Below are positions 1-64,000 of a stretch of DNA of 64,000 nucleotides, piece by piece. A program made the position numbers and the translations under genes. Each line of letters starts with the position of its first letter. The first letter of the stretch is position 1. The notes under the pieces are model-generated. The model did not search any database and was not told where the DNA came from. It saw only the letters and a program-made list of their open reading frames with translations. This DNA comes from Oscillospiraceae bacterium (GTDB lineage: Bacteria; Bacillota; Clostridia; Oscillospirales; CAG-272), in assembly GCA_015063325.1 (NCBI GenBank), contig SVUK01000017.1, positions 310,001 through 374,000 of the forward strand, in the 5' to 3' direction.

Positions 1-222
1 AAGGGCGAAACACCGGTGCAGGTTCACCACTCATTTGACGCTCACACCAAAGCCGTGGTCCTCTTCGGCGGAACGGGTGACCCTCAGGTCACGGCACTGC
101 CATTAGGCAGCCAGAGCAACAGTTTTGTTGTCGTTTATTTTTAAGGTTGGGCAGTTATCGAGTTTACCCGGCTCGCCACGCTTATCATGTGTCAGAATCC
201 CCGTCGAAACCATTGCACCCCC
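1..222 (-). ncRNA. ssrA: tmRNA (transfer-messenger RNA), 5' part; 3' end lies outside the window
   Basis: Minus strand begins GGGGGTGCAATGGTTTCGACGGGG, the conserved tmRNA 5' end. It contains a tag reading frame ending ...NDNKTVALAA-stop (TAA complement at 103-105). It is adjacent to smpB. Confidence 0.93.
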
Positions 223-282
223 ATATTCGGGGTAAACCCTATTATAACGGGTTTTGTTTGGTTTGTCAAGTATTTTTGCTCG

Positions 283-756
283 TCAATTTTCGCTGTTATC
301 GCCTTTCATCCGGCGCTCCATCATGCGATCTGCCTCGCGTTTAGCGTCGCTTTCGCGTTTATCGTAAATTTTTTTGCCGCGGCAGAGTCCAATCTCCATT
401 TTCGCATAACTTCCTAAAAAATAAAGCGAAAGCGGAACCACCGAAAATCCCTTCTGCTGGACTTTTCCCTGCAATTTGAGAATTTCCCGGCGGTGCAGAA
501 GTAGCTTTTTATCTCGTAAAGGTAAATGATTGAAACGGTTTCCCTGCTCGTAAGGACTGATATGAACGCCAACAGCAAATATTTCGCCTTTCTCAAAAGA
601 GCAATAGGAGTCCTTCAAATTCACTTTTCCTGCCCGTACGCTTTTGATCTCGGTGCCGGTCAAAACAACGCCGGCTTCATAAGTTTCGTCAACGAAATAA
701 TCATGCCACGCTTTTTTGTTTTGGGCGATGATCTTTTTTCCTTTTTCCGCCGCCAT
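283..756 (-). CDS. smpB: SsrA-binding protein SmpB
   Basis: Protein KKIIAQNKKAWHDYFVDETYEAGVVLTGTEIKSVRAGKVNLKDSY matches SmpB. ATG at 756 is preceded by GGAGGTG. Confidence 0.97.
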   Translation of the reverse strand: MAAEKGKKIIAQNKKAWHDYFVDETYEAGVVLTGTEIKSVRAGKVNLKDSYCSFEKGEIFAVGVHISPYEQGNRFNHLPLRDKKLLLHRREILKLQGKVQQKGFSVVPLSLYFLGSYAKMEIGLCRGKKIYDKRESDAKREADRMMERRMKGDNSEN

Positions 757-1339
757 GGGCACCTCCCTGATTTTTTGGAACTTCTTTTTTCTTCAAAATC
801 GTGCCGTCGGGTAAAAGTCCCGCGGCATTCAACGCAACCAAGCGCAAAAGCCGCTTGGTATTTCTTTTTCTTGCTCCTTTTTCCAGTTGCTTTTGCAAAG
901 CTTTCCAAATTGCTTTCAGAATCCTTTTCGTCGGTTTCCAAACAAGCAAAAACGCTTTGCTGATCACTTTACGAATCCATTTTACAAAAAAACGCAAAAA
1001 TTTGCGAACCCATCTTCCAATCGTTGCCCAATAAAGCAAAAAGCCGGCGAGCAGAATGAGAAAAACGAGCGGACGAATTTTTCCGTTGTTGTGCTCGTAA
1101 AACAAAAGGATTACACAAACGCTTGAGACAATACAAAAAAGAAAATCCTCCAAAAAGACGAAAACACCGGCAACTCGTCTTTTGCGGAGGCTGGACTTTT
1201 TGCCCTCTTTTTTCGGTTCTGCTTCCCGGGTGAACAACAATCTTGGAAAACGGATCAAATCAAAGAAAAGGCCGAGCGAGCCTCCCAAAGCAAGCGCATA
1301 GAAATACAGGAGCGCAATTCCGGATTGAGACAGCAACAT
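701..1339 (-). CDS. yabQ: Spore cortex biosynthesis protein YabQ-like membrane protein
   Basis: N-terminal hydrophobic segments LYFYALALGGSLGLFFDLIR; directly downstream of yabP; basic C-terminus overlaps the smpB start. Confidence 0.8.
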   Translation of the reverse strand: MLLSQSGIALLYFYALALGGSLGLFFDLIRFPRLLFTREAEPKKEGKKSSLRKRRVAGVFVFLEDFLFCIVSSVCVILLFYEHNNGKIRPLVFLILLAGFLLYWATIGRWVRKFLRFFVKWIRKVISKAFLLVWKPTKRILKAIWKALQKQLEKGARKRNTKRLLRLVALNAAGLLPDGTILKKKEVPKNQGGAHGGGKRKKDHRPKQKSVA

Positions 1340-1345
1340 AGCGTT

Positions 1346-1642
1346 TTAACGCCCCCTCCGATGAAAAAGACCTCTGCCGCTCTTTTGCTCGTTTTCACGG
1401 TCATCCGCATAGGTCAGCGCCGCAACCGTTCCGTCCACCGAAACAACACCTTCGGCAAGATTCAGAACTTTGATATGTAACTCGTTTCCCTCCACTGTCA
1501 AATTCCCACAAACGGTGGAAAGCTCAATCGTCTCTTCGTCAAAACTGATAACATCTGTAACGCCCCGCATTTCCAGTAAGCCTCGGTCACGCAAAGAAAG
1601 CGTATGCGGCTGTCTGGCATTTTCCTTTTTTTCCGCATTCAT
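1346..1642 (-). CDS. yabP: Sporulation protein YabP
   Basis: HTLSLRDRGLLEMRGVTDVISFDEETIELSTVCGNLTVEGNELHIKVLNLAEGVVSVDG is a YabP/YqfC-type sequence; GGAGG upstream of ATG at 1642; synteny with rqcP and yabQ. Confidence 0.9.
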   Translation of the reverse strand: MNAEKKENARQPHTLSLRDRGLLEMRGVTDVISFDEETIELSTVCGNLTVEGNELHIKVLNLAEGVVSVDGTVAALTYADDRENEQKSGRGLFHRRGR

Positions 1643-1714
1643 AGCAAAAACCTCCAAAGATATTTGCTATATCCTATTCGGAAAAGAGGAAAATTATGCG
1701 GGGCGCACGGGTTA

Positions 1715-1957
1715 TCAAGTTATCACTTCATATACGTTTGCGGCTTCCGCCTTTTTCGTATATTCGGGAACATCCAAAACGCGAATCTTCAACGTCCGCT
1801 CACCGAATGTGATTTCCAAAACATCACCAATTTTCACATCATACGATGCTTTTGCAGGACGACCGTTGACCGTTACGCGCGCGTTATCGCACGCGTCGTT
1901 AGCAACTGTCCTACGCTTGATGATACGGGAAATTTTGAGGTATTTATCGAGCCTCAA
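1715..1957 (-). CDS. rqcP: S4-domain RNA-binding protein RqcP/YabO (ribosome quality control)
   Basis: MRLDKYLKISRIIKRRTVANDACDNARVTVNGRPAKASYDVKIGD S4 domain, 80 aa. Confidence 0.9.
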   Translation of the reverse strand: MRLDKYLKISRIIKRRTVANDACDNARVTVNGRPAKASYDVKIGDVLEITFGERTLKIRVLDVPEYTKKAEAANVYEVIT

Positions 1958-2223
1958 TTCACCTTATCCTTGATTGCTTTCGCTGCGGAGAAAGAAACGT
2001 ATTTGGAAGCGGGAATTTTAATTGCCTGTTTGGTGCGAGGGTTAATACCGGTGCGAGCGGCTCTGGTCTTTACTGCGAACGAACCAAGTCCGGCAAGCTG
2101 AACGCCGCCTTCAGCAAGTCCTTCAACAAAGGCTTCATAAAGAGCGTCGTAAATTTTTGCGGCTTCCTTTTTGGTAACCTCGGCTTTTGCTGCTGCTTTT
2201 TCAATCAACTGTGTTTTGGTCAT
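1954..2223 (-). CDS. hup: HU family DNA-binding protein
   Basis: MTKTQLIEKAAAKAEVTKKEAAKIYDALYEAFVEGLAEGGVQLAGLGSFAVKTRAARTGINPRTKQAIKIPASKYVSFSAAKAIKDKVN. Confidence 0.97.
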   Translation of the reverse strand: MTKTQLIEKAAAKAEVTKKEAAKIYDALYEAFVEGLAEGGVQLAGLGSFAVKTRAARTGINPRTKQAIKIPASKYVSFSAAKAIKDKVN

Positions 2224-2431
2224 GATGGAACATCCTTTCATTTTTTAATGTCAGAAATTCCTTTCTGCGGTTACCATTTTATCATATTATTGCCAAAAAA
2301 TCAAGAGGTTGAACAGCTGTTTTTTGGCTTTTTTACCTGTTTTTTTATATTTTTTTTAAAAATTAATTAATAAAATGAATTTTGAGGTCAAAAATCCGTA
2401 TATTTTTAATTTTTGCTTTCTACAAACCTCC

Positions 2432-4090
2432 TCAAGGATTGCTCTCTTTTCTGTCTTTATGATGTCGGATCTTACTCAAAATCGGCAACAAACGTTTGCC
2501 GAACGGCACAGCGGATAGATCGGAATCCGAAATTCCACCACCCAAAACGGCAAGGATAAAATAAACAATCACCATCGTTCCGAGAACGATCAATGTCGGA
2601 ATTCTTCCCTCACCCATGCGATCGACCAGCCATTGATAGAAGCTCCATGCAAAGAATGCTGAAACGGTCGAAAAGAAAAGCGGCTTAGCAAAAATCTTCC
2701 AAAGCGATGGAATCCGACAAAGTCGATCTGCAAAAATCAAATTGAGAAGCACAACTACCGCATTGCAGAAAAAACTGCTGATCGGTGCGCCAATGATTCC
2801 GATTTTCGAATTTCCGATCAAAAAATAGGCAACAAAAATTTTGACAACCGAACCGGCAAGTAAGGATAAAATCGGTCGATTAACCGAACGATAAGCGTGT
2901 AAAACAGAGTTTGTCGCGGTGATCATGCACGAAAGGAAAACCGAAACACCCAAAACGGAAAGTAACGGAGCTGCAGAAAGAACCGCCGCCTCTTCCCCGG
3001 AAAAAAGTAACGAAAGAATCGGTTTGGAAAACACCGAAATTCCGATTGCCGCCGGAATAGCAAAAATAGCAGTAATCCGATAGGAAGCCTGCACCAAAGC
3101 AAGCTGACGTTCCCTGTTGTTTGAGGCAATGGCGGCAGATAACAGCGGAATGAGCGGAAGCGCAATAGAATTGACAAGCGTTGGCAACAATCCGTAAACC
3201 GAAAGTGCCAGCGTTGTATATCCGCCGTATGCCTCGTTCGCAAGAACTTCATTATATCCAATCGATTGCAAGCGACGAAGAATCATCGTCATATCAATCA
3301 ATTTTGTCAGATTGACCGATACTGCCCCAAGCGTAATGGGGACTGCAAGCTTTGCCAAAGAAGCGCAAATAGATCCGATTTTTTCGGTATACAGTGCATT
3401 TTTTGCATTTTGATTCTCCGCTTTTCCCATAAAAGAATTACGGAATCGAATCTTTTCAATAATTAAATAGAGCAAAGAAGCAAATGTTCCAAGCGTCAGC
3501 CCAACTCCTGCCGCCGCGGCAACCTGGTAAGTTGGTCTGCCGGCAAGAAGCGCCGCGCGCGCCAAAAGAAGCCCGAACGTAAGTTTTCCAACCGCCTCTA
3601 TCAGTTGGGAAACAGCGGTTTGCGCCATTTTTCCATATCCTTGAAAATATCCGCGCAACGCGGAAGAAATACAAATGAAAAATACGGTTGGCGAGATGGA
3701 AAGAATCGATAATTTTGCATTCTCACTTTGAATCAAGTCACAGAATTTTCCGGCAAATACAGCCATCAAAATACTGCCCAGCATTCCAATCAGAAAAAAA
3801 GCAACGAGCGCCGCCCGATATAAGCGCTGAACTCTTCCGTTCTCCCCTTTTGCAAGAGCCGCGGAAACCAATACAGAAAGCGCAACGGGAAGGCCGGCGG
3901 TTGCAATCACACAAAAAAAGGCGTATATTTCGTATGCGGAATTGAAATAACCCATGCCTTCCGCGCCAAGATAGGAAAGCATGGGTATTTTGTAAAGCAA
4001 ACCGACGATTTTAACCAAGATCGTTGAAATCGAAAGGAGAAAAACGCCGGATAGAAAGGTTTTTTTAACAGTTTGCGGTTGATTTTGCAT
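2432..4090 (-). CDS. Polysaccharide biosynthesis/flippase protein, SpoVB-like (MOP superfamily)
   Basis: About 14 TM segments; TFLSGVFLLSISTILVKIVGLLYKIPMLSYLGAEGMGYFNSAYEIY motif; located next to yabO/yabP. Confidence 0.88.
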   Translation of the reverse strand: MQNQPQTVKKTFLSGVFLLSISTILVKIVGLLYKIPMLSYLGAEGMGYFNSAYEIYAFFCVIATAGLPVALSVLVSAALAKGENGRVQRLYRAALVAFFLIGMLGSILMAVFAGKFCDLIQSENAKLSILSISPTVFFICISSALRGYFQGYGKMAQTAVSQLIEAVGKLTFGLLLARAALLAGRPTYQVAAAAGVGLTLGTFASLLYLIIEKIRFRNSFMGKAENQNAKNALYTEKIGSICASLAKLAVPITLGAVSVNLTKLIDMTMILRRLQSIGYNEVLANEAYGGYTTLALSVYGLLPTLVNSIALPLIPLLSAAIASNNRERQLALVQASYRITAIFAIPAAIGISVFSKPILSLLFSGEEAAVLSAAPLLSVLGVSVFLSCMITATNSVLHAYRSVNRPILSLLAGSVVKIFVAYFLIGNSKIGIIGAPISSFFCNAVVVLLNLIFADRLCRIPSLWKIFAKPLFFSTVSAFFAWSFYQWLVDRMGEGRIPTLIVLGTMVIVYFILAVLGGGISDSDLSAVPFGKRLLPILSKIRHHKDRKESNP

Positions 4091-4155
4091 TTTTTCTTCC
4101 TCCCGAATCATGCAGTTTCGGGTAAATTATATGCGGTTGGAAGAAAGGATATGCC

Positions 4156-5064
4156 TTAAATAAATTCCCGATAGAGGGAGTTCGGGGAAATAAAGTCGGA
4201 ATTGACCGATTCTACATTTTGAAGAGCTGATCGTATTTTTTGAGCCTGACGGTAGAAATGATCGTCAGAATCAACCTCCGAAAGGATTTTCAACAAATAC
4301 GGTTTTAAAATTCCGATTTCATACGGCATGGTAGAATCCACCGTTTCATCGCAATTTTCCAAATACGGAAAAATGTTTTTATCCTCGTTGGAACGAACGT
4401 TTTTCCAAAGTGAAAACGTAAACGAGGCACCGGAACCGCGATAGATCACGTCCCGAACCAACCTGCGTAAAAGACGAATTTCATTTGGCAAAAAGGTTTT
4501 ACCGCCAACGGTAATTGAGGATTGCGGATAAATTGCAATGCTATAATAGGGCGCCTGTTGCAAAATCGAATTCACAGCAGGATAAAGAATTTGAATACCT
4601 TCCAGCAAAAAGAGTTCCCCTTTTTGCGGAATCAATCGAACGCCGCGCTCGCGAAGTCCGGTAAAAAAATTGAAATGTGGAAGAATCGTCGGTTTACCGG
4701 CAATTAGAGAGGACAAGCAAGTTTGCAAAAGATCGGTATCCAGCGTTTTTTCGGAATCGTAATCCAATCCGTCGAATCCGTTTTTTTCGGAAAGCGTTAA
4801 CAGATATTTCTTTTCATAATAGAAATCGTCAATCGAAATTACGTGAATCGTCCGCCCATTCTGTAAGAAACGATCGGTCAGCATCCTTGCGGCAGTGGTC
4901 TTTCCGGAACAGGTCGGGCCGGTCAAACCGATCAAAGAAAGATCTTTTTTATTGCAAAGACGATTTGCAATCTGAAAAAGCGTTCGTTCAAAAGCCGTAT
5001 CCGCCTCAAAAATTCTACTTTTCAGTTCTTCTTCTGAAAGACGATCGGGAAAAATCAGTGTCAC
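4156..5064 (-). CDS. Uridine kinase/phosphoribulokinase-family nucleoside kinase
   Basis: P-loop GLTGPTCSGKTTAARML; HVISIDDFYYEK; LLEGIQILYP. Confidence 0.8.
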   Translation of the reverse strand: MTLIFPDRLSEEELKSRIFEADTAFERTLFQIANRLCNKKDLSLIGLTGPTCSGKTTAARMLTDRFLQNGRTIHVISIDDFYYEKKYLLTLSEKNGFDGLDYDSEKTLDTDLLQTCLSSLIAGKPTILPHFNFFTGLRERGVRLIPQKGELFLLEGIQILYPAVNSILQQAPYYSIAIYPQSSITVGGKTFLPNEIRLLRRLVRDVIYRGSGASFTFSLWKNVRSNEDKNIFPYLENCDETVDSTMPYEIGILKPYLLKILSEVDSDDHFYRQAQKIRSALQNVESVNSDFISPNSLYREFI

Positions 5065-5077
5065 GAAAAAAATCCTT

Positions 5078-6574
5078 TCATTTCAATAACCCCTGCTCGC
5101 GGTAAAATGCCTCCAGCCTTTCGCATTTTTCCTGCGTGCTTTCGTCGCGCAGATATTCATACGGATATTTGGGATAGAACATCCGTTCAATCAGCGGATT
5201 TCCGCCGTTCTGCGGCTGATAATCCACCAATTTGGAAACCGCTCCGGCACCAACCGCAATAATGGAATGAACCTCTTCCATCATATAAATATTATATGCG
5301 GATTCCCTTCCTTCCAGCGCAAATCCAACGTTTTCAAAATTGCCGACTGTATTTTTTTGACGATACATATAATAAGGCTTGTAGCCTTCCTGCTGGGTTT
5401 TGAGCTGGGAATAATCTACGCATTTTCCGGCGTCGCCGCCGCGCAAGGAATAAATATGGCTATCCTGCCGCAAAATATCCGCCGCTTTTTTCACGCAAAA
5501 AGTGTGAACGGTGATATTTTCCGGGCGTAATGCCAAAATCTGATCAAATGTCTTGGAAAACGTTTTAAAATTGTCTCCCGGCAGTCCGACAATCAAGTCG
5601 GTGTTGATCACAGGAATTCCGGAATTCCGCGCAATCTCATATGCACGGAAAAAATCCTCCGCAGTATGGCATCTTCCAACGTTTGCAAGAACTTCATCGC
5701 AAAGCGTTTGGGGATTAACGCAAGTGCGCGTAACGCCGTATTCTTTCGCAACGGCAAGTTTTTCGGCGGTAATGGTATCGGCTCTGCCGGCCTCCAGTGT
5801 AAATTCCTCCAAAGCAGAAACATCGGTCTCTTCGTTAATCAAAGAAAGCAGTTCACGCAACTGATCCGCCGAGAGAATAGTGGGAGTTCCACCGCCGATG
5901 TAAATTGTTTTCAAGCGCAATCCAAGGTTGCGAATCGTTTGAAAATTCGCGCGCAGATCGGCTTTCAGTTTCACCAGATAATCCGGAATTAAATTCAACA
6001 GTTTTTTGGAAGTATAGGAAACGAAAGAGCAATAGGAACAGCGCGTCGGACAGAACGGAATGGAAATATACATACTGCAATCGTGCGCGTCGGGCGTTCC
6101 GATCATCTTTTGCTCGGCAAGCGCCACATCGGTCGCAAGCGCCGCCTTCTTGGGAATAACAAAATACTCGTTCGTCAGAATTCGCTTTGTGCGCGTTTTG
6201 CTAACGCCGTGACGCAAAAGATCTGTTGCAACTTTTGAGGGGCGCACACCGGTCAGCATTCCCCACGACGGACGATAGCCGAGCAGTTCACCCCAAGCCG
6301 AAATAATTGCCGCACCGCAAACCATTTTTGCCGTTTTTTCTTCGGTAAAATAGGGCGAGAAATCAAGCGCACGACTGCAACCCACCTTTTCGCCGTTGAA
6401 TTTCACGGTTACTTTTGCGCTGTACCCTTTTGCACGTTTGGTCAGTTTCAAACAAAGTTCCGGTGCATCCGGCTCGTTTTGTGCCGCCGCTCCGAATTTT
6501 TCTCCGGGGAAAAAGATCATACACAATGTTTGAATATAGTATACGTTGATATCCCCGTCTAAAAACAATTTCAT
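5078..6574 (-). CDS. hemZ: Coproporphyrinogen dehydrogenase-like radical SAM protein HemZ
   Basis: Radical SAM motif SMYISIPFCPTRCSYCSFVSY; YIGGGTPTIL; HemZ-like N-terminal domain. Confidence 0.92.
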   Translation of the reverse strand: MKLFLDGDINVYYIQTLCMIFFPGEKFGAAAQNEPDAPELCLKLTKRAKGYSAKVTVKFNGEKVGCSRALDFSPYFTEEKTAKMVCGAAIISAWGELLGYRPSWGMLTGVRPSKVATDLLRHGVSKTRTKRILTNEYFVIPKKAALATDVALAEQKMIGTPDAHDCSMYISIPFCPTRCSYCSFVSYTSKKLLNLIPDYLVKLKADLRANFQTIRNLGLRLKTIYIGGGTPTILSADQLRELLSLINEETDVSALEEFTLEAGRADTITAEKLAVAKEYGVTRTCVNPQTLCDEVLANVGRCHTAEDFFRAYEIARNSGIPVINTDLIVGLPGDNFKTFSKTFDQILALRPENITVHTFCVKKAADILRQDSHIYSLRGGDAGKCVDYSQLKTQQEGYKPYYMYRQKNTVGNFENVGFALEGRESAYNIYMMEEVHSIIAVGAGAVSKLVDYQPQNGGNPLIERMFYPKYPYEYLRDESTQEKCERLEAFYREQGLLK

Positions 6575-6614
6575 GTTTCAAATCCTTCCGCAATGCCGAA
6601 AAGGCAGTGCCGTT

Positions 6615-7070
6615 TTATTTCTTTTTCAGGGTTTCGGTGTCCAAAAGAATTGTTACCGGACCGTCGTTCACCAAAGTAACCTGCATATCGGCGCCGAAAA
6701 TACCGCATGCGACATTTTCGATTTTTTCCCGAATTTTCTCCTTGAATAATTCATAAAGCCGATTTGCAAGCTCGGGAGGAGCAGATTCCAGGAAATCGGG
6801 ACGATTTCCATGCCGACAGTTTGCCAAAAGCGTAAATTGAGAAACCACCAAAATCTCACCGCCAACATCCAAAATCGAACGGTTCATCTTTCCGTTTTCA
6901 TCCGAAAAAACACGCAATTTCAAAATTTTTTCGGCTAAAATGTCAACCTCTGCCTCAGTATCTCCCCGCGCAACGCCCAAAAGAATCAAAAATCCTTTTC
7001 CTACGGCGCCTACAATTTTTTCCTCCACAACGACATTTGCGTTCAGAACGCGTTGAATCACAGCCTTCAT
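6615..7070 (-). CDS. dtd: D-aminoacyl-tRNA deacylase (DTD)
   Basis: MKAVIQRVLNANVVVE...ILVVSQFTLLANCRHGNRPDF...VTLVNDGPVTILLDT. Start reassigned to ATG at 7070 within the ORF. Confidence 0.96.
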   Translation of the reverse strand: MKAVIQRVLNANVVVEEKIVGAVGKGFLILLGVARGDTEAEVDILAEKILKLRVFSDENGKMNRSILDVGGEILVVSQFTLLANCRHGNRPDFLESAPPELANRLYELFKEKIREKIENVACGIFGADMQVTLVNDGPVTILLDTETLKKK

Positions 7071-7083
7071 TGATCCACCTCCA

Positions 7084-9309
7084 TCAAGCAAATCCACGAG
7101 AGATCCGGCGAACGCCGACCAAAGATTGCAAACGGGAAACAATGGAACGATAGTGGTCTGTATTTTTGCATCCGATTTTCAGATTCAAAATAGACCCGTC
7201 CTCGTTTTTGCTGACGGCATTAATCTGCAAAATGGAAACGCGCATTTCCGCCAAAACCGCGGTAATTTCAGCCAAAATACCGATGCGATCGTCCACCCAA
7301 ATTTGCAAAAGTGCCTCGTAAAATCCTGTCTCATTTCCGCCTTCAGCACTCTCCCAATAGGCTTCCTTCCAACGATCTGCATTTTCGGGAACCTGTCTGC
7401 CGGTGATAACGTTCGGACAGTCGATTTTATGAATGGAAATTCCAAATCCTTTGGTGACAAACCCAATGATGGGGTCGCCGGGCAACGGGTTGCAGCATTT
7501 TGCAAACTTGATCATACAGCCGTGTTCCCCGTCCACAACAACGCCGCCGTTCGAATGTACATTATGCGGCTTGCGCACCTGTACCTGTTCCGGCGTCAGC
7601 TCTTCCTTCGGCGTTTCCTCCTCAATATGAACAACCCGGCGGCAATCGTCCGGCAAACGTTTGATAAATTTGGAAATTGCCAAACCGCCATACCCGATCG
7701 CATTGTAAAAATCCTCATTGCTGTTGTAGCCGAAACGCTCGGACAATCCCTTTACAATTTCTTCCCTCTGCGCCTCTGTTACAGGACAACGGCAGATTTT
7801 CCGAATTTCGGTTTCCACCATAGTCTTACCGAGGATCACATTGTCAGTCTTTTGTTCTTTCTTAAACCATGCGCGAATTTTCGAACGCGCACTGCTTGTT
7901 TTTACAATGTTGAGCCAGTCGCGGCTCGGACCTTTTGCCGCAGAAGAGGTTAAAATTTCAACAATCTCTCCGTTTTGAAGCGTGCGATCAATCGGAACGA
8001 TCATGCCGTTGATCTTACCGCCGATCATCTTGTTTCCGACAGCCGAGTGAACCGCGTATGCAAAATCAATCACATTTGCACCGTTGGGAAGCGAGATAAC
8101 ATCTCCTTTTGGAGTGAATACGAAAACCTCATCATGGAACATATCGGTCTTGAAAGCACTCAAAAATTCGTCCGGGTCACGCGTGCTGTCCTCTGCCTCC
8201 AAAAGCCCGGCAATCCATTCAAGCTTGCGGTCAATCTCCTCTTTCGAGGTTGCTCCCGATTTATATTTCCAGTGCGCGGCAATACCGTATTCGGCAATCT
8301 GGTGCATTTCCCAAGTCCGGATCTGCACTTCGAACGGAATGCCGTCCCGTCCGATAACGGTAGTGTGAAGCGACCGGTAAAGGTTTGGCTTCGGCGTAGA
8401 AATATAGTCTTTAAAACGTCCCGGAACCGAATTAAACATTTCATGAATCAACCCAAGCGCGGTATAACATTCCAATTCGGTATCCACAATGATCCGCATG
8501 GCGTAAAAGTCATAGATCTCGTCAAACGACTTATTCTGCGTATACATTTTTTTGTAGATGGAATAAACCGATTTGATACGCCCTTCAAGAGAAAAATGAA
8601 TCTTGTTTTCTTTGAGCTTTTTGGATACTTGCGCACGGATTTTCTCAATAAAATTCAGATTTTCGCCGTATTTTTCTTCAATATATTTCTGAATTTCCCC
8701 ATACCCGATCGGATCGAGATATTGTAAACTCAAACCTTCCAACTCTTGCTTGATACGCTGCATACCAAGCCGATGCGCAAGCGGCGCATACACATGCATG
8801 GTTTCCAAAGCCGTCAGACGGCGTTTCTCATCCGGCTTTGCGTCAAGCGTCCGCATATTGTGGAGCCGGTCGCAAAGCTTAATAAAGATCACGCGAATAT
8901 CGCGCGACATGGCGAGAAGCATTTTGCGCAGGTTTTCAATTTCGGCTTCTTCCTTGTCCTCCACCTGCATGAAAACGATTTTGGTCAAACCATCTACCAA
9001 CTCCGCAACTTCTTTGCCAAAGCGAGATTCAATCTCTTTTAAATTGGTTTTATCGGCACAGTCCTCAACGGTATCGTGCAAAAGCGCGGCACAAATGGAA
9101 TCGGTGTCCAATTCCAAACCCGCAACAATTTCGGCAACGGCAACCGGATGGGAAATATAGGGTGTTCCGTCCGCGCGCATCTGCCCTTCATGCAATTCTC
9201 TGGCATATTCAAAAGCTTTTGTAATTTTTTCGGTATCGTATTTTTTTCCGGTTGCAGCAAGAATACTTAACAGCCGAGTAATATCGGTTCTCACCATCGA
9301 ATCGCTCAT
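7084..9309 (-). CDS. relA: Bifunctional (p)ppGpp synthetase/hydrolase RelA/SpoT
   Basis: HD domain (YISHPVAVAEI, ALLHDTVEDC), synthetase (YRSLHTTVIGRDGIPFEVQIRTWEMHQIAEYGIAAHWKYK), TGS and ACT regions. Confidence 0.97.
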   Translation of the reverse strand: MSDSMVRTDITRLLSILAATGKKYDTEKITKAFEYARELHEGQMRADGTPYISHPVAVAEIVAGLELDTDSICAALLHDTVEDCADKTNLKEIESRFGKEVAELVDGLTKIVFMQVEDKEEAEIENLRKMLLAMSRDIRVIFIKLCDRLHNMRTLDAKPDEKRRLTALETMHVYAPLAHRLGMQRIKQELEGLSLQYLDPIGYGEIQKYIEEKYGENLNFIEKIRAQVSKKLKENKIHFSLEGRIKSVYSIYKKMYTQNKSFDEIYDFYAMRIIVDTELECYTALGLIHEMFNSVPGRFKDYISTPKPNLYRSLHTTVIGRDGIPFEVQIRTWEMHQIAEYGIAAHWKYKSGATSKEEIDRKLEWIAGLLEAEDSTRDPDEFLSAFKTDMFHDEVFVFTPKGDVISLPNGANVIDFAYAVHSAVGNKMIGGKINGMIVPIDRTLQNGEIVEILTSSAAKGPSRDWLNIVKTSSARSKIRAWFKKEQKTDNVILGKTMVETEIRKICRCPVTEAQREEIVKGLSERFGYNSNEDFYNAIGYGGLAISKFIKRLPDDCRRVVHIEEETPKEELTPEQVQVRKPHNVHSNGGVVVDGEHGCMIKFAKCCNPLPGDPIIGFVTKGFGISIHKIDCPNVITGRQVPENADRWKEAYWESAEGGNETGFYEALLQIWVDDRIGILAEITAVLAEMRVSILQINAVSKNEDGSILNLKIGCKNTDHYRSIVSRLQSLVGVRRISRGFA

Positions 9310-9352
9310 AAAGCGACACCCTCCTTTCCCGATATAGTTATCAGGGTAAATT

Positions 9353-11500
9353 TCATTTCATCATTTCACGTAATTTTCGAAGCAAAGTCGATTGCTCTAA
9401 ATCTGTTTTCACCGGCGACGGATTCCATTCCATCACAAAATAATCCTCGCCAGGCTCGGTAAACGAGCAAAGTTGAAGCTCTTCCAAAATCCGCATGGAA
9501 AAACGGATTTTCGCATATGTAAACGGACTTTCCTGACGATTCAACTGCTCCCGAATCCGTCGAATCGGGAAACACGTCTTTCCGGTCTCCTGTTCTTTTC
9601 GAAAAAATTGATAAATCATTGCAAGATCCTTCCGATCCGGCAAAATACCGTCCGCTTCGGAAAAACGCTCGCCGTTGCAAATCGCTTGATATTTGGCACG
9701 CTCGGAGAGGAAAATCAGTTCTTCGGATTCAGCGTATGCGGCATCCTGTAAAAACATTTGAACACGCACGGTACCGTTGAATTCGTTTGCGTCCAGGCGG
9801 AAGAGAAAATCGGCAAATTCCCCTTCCTCAAACGGCAAATCGGTTATCCCTCTGCCAAACCAAACGGCAACCATCGAAAGTCCGTCCTTTTCCAAATGCA
9901 AACGAACGTGTTTACCGCCGCTCATCGGCGTGATTTTAACAACCTTTGCCTCGCGCAAAAGGAAATTCGGCGTTGGATTGCCGTTTCCGTAAGGTTCCAA
10001 AAGCCGCAGCTCCTCAATCAATCGAATCGTCATTTCGCCGATCCCCATGGTGCAGTCAGCATCTCGCTGTAGAGAAAAATCTCCGGCTGTATGCGTTTCG
10101 GCATAGTCATTCAATCGGCGACGCAGTTGAGAAACGTCCTTCTTTCGGATCGAAAGACCGGCGGCAAGCTCGTGCCCACCGTAACGAAGCAGAAGATCTT
10201 TGCAGGCGTCAAGCGCCTCTACGAGATTCAAACCTTTGACACTTCTGCCGGAGCCTTTCCCGGAGCCGTCCTCCGAACCGTCATAAGAAATCAGAATGCA
10301 TGGCAATCCATACCGCTCGGTAATGCGAGACGCCACAATTCCGATAATGCCTGGGTGCCAATCGTCGTGATCCAAAACAATCACTCTGCGGCGTTCCTCT
10401 TTCGGCATATTTTCAATCATTCGGAAAGCCTCTTCGGCAATTTGGGTCTCCTCTGCCTGACGCGCGGCATTCAATTCGCAAAGCTGATTGGCATAATGTG
10501 CCGCACGTGAATGCGTTTCGGAAAGCAATAACTCCACCGCAATTCCGGCTTCGGCAACCCGTCCGGCTGCGTTGATCCGCGGCGCGATTACAAACCCGAT
10601 ATAGGAAGAGGTAATTTTGCGTTGTTTACTTTTTCCAGGACCTGCGGCGGCATCCATCAACGCGCGCAATCCGGGACGACAATTCGTCTCCATGTCGGCA
10701 AGTCCTTTTGCAATCAACAGCCGGTTTTCATCAATCACAGGCATTACGTCCGCAATCGTTCCAATGGCAACCAGATCCGCATAGGTATTGCTGATCTGTA
10801 AAACCGCTTCTATCGGAGGTTTTCCCTCCTTTTCAAATTGACGGATCTCCATAGCACAAGCAAGTTTAAAGGCAACTCCAACGCCTGCAAGTTCGCAAAA
10901 AGGATAGGAATCATCTGCGCGATGCGGATTGACAACTGCGCAGCATTTCGGCAATTCGGGACGACAGGCATGGTGATCGGTTACGATCGTATCAATGCCT
11001 TTCCGCTTTGCATAATCAATTTCCTCGATTGATGTAATTCCGGTATCCACCGTTACAATTAAGGAAACGCCCTTACCTTTTAGGATATCAATGGCGGCGG
11101 TAGAAAGACCGTACCCCTCCTTGCTCCTGCTGGGAATATAGTAACCAACGTCGGCGCCTTTTTGCGAAAGATAAAGGTAGAGTAAACTTGTTGCGGTAGC
11201 ACCGTCCACATCGTAATCACCAAAAACGGCAATCCGCTCCTTTCGGTCAAGCGCAGTTTGTAAACGATCTACGGCACGGTCCATATCCTTCATCAAAAAA
11301 GGATCGTGCGGAATGATATCCGAAAAATGCAAAAACCGTTCGGCATCGGCTACCGTATTGTATCCGCGCAAACAAAGCAGTTTTGCAGTGGTAGACGTCA
11401 CTTTTAATTTGGAAGAAAGTTCGGAAACGGTTTTATTCAGTTCGACATTTTCCGGGTCAAACAAAACGCGCCATTTCGATTTTTGAACAGCTGTTTCCAT
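9353..11500 (-). CDS. recJ: Single-stranded-DNA-specific exonuclease RecJ
   Basis: DHH motifs FGDYDVDGATATSLLYLYL, VTDHHACRPELP; GRVAEAGIAVELLL; GGHELAAGLSI. Confidence 0.95.
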   Translation of the reverse strand: METAVQKSKWRVLFDPENVELNKTVSELSSKLKVTSTTAKLLCLRGYNTVADAERFLHFSDIIPHDPFLMKDMDRAVDRLQTALDRKERIAVFGDYDVDGATATSLLYLYLSQKGADVGYYIPSRSKEGYGLSTAAIDILKGKGVSLIVTVDTGITSIEEIDYAKRKGIDTIVTDHHACRPELPKCCAVVNPHRADDSYPFCELAGVGVAFKLACAMEIRQFEKEGKPPIEAVLQISNTYADLVAIGTIADVMPVIDENRLLIAKGLADMETNCRPGLRALMDAAAGPGKSKQRKITSSYIGFVIAPRINAAGRVAEAGIAVELLLSETHSRAAHYANQLCELNAARQAEETQIAEEAFRMIENMPKEERRRVIVLDHDDWHPGIIGIVASRITERYGLPCILISYDGSEDGSGKGSGRSVKGLNLVEALDACKDLLLRYGGHELAAGLSIRKKDVSQLRRRLNDYAETHTAGDFSLQRDADCTMGIGEMTIRLIEELRLLEPYGNGNPTPNFLLREAKVVKITPMSGGKHVRLHLEKDGLSMVAVWFGRGITDLPFEEGEFADFLFRLDANEFNGTVRVQMFLQDAAYAESEELIFLSERAKYQAICNGERFSEADGILPDRKDLAMIYQFFRKEQETGKTCFPIRRIREQLNRQESPFTYAKIRFSMRILEELQLCSFTEPGEDYFVMEWNPSPVKTDLEQSTLLRKLREMMK

Positions 11501-11571
11501 AAAACCGCCCCTTTCTGTAAATCGTTTTTAATAAATGTAAATCATTTTTAGTTAAAACAAGTAAATAATTT

Positions 11572-13218
11572 TTAGTTAAAACAAGATTCGGAAACGCTTC
11601 CGAATTTTTTTATCAGCGCTTCGGCAGAGCGCAGTCCGTCTACCGCCGCACTCGTAATTCCCCCGGCATATCCTGCGCCTTCTCCGCAGGGATAAATCAA
11701 TTCGTGTCCAATGGCTGTACGCTCCTCCGGCAATCGCAAAATGCGCAGCGGCGCAGATGTCCTTGTCTCTGCGGCGGTCAAAATCGTATCCGGCGCGTCA
11801 TACCCCTCCAACTTTTTTCCAAAAGAGGAAAACGCGTACCGCAAAGATTCGGTTATAAAGGTTGGAAAAACGCTACGCAAATCGGTCAAATGAATTTTTC
11901 CGCGCCGGTAAGACGGCAGAACACGGGAAGGCTCGGTTGCCCGATATTCCCCAATCAAATCGCCCAAAGTCATAATCGGGGCATCATAATCGCCGCCCCC
12001 TGCCGTAAAAGCCGCGCGTTCAATCCGGCGCTGAAAAGCAATCGCACCCAATGCAAGACTTCCGTTGATCGGCTCATAATCGGTGCAGGAAATCGAAACA
12101 GCAACCGCGGCATTTGCGTTTTTCCCGTTTCGCGCATGGTTGCTCATTCCGTTGACAACAAGACCACCCTCTTCAGACGCCGCGGCAACGACTTCTCCGC
12201 CCGGGCACATGCAAAAGGTATAAACTCCGCGCGTACCACGGGTATCCGAAAGCGCATATTCCGCAGGACCCAAATTGGGGTGTCCTGCAAGGTCTCCGTA
12301 AAGTGCGCGATCAATTTCACATTGTAAATGTTCGGCACGAACACCGACAGAAATCGGTTTCGCCTCAATGGAAAACTGCTTTTTCAAAAGCAGTTCATAA
12401 GTATCTCTTGCGCTGTGTCCCGGTGCCAAAATCAAAGCGCCGCTACGCAGCTCGCCATAATTGGTGTAAACGGTGACAGAAGCGTCCGCTGATTCGCAAA
12501 AATCGTCCATCCGCGTGCGATAAAGCACCTTTCCGCCCAAGCGCTCGATCTCCGAAAGAAGGTTGGCGATAATCCGGCGCAATAGATCCGTTCCGATATG
12601 CGGTTTTGCCAAAGTTAAAATTTCCTCGGGAGCACCGAAACGGCAAAGCATATGCAAAACATAATTGCAGTACGGATCATGGATGCGCGTAATCAGTTTT
12701 CCATCCGAAAAGGTACCGGCACCGCCGGCGCCGAACTGAATATTGGATTCGGTATCTAAAAAGCCTTCCCGAATAAAACGATCCACCGAAGCAACGCGAT
12801 CGTCAATCGAATCTCCGCGATCGATCAGAATCGGATCGTAGCCGTTTTCCGCAAGCAATAAAGCGGCAAAAAGCCCGGCGGGACCCATTCCGACCACCAA
12901 CGGCGGCGCTTTCAGTCGTGCCTTTCCGCGCACAATCTCCGGAGAAACGTCGATCCATGCGCGCAATCCGGCACGCTTTTGCAAGTCCTCAGGAATAGGC
13001 GATTCCGATTCTACCAAAATTGAAGAAACAAAACGGATTTCCTCTTTACGGCGCGCGTCAACCGAACGTTTATAAAGCCGAAAATGAAGCGACCGAGTTT
13101 GAATTCCCCTGCGCTTCATTTGACGGGCAGCCTCCCTGCAAATCTCTTCGTGATCCGCCGAAATCGACGTTTTGACATCATTCAGCAGATAACGGTAACT
13201 CAACCGGTTATCCGACAT
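11572..13218 (-). CDS. NAD(P)/FAD-dependent oxidoreductase (COG2509-like)
   Basis: VVGMGPAGLFAALLLAENGYDPILIDRGDSIDDR; NIQFGAGGAGTFSDGKL; C-terminal CGEGAGYAGGITSAAVDG. Confidence 0.9.
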   Translation of the reverse strand: MSDNRLSYRYLLNDVKTSISADHEEICREAARQMKRRGIQTRSLHFRLYKRSVDARRKEEIRFVSSILVESESPIPEDLQKRAGLRAWIDVSPEIVRGKARLKAPPLVVGMGPAGLFAALLLAENGYDPILIDRGDSIDDRVASVDRFIREGFLDTESNIQFGAGGAGTFSDGKLITRIHDPYCNYVLHMLCRFGAPEEILTLAKPHIGTDLLRRIIANLLSEIERLGGKVLYRTRMDDFCESADASVTVYTNYGELRSGALILAPGHSARDTYELLLKKQFSIEAKPISVGVRAEHLQCEIDRALYGDLAGHPNLGPAEYALSDTRGTRGVYTFCMCPGGEVVAAASEEGGLVVNGMSNHARNGKNANAAVAVSISCTDYEPINGSLALGAIAFQRRIERAAFTAGGGDYDAPIMTLGDLIGEYRATEPSRVLPSYRRGKIHLTDLRSVFPTFITESLRYAFSSFGKKLEGYDAPDTILTAAETRTSAPLRILRLPEERTAIGHELIYPCGEGAGYAGGITSAAVDGLRSAEALIKKFGSVSESCFN

Positions 13219-13426
13219 TCGAATCCGCCTGCTCGGTCTGTTCCGAATCTTGCCGGAAGAAAGAACTTTTTTTATAATCGCTGTTCGTCAAATTCACAAC
13301 GAGAAGCCAAACGATCACTGCCAAAAGAAAGCAGATCAAAAACGGCAGAAAGCGGAAACGGCGAACCTGATTTTCGGCAGCTTCTTTTTTCTTGTTGTAA
13401 TGCCCTAATGTGTTCTTCGCTTTCAT
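13208..13426 (-). CDS. Small single-TM protein resembling only the N-terminal anchor of CdaR/YbbR
   Basis: 72 aa; RFLPFLICFLLAVIVWLLVVNLTNSD resembles CdaR TM plus proximal segment; sits directly after cdaA; 11-bp overlap with the next gene. Confidence 0.65.
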   Translation of the reverse strand: MKAKNTLGHYNKKKEAAENQVRRFRFLPFLICFLLAVIVWLLVVNLTNSDYKKSSFFRQDSEQTEQADSNVG

Positions 13427-13428
13427 GC

Positions 13429-14439
13429 TTATTTTCCTCCCTTTCTGTTTGCATTTTCGTCATTCAAAAGCTCAGGAATACCGGGTTTCGGCAAAGGCAT
13501 TTCCAATTGCTCGCCCTCGGATCTTTGAAGATCCGAGTCGTTGAAAGAGCGATTGCTGAGCTGCTCAAGGCGTTCCTGGAAGAGCTTTTTGGATTCTTCG
13601 CGACGGCGGCGCAAATAAAGCTCGCCGGCAAGATAGGTCATCAAAATATCTTCCAGCATTTCGCGATCAACGCCGCGCAAAAGTTTTCCCTCCTGCGCAA
13701 CCGAAACTTTTCCGGTCTGCTCGGATACGACGACAACCAAAGAATCACTCACTTCACTGACGCCCACTGCGGCGCGGTGACGGGTTCCTAAATTGCCGAA
13801 ATCAATCGTATTTTTTGCCGACGGAAGAACGACGCTTGCCGCATAAATCCGGAAATCCCGAATCACGACCGCACCGTCATGAAGCGGCGCCTTATCAAAG
13901 AAAATACTGGTCAACATATGCGAAGTGATTCTGGCGTCGACCAATTTACCCGATTCGATATATTCGCCCAGCTTGGTCAAGCCTTCAAAAACAATCAGCG
14001 CACCGGTCTGATTTTCCGACATTTCAAAAACGGCATTGAGCGTTTGTTCGGTGACCTCTTTTGCAAGCGGATAGAGCTTTTTCGGCAAGGTATCGCTGCG
14101 CGGCGCAAACAGGCGCGAATTTGCAATGCGTTCCAAAGCGTCCCGGATTTCCGGTTGAAACAGAACGATGACGCAAAGGAAAAAGAAACCTGCCGCCAAT
14201 CGGATAATATAGGTCAGTGCCGGCAAATTGAATGCGGACACGATCAGACTCAGCAAAACGACGATAAACAAACCCAAAAGAACGCGTCCGGCGCGTCTTG
14301 CCTTTGCAAAGCGATACAACGCGTAAAGAAGCAGGGTTAAAATCACGATATCGGCAAGATCGAAAGGTCCGAAATAACGGAACGGATCTACGATGTATCG
14401 CAGAATAAACGTTTTCATATTTTCCCAAAATTCTAACAT
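13429..14439 (-). CDS. cdaA: Diadenylate cyclase CdaA
   Basis: TM segments then DAC domain: DARITSHMLTSIFFDKAPLHDGAVVIRD, LGTRHRAAVGVSEVSDSLVVVVSEQTG. Confidence 0.96.
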   Translation of the reverse strand: MLEFWENMKTFILRYIVDPFRYFGPFDLADIVILTLLLYALYRFAKARRAGRVLLGLFIVVLLSLIVSAFNLPALTYIIRLAAGFFFLCVIVLFQPEIRDALERIANSRLFAPRSDTLPKKLYPLAKEVTEQTLNAVFEMSENQTGALIVFEGLTKLGEYIESGKLVDARITSHMLTSIFFDKAPLHDGAVVIRDFRIYAASVVLPSAKNTIDFGNLGTRHRAAVGVSEVSDSLVVVVSEQTGKVSVAQEGKLLRGVDREMLEDILMTYLAGELYLRRRREESKKLFQERLEQLSNRSFNDSDLQRSEGEQLEMPLPKPGIPELLNDENANRKGGK

Positions 14440-14587
14440 GATTTTCCTCCGTCCGAAAATGGTAAAAAATAAATCGAGTTCAAATGTACCTAAAAATGCT
14501 TATAAGAATATACGAAAAATATTATATCATATGCAATGCTTTTTTCCAATACCTTTTCAAAAAAAAGCCAAAAAAAGTTGAAAAAAA

Positions 14588-14611
14588 GAACAGACCGGCT
14601 TCGGTCTGTTC
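14588..14611 (-). terminator. Intrinsic terminator after pncB
   Basis: Minus strand GAACAGACCG-AAG-CCGGTCTGTTC followed by a T-run. Confidence 0.85.
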
Positions 14612-14626
14612 TCCAAAACTGCGATT

Positions 14627-16093
14627 TTATTGATTTTCCGGTTGATAAACGCCCTTGTTCAAAAGCATATTCTGTTTCAATTTCCAAAGTTTTTCGGAAA
14701 GGTCGACATAGTAGTTATGCGGATTGTTGAAGCGGCGAACCTCGTCCCACATTCCTTCGATCTCGGCTTTGCAATGCGCGCGAATTTCCTCCAACGGCGG
14801 AAGATCATAAACCTGTTTTCCTTGTTTGAAAATCGGAACGAGCAGTTCGGTTGCCGTATAATTTTCCAAAATTTTACGTTTCCAAACGTGTTCGGGATCA
14901 AACAATTCAATCGGCTTTGTATCGTCCACCGATTCGTCATGCAAACAAATCAAATCCGCTTCTGCTTTTCCGGTATCTCTTCCACGTAAACGATAAACCT
15001 TTTTGAAATGCGGCGTTGTAATTTTTCCAACGTTTTCGCTGATCTTAATTTTCGGAATAATCCGCCCCATATCGTCTTCAACGGCACAAAGTTTGTAAAC
15101 GCCGCCGAAAACCGGATCACTTTTAGAAGTAATCAAACGTTCCCCTACGCCGAATGCGTCCACACAAGCGCCCTGACGAATCAACTCTCGAATCAGGTAT
15201 TCGTCAAGTGAGTTGGAAATAATGATCTTACATTCCGTCCAACCGGCGTCGTCCAACATTTTTCGCACTTTTTGCGTCAAATAGGTAATATCGCCGGAGT
15301 CGATCCGAATTCCGCATTTGGTAATGCCAAGCGGCTTAAGAACATTATTAAACGCCCGAATCGCATTCGGAATTCCCGATTCGGTCACATTGTAAGTATC
15401 CACCAAAAGCGTTGCGTTGTGGGGATAGATTTTGCAGTAAGTTTCAAAGGCTTCGTATTCGGAATCAAACATTTGCACCCAGGAATGCGCCATGGTACCG
15501 CTTGCAGGAACACCGTAGATCTCGTCGCTGATCGTGCAGGCGGTTGATCCGCATCCGCCGATATAGGCAGCTCGCGCTCCGAGGATCGCGGCATCGGCTC
15601 CCTGCGCACGTCGTGAGCCGAATTCGCTGACGGCTCTGCCTTTGGAAGCGCGCGTAATTCTTGCCGCTTTTGTCGCAATCAAAGATTGATGATTCAGCAT
15701 CATCAAAATATAGGTTTCCACAAACTGCGCCTGAATTGCAGTCGCACGCACCGTCAGAAGCGGTTCCCCCGGAAAAACGATCGTCCCTTCGGGAATTGCC
15801 CAAATATCACCGGAAAACTTGAAATTTTCAAGATATTGCAGAAAATCCTCCGAAAAGCAGTTCTTTGAACGGAGGTAGGCAATATCGTCCGCGTCAAAAT
15901 GCAAATTGTTGATATATTCAACGATTTGCTCCAAACCGGCAACCACGGCAAAACCGCCGTTATCTGGATTTTGACGATAAAACGCGTCAAAATAAACGAT
16001 TTTATTCTGCATTCCTTTGGCAAAATAGCCGTTGCCCATGGTCAGTTCATAAAAATCGCAAAGCATAGTCAAATTTCGGGAAATATCTTTCAT
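14627..16093 (-). CDS. pncB: Nicotinate phosphoribosyltransferase
   Basis: NLTMLCDFYELTMGNGYFAKGM; SEFGSRRAQGADAAI; GTMAHSWVQMF; start at ATG 16093 with GGAGG. Confidence 0.95.
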   Translation of the reverse strand: MKDISRNLTMLCDFYELTMGNGYFAKGMQNKIVYFDAFYRQNPDNGGFAVVAGLEQIVEYINNLHFDADDIAYLRSKNCFSEDFLQYLENFKFSGDIWAIPEGTIVFPGEPLLTVRATAIQAQFVETYILMMLNHQSLIATKAARITRASKGRAVSEFGSRRAQGADAAILGARAAYIGGCGSTACTISDEIYGVPASGTMAHSWVQMFDSEYEAFETYCKIYPHNATLLVDTYNVTESGIPNAIRAFNNVLKPLGITKCGIRIDSGDITYLTQKVRKMLDDAGWTECKIIISNSLDEYLIRELIRQGACVDAFGVGERLITSKSDPVFGGVYKLCAVEDDMGRIIPKIKISENVGKITTPHFKKVYRLRGRDTGKAEADLICLHDESVDDTKPIELFDPEHVWKRKILENYTATELLVPIFKQGKQVYDLPPLEEIRAHCKAEIEGMWDEVRRFNNPHNYYVDLSEKLWKLKQNMLLNKGVYQPENQ

Positions 16094-16171
16094 CTTTGTT
16101 CCTCCGGAGTTCCGAATCATTTTCGTATTATTTTACCACACTTTTCCTTTTTTTGCAAGTTTTTTAAAAAA

Positions 16172-16198
16172 GAAAAGAGATTAAAAAATCTCTTTTCC
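16172..16198 (-). terminator. Intrinsic terminator after sigG
   Basis: Minus strand GGAAAAGAGATTTTTTAATCTCTTTTCTTTTTT. Confidence 0.75.
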
Positions 16199-16205
16199 GG
16201 CATTT

Positions 16206-16979
16206 TTATAATTCCTTTTTAATTTTTTCCAAGGCAGCTTTCTCAAGGCGCGAAACCTGCGCCTGCGAAATACCAATCTCCCCGGCAATTTCCATTTGCG
16301 TTTTATTCGCATAGAATCGCAGCTGAATAATCTTCTTTTCTCGTTCGGAAAGTTTGTTTACCGCCTCGCGCAAAACCATGTTCTCCAGCCAAGCCTCGTC
16401 GCCGTCCGAAGTATCGGAAAGCTGATCCATTAAATAAAGCGCGTCGCCGCTGTCGTTATAGACCGGCTCGTAGAGCGAAATTGGTTCCACGATCGCCTCC
16501 ATGGCGCGCAGGACGGCTTCCCGTTTTTCTCCCAGACGTTCGGCAATTTCCTCCACCGTTGGTTCGCGCTCCTTTACGGCAATCAGCTCTTCCCTTGTCT
16601 GCAAAGCGCGGTAAGCAAGCTCGCGCACCGATCGGCTGACACGAATGGCATTGTTGTCGCGCAGATAACGACGGATTTCACCGATAATCATCGGCACGGC
16701 ATAGGTGGAAAATCGAACGTCCATTTCCGTATTAAAGTGATCTACCGCCTTCACAAGTCCGATACAACCAACCTGAAATAAATCCTCCATACTCTCTCTG
16801 CGACCGGAAAAGCGTTGAATAATGGAAAGAACCAAACGCAAATTTCCATAAATCAAATCTTTTCTTGCGATTTCATCTCCCGCGCGAGCGCGGCGCAACA
16901 GTTCGCTCTTTTCTTCCTCGGTCAAAACTTTCAGTTCGGAAGTATTTATTCCGCAAATTTCCACTTTAAAGCGATACAT
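16206..16979 (-). CDS. sigG: RNA polymerase sporulation sigma factor SigG
   Basis: VEICGINTSELKVLTEEEKSELLRRARAGDEIARKDLIYGNLRLVLSIIQRF...MEDLFQVGCIGLVKAVDHF...ISQAQVSRLEKAALEKIKKEL. Confidence 0.95.
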   Translation of the reverse strand: MYRFKVEICGINTSELKVLTEEEKSELLRRARAGDEIARKDLIYGNLRLVLSIIQRFSGRRESMEDLFQVGCIGLVKAVDHFNTEMDVRFSTYAVPMIIGEIRRYLRDNNAIRVSRSVRELAYRALQTREELIAVKEREPTVEEIAERLGEKREAVLRAMEAIVEPISLYEPVYNDSGDALYLMDQLSDTSDGDEAWLENMVLREAVNKLSEREKKIIQLRFYANKTQMEIAGEIGISQAQVSRLEKAALEKIKKEL

Positions 16980-17070
16980 TCTTTGCTCCCTTTTCCTGTA
17001 TTCAAAGAAAGTATTGCCGAAGTTGGAAAGGCTTTATTCAGTTAAAAAAAGACCAGTTTTTGGCAAAAAA

Positions 17071-17099
17071 ATTCGCCGCGGCAGCTTGCCGCGGCGAAT
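17071..17099. terminator. Hairpin (13-bp perfect arms) between sigG and the SPFH gene
   Basis: ATTCGCCGCGGCA-GCT-TGCCGCGGCGAAT; A-rich flank on its + strand left side gives a T-run on minus. Confidence 0.8.
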
Positions 17100-17144
17100 A
17101 CAAGATGAGTACAACATTTCACGCATTTTATCGCAAAAAGCGAA

Positions 17145-18092
17145 TCATTTTGCGGATTTTTTACTTGGTTCAACTACCGCTTCCTTCACGCCTGCAATCA
17201 AAGAAGTGACATTCTGAATTTCGGAAGGAATAATAATCTTGGTAGACTGTCCGTCCGCAACCTTTTCCAAAGCCTCCAAACTGCGCAGAGCAATCATGGA
17301 TTCGGTCGGCGCCGCCTCGTTGATCATGCGGATTCCTTCTGCAGTTGCCTTCTGAATTGCAAGAATCGCTTCGGCTTCACCTTCTGCCTCGCGGATCTTT
17401 GCTTCTTTGTTAGCCTCTGCCTTCAGAATTTGCGACTGTTTTTCTGCCTCGGCTTGCAGAATCATGGCTTCCTTATCGCCCTGCGCCACAAGGATTGCAG
17501 AATTCTTTTGACCTTCTGCGCGAAGAATGGCTTCGCGGCGTTCGCGTTCGGCTTTCATCTGCTTTTCCATTGCGTCCTGGATTTCCTTGGGCGGAATAAT
17601 GTTTTTAAGTTCCACACGGTTGACCTTGATTCCCCAAGGGTCGGTCGCTTCATCCAAAATGGCGCGCATTTTGGTATTGATAATATCGCGCGAAGTGAGG
17701 GTGTTATCCAACTCCAATTCACCAATAATATTACGCAATGTGGTCGCGGTCAAATTTTCAATAGCCGTCATCGGCATGGTATGACCGTAGGCATAGAGCT
17801 TGCAATCGGTAATTTGGAAAAAGACGACGGTATCAATCTGCATACGAACGTTATCTTTGGTAATTACCGGTTGCGGCGGAAAATCGGCAACCTGCTCCAT
17901 CAGATTGATGCGCTTTGCAATGCGTTCAATAAAAGGAATCTTCCAGTGAATACCGGTTTTCCAAGTTTGGTGATACGCGCCGAGACGCTCCACAACATAC
18001 GCCTGCGATTGCGGAACAATGTGAATGTTTGCAATCAAAATGAGCAACAGTAAAACAGCAATAACGACCAGTGAAATAATAAGCGGTAACAT
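17145..18092 (-). CDS. SPFH/band 7 (stomatin-like) protein
   Basis: VPQSQAYVVERLGAYHQTWKTGIHWKIPFIERIAKRINLMEQVADFPPQPVITKDNV; coiled-coil AEAEKQSQILKAEANKEAKIREAEGEAEA. Confidence 0.95.
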   Translation of the reverse strand: MLPLIISLVVIAVLLLLILIANIHIVPQSQAYVVERLGAYHQTWKTGIHWKIPFIERIAKRINLMEQVADFPPQPVITKDNVRMQIDTVVFFQITDCKLYAYGHTMPMTAIENLTATTLRNIIGELELDNTLTSRDIINTKMRAILDEATDPWGIKVNRVELKNIIPPKEIQDAMEKQMKAERERREAILRAEGQKNSAILVAQGDKEAMILQAEAEKQSQILKAEANKEAKIREAEGEAEAILAIQKATAEGIRMINEAAPTESMIALRSLEALEKVADGQSTKIIIPSEIQNVTSLIAGVKEAVVEPSKKSAK

Positions 18093-18161
18093 AATAATTC
18101 TCCTTTTTTATTTATTTATTTGTTTCTAACTCTTTAGGAATGCTATTTCATTTTATCAGGT

Positions 18162-18620
18162 TCAGATATCTTTTCTGCGTTCGCAAATCAACTTTACACC
18201 CTGAATTTCCCGAATAATAACAACCGATCCTTCCGGAATCTTGTCTCCGTTTGCCGAACGCGCCGTCCAAACAAGCCCTGCAATTTTCACGCTGCCGGTT
18301 TCGGAAATGTTGTCGATCGTTTCCTGAACAACCCCCGTCTTTCCGATCAGGCTATCGGCATTCAGATTGACCTTTTTTGTATCCAGTTTCTTTTTTACGA
18401 GCCCCCGTCCAATTGCAAGAAGCAATATGGAAAGTCCCAAAAAGATAACCACCTGAATCCAAATTGTTTTGACAAACGGTGAAAGGATCATGGCAACCAG
18501 CGCGCTTGGAGCAAACCAGCAGGATACCAACTCCGCAGTCATCGCCTCGATAATCAATGCGAGAACTGCAACGATTGCCCAAAAGATGAATGCACCGTTT
18601 TGGATCAAAAATTCCTTCAT
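18162..18620 (-). CDS. NfeD family protein
   Basis: Short TM protein with OB-like C-terminal domain (LIGKTGVVQETIDNISETGSVKIAGLVWTARSANGDKIPEGSVVIIREIQGVKLIC), paired with an SPFH gene. Confidence 0.9.
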   Translation of the reverse strand: MKEFLIQNGAFIFWAIVAVLALIIEAMTAELVSCWFAPSALVAMILSPFVKTIWIQVVIFLGLSILLLAIGRGLVKKKLDTKKVNLNADSLIGKTGVVQETIDNISETGSVKIAGLVWTARSANGDKIPEGSVVIIREIQGVKLICERRKDI

Positions 18621-18717
18621 AAAAAAGCCTCCTTTCTCCTGTAAAATAGATTATACCACATTTTGCAAAGGATTCCAATAATTTTTCCAAATTTTTTCAT
18701 TTTTTTAAAAAAACCTG

Positions 18718-18745
18718 TTGACAAAGTCGAAAAAAGGACTATACT
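18718..18745 (+). promoter_or_regulatory. Sigma-70-type promoter for the lysine-riboswitch transcript
   Basis: TTGACA (18718-18723), 16-nt spacer, TATACT (18740-18745). Confidence 0.75.
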
Positions 18746-18772
18746 GTATCTATCGGTAACAAAACCGATACC

Positions 18773-18980
18773 AAGATAGAGGTTGCAATTTCAAAAAGTA
18801 ACGCGGAAAAACGTCCGAAGAGGCGCGCGCGAAAGGTGAAATTGCCGAAATTCGATTTTCGTCTTCGCGGACTTCGGGTTGGGACATGTCGAAACACGCC
18901 ATGGACTGTCACAAGAAATTGTGGAGCGCTATCGAAATACATCCCTTTTGTATTTTGCGCCTCCAATGGAGGCGTTTTTT
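18773..18980 (+). promoter_or_regulatory. Lysine riboswitch (L-box) with downstream intrinsic terminator
   Basis: AGATAGAGGTTGCAATTTCAAAAAGTAAC ... GCGCTATC closing segment (GATAG/CTATC pairing), internal GGTTGGGACATGTCGAAA; terminator CGCCTCC-AAT-GGAGGCG-TTTTTT at 18958-18980. Confidence 0.88.
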
Positions 18981-19000
18981 ATTTCAGGAGGAAAATAAAA

Positions 19001-20668
19001 ATGTCAAAAGGAAGAAAAATCACACTTGCCGTTTTCCTTGCCGTCATCGTCGTTTTATTGATCGTTGCGGTAACGACCGGCACCGTAGACTCAAGGGTTC
19101 CCTGCCCGGATTGCGACGGGACCGATGCAGCCTGCGAAACCTGCGGCGGCGAAGGAACCGTCATCGGCAGCGCATGGGCGCTCCTGCCACCGCTGATCGC
19201 CATTGTTTTGGCACTGATCACCAAAGAAGTTTACAGCTCGTTGTTTGCCGGAATTATCTCCGCCATCATTCTGGTTGCGAAATTCAAGCCCGTTGGAATT
19301 GCCGACGGATTGAACAGCGGATTTATTTCCAGTCTTGCCGATGAATGGGATGTCGGAATATTGATCTTCCTCGTTCTGCTCGGCATTATGGTTGCGCTGG
19401 TCAACAAAGCCGGCGGCTCAGTCGCGTTCGGAAAATGGGCAAACAAAAAGGTCAAGTCTCGTGTGGGCGCCCAGCTTGCCACCTTCGTACTCGGCGTTCT
19501 GATTTTTGTAGACGACTATTTTAACTGCCTGACGGTCGGCTCAGTCATGCGTCCCATTTCGGATACGCACAAAATATCCCGGGCAAAACTCGCCTATTTG
19601 ATTGATGCAACGGCAGCTCCCGTTTGTATGATTGCGCCCGTTTCTTCTTGGGCAGCGGCAGTCGCAGGCGTTGCAACCACACTGGGAATGAACGGTATTC
19701 TCTTGTTTGTCAAGGCAATTCCCTATAACTACTATTCTCTTTTGACCATCGTTATGATCATTACCATTTCGCTGATGAAGTTTGATTTCGGTCCGATGAA
19801 ACGCCACGAACAGAACGCATTGAACGGCGACCTGTTTACCGAAGGAGACCGGAACGAATCCGAATTGAAAAACGAATCCGTCGGAAACGGAAGAGTAATT
19901 GATCTTCTTTTGCCCGTGGTCGTCCTGATCGTATGCTGCGTTCTCGGCATGGTATACACCGGCGGGCTTTTCTCCGGCGAAAGCTTTATTGACGCATTTG
20001 CAAACTGTGACGCTTCGGTCGGTCTTTCTTGGGGTGCGCTGATTGCAGTTATCTTTACAGTTATCTACCTGATTGCGCGGAAAAAGGTCAATTTCAACGA
20101 TGCAATGGCTTGCATTCCGAAAGGCTTTATCGCCATGGTACCGCCCATTCTGATTCTGACGTTTGCCTGGACGCTCAGCGGTGCAACCGGTGCGCTCGGT
20201 GCAAAATACTTTGTGTTTGATTTGATGAGCGGATCTGCCGAAGGTCTTAAAATGATTCTGCCGGCAATCATCTTTGCCGTTGCGCTCTTCCTTGCTTTCT
20301 CTACCGGTACCTCTTGGGGAACCTTCGGTATTCTCATTCCGATCGTTGTTGCCGTTTTCCCTGCAAACAGCGAATTGCTCATCATCGGCATTTCCGCTTG
20401 CCTTGCCGGCGCCGTTTGCGGCGACCACTGCTCCCCCATTTCGGATACCACCATTATGGCGTCTGCCGGCGCGCAGTGTAACCATGTCAACCACGTTTCC
20501 ACGCAGTTGCCCTATGCGCTGACGGTTGCAGGAGTCTCTTTCGTTTGCTTCATTCTTGCCGGACTGATCAAAAACTGGATCATCATGCTTCCAATCTCGA
20601 TCGCACTGATGATCGGCACCTTGTTCCTCATCAAACTTATTGCAAAGAAAACGCAAAAAAGCAACTGA
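19001..20668 (+). CDS. NhaC-family Na+/H+ antiporter-like transporter, probable lysine transporter
   Basis: Polytopic protein with VALVNKAGGSVAFGKWANKKVKSRVGAQLATFVLGVLIFVDDYFNCLTVGSVMRPI and FAWTLSGATGALG; AGGAGG before ATG at 19001; lysine riboswitch upstream. Confidence 0.88.
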   Translation: MSKGRKITLAVFLAVIVVLLIVAVTTGTVDSRVPCPDCDGTDAACETCGGEGTVIGSAWALLPPLIAIVLALITKEVYSSLFAGIISAIILVAKFKPVGIADGLNSGFISSLADEWDVGILIFLVLLGIMVALVNKAGGSVAFGKWANKKVKSRVGAQLATFVLGVLIFVDDYFNCLTVGSVMRPISDTHKISRAKLAYLIDATAAPVCMIAPVSSWAAAVAGVATTLGMNGILLFVKAIPYNYYSLLTIVMIITISLMKFDFGPMKRHEQNALNGDLFTEGDRNESELKNESVGNGRVIDLLLPVVVLIVCCVLGMVYTGGLFSGESFIDAFANCDASVGLSWGALIAVIFTVIYLIARKKVNFNDAMACIPKGFIAMVPPILILTFAWTLSGATGALGAKYFVFDLMSGSAEGLKMILPAIIFAVALFLAFSTGTSWGTFGILIPIVVAVFPANSELLIIGISACLAGAVCGDHCSPISDTTIMASAGAQCNHVNHVSTQLPYALTVAGVSFVCFILAGLIKNWIIMLPISIALMIGTLFLIKLIAKKTQKSN

Positions 20669-20716
20669 TTCTTGATTTTTGCGGTACTTTTGCACAAATC
20701 ACATAAAAACCTCTTG

Positions 20717-20758
20717 TCGGGGGCAGTTCAAAAAGTCGAATTGCTCCCGGCATTTTTT
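20717..20758 (+). terminator. Intrinsic terminator after the NhaC gene
   Basis: CGGGGGCAGTTC...GAATTGCTCCCGG then CATTTTTTATT. Confidence 0.75.
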
Positions 20759-20883
20759 ATTATCTTTTTTTTACTTTGTATCTTGTTTTTCTTTTTGAAG
20801 TATGATATAGTATAGGAGTAAATAAAAATATTCATAAAAAACTTGTTTTGTATTGAAAACAACATCAAAAAAAGAGGTGCCCC

Positions 20884-22122
20884 ATGAAATATCTTGTTTT
20901 GATCCCCGACGGAATGGCAGATGAAAAAATTGAAAAAATCGGCAACCGCACTCCGATGGAAGCCGCAAAAAAGCCGATGATGGATGCGCTTGCAAAAACG
21001 GCGCTGGTAGGCACGGTTTCCAACGTACCGGAAGGAATGGTTCCGGAAAGCGACACGGCAAATATGGCAATTCTATCCTTCAATCCGCGCATTTATTCCA
21101 AAGGACGCTCACCTTTGGAAGCTGTTAGCATGGGAATTAAAATGCAGGCGGACGAAACCGCCTATCGTTGCAATGTTGTCACACTGACCGACAACGGCGA
21201 AGACTATGACGACAAAATTATCCTTGATCACAGCGCCGATGAAATTTCTACGCCCGAAGCCGCCGAATTGATTGCCGCTCTTCAGGAAAAGCTCGGAAAC
21301 GATGTTCGTAAATTCTATCCAGGTATCAGTTATCGCCATTGCCTGATTTGGAAAAACGGAAACGACCAATATCCGTTTGCGCGTCCGCATGATATTTTGG
21401 GTAGACGCATCGGCGAATATCTGCCGAAAAAAGAAAACGGGGGCGAAGAATTCTATCGTTTAATGCGCGATAGTTTTGCAATTCTAAATCACCATCCCGT
21501 TAACGAAGCGCGCCGCGCGCGCGGACTGAAGCCGGCAAACTCTGCCTGGCTTTGGAGTCCCGGAAAAAAGCCGCAGCTGCCCAACTTCCGCGAAAAATGG
21601 GGGCTGAACGGCGCCGTAATCTCTGCAGTTGACCTCATCAAAGGAATCGGACTTTGCGCTGGAATGAAATCGATTGACGTTCCGGGTGCAACCGGAAATG
21701 TTCACACCAACTACAAGGGCAAAGCCGATGCCGCCATTGCCGCCTTCCGCGACGGATACGACTATGTTTACATTCATGTAGAAGCGCCGGACGAATGCGG
21801 ACACCGCGCAGAACTGGAAAACAAAATTCTTTCGGTTGAAAAAATTGATTGTGAAATTCTCAAACCCGTCTACGAATATCTCCTTTCCACCGGCGAAGCA
21901 TTTCGCGTGATGGTCCTGCCCGATCATCCAACGCCCATTCGCCTGCGGACGCATACCATCGATCCGGTTCCTTTCCTTATCTACTCTTCCGATTGCAAAA
22001 AGGAAGGCGTTGCAACCTTTAACGAAGAAACCGCCGCCGCAAAGAAGTTCTATCTCCCCTGCGGTCACCGTTTGATGGATCTGTTGCTGGATCCCGAAAA
22101 GAAGCTCTCGGATCTCTCCTAA
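20884..22122 (+). CDS. Cofactor-independent phosphoglycerate mutase family protein; possible homoserine kinase analogue
   Basis: MKYLVLIPDGMADEKIEKIGNRTPMEAAKKPMMDALAKTALVGTVSNVPEGMVPESDTANMAILSFNP; HTNYKGKADAAIAAFRDGYDYVYIHVEAPDECGH; VMVLPDHPTP. Confidence 0.88.
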   Translation: MKYLVLIPDGMADEKIEKIGNRTPMEAAKKPMMDALAKTALVGTVSNVPEGMVPESDTANMAILSFNPRIYSKGRSPLEAVSMGIKMQADETAYRCNVVTLTDNGEDYDDKIILDHSADEISTPEAAELIAALQEKLGNDVRKFYPGISYRHCLIWKNGNDQYPFARPHDILGRRIGEYLPKKENGGEEFYRLMRDSFAILNHHPVNEARRARGLKPANSAWLWSPGKKPQLPNFREKWGLNGAVISAVDLIKGIGLCAGMKSIDVPGATGNVHTNYKGKADAAIAAFRDGYDYVYIHVEAPDECGHRAELENKILSVEKIDCEILKPVYEYLLSTGEAFRVMVLPDHPTPIRLRTHTIDPVPFLIYSSDCKKEGVATFNEETAAAKKFYLPCGHRLMDLLLDPEKKLSDLS

Positions 22123-22148
22123 TTTTTGTAACAAATTTTCGCCACAAA

Positions 22149-22802
22149 ATGAAAGGAAATTTGCATATGAACGATCAGCAATTTACTCCGAGCGAGCCGC
22201 TTGCCGTACCGGCGCAACAACCGCCCGGCAAAAAATCGCGTTCGGTTTCGGAAGTTCTGTTTGACTACGTTGAAATGTTCGTTTGGGCGGTCTTTATCGT
22301 TATGGTCGTCTTCACGTTCGGATTCCGTATCTGCCAAGTGGAAGGACCTTCCATGGAGGACACCCTGCAGCAAGGTCAGCGTCTGCTTTTGCGCTCGGCG
22401 TTCTATACGCCCAAGCAAGACGATATTATCGTATTTCACATGACGACGAACGGCTATACCGGCAACGAAAAAACGCTTGTCAAGCGCGTCATTGCACTGG
22501 AGGGGCAGGAAGTTATCATCGATACAAACTCCAAAACCATCACCGTAGACGGCGTTCTTTACGAGGACTCGCACCGGTATTTAAAGGATTATAACGATAG
22601 TTACAACAAAGACTATTTTCGATACGATTTCGATTGGTCAACCGGCATTTTTAAAACAACTGTTCCGGAAGGTTGCGTATTCGTCATGGGGGATAACCGC
22701 AACCACTCCTCCGATAGCCGAAACACCTCAGTCGGATTTGTTGACAAAAATTGCATTCTCGGCAAGGTCGTTCTCCGCTTCTCTCCGTTTACCTTCCTGT
22801 AA
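22149..22802 (+). CDS. lepB: Signal peptidase I
   Basis: RICQVEGPSMEDTLQQGQRLLL; VKRVIALEGQEV; VFVMGDNRNHSSDSR. Confidence 0.95.
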   Translation: MKGNLHMNDQQFTPSEPLAVPAQQPPGKKSRSVSEVLFDYVEMFVWAVFIVMVVFTFGFRICQVEGPSMEDTLQQGQRLLLRSAFYTPKQDDIIVFHMTTNGYTGNEKTLVKRVIALEGQEVIIDTNSKTITVDGVLYEDSHRYLKDYNDSYNKDYFRYDFDWSTGIFKTTVPEGCVFVMGDNRNHSSDSRNTSVGFVDKNCILGKVVLRFSPFTFL

Positions 22803-22816
22803 AGAAAGGATCCAGT

Positions 22817-23716
22817 ATGGCTTTTGAACAAATTCAATGGTTTCCCGGGCACATGGCAAAAACGCGGCGGATGATTTCAGAAAATTTGAAAAATGTCGAT
22901 CTCGTCATTGAGCTGTTGGACGCACGGATTCCCGATTCCTCGCGCAATCCCGAAATTCTGCGCCTGACAGATGGAAAACCGCGTTTGGTGCTTCTGAATA
23001 AGTGCTTGCTCTCGGATCCGGCGCAAAACAAAATATGGCTCTCGCGTCTTGCCGAAAAAGAGGTTTTTCCAATTCTGACCGATTGCGTTAGCGGCGAAGG
23101 AATCAACAAAATTGAAGGCGCAGTAAAAAAACTGCTTGCCGAAAAGTTGGAACGCTATCAAGAGAAAGGAATGTCCGGTCGGCGCGTCCGCGCCATGGTG
23201 CTGGGAATTCCGAACGTCGGAAAATCCTCGCTCATCAACCGCATTTCGGGCAACAAAAAAGCAAAAGTGGAAGACCGACCGGGAGTGACGCGCGATAAGC
23301 AGTGGGTAACAACCTCGATCGGCGTCGATCTTTTGGATATGCCCGGCATTTTGTGGCCGAAATTTGAGGACCAGCGCGTTGGAGAAAATCTTGCGCTGAC
23401 CGGAGCAATCAAAGATGAAATTTTGGATACAGAAGGTCTTGCCGTTCTGCTTTGTAAAAAACTGCGTTTCCTTTATCCGGAACTGTTTTTTACAAGATAT
23501 AAACTTGCAAATGAAGATCTTGTGCTCTCCGACTACGAACTCTTTTTGAAAATCGGAAAAAAGCGAGGTTTTTTGGTCAGCGGAGGCGAAATCAATACCG
23601 AGAGAACCGCCGCGGTTCTCTTGGATGAATTTCGTGCCGCAAAAATCGGAAAGATCACGCTGGACCGTGTTCCAAAAAAGCAAGGAGGGGCGCCCAATGC
23701 TGGAACAAACGATTGA
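22817..23716 (+). CDS. rbgA: Ribosome biogenesis GTPase YlqF/RbgA
   Basis: [47 protein letters not shown]; circularly permuted GTPase motifs [40 protein letters not shown]. Confidence 0.96.
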
Positions 23717-24311
23717 AAATGAACTGCGCGAGAAAGGATTTTCGGCAATTTGCGGCGTGGATGAAGCCGGGCGCGGTCCTCTTTGCGGTCCGGTGGTCGC
23801 CGCCGCTGTTATTCTGCCGCCCGACATTGTGATCGAAGGCTTGAACGACTCCAAAAAACTGACGCCGAAAAAACGCGACATTCTTTTTGACGAAATTCAA
23901 AATAAAGCGCTCGCCTTTTGTATTGCGGAAGCAAGCGTGGAAGAGATTGACCGTTTGAATATTTTGGAAGCAGATCTGCTCGCCATGCGCCGCGCCATTG
24001 CCGGCTTGCAAATTCCTGCCGACTATGCGCTGATCGACGGCAATATTGCACGCGACTTTCCCATTCCGGCGCGCGCCGTGATTCACGGCGACGCCATTTC
24101 CCCGAGCATTGCGGCGGCTTCCGTTCTTGCAAAAGTTCACCGTGACCGCCTTTGTGAGGAATTGGATCGCACTTATCCGCAATACGGTATTGCAAAACAC
24201 AAGGGTTACGGCACAAAAGCACACATGGATGCGCTTCGCAAATTCGGTGTTTCTCCGATTCACCGGAAACTTTTCGTCCGCTTTTTGAATGAAGAAAAAC
24301 ATGGGACGTGA
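23697..24311 (+). CDS. rnhB: Ribonuclease HII
   Basis: [24 protein letters not shown]...[11 protein letters not shown]...[26 protein letters not shown] at 23697 after AGGAGG. Confidence 0.97.
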
Positions 24312-24717
24312 TTTTTCCAAACCGACAACAAAAGAGATCGGCAATTTGGGCGAGCGAAAAGCCGCCCGTTATCTGATGCGCCGCGGATATTGTATCAAAG
24401 CGCGGAATTTTCGCGCCGGGAAATATGAAATTGATTTGATTGCCGAATCGCTCTTCTCGGTTGTTTTTGTAGAAGTGAAAACGCGAAACTACCGCGAAAA
24501 GGATTTGATCGATCCCATTCGCCCGGCGCACGCCGTGGACGAGGAGAAAATCAAGTTCCTCCGGCGCGCGGCATTTCAATATCTGCGCCAATATCCAACG
24601 TGGAAAAAGACAAGAATAGACATCGTCGAAGTGTGGATGAAGGAAAACAAGGTCTTTCGGATTAACCGGATCAAGGACGTGAAACGCATTGAATTCTCCT
24701 ATGGAGGTACGAAATGA
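24301..24717 (+). CDS. YraN family (UPF0102) nuclease-like protein
   Basis: [50 protein letters not shown]; adjacent to rnhB as in many Firmicutes. Confidence 0.92.
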
Positions 24718-25643
24718 ACCTTTCGCTTTTCGATTTTCACTGCGACACCGCCTCGGTCATGTTAGCCAAAGGGCAACCGTTGGCAAGAAATGATTTTCAT
24801 GTTTCGCTGGAAAATACCGCGAATTTCAAGCAGTATATTCAAGTAATGGCGTTTTTTACATCTCCGAAATTGAGCGATGAAGAAGGCTGGAACCGATTTC
24901 TTGCCATGCGGCAGAACCTGTGTGCCGATTCTTCCGTCGTTTCGGGAATTGCAAAAATTGTCACTACTTGTCCGCCGCGCGGTTGCGGAACTTCCCTTTT
25001 CTTCGGCATTGAGGATGCACGCATTTTTGCAGGAAAGATCGACCGAGTGAATGAAGCCTATCGCCTCGGCATTCGCATTCTGACCCCTCTTTGGTCGAAA
25101 GAAACCTGTATCGGCGGCTCGCACGACACAACCGCCGGTCTGACCCCTTTCGGTCGGCGAGCGATTCAAAAAGCGATTTCGCTGGGTATGATTCCAGATA
25201 TTTCCCATGCTTCAGTCAATTCGGCGGACGAAATCTTTGACCTTTCCGCCGCACAAAAGCGCCCGGTTATCGCGTCGCATTCCAATGCGGCTAATGTTTG
25301 TCCTGTCTCGCGAAACCTCTCCCGCGAACAAATCAAAAAGATTCTTGCGTCGGACGGCGTGATCGGGTTGAATCTTTACACCGCTTTTTTAAAGGAAGAG
25401 GGCGAAGCGCATCTTTTCGATCTGATTCCTCATATCGAATCCTTTTTGGAACAAGGCGCAGAAAACGCGCTTTGCCTCGGTGCGGACTGGGACGGAGCCA
25501 ACCTTCCGCCCGAAATCAAAACCGTTCAAGATATTTTCAAACTTGCAGAGCTCCTGCTTTCCCGAAATTATTCGGAAAAACTCGTTCAAAAAATCTTTTT
25601 TGAAAACGCCTATTCTTTTGCTGAAAAATACATAACAAAATAA
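24714..25643 (+). CDS. Dipeptidase (peptidase M19, renal dipeptidase family)
   Basis: FDFHCDTASVMLAKGQPL; DISHASVNSADEIFDLSAAQKRPVIASHSNAANVCPVSRNLS; LGADWDG. Confidence 0.92.
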   Translation: MNLSLFDFHCDTASVMLAKGQPLARNDFHVSLENTANFKQYIQVMAFFTSPKLSDEEGWNRFLAMRQNLCADSSVVSGIAKIVTTCPPRGCGTSLFFGIEDARIFAGKIDRVNEAYRLGIRILTPLWSKETCIGGSHDTTAGLTPFGRRAIQKAISLGMIPDISHASVNSADEIFDLSAAQKRPVIASHSNAANVCPVSRNLSREQIKKILASDGVIGLNLYTAFLKEEGEAHLFDLIPHIESFLEQGAENALCLGADWDGANLPPEIKTVQDIFKLAELLLSRNYSEKLVQKIFFENAYSFAEKYITK

Positions 25644-25670
25644 ATATTCCCTCAAGGAGGACCATTCCTT

Positions 25671-27149
25671 ATGAACTTTATCAGCACGCGCGGACACGCC
25701 CAAAAAGTAACCGCCGCACAGGCAATTGCACGGGGACTTGCACCCGACGGCGGCTTGTTCGTTCCGGAAACCATTCCGCAACTGACAGAAAAAGATATTT
25801 CCGCCCTTTGTAAAATGTCCTACCCCGAAAGAGCCGCAAAAATTCTTTCGCTGTATCTTTCTGACTACACCGAAGAAGAGCTTTTGGAGGATTGCCGCGC
25901 CGTTTACGCGGAAACTTCCTTTGTCGGCGGCGCCGCGCCGCTGGTGGCTTTGGACAATACCCTGAACGTACTCGAACTCTGGCACGGTCCCACCGCCGCT
26001 TTTAAAGATATGGCTTTGCAAATCATGCCGCGTCTGCTTTCCCGCGCCTTGAAGAAAATTGGTGAAAAGCGCACGGCGCTGATTTTGGTTGCCACCTCGG
26101 GCGACACCGGCAAAGCCGCGCTGGAAGGCTATCGTGATCTCGATCAAATCAAAATCATCGTTTTCTATCCCGTTGACGGCGTGAGCAAAGTACAGAAACT
26201 GCAAATGGCAACGCAGCTCGGCGATAATGTTTCGGTCTGCGCCATTCGCGGCAACTTTGACGATGCGCAAACCGGTGTGAAAAAGATTTTCGGAAACGCC
26301 GAAATCGCCGCAAAGCTGAATGAAAAGGGCTATTTCCTTTCCAGTGCCAACTCGATCAACTGGGGGCGTCTCGCTCCGCAGATCGTTTATTATGTCTCGG
26401 CATACTGCGACCTGATCAACGCCGGCAAACGCAAGCCGGGAGAGCCGTTCAATGTCTGCGTTCCAACCGGCAACTTCGGCAACATTTTTGCCGCTTACCT
26501 TGCCAAACGCATGGGACTGCCGATCGGCAAATTGATTTGCGCTTCCAACTCCAACAATATTTTAACCGATTTTCTGACCACAGGCGTTTACGACCGCAAC
26601 CGTTCGTTCTATCTGACCATGTCGCCGTCGATGGATATTCTCATTTCCAGCAATTTGGAACGTCTGCTTTGGGCAACCACCGGAACCGAAAAGACGGCGG
26701 ACTATATGAAACGCTTGAACGAAACCGGCAAATATACCGTGGAATCCGACACACTTGCAACCATTCAAAAGGATTTTGCAGGATACTTTGCAAATGAGGA
26801 TGAAACGGCTGCCACTATTCTCAAATTCTGGAATGATGACAACTACCTTGCCGATCCGCACACGGCGGTTGCCCTTTCCGCAGCGCAAACCTATCTCAAA
26901 GAAACGGGCGATACAATCCCCATGGTGGTGGATTCCACCGCAAGCCCCTACAAGTTTGCAAACAACGTTTTCCGTTCGATTGCAAAGAAAGAGCCGAGCG
27001 GAGATCTGGAGGCGCTGGACGAACTGACCGAACTGACCGGCGTTAAAATCCCCTATCCGCTTGCCGGGCTGAAAAACAGAACGGTTCGTTTCCGCGAAGT
27101 TTGCGATCCCGACGAAATGCCCGACCGCGTTTTACAATTTGCCGACTGA
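25671..27149 (+). CDS. thrC: Threonine synthase
   Basis: FISTRGHAQKVTAAQAIARGLAPDGGLFVPE; LWHGPTAAFKDMALQIMPRLLSRAL; LVATSGDTGKAALEGY; INWGRLAPQIVYY. Confidence 0.97.
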   Translation: MNFISTRGHAQKVTAAQAIARGLAPDGGLFVPETIPQLTEKDISALCKMSYPERAAKILSLYLSDYTEEELLEDCRAVYAETSFVGGAAPLVALDNTLNVLELWHGPTAAFKDMALQIMPRLLSRALKKIGEKRTALILVATSGDTGKAALEGYRDLDQIKIIVFYPVDGVSKVQKLQMATQLGDNVSVCAIRGNFDDAQTGVKKIFGNAEIAAKLNEKGYFLSSANSINWGRLAPQIVYYVSAYCDLINAGKRKPGEPFNVCVPTGNFGNIFAAYLAKRMGLPIGKLICASNSNNILTDFLTTGVYDRNRSFYLTMSPSMDILISSNLERLLWATTGTEKTADYMKRLNETGKYTVESDTLATIQKDFAGYFANEDETAATILKFWNDDNYLADPHTAVALSAAQTYLKETGDTIPMVVDSTASPYKFANNVFRSIAKKEPSGDLEALDELTELTGVKIPYPLAGLKNRTVRFREVCDPDEMPDRVLQFAD

Positions 27150-27173
27150 CAAAATCCGAAAAGAGGGTAAAAA

Positions 27174-27890
27174 ATGGAACCGCTTGTTTTGAACTCCCCT
27201 GTTAGTTGGATTCTCTTTCTGCTGGAAGGGCTTGGCGCAATCTCGTTTGCCGTTTCGGGAACTATCATTGCAATCAAAAAGCGGAACGACGCGGTTGGTG
27301 CGGTCATTTTTGCACTTGTAACGGCGTTTGGAGGTGGGGTAATTCGTGATCTTGTCATTGGAAGAACACCGCCGGCATTGTTTTCAACAGTGGAATCCGC
27401 CGTTCTTGCCGGTTGTTGCTTTCTCGTCTCCTTTACCATGTTTTGCGTTTCCTTTATCGGAAAAACTGCAACCATCCTGACTGAGCGCATGCACAACGTG
27501 CTGCTGGAAGGATCGGATATGATCGGTCTTGCGCTGTTCTGTGTCCTCGGTGTAGATTCGGCGGTCAACTTTCTCGGAGCGAATGTTAATCCGGCATTGT
27601 TAATTTTCTGCGGTTGTATCACCGGTATCGGCGGCGGTATTCTGCGCGACATTTTTTCCGCGCAAATTCCACTGGTATTCCGAAAGCACATCTATCTTAT
27701 TCCTGCATTGCTCGGAACAGGGTGTTACGTATTGCTCCTGCCGCATCTGCCCCGACTTGCATCAATTTTGATCTCGGTCTCAATCATTCTCGCCATTCGC
27801 ATCCTTGCCATTTGCTTTCAATGGAACCTCCCGACGCCACTTGGAAAAATACCGAAGGATACATCCGCCGAAAGTCAAAACGGCAAATAG
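27174..27890 (+). CDS. TRIC/UPF0126-type membrane protein (trimeric intracellular cation channel family)
   Basis: ISFAVSGTIIAIKKRNDAVGAVIFALVTAFGGGVIRDLVIGRTPPALF; internal duplication GCITGIGGGILRDIFSAQIPLVF. Confidence 0.9.
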   Translation: MEPLVLNSPVSWILFLLEGLGAISFAVSGTIIAIKKRNDAVGAVIFALVTAFGGGVIRDLVIGRTPPALFSTVESAVLAGCCFLVSFTMFCVSFIGKTATILTERMHNVLLEGSDMIGLALFCVLGVDSAVNFLGANVNPALLIFCGCITGIGGGILRDIFSAQIPLVFRKHIYLIPALLGTGCYVLLLPHLPRLASILISVSIILAIRILAICFQWNLPTPLGKIPKDTSAESQNGK

Positions 27891-27952
27891 CCCCTGTAAA
27901 TATATAACATTACAGTAAAAAACGTGAAAAATACCGCAAAATCACAATAAAA

Positions 27953-28003
27953 AGGCGTTCCGCCTGAATGTCTGCAAACAGACAAAGACGAAACGCCATA
28001 ATT
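27953..28003 (-). terminator. Terminator-like hairpin after the DUF1540 gene
   Basis: Minus strand GGCGTTTCG...CGGAACGCC followed by TTTTT; inner TGTCTG/CAGACA stem. Confidence 0.6.
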
Positions 28004-28020
28004 CGTGATTGTAGAGAAAA

Positions 28021-28212
28021 TTACCCTTGTGCGCCTTCCTTGGGTTTGAACGTAGAGCAAACCGTCTCGTCCGAACAATGGGCGCAATCCGGTCCAACCG
28101 AGATTTCGTTCGCCGTGCAGTGGGTCTCGGCGTCGTGATAGTAGCAGTTTTCCACATTGCAGTGAATTCCTTCAATGCAGTGTTTTCTCTTGCGGTCAAA
28201 TTCTTTTTCCAT
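28021..28212 (-). CDS. DUF1540 domain small Cys-rich protein
   Basis: HCIEGIHCNVENCYYHDAETHCTANEISVGPDCAHCSDETVCSTFKPK cysteine pattern typical of DUF1540. Confidence 0.85.
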   Translation of the reverse strand: MEKEFDRKRKHCIEGIHCNVENCYYHDAETHCTANEISVGPDCAHCSDETVCSTFKPKEGAQG

Positions 28213-28336
28213 CTTTTTTCCCTCTCTTTGTTTTGAATTCCGAAGGGGCAATTCCCTTCAATCCGTATCATTCCCTGAAAATTCCTTTTTTATTCATCTT
28301 CAGCAGAGATATTCAACAGAAAGGAGCCTGACTTCC

Positions 28337-29065
28337 ATGTCGCTTTTCGTGATTGCCGATCTGCATTTGTCCTCCGATCAATCCAAATCCATGGAAGTTT
28401 TCGGGGCAAGATGGACGGATTATATGAAAAAGCTGGAAACGAACTGGAATGCCGTCGTGTCTCCAACGGATACCGTGGTTTTGCCCGGCGATATCTCGTG
28501 GAGTTTGCACCTGAAAGATTCAGAAGACGATTTTCGCTTTCTTGATTCGCTCAACGGGCAAAAACTGGTCGGCAAAGGAAATCATGATTTTTGGTTTTCC
28601 ACCAATGCAAAGGTAACAGCCTTTTGGCGTGAACACGGATTTGACAGTTTGCATATTCTTTACAATAACGCTTTCTTGACCGATTCCTGCGTTGTTTGCG
28701 GCTCTCGCGGCTGGTTTACCGAAGAAGAACAGCAAAAAACAAAGGACGTTGTCGATTATGCAAAAATTATCAATCGCGAGGTCATTCGTTTGCGAATGAG
28801 CTTGAAAGAGGCAGTCAGATTACAGAAAGAAGACGGGAAAGGTTTGCCTCTTGTTGCTTTTTTGCACTTTCCGCCGGTTTGGGGGGAGTTCGTCTGCCGC
28901 GAAATTTTAGACGTTCTGCACGAATTTAATATCAAAACCTGTTATTTCGGACATATCCACGGCGCCTATGCCGCGCCGCAAAAAACCACCTTTGAAGGAA
29001 TTGAATTTACCCTTTGCGCCGCAGATTATTTGAGATTTACACCGATTCCGGTTTCAATTTCCTGA
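28337..29065 (+). CDS. Metallophosphoesterase (calcineurin-like)
   Basis: MSLFVIADLHLSSD; VVLPGDISWSLHL; LVGKGNHDFWF; YFGHIHGAY. Confidence 0.92.
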   Translation: MSLFVIADLHLSSDQSKSMEVFGARWTDYMKKLETNWNAVVSPTDTVVLPGDISWSLHLKDSEDDFRFLDSLNGQKLVGKGNHDFWFSTNAKVTAFWREHGFDSLHILYNNAFLTDSCVVCGSRGWFTEEEQQKTKDVVDYAKIINREVIRLRMSLKEAVRLQKEDGKGLPLVAFLHFPPVWGEFVCREILDVLHEFNIKTCYFGHIHGAYAAPQKTTFEGIEFTLCAADYLRFTPIPVSIS

Positions 29066-29081
29066 ATTTTACAAAAAAGCA

Positions 29082-29110
29082 TTGACAAAAGTAGAAAAAA
29101 TAGGTAAAAT
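29082..29110 (+). promoter_or_regulatory. Promoter of tig
   Basis: TTGACA, 17-nt spacer, TAAAAT. Confidence 0.75.
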
Positions 29111-29149
29111 AAAGTCTGTATGGAAAAATTTCTTTGGAGGAAATAAAAA

Positions 29150-30442
29150 ATGAGTCTGATCAAATCCGAAAAATCCAAAAAGGAGAAAAACGTTTACACG
29201 CTCGAATTCTCCGTTGATCAAGAAACCTTTGCAAAAGCGGTTTCCAATGCATACCACAAAAAGGTTGCAAACATCAACGTTCCCGGGTTCCGCCGCGGAA
29301 AAGCACCGCGCGCCGTCATTGAAAAAATGTACGGGAAAGGATTTTTCTACGAAGATGCTTTTAACGATGTTCTCCCTGCCGCTTGGGAAGAAGCTTCCAA
29401 GGCAAGCAAGCTGGAAATCGTCGGTCAGCCCGAATTTGACGTTGTTTCGGTCAATGAAGGTGAAAACGGCGTTGTTTTCTCGGCAAAAGTGTATGTCAAA
29501 CCCGATGTGAAACTGGAAGGCTATACCGGTATTGAAGCAGAAAAGAAGGTTGAGCCTGTCACCGATGAGGAAATTGACAACGAGATTAACACGATTCGCG
29601 AGCGCAATGCGCGCGAAACCGAAGTCACCGACGGCGTCAGCGTCATGGGCGACATTTGCCATATCGACTATGAAGGATCGGTGGACGGCGTTCCCTTTGA
29701 CGGCGGAAAAGGAAGCGATTATCCCCTTAAGCTCGGCTCGGGCAACTTCATTCCCGGTTTTGAAGAACAGGTTGCCGGACATAAACTTGAGGAAGAATTC
29801 AATGTTAACGTTACCTTCCCCGAGGACTACCACGCAAAGGAGCTTGCAGGCAAAGATGCTGTCTTTAAGACCGTGATCCATAAGATCCGCCATGTTGAAT
29901 TACCCGAAGCAGACGACGATTTTGCAAAAGATGTTTCCGAATTTGATACATTTGCTGAATATCGTGCCGATATGAAGGCAAAAATTGAAAAGCGGCACGA
30001 AGAGGAAGCGGATAAAAAATTTGAGGAACAATTGCTGGATGCGCTGATTGAAAAAATGAAAGCCGACATTCCGGAAGCAATGTTCACCGCCGAAACCGAT
30101 AATTTCGTGCGCGATTACGAAAATCGTCTGCGGATGCAGGGATTGGATCTTGAAACCTACTTCAAATATACCGGCATGACCATCGACTCTTTGCGTGAAC
30201 AACTCCGTCCACAGGCAGAAAAGCAGGTTAAATTGCGTCTTGCATTGGAGAAAATTGCAAAGGCAGAAAAAATCAAAGTCGGAAAGAAAGAAATCGACGA
30301 AGAAATCAAACGCATCGCCGATGCTTATCAAATGGATTCCGAGAAAGTACGCGAGATCATTCCCGAAGAATCGGTTGCAGAAGATCTGAAAGTCAAAAAA
30401 GCAATGGATCTTGTCAAAGCGCAGGCAGTTGTTAAAGCCTGA
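29150..30442 (+). CDS. tig: Trigger factor
   Basis: NINVPGFRRGKAPRAVIEKMYG; DICHIDYEGSVDGVPFDGGKGSDYPLKLGSGNFIPGFEEQVAGH; followed by clpP-clpX. Confidence 0.97.
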   Translation: MSLIKSEKSKKEKNVYTLEFSVDQETFAKAVSNAYHKKVANINVPGFRRGKAPRAVIEKMYGKGFFYEDAFNDVLPAAWEEASKASKLEIVGQPEFDVVSVNEGENGVVFSAKVYVKPDVKLEGYTGIEAEKKVEPVTDEEIDNEINTIRERNARETEVTDGVSVMGDICHIDYEGSVDGVPFDGGKGSDYPLKLGSGNFIPGFEEQVAGHKLEEEFNVNVTFPEDYHAKELAGKDAVFKTVIHKIRHVELPEADDDFAKDVSEFDTFAEYRADMKAKIEKRHEEEADKKFEEQLLDALIEKMKADIPEAMFTAETDNFVRDYENRLRMQGLDLETYFKYTGMTIDSLREQLRPQAEKQVKLRLALEKIAKAEKIKVGKKEIDEEIKRIADAYQMDSEKVREIIPEESVAEDLKVKKAMDLVKAQAVVKA

Positions 30443-30474
30443 GTTTTCCCCACCGAATTCAAACGGCAATTTCG

Positions 30475-30510
30475 GAGCCGGAAACGCACGTTCCGTTTTC
30501 GGCTCTTTTT
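30475..30510 (+). terminator. Intrinsic terminator between tig and clpP
   Basis: GAGCCGGAAACG-CACGTT-CCGTTTTCGGCTC-TTTTTTT. Confidence 0.75.
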
Positions 30511-30544
30511 TTCAAACGATCACAAAGAAAGGAGATTGATCAAA

Positions 30545-31159
30545 ATGTTCAATCAATCACAAAATATGGATCTGCGCAACGCGCTTGTTCCTATGGTCAT
30601 CGAGCAGACAAACCGCGGCGAACGCTCCTATGACATTTTCTCCCGTCTTTTGAACGACCGTATCGTTTTTCTCTCGGATGAGGTCAACGATACCACCGCG
30701 TCGCTCGTTGTTGCGCAAATGCTCTTTTTGGAAGCGCAGGACCCCGATAAGGATATTTCCTTCTATATCAATTCCCCCGGCGGCTCTGTTTCCGCAGGCA
30801 TGGCGATTTATGATACCATGCAATTCATTAAATGCGATGTTTCCACCATCTGCATCGGTATGGCGGCAAGCATGGGCGCTTTCCTGCTCTCTTCCGGAAC
30901 GAAAGGCAAACGCATTGCGCTTCCGCATAGCGAAATTATGATTCACCAGCCTTTGGGCGGAGCAAGAGGGCAAGCAACCGATATTCAAATTCAAGCCGAG
31001 CAGATTCTGCGTATCAAGCGTACCTTGAATGAAATTCTTGCCGCAAATACCGGCAAACCGTTGGAAATCATCGAAAAGGACACCGACCGCGATAATTACA
31101 TGACCGCACAACAGGCGCTTGAATACGGTCTGATCGATCAAATTCTGACGCATCGGTAA
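30545..31159 (+). CDS. clpP: ATP-dependent Clp protease proteolytic subunit
   Basis: [65 protein letters not shown]. Confidence 0.98.
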
Positions 31160-31198
31160 TTTCCGAAAATCCGAAAAAAAGGAGATCTCCGTTCCATT

Positions 31199-32545
31199 AT
31201 GGCAAACACGAATAACAGCGGAAGAGGTTTGCGCCATTGCTCCTTTTGTGGGCGAAATGAACATCAGGTCAATTTTTTGATTCCTTCGCCCACAGGCGCA
31301 TACCTTTGCGACTTCTGCATTGAAGGGTGTAACCGCATTATTTATGAAAATGAAGAGGAACAACGCCGCGAAGAACGTTTCACACTAAACGATCTTCCCC
31401 GTCCGGCACAAATCAAAGCCTCTTTGGATCAGTACGTGATCGGACAGGACGAAGCAAAAATTGCCCTTTCCGTAGCGGTTTACAATCATTATAAACGCAT
31501 CCTTTCCAAAAATGAAAGCACTACCGCGCGCCGCAAAAAGAACGCAAAAGCCGAACAACCAACCGACGATGTCGAACTGCAAAAAAGCAATGTCCTGCTC
31601 ATCGGCCCCACCGGTGTTGGCAAAACCTATTTGGCGCAAACGCTTGCGCGCACGATGAAGGTTCCATTTGCCATTGCCGACGCAACAACCTTGACCGAAG
31701 CCGGATATGTTGGCGAAGACGTTGAAAATATTCTCCTGCGCCTGATCCAAGCGGCTGACTACGACGTGGAGCGCGCCGAACGCGGCATCATCTATATCGA
31801 CGAAATTGATAAAATTGCGCGCAAAAGCGAAAACCGATCCATTACGCGCGATGTTTCGGGCGAGGGCGTTCAACAAGCACTTTTGAAAATTTTGGAAGGA
31901 ACCGTAGCAAATGTTCCTCCGCAGGGCGGCAGAAAGCATCCCAACCAGGAATTCATTCAAGTGAATACACAGAATATCCTGTTTATTTGCGGTGGCGCAT
32001 TCGACGGACTGGATCAAATCATTGAGAAGCGCAAAGGAAACTCCACCATCGGCTTTGGCGGCGAAATTCTGACAAAAACCGAAAAGAAGGATTTGGGCGT
32101 TTTTAAGGATGTCATTCCGCATGATATCGTCAAATTCGGTCTGATCCCCGAAATGGTAGGACGCATTCCCGTTATCGTTCCCCTTTCCGATCTTGATCGA
32201 GATGCGCTCGTCCGTATTTTAACAGAACCGAAAAATTCACTTATCAAGCAGTATCAAAAACTGTTTCAAATGGACGGCGTAGAGCTGATCTTTTCGGATG
32301 AAGCACTGCAAGCCGTTGCCGATCTTGCCATCGAGCGCGGAACAGGCGCGCGCGGACTGCGAGCAATTCTTGAAAAAGCGATGACGAAACTGATGTACGA
32401 AGTTCCCTCGCGCCGCGACCTTGCAAAACTGGAAATCACGCCGGAATGCATTCGCGGAACCGGAGATTGTAACTATACCCTGTTGCGCGATCTTCCGCAG
32501 GCAGAGTTTGCACCGAAAGAATCCGACAAAAAGCAGGGTGCTTAA
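31199..32545 (+). CDS. clpX: ATP-dependent Clp protease ATP-binding subunit ClpX
   Basis: Zn-finger [11 protein letters not shown]...[53 protein letters not shown]. Confidence 0.98.
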
Positions 32546-32585
32546 TAGAAAAGCACACAAAGTACCGAAAAAAAGCAAAAAATGT

Positions 32586-32640
32586 AGGTCAATCCAAAAG
32601 AAGATTCCAAAGGAATTTTCCAATGGATTGACCTTTTTTA
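32586..32640 (+). terminator. Intrinsic terminator after clpX
   Basis: AGGTCAATCCA...TGGATTGACCT followed by TTTTTT; nested TTCC/GGAA. Confidence 0.8.
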
Positions 32641-32654
32641 AACCGACTGAAAAA

Positions 32655-33500
32655 TCAGCCGCCGCAACCGCAGTGCCGATCAGGGCGAGGCGGTTCCGGT
32701 TGATATCCCTGTGAGGAAAATTCACTCATCGGGAACGGCATACTCTTGAAAATGCGGCAAGGATTATCCTCTTCGGCGGCAACGCATTCCTTTTCGGGAA
32801 TAGCATACTCCGCCGCCTGAACAAGATACTGTGCCGGACGAACAATCCGTACCACCGAGAAAATGCCGAGGGTAACCGTCAGGAAGCGATCTCTGCGATC
32901 ATCGTCGTCAAAAACGACGGGTGCCTGTAGCTCTGCAAGCAGATGATCCGGAATCTCACCGTCGCGGCAGCACGGGCAGCAGCAGGGACGATCCTTCTTT
33001 TCCACAACGCGCGAGCCGAGCAAAACGGGATCCACCACTTCCACAACCGCCGTGGGCAGGTTCCGGCTTCCCTCTCCGGGTTCACCCAACGAGCAAAAGC
33101 TATCGTTTTTGGAACTGCGGAAAGTCATCGTGCCATTCTCGCCGCCGTAAAGGATCACGCGTTTTTCCAGCACGGCAAGACCTTCAAATTCCTGCGGTTG
33201 AACACCACGACCGGGTCCGTGACCCACGCAGGCTTCACAGTCTACGCGGATATAAAAGCGAATATTAACCGCGTAAAAGCCGCGATTGAAAGCAATCGGA
33301 TCAATGGTAATGTTGGTCCAAAGGATCTCCGCGTTCTTTGCGCGAACTGCTCCGGCGTGTTCTAAAATCTCGTTTCCAAAATCGGAAAGATAGACGCGAA
33401 CATTTTCAAAGCAATCCCGATCGCGGCAGGAATCCAGTACACGATTGGTTTCAATGCAAACCGTTTCCCGGGGTAAGTTCGGGAATCTGTTTTCCCCCAT
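32655..33500 (-). CDS. Hypothetical protein of apparent Clostridia-type family; Cys-rich segments, function unknown
   Basis: 281-aa ORF (ETVCIETNRVLDSCRDRDCFENVRVYLSDFGNEILEHAG...CCCPCCRDGEIPDHL...DRHCGCGG), ribosome-binding-like GGAGA upstream, flanked by terminators. Confidence 0.75.
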   Translation of the reverse strand: MGENRFPNLPRETVCIETNRVLDSCRDRDCFENVRVYLSDFGNEILEHAGAVRAKNAEILWTNITIDPIAFNRGFYAVNIRFYIRVDCEACVGHGPGRGVQPQEFEGLAVLEKRVILYGGENGTMTFRSSKNDSFCSLGEPGEGSRNLPTAVVEVVDPVLLGSRVVEKKDRPCCCPCCRDGEIPDHLLAELQAPVVFDDDDRRDRFLTVTLGIFSVVRIVRPAQYLVQAAEYAIPEKECVAAEEDNPCRIFKSMPFPMSEFSSQGYQPEPPRPDRHCGCGG

Positions 33501-33634
33501 AACCGTAAATCTCCTTTTAATAAAACAGAATTCTGAAGGAGAATCCTCTCCTCGCTATCATTGTATGATCAGCGCCTTTTTTTGACACACTTTTCCCTCT
33601 TTTTACATTAAAATTACATATAAAGCAGCATAGA

Positions 33635-33662
33635 AAAAGCGCTCCGATATCGAAGCGCTTTC
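33635..33662 (-). terminator. Hairpin downstream of the HTH-S24 gene
   Basis: AAAGCGCT-CCGATATCGA-AGCGCTTT; minus-strand T-run follows. Confidence 0.65.
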
Positions 33663-33670
33663 AAAATTCA

Positions 33671-34486
33671 TCAATTATATTTTCTACGTAAACGACCGAT
33701 CACCCGACCGCGGCACTGGACATCTGTAAAATCTTTGAGCAGGATGGGACCGTAATCGGGATTGAGCGAGATCAAACGATCTCCGCCGTAAATCTTGAAA
33801 AATCCGTTACCGTCCAAGAGGAAAATTCCGGTCTCCCCAACCTCCACGGATTCGGCGTTCTGCACCAGTAAAACGTCGCCGTTGTGAAATTTCGGCTCCA
33901 TACTGTTGCCGCTGATCCGCAAGGCGTAATCGGCTTCCATCGTCTTCGTATTGTTGGGAACGCTGACGCGTTCGGCTTTACTGCCGTCGAGATAAACGCC
34001 GGTTCCGGCAGATACGGGCAGCTCATAAAGCGTCAACATTCTTTTTCCTGTTTTCGTCTGCGCACCGGCGTATCTTCCGGCAGATTGTTTTGGATAAAGA
34101 ATCTTTGCTTTTTCCTGCGGTTGTTGAACCGATAATTTTTCGCGCTCGGCGTTTTCGGAAACGCGTTTTTCCTCGTGCGCAATAACAGCTTCGGTCAACT
34201 TCTTTCCCCAAATGTCCAAATTTCGATATTGCTCAATCAATTGAATTTCCTCTGCGGAAAGAGTAAAATTGTTTGTGTTTTCCGGATTGCCGGTAATGAT
34301 AAAATCAACGGAACAATCCAGCGCGTTGCAAATGGCAACGATATTGGAAAGCTTCGGCGATTCGTTCATTCCTGCCATCAATTTGCTCAAGGTGCCAAGC
34401 GGAATGCCGGAGCGCTCCGAAAGGCGCTCGTTTGTCATCTTTCGCTCGGTTTTCATCCACTTGATTCGATCGATATAGGTTTCCAT
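33671..34486 (-). CDS. HTH-XRE transcriptional regulator with S24 (LexA/CI-like) peptidase domain
   Basis: N-terminal HTH (NERLSERSGIPLGTLSKLMAG); PVSAGTGVYLDG putative Ala-Gly cleavage site; catalytic SGNSMEP. Confidence 0.92.
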   Translation of the reverse strand: METYIDRIKWMKTERKMTNERLSERSGIPLGTLSKLMAGMNESPKLSNIVAICNALDCSVDFIITGNPENTNNFTLSAEEIQLIEQYRNLDIWGKKLTEAVIAHEEKRVSENAEREKLSVQQPQEKAKILYPKQSAGRYAGAQTKTGKRMLTLYELPVSAGTGVYLDGSKAERVSVPNNTKTMEADYALRISGNSMEPKFHNGDVLLVQNAESVEVGETGIFLLDGNGFFKIYGGDRLISLNPDYGPILLKDFTDVQCRGRVIGRLRRKYN

Positions 34487-34584
34487 AAACGCCCTCCTTT
34501 TTCCGAATTTGATATGATTATACCATATCTTTTTGCGTTTGTAAAGTATTTTTTGCAAATTTCTTCTATTTTCGGAAAAATAAT

Positions 34585-35604
34585 TTAAAATTCGGAAAAA
34601 ATTTTGACAAGTGATTTTGCAATTTGTTCGCCGGTTTGCGCCGCCTCTTTGGGAGAATTGCCGCCGCTGCCAATCAACAAAGAAAGCGATAACGGCGCAA
34701 ATTGCTGATTTTGCGGCGTGGATTTTACCCGAATCCCACGAAAGATCCCGGGCGTTTCCTTTTCAGCCACCGCCTGCAACCTTTCGGCAAAACGCAAATT
34801 ATCCTGCCATAAAGGCGAAGGAATTCCGCTCTCCTCGCTTCCGACAATTGCCAAAACCTGAGCCATTGCACTTGAAGAATCGTTTGTCACCGTTTTGATG
34901 TAGCACCCATCATCATCGATTATCGAATCCCTGCTGATCTCGATCACAAGGGAGATTTGCGGATACTCGGAAATTGCTTTTTGAATCAGCGTTTTTGCGC
35001 GTGCCGAGCTGCCCAAATAGCCGTCCCCTTCTTCCGTCTCCCGATAAATGGCGGAAATCCCGTTTTCGTTCAGAACGTTTAGCATTTTTTTAGCAACGGC
35101 ACAAACGGTTTGGGATGAATCGTCTGAAAAAAGAACCTCATTTGCTTTTCCTTGCTCACTGCCGGAAAGATACGCCTCTTTAGGATTGGAGCAATAGATA
35201 AAAACAAGAGGTTCTCCTTCCAATCGAAGCGCATCCTGCTCGGAAAAATCCAAATTCGTTTTGTTTGTTTCAAACAACGTTTTTGCAACGATCGGAATTG
35301 CGTTTTGCCACGTTTCGGAAGGCTGTTCGGATTTAATTTCCGAATCGGATGTCGTCGGTGAGGCTGAGTCTTTCTGTCCATTTTTTTCGTTTGTTACACG
35401 ATCACGGCGAAATACGCCGTCAAAAAAAGTTTGAACAGGTTCCGAAAAAGAGGACCAGATTCCACTGACAGCAAAAGCGGCAACCAAAACCGCGACGCAA
35501 ACAAAAAAGGAAAGCAAAACAAACAGCTTGCGCCCAATGGGTTTGGCAAGCTTAACGCGTTCCGGCGGAATAGGCAGTTGTTCTTGAAAATCCCTATGCT
35601 TCAT
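34585..35604 (-). CDS. spoIIP: Stage II sporulation protein P
   Basis: VFIYCSNPKEAYL; NVLNENGISAIYRETEEGD; LVIEISRDSI; LSLLIGSGGNSPKEA; located next to gpr. Confidence 0.9.
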   Translation of the reverse strand: MKHRDFQEQLPIPPERVKLAKPIGRKLFVLLSFFVCVAVLVAAFAVSGIWSSFSEPVQTFFDGVFRRDRVTNEKNGQKDSASPTTSDSEIKSEQPSETWQNAIPIVAKTLFETNKTNLDFSEQDALRLEGEPLVFIYCSNPKEAYLSGSEQGKANEVLFSDDSSQTVCAVAKKMLNVLNENGISAIYRETEEGDGYLGSSARAKTLIQKAISEYPQISLVIEISRDSIIDDDGCYIKTVTNDSSSAMAQVLAIVGSEESGIPSPLWQDNLRFAERLQAVAEKETPGIFRGIRVKSTPQNQQFAPLSLSLLIGSGGNSPKEAAQTGEQIAKSLVKIFSEF

Positions 35605-35676
35605 AACTTTTCTCCCCGTTTTTTGTTTCATTTTATGCAAAATACGGAGATTTTATGTGAATTGGAATGACGCGTA

Positions 35677-36576
35677 TCATTCAGCCAACCTTCCCAAGAA
35701 AGCAAGTGAAATGGCGCGCGAAAAAATGATTGAAATCTGCTCGGTCACCGTATCACACTCTTTTAACGAAACGAAAAAATCACCTCCGCTCTGCAGCAAA
35801 GACCGCATGCGCTCGTCCGGTTCCCCTGCTCCTGCCTTTGCAAGCGTATGCCAAACCAAGGTAGACGTCGAAACAACGGTTGGAACTCCAAGCGCCAAAA
35901 CCGGAACACCAATCGTTTCCTTCGTCAATCCGCTGCGGTGATTTCCAATTCCGGAACCTGGAATAATTCCGGAATCGGACAACTGAACGGTTGAAGCCAA
36001 TCGTTCCAGATCTCTCGCGGCAAGTGCGTCAATAGCAACGATCAAATCCGGCTTGCATTCACGAACCACCGCGCGAATAATCTCCCCTGCCTCCATTCCG
36101 CTCTGCCCTAAAACGCCGGGTGCAAGCATGGAAACCGAGCAACATTCCAAATCCGAAAAAAGCATAGGATCATGCTCTTTTAAGTGCGCGGTGGCGTTCA
36201 AGCGCCGAAGGGTAAACGGTCCGATCGCATCAGCGGTCAGAGAGGCATTCCCGAGACCGACAAGAAAAACAGAGAAAGAGGAGTCCACGCTTCGGCGACA
36301 AACCCTTTCGGCAAATCCACGTAATTCGCCGGACAGGAGCCGAGCAAGTGTTTCCCGATCCTCATCGCATAAATGATCTGCCCTGCCGCATTCAATGGTC
36401 AGATAATTTCCAATCGGCTTTCCTATCGATTGTGCCGCCTCAGGCGTAAGAACCTGAACGGTATCAATCAAAAAGTCGCCGCATTTTCGCGTCTTTTGAA
36501 GGATTCCTTGGTCAATTTTTCCCGTATCCGGAATACATTCTTTTGCTAAATCACTCTGCCAGTATCGCTCTTTCAT
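35677..36576 (-). CDS. gpr: GPR endopeptidase (germination protease)
   Basis: SDLAKE; LTIECGRADHL; LVGLGNASLTADAIGPFTLRRLNATAHL; IVAIDALAARDLERLASTVQLSDSGIIPGSGIGNHRSGLTKETIGVPVLALGVPTVV. Confidence 0.97.
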   Translation of the reverse strand: MKERYWQSDLAKECIPDTGKIDQGILQKTRKCGDFLIDTVQVLTPEAAQSIGKPIGNYLTIECGRADHLCDEDRETLARLLSGELRGFAERVCRRSVDSSFSVFLVGLGNASLTADAIGPFTLRRLNATAHLKEHDPMLFSDLECCSVSMLAPGVLGQSGMEAGEIIRAVVRECKPDLIVAIDALAARDLERLASTVQLSDSGIIPGSGIGNHRSGLTKETIGVPVLALGVPTVVSTSTLVWHTLAKAGAGEPDERMRSLLQSGGDFFVSLKECDTVTEQISIIFSRAISLAFLGRLAE

Positions 36577-36767
36577 TCCTAATAAACCTTTCTATCATCC
36601 CTTCTATGGAGGTTTTACGCCTACTTTTCCATGTTTTTTCACAAAATATGCACGAAAATCTCATCTTTTCTCTTGCAATTCTCAATATTTTATGGTATGA
36701 TATGTTTGTATATTTTTATAAGGGTTCGTTTCATTTTTTTCGGTATCAAGGAGGTTGATAAACCATT

Positions 36768-38903
36768 ATGATGAAAAAGATTCTTGCCCTCTCTCTCTGC
36801 CTTGCCATGTTCGTTGGCATTCTTGCCGGGTGTGGGGGACTGACCGGAAACGATAAAGGCGCGTATATTCCGGTATCGCTGAATGCGGAAACTTTTGATT
36901 TTGACCCTGCAAACGCATATCACAATACCGATAGCCTGAATATTTTGGGATTGATGTATGAGCCGTTGTTCACGCTGGACGCCAACGGAAAAATCAAACC
37001 GGCACTTGCCAAAAGTTACAAAACTTACACCGACGACGAGGGTGTCCATATGGATATCACCATCAACTATACCTCCTGGAGCGACGGTACTGCGTTGACG
37101 GCAAACGATATTGTTTTTGCATGGACGCGGCTCTTGGATCCGAGCAATCGGTTTCCGGCAGCTTCCCTGCTGTTCGATATTAAAAATGCGCGCGCTTATA
37201 ATAGCGGATTAACGACCGACCTTTACATTGAAGCAATCGAACAGCAAAAAATCCGTCTCACTTTTGAGGGTCCGATTGACGAAACCGCATTCCTGCTGAA
37301 TTTAACAAGTGTTGCAACCGCTCCGCTGTACGAGTATGCCGTTCTGAACAATCCCGACTGGGCAAAAAGCAACTCTGATATTTTAACAAACGGTCCGTTT
37401 AAACTGGTTGCCATTGAGTATGAAGACGATTTGGATGAAAACGAATTTTCCTTCACCGTTTCGGACGACTACATTTTTGATTCTAAGGGCAACCGCATTC
37501 TCAACGAGGACGGAACGCCGAGATCGGCAAAATCGACGGCAAAAAGAATCCGCAATTTCGTTTTGGAACGCAATTCCTACTATTATCGCGATACCGAGCG
37601 CGACGCGTTGGATAAATACGTAAAACCGTATCGTATTTTGGTCGATTGCACCAAGAGCGATAGCGAGATCTTGCAGGAATACCAGGAAGATAAGCTCTTC
37701 TATGTCGGAACTATTCCGCTTTCTCTGCGTAAAGACGACAGTCTTACAAAACAAGCCTCGGTAAAATATGCAATTTCCACCTTCGTTTGCTATCTGAATG
37801 AAACGGCAACCATCGGCGGAACCGAACTGTTTGCCGATGTCCATGTTCGCCGTGCCCTCTCGCTTGCAATCGACCGCGAAGCCATTGCAAATGAAATCGT
37901 ATTTGCCGAAGCCGCAACAGCACTTGTCGGTCCCGGCGTATTTGAAAAAGGAACGACCGGCTCCTTCCGCACCTCGGGCGGCGCACTGCTGGCAACAAAA
38001 GCAAACTTGGAGGAAGCCGCCGCAGAATTGGAAAAAGTTGAAATTCCCGGTTTCCGTCCATCGAAATATTCCTTTACGATTAAGGTTGCAAGTCAGGACG
38101 AAGTGCATGTCCGCATGGCGGAAATGATTGCCGATGTATGGAATGAACTCGGTTTCTTCGTCACCGTTCAAAAAATGTACGCCATTGAAAACAACGACTA
38201 CATTGATGAGGACGGCAAAGAAGCAAAAAAGACAAATGTTTGCGACAATCTTTTTGAAGAAGCGTTGCAAAGAGGCAATTTTGAAGCCATTGTCTTCGAT
38301 TACAATGCCTATACGCCATCGGCATACGCTATGCTCTCCTCGTTTGCAACCGGTTTTGCCGGCGGTTGCGATCGAAACGACGAGGGCGATTATTCCATGA
38401 TCTCCCATATCACCGGATTTAATAATGCAGAATATAATGACCTCATGGACGCCATCTATCTGCTCCCCTATTATGCAGGAATGAAGGCAGATCCCGATCC
38501 AAAGATCTTTGCCGATCCCGATAAAAACCCCTACCTCGGTTTCGGATTTGAAACCTATGCAGATTACATTCGCACCTATAAAGCAGTAACACAAATCTAT
38601 GCAAAATACAAAATTGAGCCAACCGAAAACTCGGGCGACTGGGAATGGCAAAAAGCCGTTTTGCTCCATGCGGCAGAAAATCTCTTAATGGAAGAATTGC
38701 CGGTAATTCCGATCGTCTTTAACAAACAGGCAACGCTCACGAATAAAAAGCTTTCCAAGCTTTCGGATAACTACTATATTCCCACAATCTTTACAAATGC
38801 AAAAATGAAAGATTATAAAAAGTATATTTACGTTTTCTATAACTTCCCCAAATCGGTCAACTGGGATAACTACGGATTAACCGAAGAACCGAAGAAAAAG
38901 TAA
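36768..38903 (+). CDS. Peptide/oligopeptide ABC transporter substrate-binding lipoprotein (SBP family 5)
   Basis: Lipobox FVGILAGCGG; FDPANAYHNTDSLNILGLMYEPLFTLDANGKIKPALAKSYKTYTDDEGVHMDITINYTSWSDGTALTANDIVFAWTRLLDP. Confidence 0.92.
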   Translation: MMKKILALSLCLAMFVGILAGCGGLTGNDKGAYIPVSLNAETFDFDPANAYHNTDSLNILGLMYEPLFTLDANGKIKPALAKSYKTYTDDEGVHMDITINYTSWSDGTALTANDIVFAWTRLLDPSNRFPAASLLFDIKNARAYNSGLTTDLYIEAIEQQKIRLTFEGPIDETAFLLNLTSVATAPLYEYAVLNNPDWAKSNSDILTNGPFKLVAIEYEDDLDENEFSFTVSDDYIFDSKGNRILNEDGTPRSAKSTAKRIRNFVLERNSYYYRDTERDALDKYVKPYRILVDCTKSDSEILQEYQEDKLFYVGTIPLSLRKDDSLTKQASVKYAISTFVCYLNETATIGGTELFADVHVRRALSLAIDREAIANEIVFAEAATALVGPGVFEKGTTGSFRTSGGALLATKANLEEAAAELEKVEIPGFRPSKYSFTIKVASQDEVHVRMAEMIADVWNELGFFVTVQKMYAIENNDYIDEDGKEAKKTNVCDNLFEEALQRGNFEAIVFDYNAYTPSAYAMLSSFATGFAGGCDRNDEGDYSMISHITGFNNAEYNDLMDAIYLLPYYAGMKADPDPKIFADPDKNPYLGFGFETYADYIRTYKAVTQIYAKYKIEPTENSGDWEWQKAVLLHAAENLLMEELPVIPIVFNKQATLTNKKLSKLSDNYYIPTIFTNAKMKDYKKYIYVFYNFPKSVNWDNYGLTEEPKKK

Positions 38904-38974
38904 AAAAAGTAAACGGTTGTCCGGTACTTTGATTTCAAAAAAGCACCGGACAACCAAAAAAAATGAAAAACCTC

Positions 38975-39003
38975 TTGCAAAACGAAAAAAAGAGTGTTAT
39001 ACT
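38975..39003 (+). promoter_or_regulatory. Promoter of the pheS T-box leader
   Basis: TTGCAA, 17-nt spacer, TATACT. Confidence 0.7.
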
Positions 39004-39005
39004 GA

Positions 39006-39270
39006 TCGTAGCAGAATTGAAAAATGCGAAGATGAAGGCAGCAATCCGCTAAAACGAACTTTCAGAGAGCCGCGCCAAGGCTGAAAGCGCAGCAGTCGGG
39101 GCGGAACGCATTTCCCTTCGGAGCAGGTCGGATGAGCGGAATGTTTTCCGTAGTCCTTCCCGGCAAGGCACCGTTATCCGCCGTCAAAGTGTTGGCTTTG
39201 TGCCGAAATGTGGGTGGTACCACGGGATCGCTTTTGCGTCTCGTCCCAGGTGTATGGGATGGGACTTTTT
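39006..39270 (+). promoter_or_regulatory. T-box riboswitch leader upstream of pheST
   Basis: AGAGAGCCG near stem I, T-box sequence GGGTGGTACCACGG (about 39212-39225), terminator GTCCCA...TGGGAC-TTTTT; candidate specifier TTC (Phe) at 39112-39114. Confidence 0.92.
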
Positions 39271-39312
39271 CTTTTGGAAATTATTCAATATCATTTGAGA
39301 AAGGAAATACAA

Positions 39313-40329
39313 ATGAAGGAAAAATTGCAACAGATCAGCGATGAAGCATTGCAGTCCATCGAAACTGCAAACGAATCCTCGCTGGAGCAAATCAAAATCA
39401 AATACCTTGGAAAAAAAGGTGAACTGACAGCCGTTTTGCGCGGCATGGGAGCCCTCTCTCCCGAGGAACGCCCAAAAATCGGGCAACTTGCAAACGAGGT
39501 TCGCGAAAAAATCGAATCTGCCATTGCAAAAAAGGTCCAGCAAACGAAATCAAAAGCACTGGAGCTGAAGCTCAAAGCTGAAAAAATTGACGTAACTATG
39601 CCGGGCACCGCTCTCCCTGCCGGACATATCCATCCGCTGACGAGTGTTCAGCGCGAACTGGAAAACATCTTTATCGGTATGGGATTTGAAGTTGTCGAAG
39701 GTCCCGAGGTAGAGCTGGATTATTACAATTTCCAGGCTCTGAACATTCCGGAAAACCATCCGGCACGCGATACGCAGGATACCTTCTATATTACCGATAA
39801 AATTTTGTTGCGCTCACAAACTTCTCCCGTGCAGGTTCGCACCATGGAACATCGCAAACCGCCCATTCGCATCATCTCTCCCGGACGCGTTTACCGTTCC
39901 GATGCACTGGACTCCACCCACTCGCCGCTGTTCCATCAGCTCGAAGGGCTCGTCGTAGATAAAGGCATTACCATGGGCGACCTGAAAGGAACACTGGAAA
40001 CCTTTGCAAAAAAAATGTTCGGCGAGGATACCCGTATACGCTTCCGTCCCCACCACTTCCCCTTCACCGAGCCTTCCGCCGAGGTTGACGCCTCCTGCTT
40101 TGTCTGCGGCGGCAAGGGATGCCGCCTGTGCAAAGGCGAAGGCTGGATTGAAATTTTGGGAGCCGGAATGGTGCATCCGTTCGTGCTCTCCAACTGCGGA
40201 ATCGACCCCGAAGAATATTCCGGTTTTGCATTCGGTTTGGGAATTGAACGCATTACCATGATTTCTCGCGGAATCGACGACATTCGACTCTTCTATGAAA
40301 ACGATCAACGTTTTCTGGACCAATTCTAA
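39313..40329 (+). CDS. pheS: Phenylalanyl-tRNA synthetase alpha subunit
   Basis: [79 protein letters not shown]. Confidence 0.98.
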
Positions 40330-40347
40330 GAAAGGAGAAACAAAACC

Positions 40348-42747
40348 ATGAATCTTTCCAGAAATTGGCTGCAAGATTTTGTAGATGTAAAAGATATTGA
40401 TAACCATAGCTATTGCGACAGGCTGACAGCAACCGGTTCAAAAGTAGAAGGCTTTGAAGTGCTGGGCAACGATATTGAAAACGTCGTCGTCGCGAAAGTA
40501 ACCGCAATGGAACGCCATCCGGACTCGGATCACCTTTGGATTTGCCGACTGGACGCAGGCGACCGCGGACACGATATTCAAATCGTAACCGGTGCACAAA
40601 ACGTATTTGTCGGTGCACTCGTTCCTGCCGCACTGCCGGTGGCAAAACTGCCCGGCAACGTTGTCATTAAAGCCGGAAAATTGCGCGGTGTGGAATCCGC
40701 CGGAATGCTCTGCTCCATGGGAGAACTCAAACTCACCGCGCATGATATGCCCGGAAAAGAAGAAAACGGCATATTGATTCTGGACGAGGATTGTGCCAAC
40801 AAACTTGGCGCCGATATTCGAGACGTTCTCATGCTCAAGGATACCGTCGTTGAATTTGAAATCACATCCAACCGTCCCGATTGCCTTTCGGTCATCGGAC
40901 TTGCAAGAGAAACAGCCGTATCCTTTGATCGTCCTTTCAATGTTCCGGAACCGAAGGTTACCGGTGCAAAAGACGGCGATAAAATCGACAATTACCTTAA
41001 TGTTTCCATTGACGCGCCCAACCTTTGCTACCGCTATGCCGCAAGGGTAGTTAAGAATGTCAAAATTCAACCGTCACCGCTTTGGATGCGCATGCGCCTG
41101 CGCGCTGCAGGCGTTCGCCCGATCAACAATATCGTTGATATCACCAACTACGTCATGTTGGAATACGGTCAACCGATGCACGCATTTGATTACACCTGTC
41201 TTGACGGTTCGCAAATCCGCGTTCGTCGCGCCAAAGACGGCGAGGCTTTCCGTTCACTTGATGACATTGATCATACGCTGGACTCCTCTATGCTCGTGAT
41301 TGCCGACGAAAAAAAAGCCTGCGCACTTGCAGGCGTTATGGGCGGTGCAAATTCCGAAATCAAGGAAAACACCGCAACGGTCGTATTTGAATCGGCTTGC
41401 TTCAACGGTGCTTCTGTCCGTGTAACCGCAAAAAAGAACGGAATGCGCACCGAATCATCCTCCCGGTTTGAGAAAGGATTGGATCCCGAAAATTGCCTGC
41501 CCGGCTTACAACGCGCCTGCGAGCTGGTAGAATTGTTGGGAGCCGGCGAAGTTGTGGACGGAATTATCGACGTCTATCCCGAAGCAAAACCGCTTACCGT
41601 TCTTCCCTTCACGCCCGACCGCTACAATCAATTCCTCGGCACAAAAATTCCAAACGAACACATGATTGCAACGCTGACCGCTCTCGGATGTAAAATTGAA
41701 AAGAATCAAATCATCGTTCCGTCATGGCGCGCCGACCTCGGCTGTATGAACGACATTGCCGAAGAAGTTGTCCGCATTTGGGGATATAACAAGATCGAAT
41801 CCTCTCGTATGAACGCCGAAACAACGCTTGGCGGTCGCTCTGACAGAATGAATTACGAAATTGAGCTGGAACGCCAGCTGACAGGACTTGATCTTTCCCA
41901 AATTCACACCTTCTCCTTCATCAGTCCCAAATACTACGATAAAATCCGTCTGCCTGCCGAAAGTCCGCTTCGCCGCTCGGTCAAAATTTCCAACCCACTC
42001 GGCGAGGACACCAGCGTCATGCGGACAACCGCCCTTCCTTCCATGATGGAGGTTTTGGCTCGAAACAATAACTTCAACAACGAGAATATCCGCCTGTTTG
42101 AAATTGCAACCGTTTATCTGCCCCATGAAAGCGCAGACGAACTACCGGACGAAAAGAAAGTGGTCACACTCGGGCTGTACGGAAATGCAGATTTCTATAC
42201 GGCAAAAGGCGTTTGTGAGGCCATTTTGGAGCGTGCCGGCATTGAAGCTGAATTTACCGCTGAAACTGAAAATCCATCCTACCATCCCGGTCGTACGGCA
42301 AAAATCATTGCCGAGGACGGCGCAATTCTCGGTATCGTCGGTCAGGCGGATCCGCGCATGGCGGCAAACTATGGCTTCACCCAGCCGGTCCTGATCGCTG
42401 AGCTCTCGTTTGATGAACTCTTCCGCCATATCAATCCGCGCAAGAGCTATCACCCCCTGCCGAAATACCCGGCAACCACGCGCGATTTTTCCTTTGTTTG
42501 CGATGAAGAGGTAGAAGTCGGCGCCATCGAAGGCATTATGAAGCGCGCCGGCGGCAAGCTGGTGGAGGCGGTATCGCTCTTTGATATTTACCGCGGCGAA
42601 CAGGTTGGCGGGGGCAAAAAATCGGTTTCCTTCCGCATCGTTTTCCGTGCGGCAGACCGAACCTTGACCGTGGAGGAGATCGACAAACTCTGCAAAAAGA
42701 TTTTGAGCGACCTCAAATTCAAAATGAATCTGACCCTTCGTTCATAA
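40348..42747 (+). CDS. pheT: Phenylalanyl-tRNA synthetase beta subunit
   Basis: NLSRNWLQDFVDVKDID; ITSNRPDCLSVIGLARE; YPATTRDFSFVCDEEVEVG. Confidence 0.98.
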   Translation: MNLSRNWLQDFVDVKDIDNHSYCDRLTATGSKVEGFEVLGNDIENVVVAKVTAMERHPDSDHLWICRLDAGDRGHDIQIVTGAQNVFVGALVPAALPVAKLPGNVVIKAGKLRGVESAGMLCSMGELKLTAHDMPGKEENGILILDEDCANKLGADIRDVLMLKDTVVEFEITSNRPDCLSVIGLARETAVSFDRPFNVPEPKVTGAKDGDKIDNYLNVSIDAPNLCYRYAARVVKNVKIQPSPLWMRMRLRAAGVRPINNIVDITNYVMLEYGQPMHAFDYTCLDGSQIRVRRAKDGEAFRSLDDIDHTLDSSMLVIADEKKACALAGVMGGANSEIKENTATVVFESACFNGASVRVTAKKNGMRTESSSRFEKGLDPENCLPGLQRACELVELLGAGEVVDGIIDVYPEAKPLTVLPFTPDRYNQFLGTKIPNEHMIATLTALGCKIEKNQIIVPSWRADLGCMNDIAEEVVRIWGYNKIESSRMNAETTLGGRSDRMNYEIELERQLTGLDLSQIHTFSFISPKYYDKIRLPAESPLRRSVKISNPLGEDTSVMRTTALPSMMEVLARNNNFNNENIRLFEIATVYLPHESADELPDEKKVVTLGLYGNADFYTAKGVCEAILERAGIEAEFTAETENPSYHPGRTAKIIAEDGAILGIVGQADPRMAANYGFTQPVLIAELSFDELFRHINPRKSYHPLPKYPATTRDFSFVCDEEVEVGAIEGIMKRAGGKLVEAVSLFDIYRGEQVGGGKKSVSFRIVFRAADRTLTVEEIDKLCKKILSDLKFKMNLTLRS

Positions 42748-42753
42748 GCAAAA

Positions 42754-42802
42754 AACGACAAAAGAAAAGGGACTGCGGTGCAGTCCCTTTTCTTTTGTCG
42801 TT
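42754..42802. terminator. Bidirectional terminator between convergent pheT and fba
   Basis: 23-bp perfect arms AACGACAAAAGAAAAGGGACTGC-GGT-GCAGTCCCTTTTCTTTTGTCGTT. Confidence 0.9.
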
Positions 42803-42809
42803 GATTGAA

Positions 42810-43673
42810 TTATGCTTTGTCCACCGATCCGAAAAGCTCCATCTTTTCGCGAACGGTCGCTTTGATGGCCTCCACACCGGGAGCCAACAGTTTGCGAGGG
42901 TCAAAGCCCTTGCCCTGCAGATCTTTGCCTTCCTCAACGTATTTGCGAACGGCGGCGGCAAACGCCAGCTGGCATTCGGTGTTGACGTTGATCTTGGAAA
43001 CGCCCAGCGAGATCGCCTTGCGGATCATATCGGAGGGGATTCCCGTTCCGCCGTGGAGAACCAGCGGCATTTTGCCAACCTTTTCGGAAATGGCGGCAAG
43101 CGTTTCAAAGGAGAGTCCCGGCCAGTTTTCGGGATATTTACCATGAATGTTACCAATTCCGGCGGCAAGCATGGTAACGCCGAGATCGGCAATTTGTTTG
43201 CACTCATCGGGATCTGCGCATTCGCCCATACCGATCACGCCGTCTTCTTCGCCACCGATGGCGCCGACCTCAGCTTCCAGCGAAAGTCCTTTCTCTGCGC
43301 AAACGCGAACCAATTCTTTGGTTTTTTCAACGTTCTCGGCAATCGGATAATGCGAACCGTCGAACATAATGGATGAAAATCCGGCTTCAATGCAACGGTA
43401 GCAACCCTCATAGGTACCATGGTCAAGGTGAAGCGCAACCGGAACGGTGATCTTCAATTCGTCGATCATCGCTTTAACCATATCGGTCACCGTTTTAAAG
43501 CCGCACATGTACTTTCCTGCGCCTTCGGAAACGCCGAGGATCACGGGGGAGTTCAGCTCCTGCGCGGTTTGCAGAATTGCCTTCGTCCATTCCAAATTGT
43601 TAATATTGAATTGACCAACGGCATAGTGACCTGCTTTTGCTTTTACAAGCATTTCTTTTGCGGAAACAAGCAT
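42810..43673 (-). CDS. fba: Class II fructose-bisphosphate aldolase
   Basis: AVGQFNINNLEWTKAILQTAQELNSPVILGVSEGAGKYM; VALHLDHGTYEGCYRCIEAGFSSIMFDGSHYP; VLHGGTGIPSDMIRKAI; start ATG 43673 after AGGAGG. Confidence 0.97.
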   Translation of the reverse strand: MLVSAKEMLVKAKAGHYAVGQFNINNLEWTKAILQTAQELNSPVILGVSEGAGKYMCGFKTVTDMVKAMIDELKITVPVALHLDHGTYEGCYRCIEAGFSSIMFDGSHYPIAENVEKTKELVRVCAEKGLSLEAEVGAIGGEEDGVIGMGECADPDECKQIADLGVTMLAAGIGNIHGKYPENWPGLSFETLAAISEKVGKMPLVLHGGTGIPSDMIRKAISLGVSKINVNTECQLAFAAAVRKYVEEGKDLQGKGFDPRKLLAPGVEAIKATVREKMELFGSVDKA

Positions 43674-43833
43674 TTTCAAAACCTCCTGAATGTCCATTTT
43701 TTGACAATTTTATTATAAACCATTTCTGCGGAAAAATCAAGCCGTTTTTTGGGAAATCTCACGCTTTTTTATGATTTTTTTTTTTTTGTGCAATACTGAA
43801 AGCAAGAAATCCGAAAAAAAAGAGGAACCGCAA

Positions 43834-45186
43834 ATGGAAGCAATGGATCGCACGCATCAAAAAATGACCGCGGAATCGCTGCCGCGCCTTTTATCAAAGC
43901 TTTGTGTTCCCACCGTACTTTCTGCACTTTTACCGCCGTTTACCGCAATTTTTGAAGCATGGCTTGCGTCAAATGTCTCTCCCGATGCATGCGGCGCTTT
44001 GGGAATCGTCTTTCCCATTCACGCGCTCATTCAAACCATCGGCTTCGTTTTCGGTACCGGCGCCGGCAGTCTCGTTGCGAACGCACTCGGAAAAAAAGAT
44101 GTCCAAAGCGCGCGTCAGTTGGCATTTGGCGCACTTTTTTGTTCCATTCTTCTCTCAACCTGTCTTACCATTTTCGGATTGCTTTTCCAAAGTCCTTTGC
44201 TGAATCTGTTGGGAGCAAGCCGCGAAACCGTAGCGCTTGCAAAACCTTATGCCGTTTGTTTGCTCTCGTCGGCACCGCTAATGTGCGCGTGTTTCGTATT
44301 CTCCAATCTCCTGCGTGCCGAAGGAAAAACAACACGCGCCATGCTGGGGCTTGCCGGCGGCAATCTTTTTTGTGTCATCTTTTCAGCAATTTTCGTTTTT
44401 TTCCTCGATTGGGGAACACTCGGAATCGGTTTCTCCATTCCGATCGGTTATAGTTTTGCATTTTTTATTTTATTTTTCCCCTATTGGAAGAAGCGAACGC
44501 TTGTAGCGGTTGCGCCGATTTTCGGAAAACCGCTTTGGAAAAGCGCAAAAAAAACGGCAATCAACGGCATGCCATCCCTTTTTCGGCAGGGGCTGACCGT
44601 CGTCGCCGTAATCCTATCCAATCACGCGGCAAGACAGTTCGGCAATTCAGCAATTACCGCCGTCGCCCTCTCTTCGCGCATTTTTCTTCTTTGCTATGCC
44701 GTTCCCCTCGGCATCGGGCAAGGAATGATCCCTGCCGTCGGATTCAATTACGGAAACGGCAATCTCAAACGCACGAAAGAAATTTACAAATTCTGCATTG
44801 TCGTTTCAACCGTTATTTTGGTCGTGTTGGCAGTTCCAACGGCATTTTTTGCCGATTCTATTTTACAATTGTTCGGGCGCGGAGACGAACAATTGCAATT
44901 CGGCATGCCGTTTTTACGTTCCGTTTGCGCAATTTTACCCCTCCACGGACTGATCGCCATTACCAACCTGCTTTTGCAGGTTCTGAAAAAACCAATTTCC
45001 GCATCGGTTCTCGCCGCGGCAAGACAGGGAATTTTCTTTTTGCCGTTGATTTTTCTGCTGCCATCGATTTTCGGATTCACCGGCGTTTGGCTAACGCAAA
45101 CAATCGCCGACGCACTAACCTTTCTTCTTGCCTTATTTTATGCAATCAGGTTTATGAAAGCAATAAAAAAGAAGCGACCCGGTTAA
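43834..45186 (+). CDS. MATE family efflux transporter
   Basis: 12-TM MATE protein: LSKLCVPTVLSALLPPFTAIFEAWLASNVSPDACGALGIVFPIHALIQTIGFVFGTGAGSLVANALGKKD. Confidence 0.93.
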   Translation: MEAMDRTHQKMTAESLPRLLSKLCVPTVLSALLPPFTAIFEAWLASNVSPDACGALGIVFPIHALIQTIGFVFGTGAGSLVANALGKKDVQSARQLAFGALFCSILLSTCLTIFGLLFQSPLLNLLGASRETVALAKPYAVCLLSSAPLMCACFVFSNLLRAEGKTTRAMLGLAGGNLFCVIFSAIFVFFLDWGTLGIGFSIPIGYSFAFFILFFPYWKKRTLVAVAPIFGKPLWKSAKKTAINGMPSLFRQGLTVVAVILSNHAARQFGNSAITAVALSSRIFLLCYAVPLGIGQGMIPAVGFNYGNGNLKRTKEIYKFCIVVSTVILVVLAVPTAFFADSILQLFGRGDEQLQFGMPFLRSVCAILPLHGLIAITNLLLQVLKKPISASVLAAARQGIFFLPLIFLLPSIFGFTGVWLTQTIADALTFLLALFYAIRFMKAIKKKRPG

Positions 45187-45199
45187 TCCGCGTCGCTTC
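45171..45199. terminator. Convergent-gene terminator hairpin
   Basis: GAAGCGAC...GTCGCTTC between convergent MATE and htrA-like genes, T-rich after. Confidence 0.7.
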
Positions 45200-45203
45200 T
45201 CTT

Positions 45204-46457
45204 TTATTTTCCATCCGGTTTGTATTCCTGCAAGGTGATTTCTACCGTTCCGGTTATCGTATTGTTGCGCGAATAAAAAATGGTGATCACATCGCCGATC
45301 TTGCATTTGCCAAGCTCCGCGTCGTATTTTTCCAAGGAATTCACTTCAACGCCGTTGATGGAAAGAATGCGGTCATCCACCTGCAACTGGTCGGTAAATT
45401 TGGAGGAATTGACGTAAATTCCTTCCGCCAACTGCGAGAAGAAGCCGTAATTGTAATAGCGATAGCCAAGCTCCAATCCGTCGTCCACTCGACCGCGCAC
45501 GTAGCCGTATTCGATCAAATTCATCTCGATCGGATATGCCGTATCAATCGGAATGGCAAATCCAAGCCCTTCCACACCGGCTTTGGCGTATTTTGCGTTC
45601 ACAATTCCGATCAGCTCGCCGTTCAGATTGAACAATCCGCCGCCCGAGTTGCCCGAGTTGATTGCCGCGTCGGTTTGCAGAAGAGTCATCAAGGTCGTGC
45701 TTCCGTCGTCGTTCGTAATTTGAATCTGCCGTTCGGTGGCGCTGATGATCCCCTGCGTCACACTGCCGCCCAGCGTTCCGAGCGGATTGCCGATGACAAC
45801 GACGTATTCGCCGGCGACCAACCCGGCGCTCTTTCCCTGCACGGCTTGGGTCAACGGACGGGATTCATCGGGCTCGATTTTGACAACGGCAAGATCGGTG
45901 GCGGCGTCCGCCCCGACCAGCGTTGCTTGGTATTGGGTGTTGTCCGAAAGCTCCACAACGATTTTGGTTGCGCCGGAAATCACGTGATTGCAGGTCAAAA
46001 CGTATCCGTGATTTTTCGAAACGATCACACCGCTTCCGGCAGAGGTTGCGCCGTAGGAGCCGGTGGAGGTGTAGATTTGAACCACCGAATCCTGCACCTT
46101 TTTGACCACCTCGGAAACAGCAAAGGGCTGGTCGCCAGCCGATCCGTGCTCGGTGGGTTCGGTGTCCGACTGCGTGATAATCTCTTCCGCGTCCGGAAGG
46201 TGCACGTCCGGATCGTCCGCAGGATCGGGATCAATTTGCGGCGTGGTACCGCCGTTTTGCCCGTTTTCGCCGGGTTTTGGAGTTTCGTTATTCTGCGTAG
46301 TTCCGTTGTTTTGCGAGGATTCCGTCGTTTGCCCCGCGTTCTGCGTTGCGTTTTTCAAAAGAAACACGGCAATACTTTGGCAGGAACAAAGCGAAAACGT
46401 CAAAATCAAAGCCAAAACCAAGAACGCGATCTTAAAAAAACGGTTTTTCCGATTCAT
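45204..46457 (-). CDS. HtrA/DegP-like S1C trypsin-like serine protease with PDZ domain
   Basis: N-terminal TM; YVLTCNHVI; ATDLAVVKIE; AINSGNSGGGLFNLNGELIGIVNAK; C-terminal PDZ DQLQVDDRILSINGVEV. Confidence 0.95.
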   Translation of the reverse strand: MNRKNRFFKIAFLVLALILTFSLCSCQSIAVFLLKNATQNAGQTTESSQNNGTTQNNETPKPGENGQNGGTTPQIDPDPADDPDVHLPDAEEIITQSDTEPTEHGSAGDQPFAVSEVVKKVQDSVVQIYTSTGSYGATSAGSGVIVSKNHGYVLTCNHVISGATKIVVELSDNTQYQATLVGADAATDLAVVKIEPDESRPLTQAVQGKSAGLVAGEYVVVIGNPLGTLGGSVTQGIISATERQIQITNDDGSTTLMTLLQTDAAINSGNSGGGLFNLNGELIGIVNAKYAKAGVEGLGFAIPIDTAYPIEMNLIEYGYVRGRVDDGLELGYRYYNYGFFSQLAEGIYVNSSKFTDQLQVDDRILSINGVEVNSLEKYDAELGKCKIGDVITIFYSRNNTITGTVEITLQEYKPDGK

Positions 46458-46640
46458 AAAACCATCTCCTTTTCTTTTTCCAACTTCCATTATATAATCG
46501 AAATGTAAAAAAAGCATGAACGAATCATTACATATTGGGATTCTTCGGCAAAAAATATTGTTTTTCCAATTTCAGTATGTTATAATTATAAAAGATAAAA
46601 CTTAAATGAACTTAAAAACGTTGAAAAAAGGAGCGCCGGA

Positions 46641-47468
46641 ATGCTGAATTTTCTTTCAGAACTTTTTTCCGAATATCAAATCGACCTCTACTCTCCGATT
46701 CCGCTTTCCGCCTGCGAAATTCGCAAGCCGTATTTGCTGGAGCGCGAGGGCATTTCGGAAGGCACCGCCGTTTTGATCGCCGTTCCCTATTTCACGCGCG
46801 CCTGTCTTTCGCCCAATCGCAATCTCTCCGCCTATGCCGTTTCGCGCGACTATCACGGATTTTTCAACGCTTTTTTTGAAGACCTGCTCCCCCTCTTGCG
46901 CGAAAAATATTCAACAGAACGCTTTGCCGGGTTCGCCGACCATTCCCCCATTGCCGAATTGCAGGCGGCGGCGCACGCCGGATTGGGCGTGATTGGGAAG
47001 AACAGCCTGCTCATCACCGAAAAATACTCGTCGTATGTGTTTTTGGGCGAATTGATCACTACCGCCCGACTGTCGGCAAAAATACAACCACTTCAATCCT
47101 GCGTCGGGTGCAACGCCTGCAAAAAAAATTGCCCGATGGACAAGATCGGAACCTGTCTTTCCGCACTGACGCAAAAGAAAGGCGAACTAACCCGGGAAGA
47201 GCAGGATTCCCTGCTTTCTTTCGGCTCAGTTTGGGGATGCGACCTATGCCAGGAAGTTTGCCCTTATACGAAAAAAGCAATTCAAACGGGAAGCGTATTT
47301 TCCCCAATTCCCTATTTTCAAAAGAACTGTATCTCACATATGACCTTGAAAGAATTGAACGAAATGTCTGATGAAGAATTTTCGCGGCGTGCCTATTCCT
47401 GGCGCGGCAGAGAAACCATTCGGCGGAATCTTCAAATAATGGAAAAACGCCAAGAGAAAGGAGATTGA
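46641..47468 (+). CDS. queG: Epoxyqueuosine reductase QueG-like
   Basis: GFADHSPIAELQAAAHAGLGVIGKNSLLI; 2x[4Fe-4S] CVGCNACKKNCPMDKI and CDLCQEVCPYTK. Confidence 0.9.
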   Translation: MLNFLSELFSEYQIDLYSPIPLSACEIRKPYLLEREGISEGTAVLIAVPYFTRACLSPNRNLSAYAVSRDYHGFFNAFFEDLLPLLREKYSTERFAGFADHSPIAELQAAAHAGLGVIGKNSLLITEKYSSYVFLGELITTARLSAKIQPLQSCVGCNACKKNCPMDKIGTCLSALTQKKGELTREEQDSLLSFGSVWGCDLCQEVCPYTKKAIQTGSVFSPIPYFQKNCISHMTLKELNEMSDEEFSRRAYSWRGRETIRRNLQIMEKRQEKGD

Positions 47469-47472
47469 CGCC

Positions 47473-50400
47473 TTGTTAAATTTGATCTGCGGTCCATCCG
47501 GTTCGGGCAAAAGCGCCCAAATTACCGATTGGATCCGCCGCGACGTAGAAAATCAAAAACGTTGCTATTTGCTCTTGCCGGAACAACAGGCCTACATCAG
47601 CGAGCGCGATCTGCCCAAAAAGCTACCCGAAAACGCAGGCTTGTATTTCAAAATCGTCAATTTTTCGGGGCTTTGCGAGGATGTTTTTCAAAAATTCGGA
47701 GGCTCCGCCGATCTCTCCCCCGATCAAACCGGCCGCGCAGTTCTCATGTGGGAAACGCTTCGTTCCCTTTCCGGCGTGCTGAAACGATATGCAAAATCAG
47801 CAAAATCCGATACAGCGCTAACCGAAACAATGCTTGCAACGATTGAAGATCTGCAAAACAACGGTATCGGAAGCGAAAAGTTGGAAGGAATCGCCGCAGA
47901 TTTACCGCAAAACGCACAGCTTTCAGAAAAGTTGTACGATCTTTCTCTTGTCAGCGCAACCTACTCCATGCTGGTAGAACAGCGTTTTGGGAAAAGTCTG
48001 CCCGACCGCTTTTTTCAACTTGCAAAAACGCTGGAACAACACGATTATTTTTCAGGTGCAAATCTCTACATTGATTCTTTTACAAGCTTTACGGCGCCGG
48101 AATACGCTGTTTTAACTGAATTGATCCGCCAATGTAGCTCGGTAACGATCGGTTTATGCCTCGATTCCTTTCAAGCTCCTTCGGTTCAATTTCACTGTGT
48201 GAACGAAACGGCAAAACGACTTATAAAATGCGCCAATAAAGCCGATTCTCCAATCAAACGAATCATTTTGACCAACGAGGAAAACTGCCGTCCGCAGGCA
48301 CTTCGGCTCTTGGAACGTGATCTGTGGAACTTCGGCATTACAAAGAAAACCAAAGATCCAATCCCAAAAAAAGACGTGGATTGTATTTCTCTGCTTGCCT
48401 GCTCCAACCTCTACGAAGAATCCGAAGCAGCCGCACTCAACATCTTGGAACTCGTTCAGAATGGAATGCACTACGGAGATATCGCCGTATTCGTCCGCGA
48501 CCCGGAACAGTACCGCGGCATTTTGGACGCGGCGTTGGAGCGGCACGGCATCCCCGTGTTCTTCTCCGAACGCACGAATCTCGCCGCAAAACCCCTGGCA
48601 AGACTTGTTCTCTCCGCTCTGCGTGCCGTCAACGGCAATTATCGAATGCAGGACGTTATCTCGCTTGTCAAAACGGGACTTTGCGGTGTTACCGAACGGG
48701 AAGCGTCTTTGTTTGAGGAATATTGCGAAACATGGCGTATTTCAGGCAAACGTTTTCTTGACAACGTTTGGAATATGAATCCGGACGGATTGGAAGCCAA
48801 AGAAAGAATGGACGGTATGAGCGAACGCGCCGCCGAAATTTTGGAAACGGCAAACCGCGTCCGTAAAACCGTCATTCTCCCCTTGCAGTTGCTACAGGCG
48901 GACCTGCGCGGCTCAAAACAACTTCCTGACCGTTGCCGCGCCGTTTACGACTATCTTTGCCACATTGATCTTGCAAAAAAGCTTTCGGCGCTTGCCGAAA
49001 AAGAACTTGCGCTCGGGCAGGTACGGGAAGCAGGCGAAAGCGTACGACTTTATGACCTCGTAAAAGATTCTCTCGTCCTGCTTTGCCGGCTGTTGCCGGA
49101 ATCAACCGCAACGGCGGAAGAATTGCAAACGCTGTTAGAAATTGTCTTTTCTCACAGTGATCTCGGATCGGTCCCCGGCGTTCACGATTGCGTTTTGATT
49201 GGTTCCGCCGCAACCGCGCGCGCCGAAGGCGTTCGAGCCGCATTCCTTTTGGGATTGACCGAGGGGGATTTTCCGAAAAGCGTTCAAAAATCCGGCATCC
49301 TCTCGGGGGCAGAACAAAAGGTTTTGCAAAAATACGGACTTGATCTCGGGACCGATGCCGATCAACAATTCTCTCAAGAGCTTTTTTACGTTTATCGAGC
49401 AGTTACAAAGCCACTGGAAAAACTGTTTCTTTCCTATCCCATGATTGCCTCAGGAGGAGAAACTAAAACGCCGTCGCAGGCGTTTCGGCGTGTTTGCTTT
49501 TTAACGGATCGTAAACCTGAGCTCTTTCATCTTCCTCGCTTTTCGCAACATTTTGCGGAAAATGCCGAGAAAAGCAACGAAAAATACCATGTTTCGCCAT
49601 GGAAAAATGAAACGGAGCTTTATCTTTCCAAAACGAAAATCAACACCTTCGTCAAATGCCCATATTCCTATTACTGTCAATATGTTTTGAACCTGCGCGA
49701 TAAAAAGGAATCGCTACCTTCCCGAAAAGACGACGGAACATTTATCCATTATCTTTTTGAAAAGTTTTTAAGCCGAATGGCGGAAAACGGAAATGCCGGA
49801 TTTCCAACGGAGAAAGCCGAAGTGGAAAAAATCGTCGGCGAACTGGTTTTGGACTATTTGCACACCGTTTGCCCCATTCCGCTTTCGGAAATGAACGCAC
49901 GACTTTTACATCTTTTTTCAAGACTGCAATCCATCTCGGTTGCCATGCTGATGGATATGATATCCGAAATTAAAAGCGGAAATTTCAAACCGAAACTTTT
50001 CGAAGCTAAGATCGGCAAAGAAATTCCGGCGCTTGCGCTTCCCCTTTCTCAAGGACGCGTGGTTCATCTTTCCGGAAGTATCGACCGCGTCGATCTTTAT
50101 AAACAAGAAGAACAAACCTTTGTCAGGATTATAGATTACAAAACCGGATCAACCGGGTTTTCCCTAAAAGACGTCAAAAGCGGAAAGGATATGCAGCTCG
50201 TTTTCTATCTTTACGCCGCGCTCAAGCTGGATCCTGCACATTTCGTCCCGGCAGGCGCATATTACCTGCGCGTCGATCAATCGGGCGAACAGCTTTCCTC
50301 ATTCAAAAGCGGTTTTACCAGAAAAGAACTTCAATCGGAAGGCGAAAACGGTTCCAAAGCCGAAAAAGGAATGAAGGAAATGACCGGTATCGAAATTGAC

Positions 50401-50553
50401 GAACTGATCGAAGAGGTTTGCGAAAAAGTCGTAGAGATTTCCGAGGAGATTCTATCGGGGCGCGCCGAAAAAACAGAATCCGAAAATGCCTGCCGGTATT
50501 GCATTGTCCGGGAAAATTGCAACCGGGTAGAAAAAGCAACCTTCAAAAAATAA
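47473..50553 (+). CDS. addB: ATP-dependent helicase/deoxyribonuclease subunit AddB
   Basis: LNLICGPSGSGKSAQI; C-terminal PD-(D/E)XK FVRIIDYKTGSTGFSL and Fe-S cysteines CPYSYYCQY, CRYCIVRENC; TTG start; followed by addA. Confidence 0.95.
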   Translation: MLNLICGPSGSGKSAQITDWIRRDVENQKRCYLLLPEQQAYISERDLPKKLPENAGLYFKIVNFSGLCEDVFQKFGGSADLSPDQTGRAVLMWETLRSLSGVLKRYAKSAKSDTALTETMLATIEDLQNNGIGSEKLEGIAADLPQNAQLSEKLYDLSLVSATYSMLVEQRFGKSLPDRFFQLAKTLEQHDYFSGANLYIDSFTSFTAPEYAVLTELIRQCSSVTIGLCLDSFQAPSVQFHCVNETAKRLIKCANKADSPIKRIILTNEENCRPQALRLLERDLWNFGITKKTKDPIPKKDVDCISLLACSNLYEESEAAALNILELVQNGMHYGDIAVFVRDPEQYRGILDAALERHGIPVFFSERTNLAAKPLARLVLSALRAVNGNYRMQDVISLVKTGLCGVTEREASLFEEYCETWRISGKRFLDNVWNMNPDGLEAKERMDGMSERAAEILETANRVRKTVILPLQLLQADLRGSKQLPDRCRAVYDYLCHIDLAKKLSALAEKELALGQVREAGESVRLYDLVKDSLVLLCRLLPESTATAEELQTLLEIVFSHSDLGSVPGVHDCVLIGSAATARAEGVRAAFLLGLTEGDFPKSVQKSGILSGAEQKVLQKYGLDLGTDADQQFSQELFYVYRAVTKPLEKLFLSYPMIASGGETKTPSQAFRRVCFLTDRKPELFHLPRFSQHFAENAEKSNEKYHVSPWKNETELYLSKTKINTFVKCPYSYYCQYVLNLRDKKESLPSRKDDGTFIHYLFEKFLSRMAENGNAGFPTEKAEVEKIVGELVLDYLHTVCPIPLSEMNARLLHLFSRLQSISVAMLMDMISEIKSGNFKPKLFEAKIGKEIPALALPLSQGRVVHLSGSIDRVDLYKQEEQTFVRIIDYKTGSTGFSLKDVKSGKDMQLVFYLYAALKLDPAHFVPAGAYYLRVDQSGEQLSSFKSGFTRKELQSEGENGSKAEKGMKEMTGIEIDELIEEVCEKVVEISEEILSGRAEKTESENACRYCIVRENCNRVEKATFKK

Positions 50554-50568
50554 GAAAGGAGACCGAAT

Positions 50569-53500
50569 ATGCCAAATTTGACGCAAGCGCAAAAAGAAAA
50601 CGTCAAGCAGCCGAAATGGACAGACGCGCAAAAAACAGCAATTCAACTGCGTGATCAACTGATTTTGGTCTCCGCCGCGGCAGGTTCCGGGAAAACAGCC
50701 GTACTCACAGAGCGCGTGATTCGACGGATTTTGGATGCGAAATCGGGAGTTAAACTAACCGATCTGCTCATCGTCACCTTTACGCGCAGTGCCGCCGCCG
50801 AGCTGAAAAGCAAAATTGCAAAGGCAATCGAAAACGAAATTGCAAAAGAGGATTTAGAAAGCGCTGCAAAAGATAAATTAAGAGATCAACTTTTGCAGCT
50901 CGGAAACGCGCAAATTTCCACCATCGACTCCTTCTATCTGCAAATCGTAAGGGATCATTTTGATCAATTGGGATTGCCGGCAAACTTCCGTTTGGCGGAT
51001 GAGAACGAGTTGCGCGTCCTATCGGAAGAAATTTTGGATGACTTGATTCCGGAATACTATAACAAATATGAGATACAAAACGCGTCTTCGGAAGAAAACC
51101 CTTTCACAAAAATCCGAAACAATTTATTTGCCGACTGCGTTGACCATATTTTCGACGGCACCTCGTCCAGCAATCTGAACGACATTTTTTTGAGGTTTTA
51201 CGAAAGCTTTGCGCGCGTAAAAGGCGGTATCAATGCTTTGAGCGAATCCGCAAACCTTTTGCGCGCCGAATCGAAACTCCCCTTTTTGCAAACGCATTTC
51301 GGAAAAATCTTTCTTTCGCGGTTTAAGCCATTCCTTCTCTCCTATTGCCGGATTTTAGAGGAGGTTAAAGCGCACCACCAAACCGACCCGAAAGCCGAAC
51401 AAAAACAAGGCGGTATTCTTGCGGACGACCGCTTCCATTGCGAGTCTGCCTTAGAAGCGATTCGGGAAAAAGATTGGGAACGCCTGCAAGGCGCTCTTTC
51501 TGCATTCGTATTCCAAAGGTTCCAAAGCGTTTCCGGTAAGCCCGAATGGTCGGAGCGATATCACAACGCAAGAAATGCTTTCAGCAAGGAAATCCAAAAA
51601 TATACAGTTTTGGCAAATGCAATTACCCCGGTTGAACAAGAGAACACCTTCTTAAAAACCGCAGAATTTGCCGATTTGCTTTACCGATTCTATTCGGATT
51701 TTCAAAAGCGTTACCGCGCCGAAAAAATCAAACGCGGAGTGCAGGATTTCAACGACGTGCGCGACGCCCTGTATCAGCTGTTAAAGGATCCCAAAAACGA
51801 ATCTCTTGTTCAATCGATTCGCGATACCTACAAAGAAGTTTATATTGACGAATATCAGGACGTCGACGAAATCCAGGACGAGATTTTCGCCAAAATCGGC
51901 GGTCGGAATCGTTTTATGGTCGGCGATATCAAGCAAAGTATCTACGGCTTCCGCGGAAGCGACCCGTCCGTTTTTGCAAACTACCGGAATACCATGCCGC
52001 TTGCACCCTCTCCCGAAAGCAAAAAAGCCGATTCGGTGTGTGTATTTATGTCGGATAACTTCCGCTGCGACCGCCCGATTGTCGATCTGACAAACGCTGT
52101 CTGTCCGTTTCTTTTCTCCGCGTCTCCCGAAAGCATTCATTATTTGCCGGAGGACGACCTCAAATGTTCCAAACCACCGCTGGAAGATCGAATTTTTGAG
52201 CCGGCGCCCATCAGTATTCGCATCTTTGAAAAGCCGCCGCAAAAAAACGACAAAAACAACACCGAAAAAACCGAGGAATCCGAAAAGGCAGGGATAGCGG
52301 AACTGCACTGGGTCGCCGAGGAAATCGGACGACTTTTGCGCGAAGGCAAAAATGACAACGGATCAAATATTAAGCCAAGCGATATTGCAATTCTATCAAG
52401 AAAAAAAGATTCGCTCGCCCAATTTCAAAAGGAACTGGAAACGAACGGAATCCCCGTGGTCAACATCAGCGGCAATCCCGTTTCACGTTCGCCGCTGTTC
52501 GTCGATCTTTTCAATTTGCTGAGAATTGTGGATAACCCATACCGTGATCTTCCCCTCTCCGAGTACCTGCTTTCCGATTTCGGCGGATTTACGCTGGAGG
52601 ACATCCGTATGCTCCGCGCCGATTTCTCGATCGAAAAATCCCTCTACGACGCGATGATCAGCGCCGCAGAATCCGATCATCCGCTTTTCAAAAAGACTTC
52701 CGCATTCGTTGGCTGGTTGGAGCGATATCGCGGCATTGCCGCCGTTCAGTCAGCGGATCGTTTTCTGCGCATTCTGTATGAGGATCAATTATTCCGCCCC
52801 TATGCCTTCTCGCCTGAATTTCTAACCATTTATGAACAGGCAAGGTCTTATCAACAATCCTCTTGGTCAGGGCTATACGGCTTTTTGAACCAGCTGGATC
52901 GACTTGTGCAGGCGGATAAACTGGAAAGCGGTTTTCGCAAAACTGAAAACGCCGTCAACGCCATGACCATCCATGCTTCCAAAGGCTTGGAATTTCCGGT
53001 TGTCTTCTTGGTCGACTGCGGCAGATCCATGCAAACGGATTCCCATAAACCGCGGCTCATCTATCGCAAAGAGATCGGGTTTGCTTCCAATCTTTACGGC
53101 GAGGAAACCGAACTATCCTGCCCGTCTTTTTTGAAAACGATTGCCGATTCTGCAGTAAAAGACGCCGAAATTGAAGAGGAAGTGCGCCTGTTCTATGTTG
53201 CCGTCACACGCGCACGGGAAAAATTGTACATAACAGCAACCCCAACGCGTAAAATGGAAAGCTTCATTGCAGAAGCCTCCCTCATTCGCAAGAACGATCG
53301 CTATTCAATCCTATCCGCAAAAAGCTATATCGACTGGATCTACGGCGCACTTTATCGTTCAAGCGCGGCGCTTGGAAATTTCGATCTTCAAACGGTTCCC
53401 TTTTCACTTTCTGCACCGGAAGATGCCCCTTCTGCGCCGGAAGAAATGCCCGTAGAAAAAGATTATCAAAATCCTGTTTTCAAAACACCTTTTCAATCGG

Positions 53501-54291
53501 CGCAACAGGATAACCCAACCGCTGAACACTATCAAACTATTTTGGAAAGATCAAAAACGTTTGTCTATCCGCTGGACGCTCTGCAAGGTATCCCAACGAA
53601 AGCCGCCGCCTCCAAACTGCAAAAAAATCTTTTGGACGTTTTGAAGGGCGAGGACGAGCAAAAGGCGATTGCAGAACGCTTAAAACTGATGAACGATGGG
53701 CAACTGAGCTTTCAGGGACTGTTGGATGCGCGCAAAAAGCCGACAGCGGCAGAAATCGGTTCGGCAACCCATGCATTTTTAGCGCTCTGCAATTTTGAAA
53801 ATCTTTCCGCCGCAGGCGCCGAAGAGGAGCTTAAGCGTCTGCACGAGCAAAAATTCATTTCCGAAGAAACGGCAAAAATTGTCAATCTGCACGCAATCAA
53901 ACGCTTTGCGGAAAGCGAGCTGATAAAAAAGATTCAAACTGCAAAAGAGGTCTACCGCGAGCAGCAGTTTTCCCTGTTTGTTCCGCTGGAGGAACTGACG
54001 CAAAACCGCGAACTTGCCAATGCCCTTGCCGGGCAGGAATTGTTCGTGCAGGGTTCCATCGATCTGCTTCTCGTCGGCGAGGATGGTCGGATCGAACTAT
54101 ACGACTACAAAACCGACCATATCACCGATGAAGAACAGAATAACCCTGCTCTGCTGAAAAAACACCTGCAGGATCGCCACGGAAATCAGTTGGAAATCTA
54201 CGCGCGCGCCGTGGAAAAGCTTTTCGGAAAATGCCCGGACCGCATTTCGATCTTTTCGCTTTCCATCGGCAAAATTATTGAACTTTTTTGA
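50569..54291 (+). CDS. addA: ATP-dependent helicase/nuclease subunit AddA
   Basis: UvrD motifs: LVSAAAGSGKTAVLTERVIRRI, YIDEYQDVDEIQDEIF, MTIHASKGLEFPVVFL; nuclease motif IELYDYKTDHI. Confidence 0.97.
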   Translation: MPNLTQAQKENVKQPKWTDAQKTAIQLRDQLILVSAAAGSGKTAVLTERVIRRILDAKSGVKLTDLLIVTFTRSAAAELKSKIAKAIENEIAKEDLESAAKDKLRDQLLQLGNAQISTIDSFYLQIVRDHFDQLGLPANFRLADENELRVLSEEILDDLIPEYYNKYEIQNASSEENPFTKIRNNLFADCVDHIFDGTSSSNLNDIFLRFYESFARVKGGINALSESANLLRAESKLPFLQTHFGKIFLSRFKPFLLSYCRILEEVKAHHQTDPKAEQKQGGILADDRFHCESALEAIREKDWERLQGALSAFVFQRFQSVSGKPEWSERYHNARNAFSKEIQKYTVLANAITPVEQENTFLKTAEFADLLYRFYSDFQKRYRAEKIKRGVQDFNDVRDALYQLLKDPKNESLVQSIRDTYKEVYIDEYQDVDEIQDEIFAKIGGRNRFMVGDIKQSIYGFRGSDPSVFANYRNTMPLAPSPESKKADSVCVFMSDNFRCDRPIVDLTNAVCPFLFSASPESIHYLPEDDLKCSKPPLEDRIFEPAPISIRIFEKPPQKNDKNNTEKTEESEKAGIAELHWVAEEIGRLLREGKNDNGSNIKPSDIAILSRKKDSLAQFQKELETNGIPVVNISGNPVSRSPLFVDLFNLLRIVDNPYRDLPLSEYLLSDFGGFTLEDIRMLRADFSIEKSLYDAMISAAESDHPLFKKTSAFVGWLERYRGIAAVQSADRFLRILYEDQLFRPYAFSPEFLTIYEQARSYQQSSWSGLYGFLNQLDRLVQADKLESGFRKTENAVNAMTIHASKGLEFPVVFLVDCGRSMQTDSHKPRLIYRKEIGFASNLYGEETELSCPSFLKTIADSAVKDAEIEEEVRLFYVAVTRAREKLYITATPTRKMESFIAEASLIRKNDRYSILSAKSYIDWIYGALYRSSAALGNFDLQTVPFSLSAPEDAPSAPEEMPVEKDYQNPVFKTPFQSAQQDNPTAEHYQTILERSKTFVYPLDALQGIPTKAAASKLQKNLLDVLKGEDEQKAIAERLKLMNDGQLSFQGLLDARKKPTAAEIGSATHAFLALCNFENLSAAGAEEELKRLHEQKFISEETAKIVNLHAIKRFAESELIKKIQTAKEVYREQQFSLFVPLEELTQNRELANALAGQELFVQGSIDLLLVGEDGRIELYDYKTDHITDEEQNNPALLKKHLQDRHGNQLEIYARAVEKLFGKCPDRISIFSLSIGKIIELF

Positions 54292-54383
54292 AATTTTTTT
54301 GCCGAAAAAGCATTTTCATATTGCTTTTTATTCCCTGTTATGCCTGTTATGTTATAATATAAAAAAAGCAGGAGGAAAAAAGA

Positions 54384-55421
54384 ATGAAACGATTGATCGC
54401 AATCTTCTTGTTTCTTGTTCTTTGCATCACGACGTCTTCGGTTCTTGCTTCAGCAGAAACCGACGATCAACCCAAAACAGAGGAGCCTATCAACATGACT
54501 GAGCTTTTTGAAGCAAAATCCTTTACATCGTCAAAAGGAACCAAAATCAACTACCGCATTTTCTTCCCCAAGGACTACAATCCGCAAAAGAAATATCCGC
54601 TGATCCTCTTTTTGCACGGGCTTGGTCAACGCGGAAGCGACAACTCGTCGCAATTAAATCTCGGAATCTGCGAGCCATTCAAGAATCCGAATTCCGAAAT
54701 CTATCAGTGCATCGTTGTCGCGCCGCAATGCCCGGGAGACGCCCTGTGGGTAGATACCAAACAAATGTGGGATGTTTACTGCGATTATGATTCCACCAAA
54801 GTTGCCGAAACGGCGCCTCTTGCCGCAATGGTCGAGCTTTTCCGTAAAACGCGCGACGAAAACGCGGTGGATGAAAACCGGGTCTACGTAACGGGAATCT
54901 CGATGGGCGGTTTCGGAACGTGGGACCTTCTCGTTCGCCATCCCCTGCTCTTTACGGCGGCAATGCCCCTTTGCGGCGGCGCCGACTACCGCAAAGCAAG
55001 CGTCGTCAAAGATATTCCCATTTGGACCTTCCACGGTCAAAAGGACGCCGTCGTTCCCTGCCGCGGAACCGAAAAAATGGTTGCCGAGCTGGAAAAAATC
55101 GGCGGAAATATCACTTATACCCCCTATCCGGAACACGGACACAACATTTGGGAAGACATTTATAAAAGAGACGACATTTTCCCGTGGCTGTTGAGCCAAA
55201 AATTCTCCGACCGCTTCCCGGATCAATACGAGGAATATAAAGAGCCGGAAAAAGAGACAGAAAAAGAACCGACCGGGCAAGAAGATCCTCAAAATCTTGT
55301 TCCCGAACCGGAAATCAAAAAATCTTCCTGCCAATCCACAGCCGAAGGCATTGCTCCTGCAATCCTGACAGCTTCCGCCGCGGCTCTCGCTCTGCGGAAA
55401 AAGAAGAAAGAAAAAGAATAA
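54384..55421 (+). CDS. Secreted prolyl oligopeptidase/dienelactone hydrolase-like alpha/beta hydrolase with C-terminal Cys-TM-Lys tail
   Basis: Signal peptide MKRLIAIFLFLVLCITTSSVLASAE; YPLILFLHGLGQRG; VTGISMGGFGTWDL; TFHGQKDAVVP; tail SSCQSTAEGIAPAILTASAAALALRKKKKEKE. Confidence 0.88.
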   Translation: MKRLIAIFLFLVLCITTSSVLASAETDDQPKTEEPINMTELFEAKSFTSSKGTKINYRIFFPKDYNPQKKYPLILFLHGLGQRGSDNSSQLNLGICEPFKNPNSEIYQCIVVAPQCPGDALWVDTKQMWDVYCDYDSTKVAETAPLAAMVELFRKTRDENAVDENRVYVTGISMGGFGTWDLLVRHPLLFTAAMPLCGGADYRKASVVKDIPIWTFHGQKDAVVPCRGTEKMVAELEKIGGNITYTPYPEHGHNIWEDIYKRDDIFPWLLSQKFSDRFPDQYEEYKEPEKETEKEPTGQEDPQNLVPEPEIKKSSCQSTAEGIAPAILTASAAALALRKKKKEKE

Positions 55422-55432
55422 AAGATAAAAGC

Positions 55433-55480
55433 AAAAAAAGAAACGATCCCGACGAAACAAAGTCGGAATCGTTTCTTTTT
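55433..55480. terminator. Bidirectional terminator between hydrolase and guaB
   Basis: AAAAGAAACGATCCCGAC...GTCGGAATCGTTTCTTTT with A/T flanks. Confidence 0.85.
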
Positions 55481-55486
55481 TGTTTT

Positions 55487-57097
<1,611 letters not shown>

Positions 57098-57131
57098 TTA
57101 AAAACGAAAGAAACAGGAGCGAACAGAATCA

Positions 57132-57851
57132 ATGTTTCAAAGGGTCATACTCCCCTTTTTCCTTGCGGTTTCCTTGCTTGCCGCAATCGCTATGTATTTT
57201 GCCGGTGAAAATAATGCCGAAAAAAAGACAACCGGAACCATCGTTCCGCCAACTATTGTCCTGGATGCCGGACACGGCGGCGAAGATGGCGGCGCAGTCA
57301 GCCAAAGTGGGATTTTGGAAAAGGAAATCAATCTCTCCATTGCCAAACGATTGGAAGCTTTGCTCACGGCAAACGGCTTCCGCGTCGTTATGACGCGTAC
57401 AGAAGATGAACTGCTTTATGATAAAAACACCGACTACCAAGGGCGTAAAAAATCGCTCGATCTTGCCGCGCGCCGAAAGATTGCAGAGGAAACGCCAAAT
57501 TGCATTTTCGTCAGCATTCATATGAATTCCTATCCCGACGCACGTTACAACGGTCTGCAAGTCTGGTATTCGCCCAATAATCCATCTTCAAAAGTCATTG
57601 CCGATACCATACAGGAAACGATTAAAACCAATTTACAACCGGAAAACGACCGCAAAACGAAAGCGGCAACCAGCGCCATTTATTTATTGCATCATCTGAC
57701 CGTTCCTTCCGTTTTGGTAGAATGCGGTTTTCTTTCCAACTCCGAGGAAGCGGAAAAACTGAATACACCGGAATATCAGGAACAGCTTGCGCTTGTTCTG
57801 TCCTTAGCTATCGGAAATGCCTGCAAAAATCCAAGCATTGCAAATCAATAA
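57132..57851 (+). CDS. cwlD: N-acetylmuramoyl-L-alanine amidase (Amidase_3), CwlD-like
   Basis: IVLDAGHGGEDGGAVSQSGILEKEINLSIAKRLEALL; FVSIHMNSYPDARYNGLQVWYSP; SVLVECGFLSN; N-terminal TM. Confidence 0.88.
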   Translation: MFQRVILPFFLAVSLLAAIAMYFAGENNAEKKTTGTIVPPTIVLDAGHGGEDGGAVSQSGILEKEINLSIAKRLEALLTANGFRVVMTRTEDELLYDKNTDYQGRKKSLDLAARRKIAEETPNCIFVSIHMNSYPDARYNGLQVWYSPNNPSSKVIADTIQETIKTNLQPENDRKTKAATSAIYLLHHLTVPSVLVECGFLSNSEEAEKLNTPEYQEQLALVLSLAIGNACKNPSIANQ

Positions 57852-57958
57852 CTTCTTTTGCCCCACTTGATTTTTTCAAAGAGGTATGATATAATCTAAA
57901 TATGAAAAATAATTCTATCAAATCGTATTTTGAATGAAAAAGGAGTTGGTCTTTCTTT

Positions 57959-59362
57959 ATGGACACGGACGGGAACATACGGAGTTTCTTATCTGCACCC
58001 TCTTCTGCGACCGGTATTGACTTGTCGCAAAACTGGCAGGGCATTTTGTGGTTAACTCTGTTGTTCGTCATCTTTGTCATTGCCGGCGGCTTTTTCGGAG
58101 CAGCCGAAAGCGGTTTTTCCGCAATGAATAAAATTCGCATCAAGGCAAAAGCAGAGGACGGAAATCGCCGCGCAAAACGCGCGCTGTATGTGGACGAGCA
58201 TTTTGAAAAAGCGCTCACCACCCTTCTCATCTCCGGCAACATTGCTCATATCGCCGCCGCCGCACTTGCAACGGTCATCGCAACGCGATTGTTCGGCGAA
58301 AGCGAAACCGTCACCGTTCTCACAACGGTAATCACAACGGTGATCGTTTTTTTGTTCAGCGAGATGATTCCAAAAAGCTTTGCAAATGACCGCAGCGAAA
58401 CCACCGCGCTCTCGCTCGGCTGGCTGGTCATTTTCTTGATGCGCTTTTTTTATCCTCTCGTTTGGTTCTTCACGCTTATTTCCAAGGGATTTTCCAAATT
58501 CATTTCTCTGTTCGTAAAAGTGGATAAAGAGCCTTCCATCACCGAGGACGAACTCTATGACATCATCGACACCATCGAGGAAGAAGGCGTTGTAAACGAG
58601 GAGCAAAGCGATCTTCTCAAATCGGCACTTGATTTTTCTGAAACCTACGCCAAAGATGTCATGACCATGCGCGCCGATATCTGCGCACTGGATTCTGCAC
58701 TATCCAACACGGAAATTCTGAAAATCATCAAAAAAACAACGCATAGCCGCCTTCCCGTTTACGAGGGTGACCTTGATCATATGATCGGCACATTGCAAAT
58801 TCGCACCTTTATACGAGAATACCGTAAAAATAATACGGTCGATCTGCGCAACCTTCTGATTCCGCCTTTCCATGTGGACCCGAACGCAAAAATCGACGAT
58901 CTTCTTTCGGTTATGCGCCAGCATAAGTGTTATCTTGCCATCGTTTCGGACGAGGAGGGGCATACGCAGGGGCTCATCACCATCGAAGACTTTTTGGAGG
59001 AGCTGGTCGGCGAAATTTGGGACGAAGATGACGTGGTGGACAAAAACTTTGTCAAACTCGGCGGCAACCGATTCCGCGTCAACCCACGTATGACGATGGG
59101 CGAAGTCTGCCATCGCATCGGCATTAAACCGCCGGATAAACGCCGCGCGGCACGCCCCCTGCTTTCCATCATTTTGGAATATTTCGGAAGAATTCCCGAG
59201 GAGGAAGAAATCTTTACCCTCGGAGAACTGGAAATCACGATTGAAGAGGTAGAAGAAAATAAGATTACTGCGGTGGATGTGCATCTTCTATCTCCCGAAA
59301 CAACACCGGACGCACCCGATAATCTCCATGCAGAAGACGAGGAAGGGGGTGCCGCAGAATGA
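57959..59362 (+). CDS. CNNM/CorC-type hemolysin-family transporter (DUF21-CBS-CorC_HlyC), copy 1
   Basis: DUF21 TMs GGFFGAAESGFSAMNKIRIKAKAEDGNRRA; CBS pair; EDFLEELVGEIWDEDD. Confidence 0.93.
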   Translation: MDTDGNIRSFLSAPSSATGIDLSQNWQGILWLTLLFVIFVIAGGFFGAAESGFSAMNKIRIKAKAEDGNRRAKRALYVDEHFEKALTTLLISGNIAHIAAAALATVIATRLFGESETVTVLTTVITTVIVFLFSEMIPKSFANDRSETTALSLGWLVIFLMRFFYPLVWFFTLISKGFSKFISLFVKVDKEPSITEDELYDIIDTIEEEGVVNEEQSDLLKSALDFSETYAKDVMTMRADICALDSALSNTEILKIIKKTTHSRLPVYEGDLDHMIGTLQIRTFIREYRKNNTVDLRNLLIPPFHVDPNAKIDDLLSVMRQHKCYLAIVSDEEGHTQGLITIEDFLEELVGEIWDEDDVVDKNFVKLGGNRFRVNPRMTMGEVCHRIGIKPPDKRRAARPLLSIILEYFGRIPEEEEIFTLGELEITIEEVEENKITAVDVHLLSPETTPDAPDNLHAEDEEGGAAE

Positions 59363-60666
59363 CCGCAGTCCCCTATCTTATTATTGCCTTGATGGTGGTT
59401 CTGTCCGCCTATTTCTCGGCGTCGGAAATCTCCTTTAATGCGGCAAACAAAATGCGGCTGAAAAAAGCGGCGGAAGGCGGCGATAAGCTTGCCGGGCTTG
59501 CTTATAAAATCAGCGAGGACTTTACCTCCGCGCTCTCGGCAATTCTCATCGGTAATAACCTCGTCAACATCGCCGCTTCCACAACGGCAACCGTTGTTGC
59601 CATGCGGCTATTGCTGGGAAAAGCGTCGGATACGATAGCTTCCCTCCTCGCAACGGTTGTAATGACCTTGATCATTCTCGTTTTCGGCGAAATTCTGCCT
59701 AAAATTTTCGGTAAAAATTATGCCGATAAAGTCGTTCGAGTCTTTGCCATTCCAACGCGCATTCTCACATTTATTCTCTATCCGGTCGTCTGGCTTGTCA
59801 TGCTGCTCATTCGACTGCTTTCCCGTATTTGGGGCAAAGATTCGGAAGACGCCCCAACCGTCACCGAGGAAGAACTTTCCTCCATCATTGACATCATCGA
59901 GGAAGAGGGCGTCATCGATGAAGAAAAAAGCGAACTGCTGCAATCCACGCTGCAATTTCGTGATACCAACATCGAGGAACTGATGACGCCGCGGATTGAT
60001 ATGCTTTCCTTTGATATCAACGCCGATCGGAAAAAGATTAACGATCTGTTGGAATCCTCGCGTTATTCGCGTATTCCCGTTTATGAAGATTCCATCGACA
60101 ATATCATCGGCGTTCTTTATCTCAATCGCTACTACCGCGCACTGATCGACCAACCGGATCCTGCAAAACTGGATTTGCGCGGCATGCTGATGCCGCCCTG
60201 CTTTTTGCATAAAACCATGAAACTTCCGGCGGCATTATCGGTTTTGCGAGAACGGAAAACACACCTCGCCATTATCGTAGACGAATTCGGAGGAACACAC
60301 GGAATCGTTACCATGGAAGATATTTTGGAAGAACTCGTCGGCGATATATGGGATGAATCCGACGAGGTCGTTTCGGAACTGACGCAGACAGGCGAACACA
60401 CCTACGAAGTTTCGGGCGATATGAATATTGACGATTTCTTCTCCGAAGTCGGATTTGAGCCAAAGGATTTTGAATGCGAATACACAACCGTTGGCGGTTG
60501 GGCAATCGAGCGGCTGGATGCTGATCCGCATGTAGGCGATTCCTTTACCGAATCGGACGAAAAAACCGAGCTTTGCGCCGTCGTTTCCGAAATGGACGAT
60601 ATGCGCGTCACCAAACTCACCGTCCTTTGCAATGAAATCCACCCCGAAGAAAAGGAAGAAGAATAA
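59359..60666 (+). CDS. CNNM/CorC-type hemolysin-family transporter, copy 2
   Basis: SAYFSASEISFNAANKMRLKKAAEGGDKLA; ELMTPRIDMLSFD; IIVDEFGGTHGIVTMEDILEELVGDIWDESDE; ATGA overlap with copy 1. Confidence 0.95.
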   Translation: MTAVPYLIIALMVVLSAYFSASEISFNAANKMRLKKAAEGGDKLAGLAYKISEDFTSALSAILIGNNLVNIAASTTATVVAMRLLLGKASDTIASLLATVVMTLIILVFGEILPKIFGKNYADKVVRVFAIPTRILTFILYPVVWLVMLLIRLLSRIWGKDSEDAPTVTEEELSSIIDIIEEEGVIDEEKSELLQSTLQFRDTNIEELMTPRIDMLSFDINADRKKINDLLESSRYSRIPVYEDSIDNIIGVLYLNRYYRALIDQPDPAKLDLRGMLMPPCFLHKTMKLPAALSVLRERKTHLAIIVDEFGGTHGIVTMEDILEELVGDIWDESDEVVSELTQTGEHTYEVSGDMNIDDFFSEVGFEPKDFECEYTTVGGWAIERLDADPHVGDSFTESDEKTELCAVVSEMDDMRVTKLTVLCNEIHPEEKEEE

Positions 60667-60676
60667 AAAAAAACAG

Positions 60677-60717
60677 AAAGCCGACCGCCTCTGCATTGCA
60701 CAGAGGCGGTCGGCTTT
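60677..60717. terminator. Bidirectional terminator
   Basis: AAAGCCGACCGCCTCTG-CATTGCA-CAGAGGCGGTCGGCTTT, perfect 17-bp arms. Confidence 0.9.
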
Positions 60718-60729
60718 TGTCTTCTTCTG

Positions 60730-61758
60730 TCAATCTTCCGAAACGACGATCGAAGCGGTCACAATGAATTTTTTGACCGATTCAATACTGCTTTCACAGC
60801 TTTGACGGCTGGTGTAGGATTCGCCGATAAAACTCGGCGCCGAACCAATATTCTTCAGAACGTAGCGATAGTTCCCGAACTTGTCGCAATCCACAAAAAA
60901 GTTACCAATGTAAACTGCTTTCTTAAAGGACTCAACGCCTTTGCGGCAGGCGGCTTCATTGGAAAAATATCGGCTGGAATAAAGAATATGTCCATTGTTA
61001 GCCAAAAGATAGAAACAATACTCTTCTCCTTCGCGGCAAATCTCAAATTTTCCTGTCTTTTCAGCGCTTGCTTCGGCTTTTTCAATTTTTGCCCAGTTTA
61101 CCGAGTCTGGAGATTTCAATGACTTTTTGGCTTTTTCAAAGGCGCGAAGCGCTTCTTTACCGGGAGAGTAGGGAATGATCCGCGCACAATCGGCAAAATT
61201 CTGAACCGATTCTACCGCGTTAATGCACATGTCGCGCGAGGGATAATTTTCGCCGTAATATTTGTTGGCAAGAATAAAGCGGAACCGCTTGTATTTGTCC
61301 GCTTTCACAACAAACGGCTCCAAAGCAACCGCTTTCTGAAAGGTTTTAATCCCGTTCAAAGCGCCAAGGAGAGTCGTAAACGCAGGACTATCCAAAAGGA
61401 GTTGCCCATTGTTCGCCGAAAGATAAAAATGGTAACCGTCAATCTGCAATTCAAATTCGTATTTACCAAATACTTTGGCTTTGGAGGAGGTAATTTTTGC
61501 GTCTGCCGCGGCAATCGCTTTTTGGAATGCCGCTTCCACTTCCGCGTCGGTCACAAGAAATGCAGGACGAATTGCAGAAATCGTTTTCTGGTCGGAAATC
61601 GCCTTTTTCGCAGGAGTAGATTTCTTAGCAGGAATTTCTTTTTTGAGAGAAACGGTTTTCTTTGGAGCGGCAGTTGCCTTTCCTTTCCCGGCAGATGCCA
61701 TCTTCACAGCAGGCGTTTTTTTTGAGGATACAGCTTTTGTTTGCTTGTCGTTTGCCAT
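60730..61758 (-). CDS. Protein with basic Lys/Ala/Pro N-terminal tail and repeated DUF1508 (YegP-like) modules
   Basis: N-terminus KKTPAVKMASAGKGKATAAPKKTVSLKKEIPAKKSTPAKKA; repeats YEFELQIDGYHFYLSANNGQLLLDS and FEICREGEEYCFYLLANNGHILYSS, RYVLKNIGSAPSFIGESYTSRQSCESSIESVKKF. Confidence 0.85.
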   Translation of the reverse strand: MANDKQTKAVSSKKTPAVKMASAGKGKATAAPKKTVSLKKEIPAKKSTPAKKAISDQKTISAIRPAFLVTDAEVEAAFQKAIAAADAKITSSKAKVFGKYEFELQIDGYHFYLSANNGQLLLDSPAFTTLLGALNGIKTFQKAVALEPFVVKADKYKRFRFILANKYYGENYPSRDMCINAVESVQNFADCARIIPYSPGKEALRAFEKAKKSLKSPDSVNWAKIEKAEASAEKTGKFEICREGEEYCFYLLANNGHILYSSRYFSNEAACRKGVESFKKAVYIGNFFVDCDKFGNYRYVLKNIGSAPSFIGESYTSRQSCESSIESVKKFIVTASIVVSED

Positions 61759-61957
61759 AAATAAATACCTCCGAAAAACAAATTAAGTGCTTTTAGTTTT
61801 ATTGTAGCATATTCCACCTCTTTTGTCAACCGATTTACAAGTTTTGAAAGGTTTGAAGAAAGTTTTTCGGAAAAAAATAAAAAGAAAAACTGAAATTGGT
61901 ATTGACAAAAAACAATGATTATGATATAATAACCGAGTAAATGAAATACAGAATGAT

Positions 61958-62031
<74 letters not shown>

Positions 62032-62087
62032 AAGGATTCTGCTTCTCGAAAAACCCGGGGAGCAGAGCCCTTTCCTTGTTGGAGGAT

Positions 62088-62164
62088 GTGCCTTTAGCTC
62101 AGTAGGATAGAGCAACTGCCTTCTAAGCAGTAGGTCGAGGGTTCGAATCCCCCAAGGCACGCCA
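62088..62164 (+). tRNA. tRNA-Arg (TCT)
   Basis: Acceptor GTGCCTT/AAGGCAC, anticodon loop CTTCTAA, T-loop TTCGAAT, CCA encoded. Confidence 0.97.
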
Positions 62165-62187
62165 TCAACAAAACAATTGAATATTAT

Positions 62188-62263
62188 GGAGGGATTAGCA
62201 CAGTTGGTTAGCGCGTCAGGTTGTGGCCCTGAAGGTCGTGGGTTCGAGTCCCATATCTCTCCC
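62188..62263 (+). tRNA. tRNA-His (GTG)
   Basis: Acceptor GGAGGGA/TCTCTCC, anticodon loop TTGTGGC, T-loop TTCGAGT, C discriminator; full CCA not encoded. Confidence 0.94.
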
Positions 62264-62266
62264 CAG

Positions 62267-62296
62267 AAAAAACCGTTCCTCTCGGAACGGTTTTTT
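62267..62296 (+). terminator. Terminator after the tRNA cluster
   Basis: AAAACCGTTCC-TCTC-GGAACGGTTTTTT. Confidence 0.85.
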
Positions 62297-62298
62297 CA

Positions 62299-62474
62299 GT
62301 TATATTCGCCTTCGGCGAGTGATATTGGGCTTCACCCAGTGATATTCGCTATGCGAGTGATATTGCGCTCCGCGCAGTTTGGAAGGCGAATATAATATCA
62401 CTTTGCGGCACCGCCGCAAAATATCACTGTGCCGTAAGGCACAATATCACTGTTGTTATTAGTGGCATACCACT
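62299..62474. repeat. Hairpin array with GTGATATT / AATATCAC connectors (inverted two-arm architecture)
   Basis: GTGATATT at 62319-62326, 62339-62346, 62357-62364 (degenerate GTTATATT 62299-62306); AATATCAC at 62394-62401, 62420-62427, 62443-62450; a different short hairpin between successive copies; 13-bp inverted repeat TTATATTCGCCTT (62300-62312) / AAGGCGAATATAA (62383-62395). Confidence 0.9.
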
Positions 62475-62502
62475 TGAAAAGCCCCAGCTTGTATGCTATA
62501 AT
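62474..62502 (+). promoter_or_regulatory. Near-consensus promoter for the four-helix-bundle gene
   Basis: TTGAAA (62474-62479), 17-nt spacer, TATAAT (62497-62502), with TG extended -10 (TGCTATAAT). Confidence 0.85.
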
Positions 62503-62520
62503 TGATTCGAGGTGATGACA

Positions 62521-62877
62521 ATGGCAGACAGCGTTCTTCGCGAGAAATCTAAAGATTTTGCGAAACAAATCGTTCTCCTTTGCAGAAATATGAAGCAGGA
62601 ACACCGCGAATCAGTGCTAACAAATCAATTACTCAGAAGCGGTACTTCGATAGGTGCGAATATTCACGAGGCACAGTACGCACAAGGTACAAAAGATTTT
62701 ATTTCAAAGTTTGAAATATCGCTGAAAGAGGTATATGAAACCGAGTACTGGCTTGAATTACTGTTTGAAACCGGATATATAGACGAACAGACATACAAAC
62801 CGATACAGAACGATTGCGGCGCGATCAGACGTATGCTTATTTCATCCATAAAAACCATGAAAGAAAAGAGCGAATAA
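62521..62877 (+). CDS. Four-helix-bundle protein (S23/23S rRNA intervening-sequence protein, bAvd-like)
   Basis: REKSKDFAKQIVLLCRNMKQEHRESVLTNQLLRSGTSIGANIHEAQYAQGTKDFISKFEISLKEVYETEYWLELLFETGYI matches the TIGR02436-type family; GAGGTG before ATG 62521. Confidence 0.93.
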   Translation: MADSVLREKSKDFAKQIVLLCRNMKQEHRESVLTNQLLRSGTSIGANIHEAQYAQGTKDFISKFEISLKEVYETEYWLELLFETGYIDEQTYKPIQNDCGAIRRMLISSIKTMKEKSE

Positions 62878-62961
62878 AACAGGTTTACATCAAAAACATG
62901 AAACGCTGGTAATTTTTTAGAGTTCTAATGCAGAAAAAAGAGAGGATGCAAGCAAGAAAGC

Positions 62962-63423
62962 ATGAAAATCCACATCATCGGCGGTCCGGGAAGCGGAAAA
63001 ACCTACCTTGCCAATCAGCTTGCAAAAGAACTTGCCATTCCCCACTACGATCTGGACGACCTCCAATGGGATAACCAAGCAAACGATTACGGAACCAAAC
63101 GGGATTCCAAAGAACGCGACGAACTGCTCCGGCAAATTCTCACGCAAAGCGATTGGATCATCGAAGGCGTTTATTACGCATGGTGTGGACAATGCTTTGA
63201 AGAAGCAGATCGGATTTATCTTTTGCAAGTTCCGCGCCGCAAATACCGGTACCGCATCATTCGCCGCTTTATCAGAAGAAAGCTCGGACTGGAAAAAGGA
63301 AAAAAGGAAACCTTCAAATCTTTATCCGATCTCTTAAAATGGGCAGACAAATTTCAAGCCAAAAATTTGCCCGAAATTCAAAAACTCCTCGAAAAGTACC
63401 GCGAAAAAGTCGTTTTTCAATGA
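62962..63423 (+). CDS. P-loop kinase-like protein (FlaR/'DNA topology modulation' or adenylate-kinase-like family)
   Basis: MKIHIIGGPGSGKTYLANQLAKELAIPHYDLDDLQWD; WIIEGVYYAW; RRKYRYRIIRRFIRRKLG. Confidence 0.85.
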   Translation: MKIHIIGGPGSGKTYLANQLAKELAIPHYDLDDLQWDNQANDYGTKRDSKERDELLRQILTQSDWIIEGVYYAWCGQCFEEADRIYLLQVPRRKYRYRIIRRFIRRKLGLEKGKKETFKSLSDLLKWADKFQAKNLPEIQKLLEKYREKVVFQ

Positions 63424-63424
63424 G

Positions 63425-63465
63425 AAAACCCGCGCCGATCGAAGAATGCGATCGGCGCGGGTTTT
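63425..63465. terminator. Bidirectional terminator
   Basis: AAAACCCGCGCCGATCG-AAGAATG-CGATCGGCGCGGGTTTT, 17-bp perfect arms. Confidence 0.9.
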
Positions 63466-63478
63466 CCGTTGCTTATTA

Positions 63479-63697
63479 TCAATGGTCGTTCCAACCCTCC
63501 TGCCATTCGGCTTCGTTGTCGCCGTCGGCTAACGGATCGTCCGGCTGATTGTTTTGCTGACCAGGAGTTTCCGGCATTTGACTTTCTGGCGTTTGATTCC
63601 CCGGTTCGCTCGCCGGTTCCGGATTGCATGCCACCAACAGAACGACGGCAAACGACAGAACAAACAAAATCAACATAACCAAAAACGACCGTTTCAT
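63479..63697 (-). CDS. Small acidic Pro/Gln-rich lipoprotein
   Basis: MKRSFLVMLILFVLSFAVVLLVAC lipobox followed by NPEPASEPGNQTPESQMPETPGQQNNQPDDPLADGDNEAEWQEGWNDH. Confidence 0.7.
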   Translation of the reverse strand: MKRSFLVMLILFVLSFAVVLLVACNPEPASEPGNQTPESQMPETPGQQNNQPDDPLADGDNEAEWQEGWNDH

Positions 63698-63783
63698 TGG
63701 AAAACTCCTTTCAAACAGAACCAAAAAGTCCTCTTGCCGCAACCCCGAAGATCCCTTCGGGGTTGCTTTTTTTGCGGTAAAAA

Positions 63784-64000
63784 TCAGTTTGCCAAACCGG
63801 ATTGCTCAATGCCCTGCACCAAGAAACGCTGCAGGAATACATAGAGAATCACGAGTGGGAAAATGATCATCAAACCGCCGGTATTGGCAATTGCCGATTC
63901 ATACAGTCTCTGTCCGGCATAATCGGTATCCAGCGATTTCGGAATCGCACCAACCAGCTTGTAAAGCGTTTGTGCTTTGCCCGTCGGGAAGAACAGGCTG
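63784..64000 (-). CDS. Carbohydrate ABC transporter permease, C-terminal part (truncated by window end)
   Basis: My translation of the minus strand ends ...GGLMIIFPLVILYVFLQRFLVQGIEQSGLAN-stop, typical of MalG/LplC-type permeases. Confidence 0.8.
   Translation of the reverse strand, partial: SLFFPTGKAQTLYKLVGAIPKSLDTDYAGQRLYESAIANTGGLMIIFPLVILYVFLQRFLVQGIEQSGLAN

Follow-up and report, generated by a model that had tools for sequence, protein, structure and literature searches.

A hairpin array and its four-helix-bundle gene as a probable copy of a mobile gene cassette at tRNA and tmRNA 3' ends

Why should an array of short connectors and small hairpins stand immediately upstream of a four-helix-bundle (4HB) gene in a gut Oscillospiraceae genome, and do the two belong together? 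An earlier note on this DNA had proposed that array and protein form one unit, with a mobile element or an autoregulatory leader among the options. Here we analysed the whole stretch of 64,000 nucleotides (the window) and compared the locus with its relatives. From these sequence comparisons we consider it probable (roughly 70%) that the locus represents one member of a family of small, mobile gene cassettes, precisely inserted at the 3' ends of tRNA and tmRNA genes. The family is apparently widespread in uncultured gut bacteria and undescribed, and we judge the system to be categorically new, though made of two known orphan families. The open literature searched, which excludes most subscription papers and all bioRxiv preprints, gave no description of such cassettes, and '23S rRNA IVP' was named solely in a figure legend on CRISPR-linked proteins in a CRISPR-discovery paper (PMC10910872).

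The array and its neighbours in the window

The connector GTGATATT occurs on the forward strand at 62319, 62339 and 62357, with a degenerate copy, GTTATATT, at 62299, and its reverse complement follows at 62394, 62420 and 62443; all of these copies, and every hairpin listed in the earlier note, were located. Nine connector copies were observed across the whole 64-kb window against 1.36 expected, a number reached by 0 of 100 shuffles. The locus comprises the following features:

61958-62031, tRNA-Gly gene, upstream of tRNA-His (ARAGORN)
62088-62164, tRNA-Arg gene, upstream of tRNA-His (ARAGORN)
62189-62265, + strand, tRNA-His gene (gtg) with encoded CCA, the putative docking site (ARAGORN)
62266-62297, + strand, terminator-like left-end hairpin GAAAAAACCGTTCC-TCTC-GGAACGGTTTTTTC, directly 3' of the CCA (terminator scan)
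62297-62368, + strand, match to Gut-1 (RF01706), 62.3 bits, GTGATATT connectors alternating with hairpins
62300-62395, + strand, left domain, with the long-range helix TTATATTCGCC/GGCGAATATAA as its closing stem (covarying helix 1)
62394-62450, + strand, right array half, three copies of the reverse-complement connector AATATCAC, hairpins TTTGCGGC-ACC-GCCGCAAA and TGTGCC-GTAA-GGCACA
62474-62502, + strand, promoter TTGAAA-17-TATAAT of the 4HB gene, 3' of the array, 11 of 12 consensus positions, extended -10 TG
62521-62877, + strand, 4HB gene of 118 aa, ATG at 62521 to stop at 62877 (PF05635/TIGR02436)
62962-63423, + strand, candidate cargo, a 153-aa P-loop NTPase 84 nt past the 4HB stop (weak AAA_17/AAA_18, near the cut-off)
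63424-63466, + strand, terminator behind the candidate cargo, 18-pair stem

The array spans 62297-62450 and its right half is the inverted left half; its left end (TTATATTCGCC, 62300-62310) is complementary to its centre (GGCGAATATAA, 62385-62395). Folded as RNA, positions 62266-62455 reached -90 kcal/mol (z = -10.3 versus shuffles). Whereas the earlier note knew of no named description, the array is partly named already, and is not wholly unnamed because its left half matches Rfam Gut-1 above the gathering score of 50; the right half gives a sub-threshold Gut-1 match on the minus strand (62452-62385, 33 bits). Gut-1 was listed as a likely noncoding RNA by Weinberg et al. (2010), and as published it is restricted to the human gut, has no assigned function and comes without a partner gene (PMC2864571). 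A sub-threshold match to BTnc231, a Bacteroides sRNA in Rfam, was also seen on the minus strand (62266-62435, 29 bits versus a gathering score of 80) and may be due to chance or to a related element. Besides the Gut-1 identity, the first reading had missed the tRNA-His gene and terminator hairpin before the array, and the complementarity of its left end and centre.

The promoter and 4HB gene are present as reported. The protein matches PF05635 (5.6e-29, 100.9 bits, cut-off 33.8) and TIGR02436 (3.7e-33, 114 bits, cut-off 24), falls in the GTGATAT-linked clade of the 4HB tree, has solved relatives (2RLD and 2GSC) and is of the Avd/S23 type (PMC10053308). An autoregulatory leader of the 4HB mRNA is disfavoured because the promoter lies downstream of the array. 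As had been remarked, rRNA and reverse transcriptase are missing from the surroundings: the Rfam scan found no rRNA in the window, and a search of the host genome did not detect a reverse transcriptase.

The window copy may be a decayed or partial cassette, because no ATGA-coupled cargo stands behind its 4HB gene and the right-end profile described below gave no match near 62877-63480. Membership of the P-loop NTPase gene in the cassette is uncertain; a distantly similar protein (30% identity) is encoded behind the 4HB gene of a tRNA-His locus in another genus (L066), and the terminator behind it might be the displaced tRNA-His terminator. Elsewhere in the window, a lysine riboswitch lies at 18769-18939 (93.9 bits), and positions 1-222 are the end of the tmRNA gene that the preceding locus follows. 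That locus, the second 4HB gene of the host genome (L013, C17:309.4 kb, just left of the window), comes after the tmRNA and a terminator, then short inverted repeats (TTTTTCACTTTTCACTATTC), with no hairpin array upstream.

Recurrence of the pair and covariation of the stems

An inverted connector array, called at a score of at least 5 within 450 bp upstream, accompanied 57 of 91 4HB genes of the bacterial family against 0 of 455 shuffles, and only 2 of 91 carried one downstream. These 91 loci were taken by Pfam score (the best 30 and the next 60, plus the second 4HB gene of the host genome). A second, independent set of 79 loci was drawn from GTDB genomes, for the most part metagenome-assembled genomes of ruminant-gut Clostridia, and here the array was found with 49 of 79 4HB genes and in 0 of 237 shuffles. 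The proposal of a single unit is thereby strengthened; about one-third of the sampled 4HB genes have no detectable array. Because similarity to the window or to the family guided the sampling, the rates are valid for this clade, and nearly all data come from metagenome-assembled genomes.

Of 148 family genomes, 102 contain Gut-1, compared with 52 of 288 from the class. Among the 148 genomes, a 4HB gene was present in 77 and absent from 25 of those with Gut-1, and present in 12 and absent from 34 of those without it (odds ratio 8.7, p = 2e-8, kinship between genomes being ignored). Seen from the Gut-1 side the link is weak, with a 4HB gene within 830 nt in 1 of the best 30 Gut-1 loci. The host genome (1.68 Mb, 24 contigs, 95.6% complete) has two PF05635 genes and five array loci, which by reading sit behind tRNA genes with terminators, and one of the five, the window copy, has a 4HB gene. 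A 16-mer, GCGTCATTATGGAGCT, is found in the same genome at C7:42, C9:9116, C13:12500 and C21:44, two of which are contig ends, as would be seen with a repeated element.

The connectors fall into several types (GTGATAT, GTGAAAT, GTGAAGT, GTGATGT, AATGATG, ATGAAGC, GCTAAAT, TGAATTG, ATTATTC and others), and in the loci scanned, the subfamilies other than GTGATAT (GCTAAAT, AATGATG, ATGAAGC, TGAATTG and more) gave no Rfam match besides tRNAs. Mapped on the 4HB tree, connector types required 21 changes against 59.9 with shuffled labels, a value as low in 0 of 200 trials, on a tree of a short protein in which near-copies add to the clustering. Array-linked 4HB proteins group together, apart from basal array-less ones, and between elements of the same subfamily homology covers the 4HB gene and stops near its stop codon. 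Array-less 4HB relatives (Nostoc, Bernardetia, Treponema and Monoglobus) have short tandem repeats beside the gene, and inverted copies of these lie across it. At L267, L268, L270 and L262 (Monoglobus, Treponema, Bernardetia and a viral contig), the 4HB gene stands between 7-8-mers in tandem and the reverse complements of these (e.g., TAGTGAT ... ATCACTA and AATTCGT ... ACGAATT). A record labelled 'Bacteriophage sp.' from human faeces (MT835815.1, L269), which may be bacterial DNA, contains a GTGATATT array together with a tRNA-Arg, and its 4HB gene shares 76% identity with the window gene.

Constant connectors with stems that vary and still pair had suggested selection on structure, and the comparison of arrays indicates that the structure is indeed under selection. 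In 13 arrays of one connector type, 12 of 30 consensus pairs have changed on both sides with pairing preserved, including the long-range closing helix (helix 1 of the left domain), in which four pairs show double changes. Double-changed cells numbered 42 against 13.1 in shuffles, and pairing fell from 96.4% to 36-58% when partners were slid, both with a structure derived from that same alignment; G-U pairs are conserved in the covarying stems. When 106 arrays from all subfamilies were pooled, 183 of their 322 distinct hairpin segments formed stems of 4 bp or longer, compared with 11% of shuffled segments and 18% of re-paired halves, and the left end is complementary to the centre over at least 8 nt in 73 of the 106, against 3 of 87 controls.

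Docking sites, right ends and cargo

We collected 70 distinct 4HB loci linked to tRNA or tmRNA genes, which cover 16 tRNA isotypes and tmRNA, and in 64 of them the stem of the left hairpin begins 0-1 nt past the CCA. This spacing alone does not assign the hairpin to the element, because native terminators of the clade also start near the CCA. One left hairpin recurs behind Leu, Tyr, Ala and Val tRNA genes in different genomes, and that of the window is identical to the one behind tRNA-Arg in another genus (L042); because the same hairpin recurs at different tRNAs and in different genomes, it probably travels with the element. Insertion behind the native terminator is disfavoured by these identical hairpins and by one case (tRNA-Leu) in which the hairpin past the right end resembles a congener's native terminator.

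Mobility, one of the options raised at the outset, is supported by empty sites in congeners. Within the own genus, the tRNA-His locus (Gly-Arg-His) is empty in seven congeners (L090, L092, L095-L099) and filled in L088, L091, L093 and L094 by four different elements; other array subfamilies occupy it in three congeners. At tRNA-Leu, three congeneric species have empty sites made of CCA, terminator and a UvrD-type helicase gene, whereas in a fourth (L160/L271) approximately 1 kb, made up of hairpin, array, 4HB gene, cargo and right-end site, separates the CCA from the terminator; the flanks are 76-79% identical, so the CCA and the terminator serve as landmarks for the base-precise junctions. 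Two further observations were made. Tandem partial tRNA 3' ends with terminators of their own, and with an altered T-loop (GGTTCAGAATCC in place of GGTTCGAATCC), stand behind tRNA genes in L092, L096, L097 and L066, and look like another repeat family or pseudo-tRNAs. A second class of element with array, 4HB gene and cargo (L164 in G082, L165 in G007) splits an intrinsic terminator at its loop (AGAAAACCCCTCCG / element / CGGAGGGGTTTTCT), has TIR-like ends (TTCTCATAAGGAAGT ... ACTTCCTTATGAGAA) and is found in near-identical copies across genera.

Past the 4HB stop, differing ORFs begin, often overlapping it as ATGA; such start-stop-coupled cargo is missing at about half of the array-linked 4HB genes. 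About six of the 54 cargo proteins are GNATs; the rest comprise nucleotidyltransferases, one histidine phosphatase, one methyltransferase, DUFs and others without assignment, and no integrase was among the 25 of 53 Pfam families listed for them. Similar cargo follows different array types (L146/L241, L149/L253 and L110/L234), and the cargo of L119, which has a 4HB gene, is nearly identical to that of a host-genome array without one (C21). Behind the cargo stands a right-end site of approximately 55 bp, with two imperfect repeats and CA at its end. An earlier regular expression for this site was too loose (23 loci versus 2.3 shuffled, many of them false by eye), and a profile was used instead; with nhmmer it found 29 distinct sites, 28 of them at E < 1e-3 and the 17 seed sites counted among them, and none in reversed sequence. 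Nearly all 29 end in CA or similar and are directly followed by an A-tract hairpin. Three cassettes stand in tandem in L174, and two in C21 of the host genome. Each of the C21 pair ends in a right-end site whose repeats are exact and spaced by 31 nt; in that genome such exact repeats are restricted to C21.

By sequence comparison, then, a typical cassette consists of a terminator hairpin, an array of Gut-1 or sister type, a sigma-70-type promoter, the 4HB gene, often a cargo ORF that begins within the 4HB stop, and the right-end site. The extent first given to the unit was correct for array and 4HB gene and left out terminator hairpin, cargo and right-end site, and most arrays are without a 4HB gene; taken as a whole, the early reading found support on unit, covariation and mobility, and none on namelessness and on the leader.

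The cassette model, its rivals and known systems

We propose that cassettes insert between the CCA and the terminator of the tRNA or tmRNA gene. In the loci compared, the hairpin of the cassette then stands next to the tRNA and the native terminator behind the cargo, and cassettes can stack, each new unit beginning at the CA of the preceding right end. The array would be a structured recognition site for its cognate 4HB protein, which is probably oligomeric and may mark cassettes or deliver them to CA/hairpin junctions; strand exchange would be left to a separate recombinase, probably of the host or acting in trans, and arrays without a 4HB gene could be served in trans. We infer binding of the array by the 4HB protein because the protein co-varies with the connector, is related to Avd (PMC10053308) and has the solved relatives named above. 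Far more speculatively, the 4HB protein, with or without the array transcript, would be the specificity factor, possibly a catalytic one, that joins cassettes to CA/hairpin junctions, and S23/4HB genes elsewhere (the rRNA IVS and the 7-mer-flanked Nostoc, Bernardetia and Treponema copies) would belong to the same mobile lineage, an extension that we regard as doubtful.

Several other explanations could account for parts of these data. Avd proteins work with RNA in diversity-generating retroelements (DGRs), so a related 4HB protein might be the RNA-binding partner of a structured noncoding RNA read from the tRNA promoter or from one of its own, the position behind tRNA genes then following from transcription or 3' processing. 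Covarying stems, conserved G-U pairs and the published listing of Gut-1 (PMC2864571) agree with such an RNA, which we hold to be possible and not probable: a terminator separates tRNA and array, the 4HB promoter lies 3' of the array, and right-end sites, tandem cassettes and exchanged cargo would be left unexplained. The promoter often found directly 3' of the array would also suit an array that acts as a regulatory insulator or promoter module and separates tRNA operons from the gene that follows, a very improbable reading given the presence or absence of the element at one locus in congeners, the different subfamilies at the same tRNA and the shuffling of cargo.

That the array is a dispersed MITE- or REP-like repeat inserting at terminators, with 4HB and cargo genes as bystanders, would fit the number of Gut-1 matches in a genome (29 or more at the upper end), the many arrays without a 4HB gene, the existence of arrays without tRNAs and the second class inside terminator loops with TIR-like ends. 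We nevertheless find it unlikely, since arrays recur at 4HB genes far above chance in both samples, connector types cluster on the 4HB tree and co-vary with the protein, and homology between elements spans the 4HB gene to near its end; Y1/HUH transposase (PF01797), present in 6 of 10 genomes searched, was undetected in the host (G000) and in three other array-rich genomes (G113, G014 and G082), which also speaks against a RAYT in trans. Template-switching reverse transcriptases join molecules at mature tRNA 3' ends, which is where the junction lies, and a retroelement could be imagined in which the 4HB protein, being of Avd/S23 type (PMC10053308), acts like a DGR Avd with the reverse transcriptase in trans, element RNA being joined to tRNA CCA ends and copied. 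The chances of this are slight, because PF00078 was undetected in the host genome, and it was likewise undetected in 6 of 9 other array-rich genomes; direct repeats at the right end would not be expected either. A defence system was also considered and set aside, PADLOC matches to cargo being single and scattered.

The cassette model thus remains our preferred reading. To our knowledge, PF05635/S23 proteins occur in thousands of genomes with no function assigned. If true, the model would give a common explanation for them and for Gut-1 RNA, an orphan since 2010, and a first proposed role for both, the former known as "23S rRNA intervening sequence protein". It would also add to integrons a second mobile gene cassette architecture, common in uncultured gut Clostridia and spreading acetyltransferases, nucleotidyltransferases and many uncharacterised genes, and would make the old question of S23/IVS movement directly testable.

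Each known system resembles the cassettes in part. The Gut-1 model, with three hairpins and a GTGAAAT-like connector, fits the left half of GTGATAT and GTGAAAT arrays, but it spans just that half and one group of subfamilies. The 23S rRNA IVS of Coxiella shares the protein family, the insertion at a stable RNA gene and tandem 7-mer repeats beside the S23 ORF that recall the 7-8 nt connectors (PMC4990558); however, the IVS interrupts the 23S rRNA, from which RNase III removes it, whereas the cassettes follow the CCA of tRNA or tmRNA and have hairpin arrays, promoter, cargo and right-end site, and the Rfam scan found no rRNA gene around the window element. DGRs have an Avd-type four-helix-bundle protein, but the cassettes have no RT, TR or VR. 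Islands integrated by tyrosine integrases also dock at the 3' end of tRNA genes; unlike them, the cassettes show no integrase, use many isotypes, measure approximately 0.6-1.5 kb and seem to share only CA at the junction. Integron cassettes likewise are small, bring one cargo gene each from a diverse range (GNATs, nucleotidyltransferases, phosphatases and others), have a structured site with variable stems and stack in tandem at a fixed docking site, but in the present family no integrase gene was seen in the cassettes examined, each has its own promoter, docking is at the tRNA CCA end, and the right end consists of two direct repeats plus CA, by eye unlike attC (RYYYAAC ... GTTRRRY).
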